Virus record (IMG/VR): IMGVR_UViG_3300035688_000056
Location: 1-28,387 of that record
Length of the DNA: 28,387 bases
DNA from: a virus
Direction: 5' to 3' (one strand)
The number at the start of each line of letters is the position of its first letter. Positions within the stretch are counted from its first letter, which is position 1. The notes beneath the pieces were generated by a model. That model made no database searches and had not been told where the DNA came from. It was given only the letters and a program-made list of their open reading frames with translations. Shown piece by piece: positions 1-28,387 of the stretch. Both the position numbers and the translations under genes were made by a program.

Positions 1-96
1 AATCGGGGATTTGAAATGGAAAGAATTTTATTAGTAGCTCACGGAGGAAGTAAAAATGATACAATTTGCACGGTAGAAATAAAAGAGAATTATTAA
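1..96 (+). CDS. 3' end of a second DNA methyltransferase copy (5'-truncated by the window edge)
   Basis: Reading from base 1 gives 31 codons and a TAA stop. They are identical to the last 31 residues of the methyltransferase at 668-1159 (from NRGFEMERILL to the final KENY). The gene's start and catalytic DPPY motif lie outside the window. It is either the end of a genuine second copy in a tandem duplication or the same gene met twice by the assembler, since the sequence lies wholly inside the 127-base exact repeat. On its own this fragment has no catalytic residues. Confidence 0.7.
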   Translation, partial: NRGFEMERILLVAHGGSKNDTICTVEIKENY

Positions 97-127
97 CCAA
101 TTAAAAGATGAAAAATAAAAAAGAGAT
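1..127. repeat. Direct repeat, copy 1 (exact match to 1064-1190)
   Basis: Bases 1-127 are identical to 1064-1190. The match begins at the first base of the window and ends at base 127, where copy 1 continues with A and copy 2 with G. It covers the 3' end of a methyltransferase gene and the start region of the next small gene. A repeat of exactly 127 bases that touches a contig end is what a de Bruijn assembler running at k = 127 leaves at a graph junction. It may therefore mark a collapsed tandem duplication or a strain-variant junction rather than two certain genomic copies. Confidence 0.95.
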
Positions 128-131
128 ATGA
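108..131 (+). other. Seven-codon minicistron overlapping the next gene (ATGA)
   Basis: ATG at 108 opens a seven-codon frame (MKNKKEI) whose TGA at 129-131 overlaps the ATG of the next gene at 128. An almost identical minicistron (MKNKKRI) stands at 1349-1372 before another small gene, with the same ATGA overlap. A third copy at 1171 lacks two bases and reads straight into its gene. The layout suggests translational coupling, in which ribosomes finishing the minicistron restart on the overlapping ATG. This is inferred from sequence only. Confidence 0.4.
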
Positions 132-280
132 AAAAAGAGATAAAACAATTTGGTATTTGTAAAATATGTGGAATGCCAATTGGAAAATATTGGAAACATT
201 TAAGCTGTAAAGCTCTTGTTAGATTTTTAGAGGAAACGAAGTTAGACACCAATGATATTAAAATCTACCCCCTAAAATAA
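128..280 (+). CDS. Small CxxC/HxxxC putative zinc-binding protein (50 aa)
   Basis: This 50-residue frame starts at ATG 128 and ends at TAA 278-280. It carries CKIC at residues 11-14 and a nearby HLSC, giving a Cys-x2-Cys ... His-x3-Cys arrangement that could bind one zinc ion. The N-terminus (MKKEIKQ) is the same as that of the 34-residue frame at 1369-1473, and both follow the same repeated start cassette. Small zinc-ribbon proteins are common among phage accessory genes, where they often bind nucleic acid; that role is only a guess here. It lies seven bases before the next gene. Confidence 0.5.
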   Translation: MKKEIKQFGICKICGMPIGKYWKHLSCKALVRFLEETKLDTNDIKIYPLK

Positions 281-287
281 TAAAAGT

Positions 288-671
288 ATGAAGAAAGAAG
301 AAGAAATAGACAATAAAATAAAAACAGAAATACGCAATGGAGATACTGAAAACTTAGAAGAAATGGCTCAGCGGATTAAAGATGAGGATATAGAACCGCC
401 AAAGATAGAGAATTTAGGAGACAGAACAAAGTCTTGGTATTGTTCTTATGATAATTGCCCGCCCTGGAGTAGTTTCTTAGGGTTTATGGTCAGGGAAATC
501 GCCCAAGAAAAACAAAAATATCGCCAAGAGATTTTGGGTAGATTGCCGAAAGAGAGAGAAGAAGTGAATGAATTAAACCCTAAAGATTACGAAAGTATAT
601 TAGAATATGCGAGAACAAAAGGTTATAACCAAACCCTTCAAAAAATCAAAGAACTAATAAGGAAGATATGA
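288..671 (+). CDS. Hypothetical charged helical protein (127 aa)
   Basis: I do not recognise this family. The 127-residue protein is rich in Glu, Lys and Arg and looks mostly helical. A central Trp/Cys/Pro-rich stretch (SWYCSYDNCPPWSSF, about residues 49-63) holds two cysteines. The C-terminus has an ILEYARTKGY segment followed by a Lys-rich helix. The stop overlaps the methyltransferase start by four bases (ATGA at 668-671), so the two are probably translated together. Its N-terminus (MKKEEEIDNKIK) resembles those of the neighbouring small genes that begin MKKE. It lies inside the possible 1,063-bp repeat unit. Confidence 0.6.
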   Translation: MKKEEEIDNKIKTEIRNGDTENLEEMAQRIKDEDIEPPKIENLGDRTKSWYCSYDNCPPWSSFLGFMVREIAQEKQKYRQEILGRLPKEREEVNELNPKDYESILEYARTKGYNQTLQKIKELIRKI

Positions 672-1159
672 GAATAGAAAGAAAATGGGCAATGCCAAAT
701 AAGTGGACTTTTAAGATAAAACCAATAGCAGAATTTCTGAGAGAAGAAATAGTAGGATTAACCGCTGACCCTTTCGCCGGTAAAAATAGTCCAGCTCAAG
801 AACAAAACGATATTCAAGAAGATTGCGGAAATATAGACACAGACCACAAAGATGCCTTATCTTGGCTTAAAGATAAACGAACAGAAAGATACGATACGGC
901 TTTATTTGACCCGCCATATTCAATAACCCAAGCTCGGCAATATGGGAAAAAAGAATTTGCTTCTATGAAGTATTGGGCGAACTGTAAAAATGAAATCGCC
1001 AGAATTATCAAACCCGGGGGCAAAGCAATATGTTTTGGCTGGAATAGTATGGGTCTTGGTAAAAATCGGGGATTTGAAATGGAAAGAATTTTATTAGTAG
1101 CTCACGGAGGAAGTAAAAATGATACAATTTGCACGGTAGAAATAAAAGAGAATTATTAA
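668..1159 (+). CDS. Small DNA methyltransferase-like protein with DPPYS motif
   Basis: A predicted SAM-dependent DNA methyltransferase fold of 163 residues. The degenerate SAM-binding segment is DPFAG at residues 34-38. The catalytic motif DPPYS lies at 81-85, preceded by the strand TALF, and KPGGKAICFGWNS (116-127) forms the next strand and loop. DPPY is typical of amino-methyltransferases acting on adenine N6 or cytosine N4. At 163 residues it has no evident target-recognition domain, and motif I is not a classical FxGxG. Such short proteins recur in uncultured phages, where they may protect phage DNA from restriction. The start overlaps the previous gene by ATGA, and its last 127 bp region is repeated at the window start. 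The fold is likely; the specificity is unknown. Confidence 0.75.
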   Translation: MRIERKWAMPNKWTFKIKPIAEFLREEIVGLTADPFAGKNSPAQEQNDIQEDCGNIDTDHKDALSWLKDKRTERYDTALFDPPYSITQARQYGKKEFASMKYWANCKNEIARIIKPGGKAICFGWNSMGLGKNRGFEMERILLVAHGGSKNDTICTVEIKENY

Positions 1160-1190
1160 CCAATTAAAAGATGAAAAATAAAAAAGAGAT
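1064..1190. repeat. Direct repeat, copy 2 (exact match to 1-127)
   Basis: This copy covers the last 32 codons of the methyltransferase gene, including its stop, and the first 20 bases of the next gene. The two copies are 1,063 bp apart, so a tandem duplication would have a 1,063-bp unit holding the zinc-ribbon-like gene, the 127-residue gene and the methyltransferase gene. Confidence 0.95.
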
Positions 1191-1359
1191 GAAAAAAGAA
1201 GAAATAGAGAAAATAAAACAAATAATAGACGAAGAAAAAAATCTAATTAGAGAATATGAAAGAAATGAGATTGTTGCAGATGCGGTTGTAAAATCGCTTA
1301 ATAAAGTATGGGAAAAAATAACCTTAATTATTAACTCCTCAACCCAAGATGAAAAATAA
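1171..1359 (+). CDS. Hypothetical short coiled-coil protein (62 aa)
   Basis: A 62-residue frame very rich in Lys and Glu, probably one long helix or coiled coil; no family is recognised. The first six codons (MKNKKE) are the same as the minicistrons at 108 and 1349. Here a two-base difference fuses the minicistron in frame with the gene. The ATG at 1189 (MKKEEIEK) is an alternative start that would match the neighbours' pattern better. It is probably an accessory gene of the same cluster. Confidence 0.5.
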   Translation: MKNKKEMKKEEIEKIKQIIDEEKNLIREYERNEIVADAVVKSLNKVWEKITLIINSSTQDEK

Positions 1360-1372
1360 AAAGAGAATATGA
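1349..1372 (+). other. Seven-codon minicistron before the 34-aa gene
   Basis: ATG at 1349 opens MKNKKRI, ending at TGA 1370-1372, which overlaps the ATG at 1369. It also overlaps the end of the 62-residue gene in another frame. It is nearly identical in sequence and geometry to the minicistron at 108-131. Confidence 0.4.
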
Positions 1373-1473
1373 AAAAAGAAATAAAACAAAAGAATAAACC
1401 GATAAAACATAAATACTTTGTGGGCTATTTAGGAGAAGGTCAGGCTATGTATGGTAAAAACTTAAAAGAGTAA
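1369..1473 (+). CDS. Hypothetical very short protein (34 aa)
   Basis: A 34-residue frame, strongly basic at its N-terminus (MKKEIKQKNKPIKHK) and ending YFVGYLGEGQAMYGKNLKE. It shares its start cassette and first seven residues with the 50-residue protein at 128-280. No family is recognised. It may be a genuine small accessory gene or the leftover start of a longer gene lost by recombination; the shared N-terminus supports use of the start. Confidence 0.35.
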   Translation: MKKEIKQKNKPIKHKYFVGYLGEGQAMYGKNLKE

Positions 1474-1480
1474 AAGAAAG

Positions 1481-1930
1481 ATGAAACCAAAGTCGGCAAT
1501 AGAAAAGGGCAAAAGATTTGCTAACTTCTGCAACCAGCAAATAGAGGAAATGGGATTGGGAAGAACTTGTTTGACTCCTGGCAGCGGTTCAGGGAAGATT
1601 AAGGGTGATTCTTTTAACAACTTAGACTTCTTATTAGAGTATAAGAACGAGAAAAACCTGCCAAAACAAATTATCAATAATATAAAGCAGGCAAAAATTC
1701 AAACAGAGAAAGGCAATTACTTCAAGGAAAAATGGGCCTTGATAGTCAGAAATCCAGAAACTCCAGAAGACGACCCAGAAGTGTTCGCCATTATAGACTT
1801 CTGGCAATTTCTGGGATTGTTAAAGAAAAACAGTGAACCCCTAACCAAAGAACCCGATAGGGAAATGAAATGGGATTTAGAAAGGTTAGAACAGGATTGC
1901 CATCGGGTAATAAAAAGATTAGAGAAATAA
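1481..1930 (+). CDS. PDDEXK-fold nuclease-like protein (Holliday-junction-resolvase type)
   Basis: A 149-residue protein with the layout of small PDDEXK nucleases. A Gly/Ser-rich segment (TPGSGSGKIKGD, about residues 32-43) supplies the Asp, and a strand holding E53-x-K55 (LLEYK) follows about ten residues later. The remaining beta-strand (WALIVRN, residues about 86-92) and C-terminal helices fit the fold. Phages often encode such proteins as Holliday junction resolvases that clear branches before packaging, which would suit its place just before the terminase genes. Part of the active-site set, such as an N-terminal Glu, cannot be confirmed by eye. A general endonuclease role is the alternative. 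Confidence 0.55.
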   Translation: MKPKSAIEKGKRFANFCNQQIEEMGLGRTCLTPGSGSGKIKGDSFNNLDFLLEYKNEKNLPKQIINNIKQAKIQTEKGNYFKEKWALIVRNPETPEDDPEVFAIIDFWQFLGLLKKNSEPLTKEPDREMKWDLERLEQDCHRVIKRLEK

Positions 1931-1932
1931 AC

Positions 1933-2205
1933 ATGAGCCAAGATCCACCACTATTCAAAATAACAGATATATGCTTAGCTTCGATAATAAGGACGAGGGA
2001 TTTTGAGCTTAAGAATTGGCGGATAATAAACTACCAGAATAACAGAAGCAGCCAGCCAATCAAGAAAATAGAGTTTTATTTCCAAGACATTCCGGAGATA
2101 AGAGATATCGTCAAAGAGTTTTACACTTCAGACTGCTTCCCATATAAGAAATTTTTCCAGTGTTTGAAGGAATTGAAAGGCCTGATGTTCCTGAATGGGA
2201 AATAA
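1933..2205 (+). CDS. DUF5659-like domain protein (90 aa)
   Basis: I chose ATG 1933, just after the previous stop at 1930, over an in-frame start at 1870 that would overlap the nuclease gene by 61 bases. The 90-residue protein reads FKITDICLASIIRTRDF, then a strand pair around IEFYFQD, then IVKEFYTSDCFPYKKFFQCLKELKGLMF. This matches the pattern of the DUF5659 family as I know it: FKISDLYLAAFL, FxF, then xxFFxALKxLKxxLY. The family's function is unknown and it occurs in phages and small-genome bacteria. It is the last gene before the promoter-terminator module, so it probably ends this operon. Confidence 0.55.
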   Translation: MSQDPPLFKITDICLASIIRTRDFELKNWRIINYQNNRSSQPIKKIEFYFQDIPEIRDIVKEFYTSDCFPYKKFFQCLKELKGLMFLNGK

Positions 2206-2209
2206 AAAC

Positions 2210-2239
2210 TTGACAGGTAGGTTGGCAAAAGCATAGAAT
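2210..2239 (+). promoter_or_regulatory. Sigma70-type promoter before the terminase operon
   Basis: A perfect -35 box TTGACA at 2210-2215 is followed after 18 bases by TAGAAT at 2234-2239, one base from the consensus TATAAT. Transcription should begin near 2246. Only about 60 bases later lies an intrinsic terminator (2282-2309). The same promoter-terminator arrangement, with a shared A-rich sequence, recurs at 21142-21222. Confidence 0.7.
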
Positions 2240-2281
2240 GAAGTAAGAGAGGCTGGAAAGCCGGCAACTATTAAAATTAAA

Positions 2282-2309
2282 CCCAAAATGAAAGCTTTTG
2301 GGCTTTTTT
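2282..2309 (+). terminator. Intrinsic terminator or attenuator just after the promoter
   Basis: CCCAAAA (2282-2288) pairs with TTTTGGG (2296-2302) around a seven-base loop, followed by C and six T. It lies about 35 bases after the predicted transcription start and 29 bases before the terminase small-subunit gene, so it would stop most transcripts from the promoter unless antiterminated. A short hairpin, GGCT-GGAA-AGCC (2251-2262), precedes it. It could also end the upstream operon. Confidence 0.7.
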
Positions 2310-2338
2310 ATTTGGCAAATTAAGTTAGACACAATTTT

Positions 2339-2689
2339 ATGGCAGCTCCAAAGAATAATAAAAATGCGGTTGGCAACAAGGGAGGAGCAAGACCGGATTA
2401 CGCAACCAGAAAAAAAATCTCTACCTTCAAAGGAATGGTTTTGAATTATGTCATTGGGATAATGAAAAAGGGCGCCAAAGAAGAAAAGAATGCTTTAGTT
2501 TACAGGTGCATTAGCGCTGTTTTGCCCAGACCGATTGAATTACAAGGAGAATTCGAGGGAAAACTAACTTTAGATTTTATCAAAAATGCCCCAAACAATG
2601 AACTCGCAAGAATTATCAAAGAAGGAATTAACACAGGAAGCAGCAAAAGAGTTAGCAAAAAGGGAACTGGCAAGACGGAAGCTAAGTAG
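2339..2689 (+). CDS. terS: Putative terminase small subunit
   Basis: A 116-residue protein beginning MAAPKNNKNAVGNKGGARPDYATRK. This kind of Gly/Asn/Lys-rich opening (AAPKGNxNAxGNKGGxR) is common at the start of phage terminase small subunits and related DNA-binding proteins. A helical middle (FKGMVLNYVIGIMKKG) and a Lys-rich tail follow. The small subunit would recognise viral DNA and hand it to the large subunit encoded next. It overlaps the next gene by 104 bases, which is unusually long. There is no clear Shine-Dalgarno sequence before its ATG. The call rests on the N-terminus and position; another DNA-binding role is possible. Confidence 0.6.
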   Translation: MAAPKNNKNAVGNKGGARPDYATRKKISTFKGMVLNYVIGIMKKGAKEEKNALVYRCISAVLPRPIELQGEFEGKLTLDFIKNAPNNELARIIKEGINTGSSKRVSKKGTGKTEAK

Positions 2690-4040
2690 TTTTATTCATT
2701 ACAATTTTTCAGACTATAAAGAGAACTGGCATCATAGAATAATCATTGAAGCCTTAGAGCAGGTAGAGAGAGGCGAGATAACAAGACTAATGATTCTGAC
2801 ACCGCCTCGGCACGGGAAATCAGAATTAGCTTCAGTCCAATTTCCAGCCTGGTATTTAGGAAGGAATCCCGAACGATCAATCATAGTTTCGTCTTACGCT
2901 TTTGAATTAGCAGTTGATTTTGGCAGAAAAGCCAGAAACTTAGTCAAATCGCAGGAATTCATAAATGTTTTTGAGGAGATAGGGTTAGCTGAGGATAGTA
3001 AGGCAGTTGGAAAATGGCATACCACAAAGGAAGGTCTTTATATCGCAGTCGGAGTCGGGGGCGCAATTACTGGAAGAGGAGCAAATCTTTTCGTAATTGA
3101 TGATCCGGTGAAAGGCAGGGACGAAGCAGAGAGTCCTCAAATGCTGGATAAAAAATGGGAATGGTATCAGGCAGTGGCTAGAACTCGTTTAACCCCTGGA
3201 GGCGCGATAGTTCTGATGATGACCAGATGGCAGGATGGAGATTTGGCAGGAAGAATCTTAAATTCAGAAGGAGGCAAAGAATGGAAGGTCATTAAATTAA
3301 AAGCCATAGCTGAAGAAGATGAAGAATTCAGGAAAAAAGGAGAGGCTCTTTGGCCAGGAATGTATAATCTTGAAAATCTAATGGTAGTGAAAAGAGATAT
3401 CGGATTATATAACTGGAGCGCACTTTACCAGCAAGAGCCAATGATGTCAGAGACTCAGGTCTTCAAACAGGAAATGTTTCAGGAAAGAGATTTTATGGAA
3501 GTTCTGAAACTCAATACCAGAAGATTTTTAACAATAGATCCGGCCCCGACTAAAACTGAAGATTCAGATTACATCGGAGTCTGCGAAAACTATGTAGATT
3601 CAGAAAATAAATGGAATCTCCGCGCTTACAGAATAAGAATGAATCCGAAGTCCCTGATTGACCTTCTTTTCAAACTAAAAAGAGATATGAACTTTGAAAT
3701 GGTGGGGATAGAGCAAGGAATGTATCAGGATGTTTTAAAACCATTCTTGGATGATGAGATGAGGAAAAGGAATATCTTTTTCAATGTTCAGGAGCTGAAG
3801 CATGAGCAGGCGAAAAAAGAATTAAGAATCAGGGGCCTGATTCCCCGTTATGAATCAAAATCAATCTATCATATTAAAGGCGAGTGCAAGGATTTAGAGG
3901 AGGAGTTGCTGAGATTCCCAAGAGGATTAACTGATGATGTGATGGATGCGGCAGCTTATCAATCACAGATAGCCAGCAAACCTGCAGAAGAAAATCCCGA
4001 AGAGTTCTCAATTTACGGAGGCAGCCAATCATTCAAATAA
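2586..4040 (+). CDS. terL: Terminase large subunit
   Basis: The packaging motor ATPase and headful or site nuclease, 484 residues. The ATPase domain has Walker A-like PPRHGKSE at 73-80, Walker B with the catalytic pair as FVIDDP (169-174), and the coupling motif MMTRWQDGDLAGR (211-223). The RNase H-like nuclease domain shows FLTIDPA with D318, a further acidic D326, GIEQG with E376, and LTDDVMDAA with D450, D451 and D454. These match the Terminase_6/psiM2-like families and the usual length. The start at 2586 lies inside the small-subunit gene; ATG 2598 (MNSQELSKKE) is an equally good start. The gene ends two bases before the next one. Confidence 0.97.
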   Translation: MPQTMNSQELSKKELTQEAAKELAKRELARRKLSSFIHYNFSDYKENWHHRIIIEALEQVERGEITRLMILTPPRHGKSELASVQFPAWYLGRNPERSIIVSSYAFELAVDFGRKARNLVKSQEFINVFEEIGLAEDSKAVGKWHTTKEGLYIAVGVGGAITGRGANLFVIDDPVKGRDEAESPQMLDKKWEWYQAVARTRLTPGGAIVLMMTRWQDGDLAGRILNSEGGKEWKVIKLKAIAEEDEEFRKKGEALWPGMYNLENLMVVKRDIGLYNWSALYQQEPMMSETQVFKQEMFQERDFMEVLKLNTRRFLTIDPAPTKTEDSDYIGVCENYVDSENKWNLRAYRIRMNPKSLIDLLFKLKRDMNFEMVGIEQGMYQDVLKPFLDDEMRKRNIFFNVQELKHEQAKKELRIRGLIPRYESKSIYHIKGECKDLEEELLRFPRGLTDDVMDAAAYQSQIASKPAEENPEEFSIYGGSQSFK

Positions 4041-4042
4041 TT

Positions 4043-4366
4043 ATGAAAGAAAAACCAGATAAAGAAACAGGAAAAATATTAGAACAAGGAGAAAAGCTCG
4101 CTCTCTTTGTGCAGAGTGAGGAATGGCAGAATATAAAAAATATCTTATTCAAAAGACTGGGCAGTATTTCTTCTTTTGACGAGGAGGAATTGAATAAGAA
4201 AACCGATGAGGAAATCGGAAAGGAAATGAAAGTAAGGCAGAAGGTGATTCAGGTGGTTATTGATTGGATAGACCAGATAGAAGGAATCCCGGGTCAGCAT
4301 CAGGCCAATTTAGAAGCTTTTAAAAAAGGTCGAGTAGACGACATAATAATAAGGCTCGGGGAATAA
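4043..4366 (+). CDS. Hypothetical acidic helical protein (107 aa)
   Basis: A 107-residue charged, helix-rich protein, two bases after the terminase stop. It contains LALFVQSEEWQNIKNILFKRLGSI and a later VIDWIDQIEGI segment. It resembles the small helical proteins often found between terminase and scaffold or portal genes, but I cannot name a family. Translational coupling to the terminase is likely from the spacing. Confidence 0.6.
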   Translation: MKEKPDKETGKILEQGEKLALFVQSEEWQNIKNILFKRLGSISSFDEEELNKKTDEEIGKEMKVRQKVIQVVIDWIDQIEGIPGQHQANLEAFKKGRVDDIIIRLGE

Positions 4367-4371
4367 AAACT

Positions 4372-4530
4372 ATGCCAACAAATGTTGTCAAGTCAAAAGA
4401 AGACGAGAAGTTATGGAACAGGGCTAAAGCGGCAGCCAGGAAGCAATATCCCTATATCAGCGAGGATTCTGACAGGTTTTATAAAATAGTGATGACCATA
4501 TTCCAGAACATGAAGAAAGGTTCAAAATAA
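4372..4530 (+). CDS. Small conserved-looking helical protein (52 aa)
   Basis: A 52-residue frame beginning MPTNVVKSKEDEKLWNRAKAAARKQYP and ending with a helix containing FYKIVMTIFQNMKKGSK. The KxxxDExLWxxAKxxAxKQ pattern followed by an M-x-IF-x-x-M helix resembles short proteins and capsid-protease-associated segments seen beside phage head genes. No enzyme motif is present. It sits five bases after the previous gene and is followed by a hairpin-rich leader before the scaffold gene. Confidence 0.6.
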   Translation: MPTNVVKSKEDEKLWNRAKAAARKQYPYISEDSDRFYKIVMTIFQNMKKGSK

Positions 4531-4536
4531 AGAGTT

Positions 4537-4593
4537 TTGCTTCTCCCTCATAAGGAGAGGCAAGCCTCTATATTGTCGAAAGGTCGGGGGCTT
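4537..4593 (+). promoter_or_regulatory. Two adjacent RNA hairpins in the scaffold-gene leader
   Basis: Hairpin 1 pairs 4537-4546 with 4554-4563: ten base pairs, one of them a G-U pair, around a seven-base loop. Hairpin 2 pairs 4562-4568 with 4587-4593 and shares two A residues with the first, so the two compete at their junction. No T-run follows, so they are not intrinsic terminators. They lie 27 bases before the scaffold start, which has no Shine-Dalgarno sequence close to it. They may set mRNA processing, stability or translation of the head genes. Confidence 0.5.
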
Positions 4594-4619
4594 AAATTAA
4601 CCTTAACTTTGTAAATCAA

Positions 4620-5303
4620 ATGGCAGACGAAAATAAGGGAGCTGACACTACCCCTGAAAACGATGAGGGCCAAGACAAAACCGTCATCGATCAGGCCATA
4701 CAAAACAGCGGCCAAGGGGCTGCCGGAACCCAAAAAGAGCTGAAAGATCAACTCGGAGAAGCTCTGGGAAAACAATTTCCTGATAATGAGACAGCTCTAA
4801 AAGCTGTCAAAGACACATTCTCGTATGTGGGAAAGATGGGAAACCTTAAGGATTTGGACTCAGCAATGGGTCAACTCCAAAGAATCTTCAATACCGACCA
4901 GAAAGGTGTTCTTGAAAGAATCGGGGAAATAACAAAAACTGGCGGTCAAGTAGACCCAACGAGGTTTGTCCCACGGGAAGACTTCGAAAGAACCACCTTC
5001 TATCACGAGAATCCCGATTACAAGCCATACACGAAATTGGTTGAGACCTATAAAAAGGCCAATCCAGAGAAAAGCCGGGAAGAAATCGTTGAAAGCGATG
5101 ACTTCAAGGAAGACTTCGATAAGATCAAGGCTCACGATGATGCCAAAGGGGCAAAGTCGGTTTTAAAAAGTAATCCAAAACTTGGTGGAATCTCCGACAA
5201 GGTAGCTGAATCTCGTAAGGACATGTCTGAAGGCAGACAAGCGGAGGCTGAGAAAAAAGCGGTAGGCGCCGTTATAGATGCCTATCCAGCTAAAGAAAGT
5301 TAA
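4620..5303 (+). CDS. Putative capsid scaffolding protein
   Basis: A 227-residue, strongly charged and largely helical protein. A disordered acidic N-terminus (MADENKGADTTPENDEGQDK) precedes a Gln/Lys-rich helical middle, and the C-terminal 60 residues are Lys/Asp/Ala-rich. It lies directly before the major capsid gene, where tailed phages place the scaffold that shapes the procapsid and then leaves. Scaffolds have poorly conserved sequences, so the call rests on position, composition and size. The start has no nearby Shine-Dalgarno sequence, like most genes here. There is no protease motif. Confidence 0.65.
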   Translation: MADENKGADTTPENDEGQDKTVIDQAIQNSGQGAAGTQKELKDQLGEALGKQFPDNETALKAVKDTFSYVGKMGNLKDLDSAMGQLQRIFNTDQKGVLERIGEITKTGGQVDPTRFVPREDFERTTFYHENPDYKPYTKLVETYKKANPEKSREEIVESDDFKEDFDKIKAHDDAKGAKSVLKSNPKLGGISDKVAESRKDMSEGRQAEAEKKAVGAVIDAYPAKES

Positions 5304-5321
5304 ACCTTACTAAATTCACTT

Positions 5322-5332
5322 GGAGGTGATCC
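5322..5332 (+). promoter_or_regulatory. Extended Shine-Dalgarno sequence of the capsid gene
   Basis: The 11-base sequence GGAGGTGATCC is fully complementary to the conserved 3' end of bacterial 16S rRNA (GGATCACCTCC), longer than the usual four to six bases. Few other genes in this window have any Shine-Dalgarno sequence. The GTG start follows 13 bases after its end, and 19 bases after GGAGG, which is longer than the usual spacing. The 9-mer CACTTGGAG at its start recurs at 21391-21399 before the adaptor gene. Confidence 0.65.
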
Positions 5333-5345
5333 GCCAAAAAATACA

Positions 5346-6519
5346 GTGGCAGAGGATAAGATTCTTCGAACTTACGGCGATGTGTCGATTGAGAAACTTC
5401 TTTAGTCGACAAAAAATTGGGTGAATTCGGGGAAACCCTATAAGGGTAATCCCGAGCCAAGCCAAAGATACATCTTTGGAAGGTGTAGAGACTACTGGAG
5501 AGGTTTAGTCCTCTTAATAACCAGAATAAGCGCCCAATATATTTGACTCTTTTACAATTATCAAAGAAAAAATAAAGAGCAAATATAAAGATATAGTCCG
5601 ATACTCTTAGTAATAAGAGAAAACATAATGTAAAGAAGATGTAGTGTTGAATGCGATTGAGATTTTGACAAGCAAAGAGACTCAAATCTTCAATATGCTT
5701 GGTAAGACCAACGCTATCAGCACAGTTCACATTTACTTGACCGATATTCTCGCCACCGCAGCTTCGGCTGCAGTCGCAGAGACTGGAGATTATAGTGCTG
5801 GAACGCTCACTACTCCTGCTCGATTGACTAATATTGTGGAACATGTGGCCAGACCTTTCAAAGTTGGTCGCATTACCCAAGCTGTCGAGCATTATCAGGG
5901 AGAGAATGAGTTGGAAAGACAAACCAGAAAGGAATTAGCGAATTGGGGGAACAGTGCCGAATTCGACCTTGTCAGGTCAACCCTGACTTCAGGCGCTTCG
6001 GGAACTACTCCCAAAATGGATGGTATTATAAACTCCATCTCCAAATACGCTTCGAACTGCATCTCGGTCTACAACTCAGGCACTACTTGGGACGATTCAA
6101 TTCTTGATGGGTTGATGAAGCTCAATTTCGACAACTCCAACGGAGAAGTGGCTACTGACCTCTTTATGGGTTCATTCCTTAGGAAGGTTACAGATGAATG
6201 GACTCAGAAGTCAAATGTCGTAGTCAACAATCCAGGAGGCCAGACAATGATTGTCAAAACAGTTTCTACTTATGAAACTGCATTCGGAACATTGAGAATT
6301 CACACCCACAGATACGTCCAGCAATCAACTGATGCGACAGGCAGAGTCATGGGTCTTAGACCCGATAAAATGAAAATCGCCCTCCTTCAAAAGCCATACA
6401 TCGACACCGACTTGGCAAGATCAGGTGCATACGACTTCCGTGCAGTCGTTGGGTCATTCACCCTCGAAATGCATAATGCACCCTCTTGTTTCTTCGCAAG
6501 CGGCTTCGACATAGACTAA
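5346..6519 (+). CDS. Major capsid protein (SU10/DUF5309-like), gene split by a group I intron
   Basis: The coding sequence joins 5346-5389 and 5631-6519, giving 310 residues. Exon 1 starts at GTG and encodes MAEDKILRTYGDVS plus two bases of the next Ile codon; exon 2 supplies the third base and reads on as KEDVVLNAIEILTS. Removing exactly 241 bases restores the frame. Unspliced, exon 1 stops at TAG 5403. Exon 2 has the marks of the SU10 major capsid family: the early ETQIFNMLGKT segment, HVARPFKVGRITQAVEHYQG, a helical ELERQTRKELANWGNSAEFDLV, and a C-terminal beta-rich half. The product forms the icosahedral shell. The frame alone can be miscalled as starting at GTG 5644, which would lose the first 20 residues. 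The stop codon lies in a hairpin loop. Confidence 0.88.
5390..5630 (+). ncRNA. Self-splicing group I intron in the capsid gene (241 nt, no endonuclease)
   Basis: The whole fold can be drawn. P1 pairs 5383-5390 with 5404-5411; the last exon base U5389 forms the conserved U-G wobble with G5405. P10 pairs 5397-5404 with exon-2 bases 5631-5638, eight perfect pairs. P3: 5417-5423 with 5531-5537. P4: 5426-5431 with 5451-5456. P5: 5435-5439 with 5443-5447. P6a: 5462-5468 with 5473-5479. P7: 5490-5494 with 5594-5598. P7.1/P7.2-type stems: 5495-5498 with 5521-5524 and 5499-5503 with 5510-5514. P8: 5547-5552 with 5574-5579. P9: 5604-5609 with 5614-5619, closed by a GTAA loop. The terminal G is 5630. 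The core strings CCCGAGCCAAGCC and GATATAGTCC are group I signatures, and extra stems after P7 suggest subgroup IA. There is no open reading frame inside. Confidence 0.93.
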
Positions 6520-6529
6520 GGGTCTATGT
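6509..6529 (+). promoter_or_regulatory. Perfect hairpin around the capsid stop codon
   Basis: ACATAGAC (6509-6516) pairs with GTCTATGT (6522-6529) around a five-base loop that holds the TAA stop (6517-6519). The stem would meet the terminating ribosome. It could slow ribosome release, protect the mRNA end or reduce read-through into the next gene. No T-run follows, so it is not a terminator. Confidence 0.5.
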
Positions 6530-6547
6530 GGCGCTCAGCCTCCTTCA

Positions 6548-6590
6548 CTCCGAAAATGGATTTCTGGGAGTCCGATTCTCCCATTCGGAG
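6548..6590 (+). promoter_or_regulatory. Stacked double hairpin downstream of the capsid gene
   Basis: CTCCGAA (6548-6554) pairs with TTCGGAG (6584-6590), and inside it TGGGAG (6565-6570) pairs with CTCCCA (6578-6583) around the seven-base loop TCCGATT. The two stems can stack, leaving a ten-base bulge on one side only. The shape resembles the acceptor and T-arm half of a tRNA, but there is no D or anticodon arm and no CCA. It is not followed by a T-run. Likely roles are mRNA stabilisation or processing between the abundant capsid message and the genes behind it. Confidence 0.5.
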
Positions 6591-6616
6591 CTGGTTTAAT
6601 AAATAAAATAAAAATT

Positions 6617-6853
6617 ATGGCAAAAACAATCATATTCCAAAATATCAAGATAAAAGAGCTGGCTCTTTCTAAAGACGAGAAGGGAAAGATCCATATTGCC
6701 GTTGTCTACTCTACGCTTGATGACAAGGGTCAGGAGTTTAATCTCAAAAGAACCGACCTGCAGGATGTCTCCTTAACAGCAAAGCAGATGGAGAATGTCC
6801 AGGCAGTCTTTGATTTAGTAGCGACAACACTAAAACAAGTCGAGGGGATATGA
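6617..6853 (+). CDS. Hypothetical small beta-rich protein (78 aa)
   Basis: A 78-residue protein with alternating strands (IIFQNIKIKELAL, IHIAVVYSTLDDKGQEF) followed by a C-terminal helix (AKQMENVQAVFDLVATTLKQVE). No family is recognised. Its place after the capsid gene, with a four-base ATGA overlap with the next gene, suggests a small head or tail-chaperone-like component. That is positional inference only. Confidence 0.6.
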   Translation: MAKTIIFQNIKIKELALSKDEKGKIHIAVVYSTLDDKGQEFNLKRTDLQDVSLTAKQMENVQAVFDLVATTLKQVEGI

Positions 6854-7152
6854 AAGAAGCTCAAACCTTCATAAAAAAAGTAGTTGAGTTTTATAAAAAA
6901 GCTTTTCCTTTGGAATATCAGGCGGTAGTCAGACAGATAAAGATTATCAGGAATGCCCAGAAAAACGAATTCGCCAGTATCAAGAGAAAAGATGCAGCAA
7001 TGGAAAGAAAACTAATTGAGATACCGGAAACTTTATTCAATATTTTCATTATCAAGTTGCCCCAGTCCTTTATGGAATATTATTATTCAAAGCCCGGGAC
7101 AAGGTGGTTCGCAAAAGAATTCCCTGAATTCCGGGTGGCAGATCGAATATGA
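6850..7152 (+). CDS. Hypothetical basic protein (100 aa)
   Basis: A 100-residue Lys-rich protein, helical in its first half (AQTFIKKVVEFYKKAFPLEYQAVVRQIKIIRNAQ), ending with LPQSFMEYYYSKPGTRWFAKEFPEFRVADRI. No known family is recognised. It overlaps the gene before by ATGA at 6850 and the gene after at 7149. That chain of couplings suggests equal production of the three small proteins between the capsid and the glycosyltransferase. Confidence 0.6.
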   Translation: MKEAQTFIKKVVEFYKKAFPLEYQAVVRQIKIIRNAQKNEFASIKRKDAAMERKLIEIPETLFNIFIIKLPQSFMEYYYSKPGTRWFAKEFPEFRVADRI

Positions 7153-7352
7153 ACAGAGAAGAGAAGCGAGGGCTATACGAAAGAAAAAGGAAAAAGAAGT
7201 TTGACTATTTAAAGCATACTAATCAAATGCAGAAATACCTTCATAGAAAAGAGCCAAAAAAGATAGCTGAAGCTATAATAACAACCGAGCCGATAAAAGT
7301 TATTAAGCCAAATTGGGCAACTAAAATTTGGAGACTAATAAAACAAAAATGA
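7149..7352 (+). CDS. Hypothetical very basic protein (67 aa)
   Basis: A 67-residue protein dominated by Lys and Arg (REEKRGLYERKRKKKFDYLKHTNQ...). It begins in an ATGA overlap with the previous gene and ends in an ATGA overlap with the glycosyltransferase (TGA 7350-7352, ATG 7349). The charge suggests nucleic-acid contact or disorder; no family is recognised. Confidence 0.55.
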   Translation: MNREEKRGLYERKRKKKFDYLKHTNQMQKYLHRKEPKKIAEAIITTEPIKVIKPNWATKIWRLIKQK

Positions 7353-9754
7353 AACCAAAAATAAAAATAGCCCTTTGTTTGATAGTCAAGGGTTCAGATG
7401 AGGAAGCGGTTCTTTTAAACAGATGTCTTGGCCACGAGTGCCATTTTATAGACGCAGGAGGAATCTTTGTCACCTTAACCCAGGAGAATGAAAAAGTAAG
7501 GGAGGTGGCGAAGTCTTATGGAGCCAATATTTCTTTCTACCAATGGGATGATGATTACGCCAAAGTCAGGAATTTCAATTTCTCCCAAGTTCCAAAGAAA
7601 TTCACCCATGTTCTTTGGATGGATGTAGATGATGTGTTCCGGGGTCTGGGAGAGCTTGATAAAATAGTGGTTGATCATCCAGAGACCGATGCTTTCTTGA
7701 TGAATTATCTTTACTGGTTCGATGAGAATAAGAATCCGGTAACAGTCCACACTAAAATCCAAGTTCTTAAGAATGATGGCTGTTTAGTCTGGAAGGGACA
7801 GATACACGAAGATTTGATGGCAACTAGGATTATTAAAAGCAAGATGATTGAAAATATAGAGAGGATTCACTTATCGAGCGATGAGAGACTGAAAGAGTCA
7901 AGGGAAAGAAATCTAAGGATAGCGGAGAAACAGGTCAAAGAAGATCCGACTGACCCGAGAACCTGGTGGAATTTAGGAAGAGCACAGGTGGCAATGGCCA
8001 TAGATGAATCAGTCAACACTTTGGAAAAGTTCATTTCATTAACAAGGTCAGATGACGATAAATATTTAGCGAGACTGGGAATAGGGGATTACTGGTTTGT
8101 CAGGGGAGAATACGGCAAGGCTTTGGATAATGTCAGGTATGCCATAGGTTTAAAACCTGAATATCCTGATGCTTACACCAGGGCCGGCCATATTTATTTT
8201 GAGATGAGAAACTTTGACAAGGCAAGAGATTTCTATTTACTGGGGCTGACTAAAAAACCTCCAATCTACACAATACTGGTTTATAATCCCAGAGATTATG
8301 ACTACACTCCTTTAATGGCTTTAGCCAAGACCTATTTTAAATTATCATTGCCTTCTTTAGCTCTGACATGCTTGAAGGGTTGTATGGAGATTCTGCCAGG
8401 GGACAAGAAATTAAAGGACTTGATAAAAATGATGGAAAAAGAAAGCAAGAAATTTGACCGCGTAGTCAATCATTTGAAAAATCTTCAGGAGATAAAGGAC
8501 ATTGACAAATTAAAAGAAGAGATGGATAAGTTGCCTGATGAGGTGAGATCTCATCCTGCTGTTTGCCACTTAAGGAATGTCAACTTCATCAAAAAGACTT
8601 CAACTGGAAAAGACTTGGTTTTCTACTGCAGCTACACTTCTGAAGAATGGACTCCTGAAACCGCAATAGAAAAGGGTATCGGAGGTTCTGAAAGAGCAGT
8701 TATAAATTTAACCAAGATTCTTCATCAGCAATATGGCTGGAATGTAACAGTCTATAATAACTGTGGATACAAGGAACTGGAATTTGAGGGAGTGAAATAC
8801 AAACCTTTCTGGTCTTGGAACTACAGGGATAAGCAGGATGTGGTGATTCTTTGGAGACATCCCAAACCCTGCGACTATGAAATCAATGCTCCCAAAGTCT
8901 ATATTGATTTGCATGATGTGGTAGGAGAAGGGGAATTCAACGAATCAAGAATGAAAAGGATAGAAAAGATTTTAGTGAAGTCAAAAGCCCAGAGAGATTT
9001 GTTTCCTAAACTACCAGATGATAAATTCTTAATAATTCCAAACGGAGTTGATTTAGAACAATTCAATTTAACAGTGGAGAGAGATCCTTATTACTTAATA
9101 AACCTTTCTTCTCCTGACAGGTCTTTGAATGCCATTTTGGATTTACTGCCCCAGATTTTAGAAAGAGTGCCAGAAGAAATAGCCAAGAAAGTGAAGTTTG
9201 GCTGGTATTATGGCTGGCAGGTATTTGATGCTTCTTTGTCTTCAGAAAAGGAACAGGAATGGAAAAGAAGCGTTATAGATAAATTCGAGAAGTTAAAGAA
9301 ATTAGGAGTAGCCCAGGGAGGCGGAAGGATAAGCCATCTTCAGATTCCGATAGAACTATTGAAAGCCGGCGCCTTGATTTACCCAACCCACTTTTACGAA
9401 ATTGATTATTTAGGGGGAACCGAAGCCCAGATAGCAGGTTGCGTTCCTATCACCACTGACTTCGCTGCTTTGGACGAGAAAATCCAGTTCGGGGTGAAGA
9501 TTCCTTCTGGAAGAACTCGGGAAAACTGGTCACAGGTGGAGATATGCGACTTTGGAATTAAAGACGAAAAATCAAGAGAGATGTTTGTAAAAGCAGTGGC
9601 AGATTATTTGAAGAACCCTAATAAGTTTGACAGGGAGAAAATGTCAAAATGGGCAAAGGAAAAATACGACATCAAGAAAATCGCTAGCCTCTGGAATGAG
9701 GAATTATCAAAACCTAAATTATTTAAAGCCCATGTCAAAATCATCAAGCCTTAG
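7349..9754 (+). CDS. Double glycosyltransferase with TPR-like repeats (GT2 + TPR + GT4-like)
   Basis: I chose ATG 7349, coupled by ATGA to the preceding gene, rather than an upstream in-frame ATG at 7328; this gives 801 residues. Residues 1-165 form a GT2-like nucleotide-sugar transferase domain: strand KIALCLIVKG, the metal-binding DVDD at 92-95, and WKGQIHED near 148-155. Residues about 195-355 carry TPR-like helical repeats (TWWNLGRAQVAMA, GDYWFVRGEYGKALDN, AYTRAGHIYFEMRNFDKARD). From about 420 to the end is a GT4-type GT-B domain: GIGGSERAV (443-451), PNGVD (564-568) and, near 690, GGTEAQIAGCVPITTD. Such fusions build or decorate surface glycans. Both active sites look intact. It may glycosylate virion proteins or alter the host envelope. 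Confidence 0.85.
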   Translation: MKPKIKIALCLIVKGSDEEAVLLNRCLGHECHFIDAGGIFVTLTQENEKVREVAKSYGANISFYQWDDDYAKVRNFNFSQVPKKFTHVLWMDVDDVFRGLGELDKIVVDHPETDAFLMNYLYWFDENKNPVTVHTKIQVLKNDGCLVWKGQIHEDLMATRIIKSKMIENIERIHLSSDERLKESRERNLRIAEKQVKEDPTDPRTWWNLGRAQVAMAIDESVNTLEKFISLTRSDDDKYLARLGIGDYWFVRGEYGKALDNVRYAIGLKPEYPDAYTRAGHIYFEMRNFDKARDFYLLGLTKKPPIYTILVYNPRDYDYTPLMALAKTYFKLSLPSLALTCLKGCMEILPGDKKLKDLIKMMEKESKKFDRVVNHLKNLQEIKDIDKLKEEMDKLPDEVRSHPAVCHLRNVNFIKKTSTGKDLVFYCSYTSEEWTPETAIEKGIGGSERAVINLTKILHQQYGWNVTVYNNCGYKELEFEGVKYKPFWSWNYRDKQDVVILWRHPKPCDYEINAPKVYIDLHDVVGEGEFNESRMKRIEKILVKSKAQRDLFPKLPDDKFLIIPNGVDLEQFNLTVERDPYYLINLSSPDRSLNAILDLLPQILERVPEEIAKKVKFGWYYGWQVFDASLSSEKEQEWKRSVIDKFEKLKKLGVAQGGGRISHLQIPIELLKAGALIYPTHFYEIDYLGGTEAQIAGCVPITTDFAALDEKIQFGVKIPSGRTRENWSQVEICDFGIKDEKSREMFVKAVADYLKNPNKFDREKMSKWAKEKYDIKKIASLWNEELSKPKLFKAHVKIIKP

Positions 9755-10259
9755 TGTTATAGAAACAGCCGAGATAGCAGAATTGCTTGGCCTTGCTTAT
9801 TATGACTTTGATGACCCAAAGAGATTTGAAAAGATAAAACAGGTGGTTGAATACTTCAGAGACCGGGAAGGCAAGAGAGAAGTTATTTTAAGAATAATTC
9901 AGAAAAGCCCGATTAAAGATAATCTGGATGCAGTCTGGAATTGGATAGAGTTGGCGAGTGAAAGAGCTGAGAAAATAAAATCCCTTCCCAAAGAAATGTT
10001 CGAGGATAATGTAGTTGAAGAAATAAACAAAGAGTATATCAAAAAAGACACCATCTCAAAAGTGAAGCAACAGATAGACCAGAAAATAAGCGAGTTTGAA
10101 AAACAGAAAAAACTGAAAGAGGAGCAGGAAAGAGAGGAAAACAAAACTGCTGAATTAGAAGAAAAATCAACCAAAGAAGCAGTCGAGGCTTCTCAATTAT
10201 TAGAAGTAAAAAAGACTCTTGAAGGAATAGAGTCTATAAATAACATTTTAAACGAATAA
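9732..10259 (+). CDS. Hypothetical coiled-coil protein (175 aa)
   Basis: I chose ATG 9732, which overlaps the end of the glycosyltransferase gene by 23 bases; a longer in-frame extension to 9627 would overlap far more. The first 100 residues are a globular helical part (ETAEIAELLGLAYYDFDDPKRFEKIKQVVEYF). From about residue 110 onward is a long, highly charged coiled coil rich in Lys, Glu and Gln. No enzyme motif is seen. It may be a structural or tail-assembly protein by position; the family is unknown. Confidence 0.6.
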   Translation: MSKSSSLSVIETAEIAELLGLAYYDFDDPKRFEKIKQVVEYFRDREGKREVILRIIQKSPIKDNLDAVWNWIELASERAEKIKSLPKEMFEDNVVEEINKEYIKKDTISKVKQQIDQKISEFEKQKKLKEEQEREENKTAELEEKSTKEAVEASQLLEVKKTLEGIESINNILNE

Positions 10260-10260
10260 T

Positions 10261-10593
10261 ATGGCACAAGATATTCAAATAGTGCCTGGCCGTCAAGGAA
10301 GGCCAAAGGAAAGGAAAGACCATCCAGTTGGCTATGAGCTTTTAACTGTGGCCGATTCTGCGGTGGGCTTTGCTACTATTCCTTTGAACGCCAATAAGGC
10401 CGTCATCGTTGTCGAAGATGCGACTATAAGGTGGAGAATAGATGGGACTAATCCTGATGCGAATACAGGGACAAAGAGTTTTGTCAATTCTACCATCATC
10501 CTTGACAGCCGGGATCAAATAGATAATTTTAAAGCAATCAGGCAAGGCACAACCAGTGCCAAACTGAGTGTTAATTATTATGAAAGAAAATAA
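10261..10593 (+). CDS. Small beta-rich virion-like protein (110 aa)
   Basis: A 110-residue protein starting one base after the previous stop. After a basic N-terminus it is mainly beta-strand: ELLTVADSAVGFATIPL, KAVIVVEDATIRWRIDG, and a last strand SAKLSVNYYERK. The pattern of a small jelly-roll or Ig-like sandwich recurs in phage head-decoration and tail proteins. It has no signal peptide. It overlaps the next gene's start by 14 bases. Confidence 0.55.
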   Translation: MAQDIQIVPGRQGRPKERKDHPVGYELLTVADSAVGFATIPLNANKAVIVVEDATIRWRIDGTNPDANTGTKSFVNSTIILDSRDQIDNFKAIRQGTTSAKLSVNYYERK

Positions 10594-12640
10594 TAAATTT
10601 ATTTTCTGGGCAGGCTTATCCGTAGCTTTAGGATTATTAGTGACAGCCACTTTGGGTTATGCTCAGTATTCAGGAAGTCTTTGGTATCCTAATTCAGATA
10701 ACAGATTACAGCCAGTTGATGATTCCTGGGGAATCTATACAGCCCAAAGTATAGATTTTGACGGAGAATTGTTGCCTGACGGCGCCACCTGTAATAATGG
10801 CGAGATTCTGAAGAAAACCGGAGCTAATAACTGGGATTGTGCTGCTGATGAAACAGGAGCAGGAGGTTCAGGTGATGTCACTGATGTCGGGGACTGTGCC
10901 GGAGGCGCTTGTCTGGACGGCACTTCAGACGGCGGAACTTATATCAAGTTCTACGATGCTCAAGGAGCAGGGCAATTGATTACCGGAGATTTGACAGCAG
11001 CCAGGGTCTGGACTTTGCCTGATGCAACAGGAACTGTCGCTTTGACCACAAGCAATGTGGCGACAGCAACAGCTTTAGCAGCAAATCCTACAGATTGCGC
11101 AGCGAATCAATTTGCTAATACTATTGCGGCTTCAGGAAATCTTACTTGCGCTGCGATAGGAGACGCTGATGTGCCGAATACTATTACGATAGATAATGCG
11201 GGTGCAGTGGAAGGAACTGATTTAGGGACATTAACAAATGGATTGGTCTGCACTTACGATTTGGCAGGGACAGAGATAGATTGCGCTACCACGATGACAC
11301 CAGACCAAGTTGGGACTCTTACAAATACTAAATGGTGCACAACAGACGGCTCACTTGTTAATTGCACAAGTAATGCTCCAGTTTTAACAGAAGTTGATCC
11401 TAATGTTGATACTGAAGCAGAAATAGAAGCTATCACAGGAGCACATTTTGGGGCAAGTAAGGCAGTTACAAGTGGATATATCTGGGTAGCTGATGGAACG
11501 GATTTTGAAAGTGTAGTAATGTCAGGAGATGTGACAATAGCATCAGGAGGAGCGACTACAGCGGCAGCTGGGATAACTCGGGACACTGAGTGGGATACTG
11601 CCGCTGAAATCAATGCTGCCACTACTGATGCTGATTTTCTTACCGGCAATCAAACAATTACTTTATCAGGAGATGTTTCAGGCTCAGGAGCTACGGCAAT
11701 TACTACAACTATCGGAGCTAATAAGATTTTAGAAAGTATGTTGAAAGCAGTAAATGATCCGACAGATGAACTTTGTTTGACTTACGAATCAACAACTGGA
11801 GATTTCGAATGGCAATCGTGTGGAGGAACACCTACGGTCATAACTGTAGCCGATACTGCTGATACCACTGCCTACGTTGCTTTATTTGAGGATGCTACTG
11901 GAGATTTAGGGCCAAAGACCGATGCCGGAATAACTTACAACGCAGGGACAGGGATGCTGACGGCTACAGGATTTACTGGCCCATTAACCGGCAATGCTTC
12001 AACGGCCACTGCGTTGGCAGGAGACCCGGCAGACTGTGCGGCTAATAACTACGCTTACGCCATCAATGCTTCAGGAACTCTTACTTGTTCTACAATAGAT
12101 ATTTCAGCCAGCACTAATTTAGCAGTGTCTACTCCCATAACTTTAACAGGCGATAGCGTGGGTATGGTCAACCAGGGAACAACGACTACAGTCTTACACG
12201 GAAACGCAGCAGGGAATCCTTCCTTTGGTGCAGTAGTTGTTGCTGATACTTCAATAACAGCCGGAAGAAGCTTAACTTGGTCAACAAATAATATGGTGGC
12301 TGATGCCGAAACATATACCGATACAAAATGTATTTTCTGGGAAAATCCAGTAGCAACTGATGATTTTAAAAGTATTTGGTTCGCAAAGCAGGCAGCGACA
12401 GTCACTTCTCTTTGGTGCGAATCAGACCAAGTAGTAACAATGATGGGGCAAATCGACGACGGAACTCCGGCTGATATGGATTCAGTTGATATGACCTGCG
12501 ATGCCACTCCGCCTGAAGACACTGCATTGAATGGAGATGCAACTTTAGCTTCTGGAGATCGGGTTGATGTTGATGTGGCTTCAGTATCAGGGACGCCAAC
12601 TTGGGTAAGTTTTTGCTTCACCTTTACCTACGACGACTAA
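10580..12640 (+). CDS. Exported fibre-like protein with internal Cys-bearing repeats
   Basis: I chose ATG 10580 over a GTG at 10568, giving 686 residues. The N-terminus is a signal peptide: KENNKFIFW followed by a hydrophobic core to about residue 26 and a likely cut after LGYA. The rest is Gly/Thr/Ala/Asp-rich beta structure like phage tail fibres, with repeated motifs: STATALAANPTDCAANQF recurs later as STATALAGDPADCAANNY, each followed by a Leu-Thr-Cys segment. Paired Cys residues are rare in cytoplasmic phage fibres but suit an exported protein. Possible roles are a host-surface adhesin, a fibre matured outside the cytoplasm, or a superinfection factor. It opens a run of secreted and membrane proteins. 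Confidence 0.7.
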   Translation: MKENNKFIFWAGLSVALGLLVTATLGYAQYSGSLWYPNSDNRLQPVDDSWGIYTAQSIDFDGELLPDGATCNNGEILKKTGANNWDCAADETGAGGSGDVTDVGDCAGGACLDGTSDGGTYIKFYDAQGAGQLITGDLTAARVWTLPDATGTVALTTSNVATATALAANPTDCAANQFANTIAASGNLTCAAIGDADVPNTITIDNAGAVEGTDLGTLTNGLVCTYDLAGTEIDCATTMTPDQVGTLTNTKWCTTDGSLVNCTSNAPVLTEVDPNVDTEAEIEAITGAHFGASKAVTSGYIWVADGTDFESVVMSGDVTIASGGATTAAAGITRDTEWDTAAEINAATTDADFLTGNQTITLSGDVSGSGATAITTTIGANKILESMLKAVNDPTDELCLTYESTTGDFEWQSCGGTPTVITVADTADTTAYVALFEDATGDLGPKTDAGITYNAGTGMLTATGFTGPLTGNASTATALAGDPADCAANNYAYAINASGTLTCSTIDISASTNLAVSTPITLTGDSVGMVNQGTTTTVLHGNAAGNPSFGAVVVADTSITAGRSLTWSTNNMVADAETYTDTKCIFWENPVATDDFKSIWFAKQAATVTSLWCESDQVVTMMGQIDDGTPADMDSVDMTCDATPPEDTALNGDATLASGDRVDVDVASVSGTPTWVSFCFTFTYDD

Positions 12641-12655
12641 TTTAAAAGTAAAACT

Positions 12656-13255
12656 ATGTTTGAAAAAATAAAAACAAAACTAAACCAGATAAAAAACTGG
12701 ATTATAGACAAATGGAACCATACGAAGGAATGGTTCAAAAAGCAATGGAAGAAAATTATAGCTATTTTGGGAATTGGGGTTGCATTGGCGGCAACAACTC
12801 AAATAAATCAGCCATTAAAGAATTGGCAATATGAAACGGATCAGGTTTATGCCATTGGAATTATCATAGATTTGCCGGATAAAACCAGTCTATCTTCGAC
12901 AACACAAAAGATAGAGAGATTGATAAAATTCACCGAGCCAGCACTTTTTAACGAAGGAACAGAAGATGAAATGACAGGATATGTGATAAAGAATCAAGAA
13001 GGTAAAATTTCTTCTGTAAAAACTTATTTCGCAATCAGCCAGAGAACTAATCAAGAAATTCGAGATATGATTATGTCAAATTTGAGTCCTTTTAATTTTA
13101 ATGGGGGATTGGAGTTTAATGATAATCCCCCTAAAGAAAAAATGAGAGAAAGATTAGCACAACTGATAGGCGAACAGGGAGGAGATAAGATTATTTTTCT
13201 TGATTTAAGTAGTCCAATACCAACTGAAATAATCTCAAAATTCTATGATAGGTAA
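12656..13255 (+). CDS. Membrane-anchored protein with amphipathic Trp/Lys N-terminus (199 aa)
   Basis: A 199-residue protein. Residues 1-35 form an amphipathic helix rich in Trp and Lys (NWIIDKWNHTKEWFKKQWKK). A transmembrane segment follows (IIAILGIGVALAATTQI, about 36-52). The remaining 145 residues look like a soluble beta-alpha domain with no motif I recognise. It lies between two exported proteins and overlaps the next gene by 11 bases. It may anchor them at the cell envelope or act as a lysis or envelope factor; neither is shown by motif. Confidence 0.55.
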   Translation: MFEKIKTKLNQIKNWIIDKWNHTKEWFKKQWKKIIAILGIGVALAATTQINQPLKNWQYETDQVYAIGIIIDLPDKTSLSSTTQKIERLIKFTEPALFNEGTEDEMTGYVIKNQEGKISSVKTYFAISQRTNQEIRDMIMSNLSPFNFNGGLEFNDNPPKEKMRERLAQLIGEQGGDKIIFLDLSSPIPTEIISKFYDR

Positions 13256-14852
13256 AATTCAAAAAATTATATTACTTTCAATAATTTTAACTTTTTTTCC
13301 CTTAATTACGGAAGCGGCACGGCTTTATTCATCAGGCTTTGAACTTCAATCAGTAACCTCTGCGGTAGAGTGGGATACCACCACTGGTTCTCCGACTATT
13401 GATACCACCATCAAAAGAAGCGGGGCAGCAAGTTTGAATTGTGCTCCAACAGCAACGACTGCTTATATCCAACATCAATATGCTGCAACTGGAACAGCCA
13501 CTTCTTATGTTAGATTTTATTTATACATCACTTCTTCTACTAATGCCATTGACACTATTGCCCAATTTTATGACACATATTTTAGCGAGGGTCTTGCTTC
13601 ATTAAGACTTAATAATAATAGAACACTTGAATTATGGAATGAAGATAGGGGCTCCACGCCCGCTCAATTGGGAGCTGATAGTTCTCCTCTTAGCACGGGA
13701 ACTTGGTATAGAATTGAAGTATCACTTGTTTATACTAATAGCACAACTGGAACAGCAACGGCTTATATTGATGGTGTTCAATTTGCAACTGGCACATTTG
13801 TCCTCGTTGGATATATGCCCAACCGCCTTTTATTGGGATGTGTTACTACCACAACTGCCAATCTTAATTTTGATGATATTGCTATAAATAATACTGCTAA
13901 TACTTCTCAAACAGGACTTCCTGGTGCTGGTTCAATCGTCCATATGTATCCTGACTCGGCAGGAGATATAAATGAATTATCTGCTGGTGATTATAGTTCG
14001 GTTGATGAAAAGCCAACACCAGATGACGCTACGAGTTATGGAGTGTTTGACGCTGATAATGATGACTTCTTAGTTAATTGTGAAAGTTCGGCAACCGCAG
14101 GAATTGGAGCTTCAGACACAATTACTTTAGTTCAGGTAGGATATAGACATACCGCCGCTTCTGCTGCCGCTTGGGGATTTACTCCTAAAATAGAAGGACA
14201 AGCAGCAGGAACATTACAATCTGGCACTGCTTGGACTCACAATGATGTAACTTGGAGGACTAATGGAGATGCCGCACCAAGAAATTATAAATTGACGGCT
14301 TATGTTAATCCTCAAGATTCTGCCGCTTGGGCAACATCTGATTTAGACCAAATGCAAATTGGTGGGACTTGCACTAATGCTACTCCTGATATGTGGCTTT
14401 CAAGTATGTGGGCATTGGTGGAGTATGTGCCTTCAGCAGTTTCAGCCGCACTTACAGGAACGGCAGTCCCTACAGCCACAGAAACAGAGATAGTCACTGG
14501 CGGAAAAACAATAATCATTACCCTAACAGGCGATACTTGGGTAGCAACCGTAGGTGAAGACAACGCAATTACAACAGCACTTATAGCAGGGATTGACTCA
14601 GCTCAAGCAGAAGCGGCAGGTTGGGATGCAGTAGTCAAAGCCCATATGGTCTATACCGATGTGGTCAGGACAAGCAATACGATAGTCACGGTTACTTTAG
14701 GAGACGAGGCGACTTATGATATTACAGCCACCGAAACAATTACGGTTACCATTCCAGCTACGGCAGTGACTCTTGCGGCTCAAATTGTGGCGACCCCGAC
14801 ATTCACAGTTACGGCTGTGGGAGTAGAGAGACGTATTATTATTACCGACTAA
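13245..14852 (+). CDS. Exported ConA/laminin-G-like lectin-type protein with phage Ig-like domain
   Basis: A 535-residue protein. A signal peptide (KIQKIILLSIILTFFPLITEA, cut near residue 24) leads into a concanavalin-A/laminin-G-type beta-sandwich, residues about 25-225: LYSSGFELQ, then AASLNC, YVRFYLYI, LELWNEDRG, TWYRIEVSLVY, TATAYIDGVQFATG and NFDDIAI in the expected order. A second beta domain follows to about 395. A C-terminal segment from about 400 (GGKTIIITLTGD, GIDSAQAEAAGW, RTSNTIVTVTLG, TETITVTIPA) matches an Ig-like domain common in phage and baseplate structural proteins. Such lectin folds bind glycans. Signal peptides are unusual for virion parts, so this may be displayed on the host envelope. 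Confidence 0.7.
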   Translation: MIGKIQKIILLSIILTFFPLITEAARLYSSGFELQSVTSAVEWDTTTGSPTIDTTIKRSGAASLNCAPTATTAYIQHQYAATGTATSYVRFYLYITSSTNAIDTIAQFYDTYFSEGLASLRLNNNRTLELWNEDRGSTPAQLGADSSPLSTGTWYRIEVSLVYTNSTTGTATAYIDGVQFATGTFVLVGYMPNRLLLGCVTTTTANLNFDDIAINNTANTSQTGLPGAGSIVHMYPDSAGDINELSAGDYSSVDEKPTPDDATSYGVFDADNDDFLVNCESSATAGIGASDTITLVQVGYRHTAASAAAWGFTPKIEGQAAGTLQSGTAWTHNDVTWRTNGDAAPRNYKLTAYVNPQDSAAWATSDLDQMQIGGTCTNATPDMWLSSMWALVEYVPSAVSAALTGTAVPTATETEIVTGGKTIIITLTGDTWVATVGEDNAITTALIAGIDSAQAEAAGWDAVVKAHMVYTDVVRTSNTIVTVTLGDEATYDITATETITVTIPATAVTLAAQIVATPTFTVTAVGVERRIIITD

Positions 14853-14866
14853 CTCAATAAAAAAAT

Positions 14867-15085
14867 ATGATAAAACAAACAATAAAAAAAATAGCAATAA
14901 TCTTAATTATAGGAATATCAATAATCGGAAATCTTTACTGGATAGGGAATTACTTCTGGAAAAAAGAGACGCAGAAGTTCTTCAATTCGGGTGTAGCGTT
15001 CGTCTTTGAGACTGCCAAGAAGAACGGGAGTGTCACCTATACCACGACATCGGGGGAAAAAATAATACTTATTTTACAGCGATAA
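14867..15085 (+). CDS. Single-pass membrane protein (72 aa)
   Basis: A 72-residue protein with a basic start (MIKQTIKK), one strongly hydrophobic helix (IAIILIIGISIIGNLYWIGNYF, about residues 9-30) and a polar tail of about 40 residues. That topology would fit a small envelope anchor or a holin-like or spanin-like protein, but nothing specific identifies it. It follows the lectin-type gene by 14 bases and belongs to the same export-related run. Confidence 0.55.
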   Translation: MIKQTIKKIAIILIIGISIIGNLYWIGNYFWKKETQKFFNSGVAFVFETAKKNGSVTYTTTSGEKIILILQR

Positions 15086-15117
15086 AAGGTCGAGGCAAAG
15101 AAAATCAAATCAAAGCT

Positions 15118-15309
15118 ATGTATTACAAAATTCTTAAAACAGGGTTTTACGGCGAACCTTATCTGAACGAGGTGGGTAAAATTGTCGACTTAGCCCCAGA
15201 AGTGGCTGAGAAGGCGGTCAGAGAGGGTTATCTGGAGGAATGGAAGAATGAACCACCAAAACCAACAGTGCCAAAGGCCGAGAAGAAAATAAAAAGAGGC
15301 AAGAAATAA
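15118..15309 (+). CDS. Small protein with conserved-looking G-x-V/A-x2-L/V-x2-G pattern (63 aa)
   Basis: A 63-residue protein: KILKTGFYGEPYLNEVGKIVDLAPEVAEKAVREGYLEEW, then a Pro/Lys-rich tail. The arrangement, a small beta-hairpin followed by an ALA/AEKAVREGYL helix, resembles short phage proteins that start head-tail or packaging operons (DUF7302-like). The function is unknown. Its stop overlaps the next ATG at 15309 by one base. Confidence 0.55.
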   Translation: MYYKILKTGFYGEPYLNEVGKIVDLAPEVAEKAVREGYLEEWKNEPPKPTVPKAEKKIKRGKK

Positions 15310-15737
15310 TGTCTCAATTAGAATCCTTTTTAAAAGAGATAAAGGATTTAAATTATGTAGTTCAGAGAAATTGGGAATTATTGCCCGAAGGTTTTGTTGA
15401 AGGACACGAAGATTTGGATTTATTCACTACTGAGAAAGACAAACCAAAACTTTTAGAAATCGCCAAAAAATACCCTGAAATAAAAATTGACATCCGTTCC
15501 TATTCCGACTGGTATTATCCTCCAAACATAGGGACTCAGCTTTTAACAAACAGGGTGCTGGAAAAAGATTTATTTTGGATTCCTAATGACTTCGCCCATT
15601 TTATTTCTTTGTATTATCATGACTGGGTTCACAAGGGTGGAGGCTATTATACAGAAAAACTAAGAGATATTTTCATAAAAATTTATACTCCTACCAAATG
15701 CAAAGATGAAGGAGTAGGATTCTATGGTCCTCATTGA
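15309..15737 (+). CDS. Nucleotidyltransferase-fold protein
   Basis: A 142-residue protein with VVQRNWELLPEGFVEGHEDLDLFTT at residues about 17-41. The G-H-E-D-L-D string fits the hG-x-x-DxD catalytic signature of the nucleotidyltransferase superfamily, which uses two Asp residues to bind metal. A C-terminal region (NDFAHFISLYYHDWVHKGG) contains His and Asp but no motif I can name. Proteins of this kind occur in surface-polysaccharide loci beside glycosyltransferases. It overlaps the next gene by 14 bases and opens the glycan cassette. Substrate unknown. Confidence 0.55.
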   Translation: MSQLESFLKEIKDLNYVVQRNWELLPEGFVEGHEDLDLFTTEKDKPKLLEIAKKYPEIKIDIRSYSDWYYPPNIGTQLLTNRVLEKDLFWIPNDFAHFISLYYHDWVHKGGGYYTEKLRDIFIKIYTPTKCKDEGVGFYGPH

Positions 15738-16359
15738 TGTTCGCACTCCGAAAACATTTGAAGAATATGTCGCCAATTTGAGCAAAAAAGGGAAACGGGC
15801 TTGGCGTTTCGTTAAAAACAATAAAGAGAACCAAAATTTAATTTATCAGAGAGTTCCTTACAATCGGGAAGAGGTGAAGCAATTTATGGAGCTATGGGAG
15901 CGCCAGTTGATCAGGGGGAAGTATATGCAGTGGGCATTCACAATAGATTATCCCGAGAAATTAGAAAGGTTGAGAAAATTGATGTGCTTTGCCTGCTTCA
16001 AGGGACAGGAAAAAATAGCCCTTCATTTCGTGGAAAACCATCTGGGTTATGTGGAATGCCATCCGGTGATGTATGACAAAACCAAGTATCTGGGAATAGG
16101 ATTGGCGAAATTCATGTGGTTTCACTTGGTTAAATATGCGATAGAAGACAAAAAAATAGACTGGCTGGATTTAGGAGGAGGGATTGAAGACAACTGGCAG
16201 GAGGCAATAAAAAGAAGGCATGAGTTCCCGACTTGTTTTTACAAATGGACTTATGTTTCAAGGGAAGTTAAAAGGCATCCGGAAAAACAGCCGAAATTAA
16301 GACTCTATCTTCCTCAGGGAAAACTCGGGGATATCAAGGTTCTACAAAAAATCGAATGA
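15724..16359 (+). CDS. FemAB/GNAT-like acyltransferase
   Basis: A 211-residue protein with the features of a GNAT-type acyl transfer domain of the FemAB/BioF2 kind (Acetyltransf_6). The basic N-terminus NLSKKGKRAWRFVKNN leads to a region with MCFACFKGQEKIALHFV. The best match is KYLGIGLAKFMWFHLVKYAIEDKKIDWLDLGGG, about residues 119-151, the helix-turn-strand near the acyl donor site. FemAB-type enzymes add amino acids or acyl groups to cell-wall or polysaccharide precursors. Overlaps of 14 and 4 bases with its neighbours suggest coupled translation. Only one FemAB/GNAT domain is present. Confidence 0.6.
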   Translation: MVLIDVRTPKTFEEYVANLSKKGKRAWRFVKNNKENQNLIYQRVPYNREEVKQFMELWERQLIRGKYMQWAFTIDYPEKLERLRKLMCFACFKGQEKIALHFVENHLGYVECHPVMYDKTKYLGIGLAKFMWFHLVKYAIEDKKIDWLDLGGGIEDNWQEAIKRRHEFPTCFYKWTYVSREVKRHPEKQPKLRLYLPQGKLGDIKVLQKIE

Positions 16360-17156
16360 CAAAATATTTTATTGCCATTAAAAAACGAAGCCAAGACTTG
16401 TTTGATTTATCAGGATTAAAAAGATTTGAAACTCCAGTCGGGCAATATGAAGCCGATCCCTTTCTTTTAAACCATGAAGGAAAAGATTATTTGTTTTATG
16501 AATTATGGGATTACAAAAAAGGCAGGATAGCTTTTTCAGAAATCAGGGATTTGGAAATCTCTAAGCCGGAAATAGTTTTGGAACAATCATATCATCTTTC
16601 TTACCCGATGATTTTCAGGGAAGAAAACGAGATTTATATGATTCCCGAATCCGGAATGGGAAGAAACATCCAGCTTTACAGAGCCAGAGAATTTCCAAAA
16701 AAATGGGAATTGGCGAATATAATATGGGATGACGGGGATTTCGCCGATTCAACCATAATTCGTTATAAAAACAAATGGTGGCTCTTTACAATAGCGGGGA
16801 ATGACAACAATCTGGTCATTCTGAAATCAGATTCCTTAAGAGGCGGATGGGAGAAAGTATTTGAAAAATACATTGAGCCATCAAGAGGAGCAGGAAATAT
16901 CTTTGAATACGAAGGGAAATTGATCAGGCCGGTTCAGTATCAGGAAAATGGAATCTACGGCCGGGGGATTGCTTTTAAGGAAATCACCCTGCCCGACTAT
17001 ACTGAAAAGGAATTTAAAAGAATCAGGCCTGACTGGTATCCAAACCTCGTGGGAACGCACACCTTCAATGCCAACGAGAATTATGTAGTCTTAGACGGGA
17101 AATTAAAAAAAAGTATCAATGTAATGATATTGAGAATATTCAACCTGCTTGTATAA
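16356..17156 (+). CDS. Five-bladed beta-propeller protein, glycan-locus type (GIPC transferase N-domain-like)
   Basis: A 266-residue protein built of repeated blades: QYEADPFLLNHEGKDYLFYELW, KKGRIAFSEI, SYPMIFREENEIYMIPE, FADSTIIRYKNKWWLFT and GAGNIFEYEGKLIRPVQ. The ADPFLxxxxGxxYLFFE pattern matches the glucosamine inositolphosphorylceramide transferase N-terminal propeller as found in bacterial polysaccharide clusters, where it probably binds or modifies sugars. The last 15 residues or so (INVMILRIFNLLV) look alien: in another frame the same DNA encodes the remains of an HNH endonuclease. The true end of the gene has probably been replaced. Confidence 0.65.
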   Translation: MTKYFIAIKKRSQDLFDLSGLKRFETPVGQYEADPFLLNHEGKDYLFYELWDYKKGRIAFSEIRDLEISKPEIVLEQSYHLSYPMIFREENEIYMIPESGMGRNIQLYRAREFPKKWELANIIWDDGDFADSTIIRYKNKWWLFTIAGNDNNLVILKSDSLRGGWEKVFEKYIEPSRGAGNIFEYEGKLIRPVQYQENGIYGRGIAFKEITLPDYTEKEFKRIRPDWYPNLVGTHTFNANENYVVLDGKLKKSINVMILRIFNLLV

Positions 17157-17215
17157 GTTGTAATACAAGAAAAAAAGATAAATTATGGAGAAAAATAAAG
17201 ATAAAAAAGAAATAG
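17114..17215 (+). pseudogene. Remnant of an HNH homing endonuclease (C-terminal part only)
   Basis: The frame from 17114 reads YQCNDIENIQPACISCNTRK and continues KDKLWRKIK to a TAG at 17213-17215. The NIQPACISCN-x3-KDK string is the typical end of an HNH nuclease motif, in which a zinc-binding or structural CxxC is followed by Asn and basic residues. No start codon, catalytic His or upstream HNH part is present. The piece is out of frame with the propeller gene before it and overlaps the cytidylyltransferase gene after it. It appears to be the 3' end of a free-standing HNH gene whose 5' part was deleted. Confidence 0.6.
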
Positions 17216-17619
17216 TAGTTGCTGTGAGTGGGGGGATGGACCCCCTGCATATCGGACACATCAGATATTTGAAAGAAGCCAAGAAATTGGGAGATAAATT
17301 AGTTGTGATTTTGAATTCGGATAACTTTCTAATTAAGAAAAAGGGCTTTGTTTTTATGCCATACAAGGAACGGAAAGAGATATTGGAAAATATTAAGTAT
17401 GTAGACGAGGTATTTGATTGCGTGGATATAGACCAGTCGGTATGCAAATCTTTAGCCCAATTAAAACCTGACATTTTTGCTAAGGGTGGTGATAAGACTA
17501 TATCCAACATATTAGAGGGTAAGGTATGCGAAGACTTGGGAATAAAAATAGTATTCGGAGTAGGAGGAGAAAAAATACAATCAAGTGGTTGGTTGGTTAA
17601 TAAATTAAGAAACCGATGA
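17185..17619 (+). CDS. Cytidylyltransferase-like protein (TagD/RfaE type)
   Basis: A 144-residue protein that joins a phosphorylated sugar or alcohol to CMP or AMP. The signature is GGMDPLHIGH, with HxGH at residues 22-25; KGGD follows at about 100-103, and GGEKIQSSGWLV (128-138) takes the place of the ISTS loop. Length and motifs fit TagD (glycerol-3-phosphate cytidylyltransferase) or the RfaE adenylyltransferase domain. It would supply an activated precursor for the glycan made by this cassette. The start lies within the HNH remnant and lacks a clear Shine-Dalgarno sequence; ATG 17185 is the earliest good start. It ends with a four-base overlap of the next gene. Exact substrate unknown. Confidence 0.75.
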   Translation: MEKNKDKKEIVVAVSGGMDPLHIGHIRYLKEAKKLGDKLVVILNSDNFLIKKKGFVFMPYKERKEILENIKYVDEVFDCVDIDQSVCKSLAQLKPDIFAKGGDKTISNILEGKVCEDLGIKIVFGVGGEKIQSSGWLVNKLRNR

Positions 17620-18206
17620 AAAGACTTTTTATTCCGTTAGGTAAAATACAAATTTATGACGAATTCCATCGCCTTCAACCAGATGGCAACTTTGAGGTAG
17701 ATTTTAAAAAAGACGGCAAATCAACTGAAGAGCATAGGCAGGGAATTGAATATATAAAATCAGTTCTTAAAAAGGGAAAGAAAATAAGGCCGATTCTTGT
17801 GGTAGACAATGAAGATGGAACTTTCTTTCTTTTGGACGGATTTAAAAGAAGCATTGCCTATAAGGAATTGAATTATAAAAATGTAGAAGCTTTTGTTTGC
17901 GATAGATTAGAATATTTCATCCGCCGGGATAATCCTGAAGAGACTATTCCTTATGATGTAGGGAAAATGTGGGCCGGAAAAGGGGGACAGCCAAAAGAAG
18001 TCTATTCTTTATTTGAGGGAAAGCAAACTGAAGGCGAATTTAAATATGATGACCTAATTTTTCTTTATAAATCAGAAAACCCAGCAGGCCTGAGAATTGA
18101 AATAGATGAGAATATACATATACATTGGGGAGAGTTCGGAAAAAACAGACTAGCTTTAGGCCGGAAAGATTTTATCCAATTAGCTGAGGCAATCTCAAAA
18201 ATATAA
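17616..18206 (+). CDS. ParB/sulfiredoxin-like domain protein
   Basis: A 196-residue protein. Residues about 55-95 (IRPILVVDNEDGTFFLLDGFKRSIAYKELNYKNVEAFV) follow the ParB/Srx pattern: P-I-x-V, then LLDGFKRxxAY, then a strand VxAFV. In place of the usual DGHHR there is DGFKR. The C-terminal half ends with IHIHWGEFGKNRLALGRKDFIQLAEAIS, a beta-hairpin and helix also found, in similar form, in the next gene. ParB-fold proteins bind CTP and can act as nucleases or kinases. In glycan loci they may bind or modify sugar nucleotides. Neither is shown here. Confidence 0.55.
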   Translation: MKRLFIPLGKIQIYDEFHRLQPDGNFEVDFKKDGKSTEEHRQGIEYIKSVLKKGKKIRPILVVDNEDGTFFLLDGFKRSIAYKELNYKNVEAFVCDRLEYFIRRDNPEETIPYDVGKMWAGKGGQPKEVYSLFEGKQTEGEFKYDDLIFLYKSENPAGLRIEIDENIHIHWGEFGKNRLALGRKDFIQLAEAISKI

Positions 18207-18433
18207 TGGGAATATTTAAAAAAATAATTGAAGATCGCTTGATTTCTCCGATTCCTGACAGAAACTCAAACAGGATTTATATTTACCGGAAACCGAATAA
18301 TGAAGTTTCAATCTGGTTCAGGAACTTAAAGATTACGCTTTTAAGCGAAGAAGAAATTCAAGAATGGAAAGAAGGATTTAAAATAGCATTAGAAAATTTT
18401 AAAAAAGGCAATTATTTTCAAAATGACATATGA
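18206..18433 (+). CDS. Hypothetical protein sharing a C-terminal module with the ParB-like gene (75 aa)
   Basis: A 75-residue protein that starts on the last base of the previous gene and overlaps the next by four. Its second half (RIYIYRKPNNEVSIWFRNLKITLLSEEEIQEWKEGFKIAL) has the same strand-strand-helix plan as the C-terminus of the ParB-like protein before it: V/I-x-I-x-W, then L-x-L, then a helix with E-x-F. It may be a duplicated or split module. No other family is recognised. Confidence 0.5.
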   Translation: MGIFKKIIEDRLISPIPDRNSNRIYIYRKPNNEVSIWFRNLKITLLSEEEIQEWKEGFKIALENFKKGNYFQNDI

Positions 18434-19032
18434 CTCCTAATGAATACTTGGAATCAAAAATAGAAGAACTTTCAAAAAAGTTTCCGCCTGAAATAGTCTT
18501 CTTGGAAATAGGGACATCAAAGGGAACTTCAGCTATAAGATTTCTCACTGGCATCAACAAAAGCGGATTGAAAAGATGGTTCTTTTCAATCGACCCTTAC
18601 GGCAACAAACCTTACAGGGTGACAGGAGAAGTCAGGACTGAAACTAATTATGGCGAGGAATGGTATAGGAAAGCAATGGCTATGCTGAATAATTATGCCC
18701 TTGAGAACGAATTACTATACTGCCATTGGCGCATGCTTGACACTGATTTTATGGAGTTCTTTCCGAAAATGGAATTCTGGCATAAAGCCAAAAGAATGAA
18801 GGATATTCAATATGGCTTTGTTTATCTTGACGGAGAGCATATCGAGGAATCAGTGCTTAATGAGTTTGAATGGTTTTATGAAAGGATGCCCATGGGAGGG
18901 ATGATTGTGATTGATGACATCAATTTTCTCGGGATGGAAGAGGGAGTAAAAGAGTTGCTCAAAGATTTCGAGGGTGAAATGGAATTCAGACACCAAGAAG
19001 AAAATCATAGGGTTTATTTCACAAAAAAATGA
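18430..19032 (+). CDS. Class I SAM-dependent methyltransferase (Methyltransf_24-like)
   Basis: A 200-residue methyltransferase. Motif I for SAM binding is FLEIGTSKGTS, residues about 24-34. SIDPYGN (about 53-59) is motif II and its acidic residue. GFVYLDGEHIEESVLNEFEWF with D and H at about 135-145 is motif IV, followed by GGMIVIDDIN. This is the layout of the Methyltransf_24 / cephalosporin-hydroxylase-like group, which often modifies sugars or secondary metabolites. ATG 18430 overlaps the preceding stop by four bases. It overlaps the next gene by four. A second methyltransferase of the same group is at 19979. Confidence 0.75.
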   Translation: MTPNEYLESKIEELSKKFPPEIVFLEIGTSKGTSAIRFLTGINKSGLKRWFFSIDPYGNKPYRVTGEVRTETNYGEEWYRKAMAMLNNYALENELLYCHWRMLDTDFMEFFPKMEFWHKAKRMKDIQYGFVYLDGEHIEESVLNEFEWFYERMPMGGMIVIDDINFLGMEEGVKELLKDFEGEMEFRHQEENHRVYFTKK

Positions 19033-19985
19033 AAATTGTCATTGCCAATGATTGGTATAGCGACAAGCAAGGCCACTATACCAATAAAGACGGATTTTTA
19101 AGATGTCTTGATATTTTCCAGAGAGATTATAAATGGGAAGTGATTTTTATTAAAAAGAGTTCGCCTGGATATTTCCAGCATCCCTATGTCCTTTTCAAGT
19201 ATGTTGAAGATGTAAAATCAGAAATTCTAAACCAGAAACCAGACTGTATCTTGTTGTTCTCTGACTTATCCCGTCCTTTGTTGGGAGAATTGCGAGGATG
19301 TGGAATACCGATTGCCCAAGCTTTCACTGGCGGAGCTTATGACAAGTTTGAGGATGTTCCTGATATAATTTTCGTTGAATCGCAGGTTTATTATGACAGA
19401 TTTAAAGCTCACGGCCGGAATGTAGTCAAAGCTTTTGGGACAAATACGGAAGTATTTAAACCAATGCCTCAACCCAAGATATTTGATGCCTGTCAAACTT
19501 GCACTTTTGCTGGATGGAAGCGTCATGAATTATTCGCTGAAGCACTAGGAGGAGGAAAATATAAAGCATTAGCTTGTGGGTGGTGGCAACCCCATGAACC
19601 ACAATGTTGGCAAATTTGTCAAGAAAAAGGGATTGTTTTACTTCATCATCAAAATGCAGAATCAGTCAATCTTATTTACAATATGAGTCGGACTTGCGTC
19701 TTGACCGCTGATAATTCTGGTGGTTCACAAAGGAGTGTTTTAGAGGCAATGGCAGTTGGAATTCCACCGATAGTAATGTCAGATAATGATAAAACTACTG
19801 AATTCGTTAGAGAATCAGGTTTTGGAAAAATAGTTCTACCAGAACCTTCAGCTATTAGAAACGCAGTCGATGAACTAATTAAAAGTCCTCCTGATTCCCA
19901 AATTGGAATAAATTATATCAAATCTAAATATACTGAACATCATTACGCGGAAAAATTAAAAAAGGGAATCGAAAGCATATGTTAG
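19029..19985 (+). CDS. Glycosyltransferase, GT-B fold (GT4-like)
   Basis: A 318-residue glycosyltransferase with a GT-B layout. The N-terminal half has IVIANDWYSDKQGHY and DCILLFSDLSRPLLG. The C-terminal donor-binding half has NSGGSQRSVLEAMAVGIPPIVMSD, about residues 234-257, with the Glu-x7-type donor segment, then FGKIVLPEPSAIRNAVDELI. The short length suggests a compact enzyme. It sits between two methyltransferases, overlapping both by a few bases. The sugars and acceptor are unknown; the context points to one glycan made by the whole cassette. Confidence 0.75.
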   Translation: MKIVIANDWYSDKQGHYTNKDGFLRCLDIFQRDYKWEVIFIKKSSPGYFQHPYVLFKYVEDVKSEILNQKPDCILLFSDLSRPLLGELRGCGIPIAQAFTGGAYDKFEDVPDIIFVESQVYYDRFKAHGRNVVKAFGTNTEVFKPMPQPKIFDACQTCTFAGWKRHELFAEALGGGKYKALACGWWQPHEPQCWQICQEKGIVLLHHQNAESVNLIYNMSRTCVLTADNSGGSQRSVLEAMAVGIPPIVMSDNDKTTEFVRESGFGKIVLPEPSAIRNAVDELIKSPPDSQIGINYIKSKYTEHHYAEKLKKGIESIC

Positions 19986-20533
19986 AATTTAAAGAAAAAA
20001 TAGATGCCTTGCCCCAAGATAATTCGGCCCACGAAGGACAAAAACTAATATTATATGCTTTTATAAGATCAATGAAGCCGGAAAAGGTTGTAGAAATAGG
20101 AACGCATATCGGAGTAACCGCTTTGTATTTAGCCCACGCTCTTTTTGACAATAAAAAAGGCCATCTCTGGACTTGCGATCCTTATGATTACAAGCAGGAA
20201 GAAACTTTTAATAAATTCCCAGAGCTGAAAGAATACATAACTTTTGAAAAGAAAAAAGGGCAAGACCTGAATATAGACAAAATAGATTTTCTTTTCATTG
20301 ATGGCTTCCACGAAAAGGATTATGTTTTAGCTGAAATAAAAGCGTTGTTCCCTCGCCTGACTAAAGAGGCAGTAGTTTTCTTTCACGATGCCGGCGGAGA
20401 CAATGCCTATGTAGGAGTTAATGAGGCAATCAGGGAAGCAGGATTAAAAACATTGATGATTGCAGGTGAAGGGAAAATGCGATTATATTGCAATTATGAA
20501 AATTTCTATTTTGACACCATCAATCCGAAGTGA
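19979..20533 (+). CDS. Class I SAM-dependent methyltransferase
   Basis: A 184-residue methyltransferase. Motif I is VVEIGTHIGVTAL (about 37-49), preceded by HEGQKLILYAFI. The acidic TCDPYD segment (about 64-69) is motif II. FLFIDGFHEKDYVLAEI (about 101-117) is motif IV, followed by VVFFHDAGGDNAYVGVNEAI. This resembles the methyltransferase at 18430, so the two may be diverged copies. It overlaps the next gene by 38 bases. The likely role is O-methylation of a sugar in the cassette's glycan. Confidence 0.75.
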   Translation: MLEFKEKIDALPQDNSAHEGQKLILYAFIRSMKPEKVVEIGTHIGVTALYLAHALFDNKKGHLWTCDPYDYKQEETFNKFPELKEYITFEKKKGQDLNIDKIDFLFIDGFHEKDYVLAEIKALFPRLTKEAVVFFHDAGGDNAYVGVNEAIREAGLKTLMIAGEGKMRLYCNYENFYFDTINPK

Positions 20534-21137
20534 AGGATTAAAAGTAGTTCAAGAAAGTTTGGAAAAACAAACCTTTCAGGACTTTGAATGGTTGGTTGAA
20601 ATGGGGATTGTTTCTCACGGATGCGATTTAAGCAAAGCCTGGAACAGAATGTTAAAAAGAGCCAAAGGAGAATGGATCGTATTGCTTGAAGATTATATAA
20701 AAATTCCACCTGATGGATTGGAGAGATTTTTAAAAGTGGCTGATCCAAAAAAACTTTTTACCGGCGCTGTTGGAAAAACGCTGGATTGGAAAAGCATCAA
20801 ATGGGATTGGCGGAATTTCGGGGAATCAAGGGAGGTAGATTTCAGACACTGGGAAATAGACTGGGCTTTCGGGCCTTTGCAGGCTTTTAAAGATGTCGGC
20901 GGATTCGAGGAAGAGTATGATGAATTTTGGTCAAGCGAAAATGTAGAAATTGCTTACAGGATGAGTAGATTGGGATATAAGTTCTTGGTGCTACCTGATA
21001 ACAAAGGAATACAATGGGCGCATGACGAAATTATTAAGCATCCATTTCGTCATAAATTTTCCCCTCATTTTCATAATGCCAGATTAAAAGATATAGAAAT
21101 GGGATTAAAACCAGTAAAGCTTAATTATCTGGATTGA
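20496..21137 (+). CDS. Glycosyltransferase family 2
   Basis: I chose ATG 20496 over an in-frame start at 20460: MKISILTPSIRSEGL is a typical GT2 N-terminus, giving 213 residues. The next pieces are QTFQDFEWLVEM, GEWIVLLEDY with the acidic pair at about 67-68 in the metal-binding position, and FGPLQAFKDVGGFEEEYDEFWSSENVEIAYRMSRLGY (about 125-161), the acceptor-side ED and GGF-x-E motifs common in GT2. It overlaps the methyltransferase before it by 38 bases and closes the cassette. The gene-free regulatory region starts right behind it. Confidence 0.8.
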   Translation: MKISILTPSIRSEGLKVVQESLEKQTFQDFEWLVEMGIVSHGCDLSKAWNRMLKRAKGEWIVLLEDYIKIPPDGLERFLKVADPKKLFTGAVGKTLDWKSIKWDWRNFGESREVDFRHWEIDWAFGPLQAFKDVGGFEEEYDEFWSSENVEIAYRMSRLGYKFLVLPDNKGIQWAHDEIIKHPFRHKFSPHFHNARLKDIEMGLKPVKLNYLD

Positions 21138-21141
21138 GGGC

Positions 21142-21170
21142 TTGACAGGGATTCTTGATTCGATTATATT
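21142..21170 (+). promoter_or_regulatory. Sigma70-type promoter before the portal operon
   Basis: TTGACA at 21142-21147, a 17-base spacer, and TATATT at 21165-21170: nearly the full consensus. Transcription should start near 21177. It is followed within 20 bases by a terminator, as at 2210. The first bases (CTTGACAGG) are the same in both promoters. Confidence 0.75.
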
Positions 21171-21194
21171 TTCTAATAATAAGGATTAAAATTA

Positions 21195-21222
21195 AACCCA
21201 AATGAAGTTTTTGGGTTCTTTT
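21195..21222 (+). terminator. Intrinsic terminator directly after the second promoter
   Basis: AACCCAAA (21195-21202) pairs with TTTGGGTT (21210-21217) around a seven-base loop, followed by CTTTTTATTTT. Its left arm and the preceding bases are almost identical to the first module, where 2270-2292 corresponds to 21185-21206, one base shorter. The transcript from the promoter would be only about 45 bases long unless the terminator is overridden. Confidence 0.8.
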
Positions 21223-21251
21223 TATTTTAGATAACCTTACCAGAGATTTGC

Positions 21252-21301
21252 TGGCGGTTTGCAGGCGAGAAGAAATTCTCGTGAAGCAACCGCCATTTTT
21301 T
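21252..21301 (+). terminator. Strong two-stem intrinsic terminator
   Basis: The outer stem TGGCGGTT (21252-21259) pairs with AACCGCCA (21288-21295) and extends by two more pairs beyond a single-base bulge. The inner stem CGAGAA (21266-21271) pairs with TTCTCG (21276-21281) around a GAAA loop. Six T follow at 21296-21301. Any transcript that escapes the first terminator, or reads through from the glycan genes, should stop here. Confidence 0.85.
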
Positions 21302-21318
21302 ATAAAAGAAATTTAACC

Positions 21319-21379
21319 GACTGACTTCGTCTCTATGCGAAATGCCATAGGGCATACGATAGGGGACTTAGTGGCAGTC
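21319..21379 (+). promoter_or_regulatory. Structured RNA element in the adaptor-gene leader
   Basis: Three nested helices can be drawn: 21319-21323 with 21375-21379 (GACTG/CAGTC); 21329-21336 with 21359-21367, with one bulged G; and 21342-21346 with 21351-21355 around an ATAG loop. It lies between the strong terminator and the adaptor gene. I do not recognise a riboswitch or known RNA family. It might be an antitermination, processing or translational control element. Confidence 0.45.
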
Positions 21380-21413
21380 TAAAAATATCACACTTGGAGA
21401 CACCGGATCAATT

Positions 21414-21441
21414 TTACTAACTACCCTTATGGGGTTAGTAA
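21414..21441 (+). promoter_or_regulatory. Hairpin or palindrome across the adaptor start codon
   Basis: TTACTAAC (21414-21421) pairs with GTTAGTAA (21434-21441), and CCC (21424-21426) with GGG (21431-21433), leaving the loop TTAT. The ATG (21429-21431) is thus at the tip of the stem. As RNA it could hide the start codon; as DNA the near-palindrome could be a protein-binding site. The nearest Shine-Dalgarno-like GGAG is at 21396-21399, about 29 bases before the ATG. Confidence 0.5.
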
Positions 21442-22097
21442 GATATTTTACTAAAACAGAGAGCACAAAATTTACTGATGCCAATATCAAGGCACTTTTG
21501 AATCTTTATTATCACGAGTTTGTAAATGAGATTCTAAAATCGGGGAGCGATATTGATTTTAATATGGCTACCGAATCCATAAACCTTACCAATGGAACTG
21601 CTGTCTATTCGATAACTGGAAAAGTATTAAGAATAAAAAAGATTGATATATCTTTCGATGGATCTAAGTGGTATAGTGCCACTAATTTTGATATCGCAGA
21701 AAGATCCAGGCCATTAGATACTACTTCTATCGCTGCTGATTTTACAAAAACTAATCCATTCATAGATTTATATTTAGATAATGAAACAGTAAAAATAGCA
21801 ATCTATCCAACCCCTGACGCGAATGTAACAGCAGGATTAAAAGTTTGGAAAACCTTAGAAATTACAGAATTATCAGCTCAAGGTGACGAACCCTCGATTC
21901 CAGAAGCATATCAAAAATATCTTGTCTATGGAGCATGTAGAGATTACTTCTTGAAAAAAGAAATGTTCACTAAAGCCACAGAAATGGAGAAGGAAATGTT
22001 CAAAACTCTTCAAAGAGCCATATCTTTTTATGCCAATAGAAACGAAGAGGAAAGATTCCTTTTGGAAGACGGCTATGGTAATAATTTTTGTAAATGA
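21429..22097 (+). CDS. Head-tail adaptor-like protein
   Basis: A 222-residue protein. The first 60 residues are helical (FTDANIKALLNLYYHEFVNEIL). A beta-rich middle (ESINLTNGTAVYSITGKVLRIKKIDISFDG, then VKIAIYPTPDANVTAGLKVWK) follows. The C-terminal helices include PEAYQKYLVYGACRDYFLKKEMFTKATEMEKEMFKTLQRAI. This strand block followed by a Y-x-YL-x-YGA helix is common in podovirus-type head-tail adaptors (P22 gp4 or SU10 adaptor-like). It would bind beneath the portal, and its gene overlaps the portal gene by ATGA. The ATG lies in a hairpin, so the start is not certain. Confidence 0.6.
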   Translation: MGLVRYFTKTESTKFTDANIKALLNLYYHEFVNEILKSGSDIDFNMATESINLTNGTAVYSITGKVLRIKKIDISFDGSKWYSATNFDIAERSRPLDTTSIAADFTKTNPFIDLYLDNETVKIAIYPTPDANVTAGLKVWKTLEITELSAQGDEPSIPEAYQKYLVYGACRDYFLKKEMFTKATEMEKEMFKTLQRAISFYANRNEEERFLLEDGYGNNFCK

Positions 22098-23962
22098 ATA
22101 AATTCAAAACTATGGCAGAAGAAAACAAAATCGAAGTAGATATAGAAAATGAAATAATCGAAACAATGAAAAGGGAAAAGCGGGCTTGGGAAGACGAGAT
22201 AGTTTTTGTCACTGACAAAATCGCTTTCAGGATGAGAAACCTTATCAAGACCTGCCGTAAGAATTACTGGGGGATTTTTGACGACCCTTATGACCCGGTA
22301 ACAGGAAGAGAAATGGTCTGGCCTCCCTTAACCCAGTGGCTGACCGAATCGGTCATCAAAAACTGCGATGTAGACAGCAAGGATTTTAATTTCAGAGCCA
22401 AAGTTTTGAGGGCCTTAGGCCTTGTGCCTTTGGTAAGGAATGTAGTCAGGAATTGGATGGATGAAAATTTCTTTGGCGAAGATTTAGACGAAGCAGGCCG
22501 GCAGATGGCCATAGATGGAACTGAAATCTGGAAGACCTGGGAAGAAGACGGAGAGATGAGAAGGGAATCTGTTGACAGGTTGAACTTTTATATCGACCCG
22601 AATGCCAAAAGCATTCAGGATACCCCGGCAGTTATAGAAAGAGCGGTTATCTCAATAGCAGATTTCAATTCGATGGATTCTTGGTGGAAAAAAGATGAGG
22701 TAAAAGTGAGAAAGGGGTTGCATCCCACTGACGAAAATCTTCAAGCAGAGATGATTTCTGAAACTGAAGGAATCGAAGTCTGGGAGAGATGGGGTTTGAT
22801 GCCGAAATCCTGGCTGACCGGGAAGAAGTCAGATGCCAAAAAAAGAATTGAAGGCCATATCGTTGTTTCTAATTTAGTGTATAGCCCTATTGTTCACTTT
22901 GTGGAAGAAAACTTGAAAAAAGACAGCACAGGCAAAATCGTCAAGCCTTACGAGGAAGGAAGATTAAGAAGGGTGAGGGGCAGATGGGATGGAGTCGGAG
23001 TTCCGGAAATGGTGATGGGGCTCCAGATTTGGCTGAATGTTGTTGTCAATATAAGGATTTCCAGAGGCAGGATTTCCCAATTAGGCATTTTCAAAATAAA
23101 AAGAGGAGCGAACATCACTCCCCAGATGGTGAAAAAACTAGCTGCCAACGGCGCTATTCTGGTTGACAATATGGAGGACATCCAGCAAGTGGTGATTGAT
23201 GAAGCTTCAGAAGCCAGCTACAAAGACGAAGAAGTAATAACCAACTGGGCGCAGAGAGTGACTCAGGCTTATGAGGCAGTGACAGGAGAGCCATTGCCTT
23301 CCACTATGCCAGCTACCACTGCAGCTATTCAAACTAAATTTGCCCAATCAGCTTTTGTCCTTATCAGGGAAGGAATGGGAATGTTCATTCAAAGATGGTT
23401 GAAACGCCACGCTTGGCCGATCCTCCAAAAGAATCTTACTAAAGGCAAGATAGCTTTAATCACAGGCTCTTTCGAAGAGATGAGGCAATTAGACGCTAAA
23501 TTTGTTTATTATCTGGCTGCCAAAAAATTGGATGAGATGAATAAAAGCAAGCAAATAGTTGATCCTTTGCAGGTCAATCGGGAAATTTTGGGAGCGATGG
23601 AAAAACTAATGAAGATAGGTAATGACAGGTTTGTCAATATCTTAAAAAAGGTCAACCTGCTTGATTTCGATGTTCAGTTCTATATGACCAACGAAGAGGC
23701 GGATAAGAGCGTTATCGCCAAAGACCTTATATCTTTAGGCCAGATGGCTCCCCAGTATGCGGATATAATCGTTAAGATGGTGATGGATTTGATGGGCTTT
23801 GATGTCAACCAGTTTGAAGAACTGAAAAAATCTTTAATAACAACATCCCAAGTGAAAGCCCCCCAACAAATGAAAGGCGCATCAACGCTTAATCCGGCCG
23901 GAGGAGGACAAGTTGCTGGAGGGCAGACAGCAATGAAAATTTTAGAAGAAGCTAACACTTAA
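22094..23962 (+). CDS. Portal protein (podovirus type)
   Basis: A 622-residue protein starting in an ATGA overlap; ATG 22112 (MAEENKIE) is the alternative start. The N-terminal part (KRAWEDEIVFVTDKIAFRMRNLIKTCRKNYWGIFDDPYDPVTGREMVWPPLT) and the middle (GLQIWLNVVVNIRISRGRISQLGIFKIKRGANITPQMVKKLAANGAILVDNMEDIQQVV) match the large portals of SU10/P22-like phages: an N-terminal wing, a Trp-rich stem region, and a helical C-terminus that forms the inner barrel. The portal is the twelve-fold ring at the capsid vertex through which DNA is packed. Its size and motifs are full length. It lies 18 kb from the terminase. Confidence 0.88.
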   Translation: MNKFKTMAEENKIEVDIENEIIETMKREKRAWEDEIVFVTDKIAFRMRNLIKTCRKNYWGIFDDPYDPVTGREMVWPPLTQWLTESVIKNCDVDSKDFNFRAKVLRALGLVPLVRNVVRNWMDENFFGEDLDEAGRQMAIDGTEIWKTWEEDGEMRRESVDRLNFYIDPNAKSIQDTPAVIERAVISIADFNSMDSWWKKDEVKVRKGLHPTDENLQAEMISETEGIEVWERWGLMPKSWLTGKKSDAKKRIEGHIVVSNLVYSPIVHFVEENLKKDSTGKIVKPYEEGRLRRVRGRWDGVGVPEMVMGLQIWLNVVVNIRISRGRISQLGIFKIKRGANITPQMVKKLAANGAILVDNMEDIQQVVIDEASEASYKDEEVITNWAQRVTQAYEAVTGEPLPSTMPATTAAIQTKFAQSAFVLIREGMGMFIQRWLKRHAWPILQKNLTKGKIALITGSFEEMRQLDAKFVYYLAAKKLDEMNKSKQIVDPLQVNREILGAMEKLMKIGNDRFVNILKKVNLLDFDVQFYMTNEEADKSVIAKDLISLGQMAPQYADIIVKMVMDLMGFDVNQFEELKKSLITTSQVKAPQQMKGASTLNPAGGGQVAGGQTAMKILEEANT

Positions 23963-23964
23963 CA

Positions 23965-25407
23965 ATGGCAAAACAAGCTGAAAAACAAATTTTAGAATTT
24001 AATAATTTTTTATCTGGATTAGCCGAATCCCCTTTTGCGGGAATCAAGGGTTCATTTGCCAAGGCAGTCGGGATAGATTATCGAAGTATCCCTGGAATTA
24101 TAAAAGCTCATCAGAAATTGAAAAAGGATTCAGGAACGACTATTACCGAACTCATTACATGTGTAGTGCATACCTCAAGTGGTTGGGCCTACTTTTTTGG
24201 GGGATCAGGAGGAATTTACAAACGAACAGCTGCCGGAGTCTGGAGTAAATTAGGAACAGTAACAGGGACTCCAAAAATACTTGGATGTGCCGAGCATTCA
24301 GATGGCTATGTCTATTTCACTTATTCAAGCAAAGTGGGAAGAATAAAAATTTCAGATGACGCCATAACTGAGAGTTGGAATGATTTGACTAATGCCAATA
24401 CCAATTACGGCCCGGTTATCTACCACGAAGCCAGGGATTCGATATTCATAGGCAACCAGGAATTAGTGGCTAAGGTCAGCGCTGCTTCGGCTTTTACAGC
24501 CAATGCCTTAGATTTACAGGCGAAATATGAAATAAGAGATTTAGCACCTTACGATATTGACGTTTTAGTTGGGGCAACTAACAAAGGGCCGGTGAGTTCT
24601 TCAATGATTTTTCAATGGGACGGCACTTCCACTACTTGGGATTATTCCTGGCTCTTTGGAGAAAAAATAAAATGGATGCTAAACAAGCAGGAAGAAATTT
24701 ATATCTTAGGGAGCGACACCGCCAAGATTTACAAATTTGGTGATTTATCAGACCCTGAAAAACAAGTGCCGGGAGATTATACAAGTGCCGCCATATTCGA
24801 ATCGAATCCGAACGCAAAATGCATTTATGACGGATTGATACTTTTTGGACTGCACGATGGCTCAACAGGGAATCCAGCTCCCAACGGGGTTTACAGCTAC
24901 GGCACTAAAGATAAAGAGAAGTTTCCAAAAGCTCTCAGTTGCGACTATCCGATTTCATCCGGAGATTTGGACGGATTGCAGATAGGATGTGTTTCAACCA
25001 ACGGTTCAAATTTATTCGTCTCCTGGAAAGACAAAGCTGGAACTACCTACGGAGTTGATGTGATAGATTTTTCAAATAAATACGCTTCGGCTTACATTGA
25101 ATTTTTAGTGATGAGATTAGACCGATATATATTAAAAACATTTGACAGGTTTCCTTGCGCTTTCAAACCCTTACCGGCCAGTTGCACTTTAGCCTTGAAA
25201 CGAAAAGTAGATTTTGCCTCTTCTTGGAGCAGCGCCATAGCCACGGTCAATACTGAAAATGCCACTGATGATTTGGGAGCTTTCAAGGGAGACAGTGTGC
25301 CAGACGGCTATACGATTCAATTAAGACTGGAGTTTGGGGTCAATTCAAACAATTCCCCGGAAGTTGAAAATCTGGGAATTGTGTGGATTTTCCACGCTTT
25401 TGAATAA
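23965..25407 (+). CDS. Large beta-rich virion protein (tail hub or nozzle-like)
   Basis: A 480-residue protein two bases after the portal gene. After a short N-terminal segment (LSGLAESPFAGIKGSFAKAVGIDYRSIPGII) it has repeated short strands: SSGWAYFFGGSGGIYKRT, DGYVYFTYSSKVGRIKIS, EIYILGSDTAKIYKFG, FGLHDG and NGVYSYGT. These read like beta-propeller blades. The C-terminus (YTIQLRLEFGVN, NLGIVWIFHAFE) is a jelly-roll-like end. P22-type phages place a propeller tail hub (gp10-like, nozzle) in this spot. I cannot tell if this is that protein or a stopper. Confidence 0.6.
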   Translation: MAKQAEKQILEFNNFLSGLAESPFAGIKGSFAKAVGIDYRSIPGIIKAHQKLKKDSGTTITELITCVVHTSSGWAYFFGGSGGIYKRTAAGVWSKLGTVTGTPKILGCAEHSDGYVYFTYSSKVGRIKISDDAITESWNDLTNANTNYGPVIYHEARDSIFIGNQELVAKVSAASAFTANALDLQAKYEIRDLAPYDIDVLVGATNKGPVSSSMIFQWDGTSTTWDYSWLFGEKIKWMLNKQEEIYILGSDTAKIYKFGDLSDPEKQVPGDYTSAAIFESNPNAKCIYDGLILFGLHDGSTGNPAPNGVYSYGTKDKEKFPKALSCDYPISSGDLDGLQIGCVSTNGSNLFVSWKDKAGTTYGVDVIDFSNKYASAYIEFLVMRLDRYILKTFDRFPCAFKPLPASCTLALKRKVDFASSWSSAIATVNTENATDDLGAFKGDSVPDGYTIQLRLEFGVNSNNSPEVENLGIVWIFHAFE

Positions 25408-25408
25408 G

Positions 25409-26548
25409 ATGAGTGAATTAAAAGAAAGATTCCTTGAATACTTGGAGAGTCTACCTCCGGAAACCCAGCAACTTGAATTTGTCGATTTTTTAAAATCTTT
25501 ATTTAAAGGTAAGAAATTCACAGGGGATATAGACATTGATATGGATAATATAGACGATGGAACGACTTATAAAAAAGTAACAGCAACGCAGCAAGACATA
25601 ATAGATGACGGCGCCAACCCTGTTGTAGTAACAGGATTAACGGCTACAGCCGGGATACAGTTAGTTTTTTTACAATGGACGCCCAATTCCGAAACCGATA
25701 TCGACCACTATGACATCTATCGAAGTTTGACTGATAATTCAGCAGTTGCCACTAAAATAGGCCAGACTTTAGCCAATGTCTATGCTGACGAGACTGGAAC
25801 TGCCGGAACACCTTATTATTACTGGGTAAAGGCAGTTGATCATCTGGGAAATACTTCAGGATTTCCATCTTCAGTGACCGGGACTCCGAGAAATGTCGCT
25901 GAAGGAGATGTGCAGGCTAATGCCATCACTTATGCAAAAATATCAGTAGTGAATCTGGCAGCAATAAAAGCTGACATGGGTGATATTACAGCCGGCACTT
26001 TAACACTTTCGACCTCAGGATATATCAGAGGAGGCCAGACTGGATATAACACGGGTATAGGATTCTTTTTGGGATATTCTACCGATGCTTACAAATTCTC
26101 AATAGGAAATCCGGCTAGTAATTATATTACTTTTGATGGCTCTGTCTTAATAATAGCAGGGGCGGTTAAGCCAAATATAGTTGCCAATGACGATTTACTA
26201 CTTAGCGCTGATACTGAAAGATCAACCATTAATACAGAATATACCCAGGTCAAACAGATAACTGTCCAATTTGGAGGGACATTAAGAATAAAATTTGACT
26301 TAAGGTCTTCCGCTGATGGGGCAGGAGCAATTGTTAAGGCAAGAATTTATAGAAATGGAGTGGCAGTCGGAACAGAAAGGTCAAGTAATTCATCAACTTA
26401 TGCTACTCGGTCAGAAGATATTTCAGGATGGACAGCAGGCGATATATGCCAACTCTATTACAAAAGGGTTGACGAAGGAACAACTTGTTATATTAGAAAC
26501 TTCAGAGTTTATGGAACAATATTAACAGGAACAATAACAACAGATTAA
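25409..26548 (+). CDS. Tail fibre/receptor-contact protein with fibronectin type III domain
   Basis: I chose ATG 25409, one base after the previous stop, over an in-frame start at 25334, giving 379 residues. An N-terminal helix (ELKERFLEYLESLPPETQQLEFVDFLKSLF) is followed by a fibronectin type III domain at about residues 65-160 (PVVVTGLTATAGIQLVFLQWTP, DIDHYDIYRSL, YYYWVKAVDHLGNTSGF). A segment like the central fibre of lambda gpJ follows (NLAAIKADMGDITAGTLTLSTSGYIRGGQTGY), and then a beta-sandwich tail. It is probably a virion protein that contacts the host or links the fibre. There is no signal peptide, unlike the proteins at 10580 and 13245. Confidence 0.7.
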   Translation: MSELKERFLEYLESLPPETQQLEFVDFLKSLFKGKKFTGDIDIDMDNIDDGTTYKKVTATQQDIIDDGANPVVVTGLTATAGIQLVFLQWTPNSETDIDHYDIYRSLTDNSAVATKIGQTLANVYADETGTAGTPYYYWVKAVDHLGNTSGFPSSVTGTPRNVAEGDVQANAITYAKISVVNLAAIKADMGDITAGTLTLSTSGYIRGGQTGYNTGIGFFLGYSTDAYKFSIGNPASNYITFDGSVLIIAGAVKPNIVANDDLLLSADTERSTINTEYTQVKQITVQFGGTLRIKFDLRSSADGAGAIVKARIYRNGVAVGTERSSNSSTYATRSEDISGWTAGDICQLYYKRVDEGTTCYIRNFRVYGTILTGTITTD

Positions 26549-26567
26549 ATAAATTAAACATAAAACT

Positions 26568-28387
26568 ATGGCAGAAACACCAGAACAAAATATGTGGGCA
26601 AGGATCGCGGTAATGCAGGGGAAAACTTATACCCCTGAAGAACCCGCCCAAACAGGCGATGTCCTTCAGCCAAAAGGCACGCTTTTGAAACATAATAGTG
26701 GTATGACCATGACGGCTGATGGCACGACTAAGTTTGATATGAGTAAATGGAGTATAGTATCTGGCGGGGCAACTCCTGCACCAGAACAACAAATGTCTGA
26801 AAATATCGCAACAGCACAAAACAAAGTTAATCAAACACCAACACAATTAACGCCAACACAAATACAACAGTATTACGCCACTGAAGGGAAAAAAGCGAAT
26901 CCACTTTCTCCTTTGGATTGGTTGAAACAGCAATCAATATCACCAGTAATTCAAACTGTGCCGACAGAAGCTAAACCTCAGTTTTCACCCGCAAAAGGAG
27001 CCGGAACTTTATCTCCTGGCGGACAATGGGTTTTTACAGATTTGGGGAATTATAACTTTGAATGGAGGCCAGTTCAAAAAGGAGGTAGTTCAGCACCTTC
27101 TGGCGGCCAAACGCCTTCCACAGGGCAAACTGGCGTGTCTGGCGCAGGCGCTGGAAGCCAAGTGCCGACAACTCCACTTGATTTAAGTAAAGATATCACT
27201 TTAGGGGAAATGACAACCGAAGACCTGATGAAGATGTTTCAATCTCCGATTACGGATGCTGACATTCAGAAACTGCTTGACCAAAACGCCGCATTGCAGA
27301 AGCAATATCTTGAAAGCATCCAACCCTCTGAGGAAGAAAAGCAATTAAAACTTGATTTAACCAATCTCCAAAGCGAAATAGAAGCTAAACAGATTTCCCA
27401 CCAAAAAGGAGTTTTTGATATTGAAAATGAACTTGTATCTACGAGAGTTATGGTCGGGGAAGAAGAAGCACTTTCAAGACAATATCAGCTTGATCAACAG
27501 ACGATGTTAATGCGAGAAAAGAATCTGCTCAGTCGCATCGGCCTTGAAGAGGAGGCGAGGGGAATAACAACCGAGACATTGAAAACAGCTTTGGAATTTA
27601 ACCAGCAAAACTTGGATAATCTTTATAAGATTGAAGATAGGGTGCGTCAGCAAAAGTTAGATTTTTTCAATTTAGTTTCAACTTTAGAAACTTCGGCCCA
27701 GAAAAAACTTTCTACGATTCTTGATACACTCAAAAACACAAATCCAGACACTTTGGATTTATCAACCCGAACTCAAATTCAGACCCTAGCTAACAAAGCC
27801 GGAATACCATTTAATGTCCTGATGCAAGGACTCGAAACTCAATATAATCAAAATGAGTTTGATAATCTTTTAGCATTACAAAAAGCAAGCACAACAACAG
27901 CAAGTTCAGATTTAGTTAATGCAATAATGGCAAATCCTCAATTATATTATTCTCTTTCGGCCACAGCAAGAAATTCTGTTTTACCACAATTACAAGCTAT
28001 GGGATTTGATGTTAACCAACTTGTTCCATCTACTTTCGCAAAAGCTTCTGCTGATGCTCAAAGTAGCTTTAATACGGCAACAAGTATGTTAGATACTATC
28101 CAGACTTTGGCATTAAATGCCATAAAGGCGACTAACACATTAGGAGCGGCTGGAGAATATATAAGTCTTAATGCTCAAGCTCTTAATCCAAATACAGCAG
28201 CTGGAAAATATAAGAATACTCTTACTGCATTTTTATCTATGTTAGCCAGAGCTTCCGGAGAAAAAGGTGTTTTAACCAGTGAAGATCTGGAAAGAATTAA
28301 AAATGCAATGCCTAAATTCGGAATGACACGAGATACGGTTACTACCCAAATAAAAACTGTAGGAGATTTACTTAATTCAATCAAAAG
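26568..28387 (+). CDS. Long helical virion protein, ejection-type (3'-truncated by the window edge)
   Basis: The frame is open from ATG 26568 to the last base, 606 codons, with no stop, so the gene runs out of the window. The first 250 residues are low-complexity and Pro/Gln/Gly-rich (TPTQLTPTQIQQYYATEGK). From about 250 it is mainly coiled coil, rich in Gln, Leu and Glu. Near the window end is GVLTSEDLERIKNAMPKFGMTRD, a pattern that occurs near the end of internal virion proteins in podoviruses. The composition suggests an ejection or internal protein that helps deliver DNA into the host. No lysozyme motif is seen in the visible part. Confidence 0.75.
   Translation, partial: MAETPEQNMWARIAVMQGKTYTPEEPAQTGDVLQPKGTLLKHNSGMTMTADGTTKFDMSKWSIVSGGATPAPEQQMSENIATAQNKVNQTPTQLTPTQIQQYYATEGKKANPLSPLDWLKQQSISPVIQTVPTEAKPQFSPAKGAGTLSPGGQWVFTDLGNYNFEWRPVQKGGSSAPSGGQTPSTGQTGVSGAGAGSQVPTTPLDLSKDITLGEMTTEDLMKMFQSPITDADIQKLLDQNAALQKQYLESIQPSEEEKQLKLDLTNLQSEIEAKQISHQKGVFDIENELVSTRVMVGEEEALSRQYQLDQQTMLMREKNLLSRIGLEEEARGITTETLKTALEFNQQNLDNLYKIEDRVRQQKLDFFNLVSTLETSAQKKLSTILDTLKNTNPDTLDLSTRTQIQTLANKAGIPFNVLMQGLETQYNQNEFDNLLALQKASTTTASSDLVNAIMANPQLYYSLSATARNSVLPQLQAMGFDVNQLVPSTFAKASADAQSSFNTATSMLDTIQTLALNAIKATNTLGAAGEYISLNAQALNPNTAAGKYKNTLTAFLSMLARASGEKGVLTSEDLERIKNAMPKFGMTRDTVTTQIKTVGDLLNSIK

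Follow-up and report, generated by a model that had tools for sequence, protein, structure and literature searches.

Where does the major capsid protein of this uncultured phage begin? In the window, by which we mean the whole 28,387-nucleotide stretch analysed (IMG/VR virus record IMGVR_UViG_3300035688_000056), mechanical ORF finding places the start of the capsid gene at GTG 5644, as a sequence-only reading of the DNA had foreseen. That reading had proposed that an unannotated group I intron splits an SU10-type capsid gene, and both parts of the proposal were upheld. We put at about 95% the probability that this is a self-splicing group I intron without a homing endonuclease gene, whether lost or never present, a judgement made from sequence. 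The features of the locus are as follows.

5346..5389, plus strand: exon 1 of the major capsid protein gene, with a GTG start, 14 whole codons and the AT of codon 15
5384..5410, plus strand: P1 helix, 5384-5389 with the internal guide 5405-5410 and U5389.G5405 at the 5' splice site
5390..5630, plus strand: group I intron of 241 nt with no ORF of note, ending in omega-G 5630 (RF00028 match, fold z score, P1/P10 junction)
5397..5404, plus strand: P10 guide, which pairs over 8 bp with 5631-5638 of exon 2 (CTTCTTTA / TAAAGAAG)
5403..5405, plus strand: in-frame TAG that ends translation of an unspliced message just past exon 1 (translation VAEDKILRTYGDVSIEKLL, then stop)
5631..6519, plus strand: exon 2 of the major capsid protein gene (SU10_MCP; PF17236 at 6.6e-40, phrog_1328 major head protein at 4.4e-29)

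Exon 2 belongs to the SU10-type family, with a PF17236 score of 137.9 bits against a cut-off of 24.1. As its alignment taken alone begins at profile position 16, with the first 15 positions absent, the ORF that starts at GTG 5644 lacks the N-terminus of the protein.

A covariance search of the whole window (Rfam cmscan), the check that the sequence-only reading had called for, gave one RNA-family match above threshold. This was RF00028 at 5363-5620, which covered the full model (1-253) with 89.2 bits (gathering score 50) and an E value of 8.1e-22, and in which the model recognised the conserved core, P3-P8 and P4-P6. When 5383-5638 was folded without constraints, the minimum free energy was -71.9 kcal/mol compared with -43.6 +/- 4.5 for dinucleotide shuffles (z -6.3), and the fold contained P1, P3, P4, P5, P6, P6a, P8 and P9. 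P7 is a pseudoknot that both the Rfam model and the fold tool leave unpaired, and its GACUA/UAGUC pairing was read by eye; the strands AGACUA and AUAGUC align at the conserved RF00028 positions, as expected of a guanosine-binding site. The pairings that had been proposed for the splice sites also held when read base by base. In P1, G5384-U5389 pairs with G5405-C5410 (6 bp, with a seventh pair possible), which sets U5389, the last base of exon 1, in the U.G wobble characteristic of group I introns. In P10, CTTCTTTA at 5397-5404 is perfectly complementary to TAAAGAAG at 5631-5638, and the last intron base, G5630, is the terminal omega-G. Extra helices P7.1/P7.2 between the 5' strand of P7 and the 3' strand of P3 mark subgroup IA; the window intron has a 34-nt insert at this place, with CUGG/CCAG and AGAGG/CCUCU pairings seen by eye. 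The intron is 35% G+C, compared with 39% for the window.

Excision of the 241 bases joins 5346-5389 to 5631-6519 in frame, as claimed, to give a 310-residue product that begins MAEDKILRTYGDVSIKEDVVLNAIEIL... and whose predicted RNA joint is GTGTCGAT followed by TAAAGAAG. Exon 1 is translated as MAEDKILRTYGDVS-I, residues that are continuous with those of exon 2 in intron-free relatives, and excision thus restores an uninterrupted homologous protein. These relatives came from IMG/VR searches with the capsid protein or with alignments, which gave 158 loci and about 68 distinct capsid DNA sequences; a scan of genome contigs gave no encoded relative of the capsid protein. The intron-free IMG/VR relatives encode the same N-terminal stretch unbroken. 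Its motif was present in 65 of the 66 distinct loci checked, several of which have introns elsewhere in the gene, and the locus without it (L112) still gave a contiguous full-length match. Solved SU10-type capsid chains start aligning at residue 21 (7z45) or 31 (9ny2). A GGAGG at 5322-5326 lies about 19 nt upstream of GTG 5346, a spacing greater than that of the usual ribosome-binding site, which counts against this start. We consider it very improbable that the intron is inactive and that translation of the capsid protein begins internally at GTG 5644, with 5346-5643 a dead leftover. The choice of the ORF finder would fit such a start, but the core, P1 and P10 are intact, as are the two exon sequences, the 19 residues that would be missing are conserved in intron-free relatives, and selection would not keep an unused exon 1 readable. 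The corrected gene model returns to the capsid protein the 19 N-terminal residues that ORF callers drop.

Given an active intron, the capsid transcript would fold around P3-P8 and P4-P6, a guanosine would attack after U5389 in P1, and the freed exon 1 would then attack after G5630 with P10 as guide, the joined exons encoding the complete 310-residue protein. In an unspliced message TAG 5403 would halt ribosomes at the edge of the intron. Splicing, this role of the TAG and past mobility are what we infer.

The sequence-only reading had also seen that the intron has no homing endonuclease and had left two explanations, an endonuclease encoded elsewhere or lost mobility. No homing endonuclease family matched any ORF of the intron or any of the ~30 window ORFs scanned, and 5390-5630 therefore lacks the encoded endonuclease of a mobile intron. 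We sought introns in the relatives through breaks in the protein match and through RF00028, with sites numbered by the window protein. In the about 68 distinct related genes, the same capsid gene was interrupted at six other sites, by nine additional introns in all, each distinct.

Site 18/19, L038, 2674-2997: 324 nt, RF00028 71.2 bits, no HNH gene
Site 18/19, L126, 1738-2497: 760 nt, RF00028 75 bits, complete HNH_3 gene at 1787-2287
Codon 129, L052: 784 nt, RF00028 56 bits, 171-aa ORF that matches HNH weakly in PHROGs and shows, by eye, a LAGLIDADG-like motif
Site 145/146, L050, 2419-3000: 582 nt, HNH gene
Site 145/146, L051, 2375-3000: 626 nt, HNH gene, RF00028 28.7 bits (below the curated threshold)
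Site 145/146, L053, from about 3379: ends with the contig, truncated HNH-like ORF
Site 283/284, L028/L029: 761 nt, HNH (gene in L029)
Site 289/290, L001: 774 nt, HNH gene, RF00028 23.4 bits (below the curated threshold)
Codon 293, L073: 218 nt, no gene

The Rfam E-value mode overlooked introns split by endonuclease genes, which were recovered by protein-match breaks and reading by eye. RF00028 gave no match for L073, L050, L053 or L028/L029; these were assigned to group I on the strength of core motifs recognised by eye together with frame restoration (except L053, the 3' end of which is missing), with extra support from P1/P10 or P1 pairing for L050 and L073. The introns of the relatives resemble the window intron in gene family and group I core. 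In every one U ends exon 1, and G ends the intron wherever the 3' end lies within the record (L073 and L053 by reading), but the junctions were placed partly by the U/G rule and frame restoration, so that the U and G are not fully independent evidence. In L126 the P1 pairing with U.G at the chosen 5' site is poor, which makes the exact 5' junction less sure. The introns of the relatives differ from the window intron in their insertion sites and in that most carry HNH or putative homing endonuclease genes, L038 and L073 being those that do not. The 145/146 introns of three related phages differ in their HNH genes, and the core of L050 looks unlike that of L051.

The introns of L038 and L126 occupy the same site and are 86% identical across 155 nt of their 3' cores, with an HNH gene only in L126. 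No other case in the set shows as clearly that an intron here can exist with and without its endonuclease gene. The direction of change was probably endonuclease loss in L038; a Cys-rich 35-codon ORF in the L038 intron, which gave no Pfam match, may at a guess be a remnant of the enzyme. Because the introns in the same gene of relatives mostly carry endonuclease genes, and with L126/L038 as the model, the window intron is most likely a formerly mobile intron that has lost its endonuclease, and it is this side of the earlier alternative that the relatives favour. Its likeliest origin is the arrival of a mobile element like those that still occupy the capsid gene of relatives and carry endonuclease genes, and the intron would persist now because splicing renders it nearly harmless.

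None of the about 68 distinct related capsid genes has a second intron at the exact site of the window intron, a point that weakens the case for earlier mobility of this very intron. When IMG/VR was searched with a strict DNA pattern of the P4-P6 core, no near copy turned up, and therefore no close sister of the intron is known there. That the intron is real but mobile in trans, an endonuclease encoded elsewhere in the phage and outside the 28-kb record cutting intron-free alleles, seems unlikely to us. The record is a fragment without end repeats and phages commonly encode free-standing homing endonucleases (PMC2988022, PMC3706429), but the scanned ORFs of the window gave no such enzyme and recent spread would tend to have left the site shared.

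RF00028 was also run over the 78 whole records from which these loci come (about 1.5 Mb), and all five matches fell inside the capsid gene, which makes up ~5% of the sequence scanned (share computed for the first 58 records). The result is limited by the fragmentary state of the records, by the relatedness of L038 and L126 and by the chance that endonuclease-split introns elsewhere were missed. As the records were chosen for the capsid gene and not for introns, the concentration is not built in by selection. We lean toward the view that group I introns preferentially settle in the SU10-type capsid gene of this uncultured phage clade, with at least seven sites, repeated gain together with HNH-type endonucleases and repeated endonuclease loss. 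A possible reason is that an essential, conserved and heavily transcribed gene would always offer insertion sites and place splicing under strong selection. Recurrence in this one gene would also suit an intron kept as a regulator, its splicing coupled to ribosome traffic or growth state so as to set capsid output. The TAG lies inside P1, and T4 intron splicing is reported to need ongoing translation, as discussed in PMC11878797. However, sites, sizes and cores vary and most relatives are intron-free, a pattern that selfish elements fit better than conserved control, and we hold regulation to be improbable. What merits follow-up here is the recurrent invasion of a single capsid gene family. 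The family offers full-length endonuclease-bearing introns beside endonuclease-free ones, including the same-site pair L126/L038, and hence a natural series for testing gain and decay of homing introns where each particle requires many copies of the gene product.

Phage capsid genes with introns have been described before, and the window intron adds a member to this kind; the literature searched gave no account of introns in capsid genes of the SU10 type. In mycobacteriophage LittleE splicing of the major capsid gene was proven by RT-PCR and N-terminal sequencing, and the intron type was termed "most likely" group I (PMC3706429); the same paper also cites lactococcal phage Tuc2009. As in the window, the LittleE major capsid gene is split, exon 1 ends in U, the intron ends in G and intron-free relatives exist. 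The LittleE intron measures about 819 bp, has a LAGLIDADG-related gene on its opposite strand and lies in an HK97-type siphovirus capsid gene, whereas that of the window is 241 nt, has no endonuclease and lies in an SU10-type gene. Among the best DNA matches were introns of T7-like phage DNA polymerase genes (for example Escherichia phage MeretOppenheim_Bas102, PQ850620), with 84% identity over 36% of the window intron in core pieces only; the MeretOppenheim_Bas102 intron differs in its host gene, DNA polymerase, and in carrying an HNH gene. Small group I introns, averaging ~206 nt, occur in essential genes of the uncultured Jug phages, where 37 of 76 tested were supported by metatranscriptome RNA reads (PMC12363816). 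The examples given there are terL, nrdD and DNA polymerase, and the genomes are 360-402 kb. Judging by a title cited in PMC8541194, Streptococcus thermophilus phages offer a comparable case, an intron of the lysin gene that has deletion derivatives.

Most relatives have a portal-like gene directly upstream of the scaffold and capsid genes, whereas in the window the portal (22094-23962, a weak SU10_portal match) and adaptor (21429-22097) genes lie about 15 kb downstream, which reflects either altered gene order or a rearranged contig. Between the head and adaptor/portal genes, 7328-9754 and 15724-21137 hold a long series of glycosyltransferase, methyltransferase, cytidylyltransferase and GINT1_N-like genes, which is unusual amid a structural module. 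An ORF at 668-1159 has a DPPY motif resembling that of DNA adenine methyltransferases and gave no Pfam match. Finally, Pseudoalteromonas phage pYD6-A has at 2501-2687 (L165), between ORFs annotated only as hypothetical, an intron-like core matching that of the window intron, which may be a group I intron left without annotation in this deposited genome.
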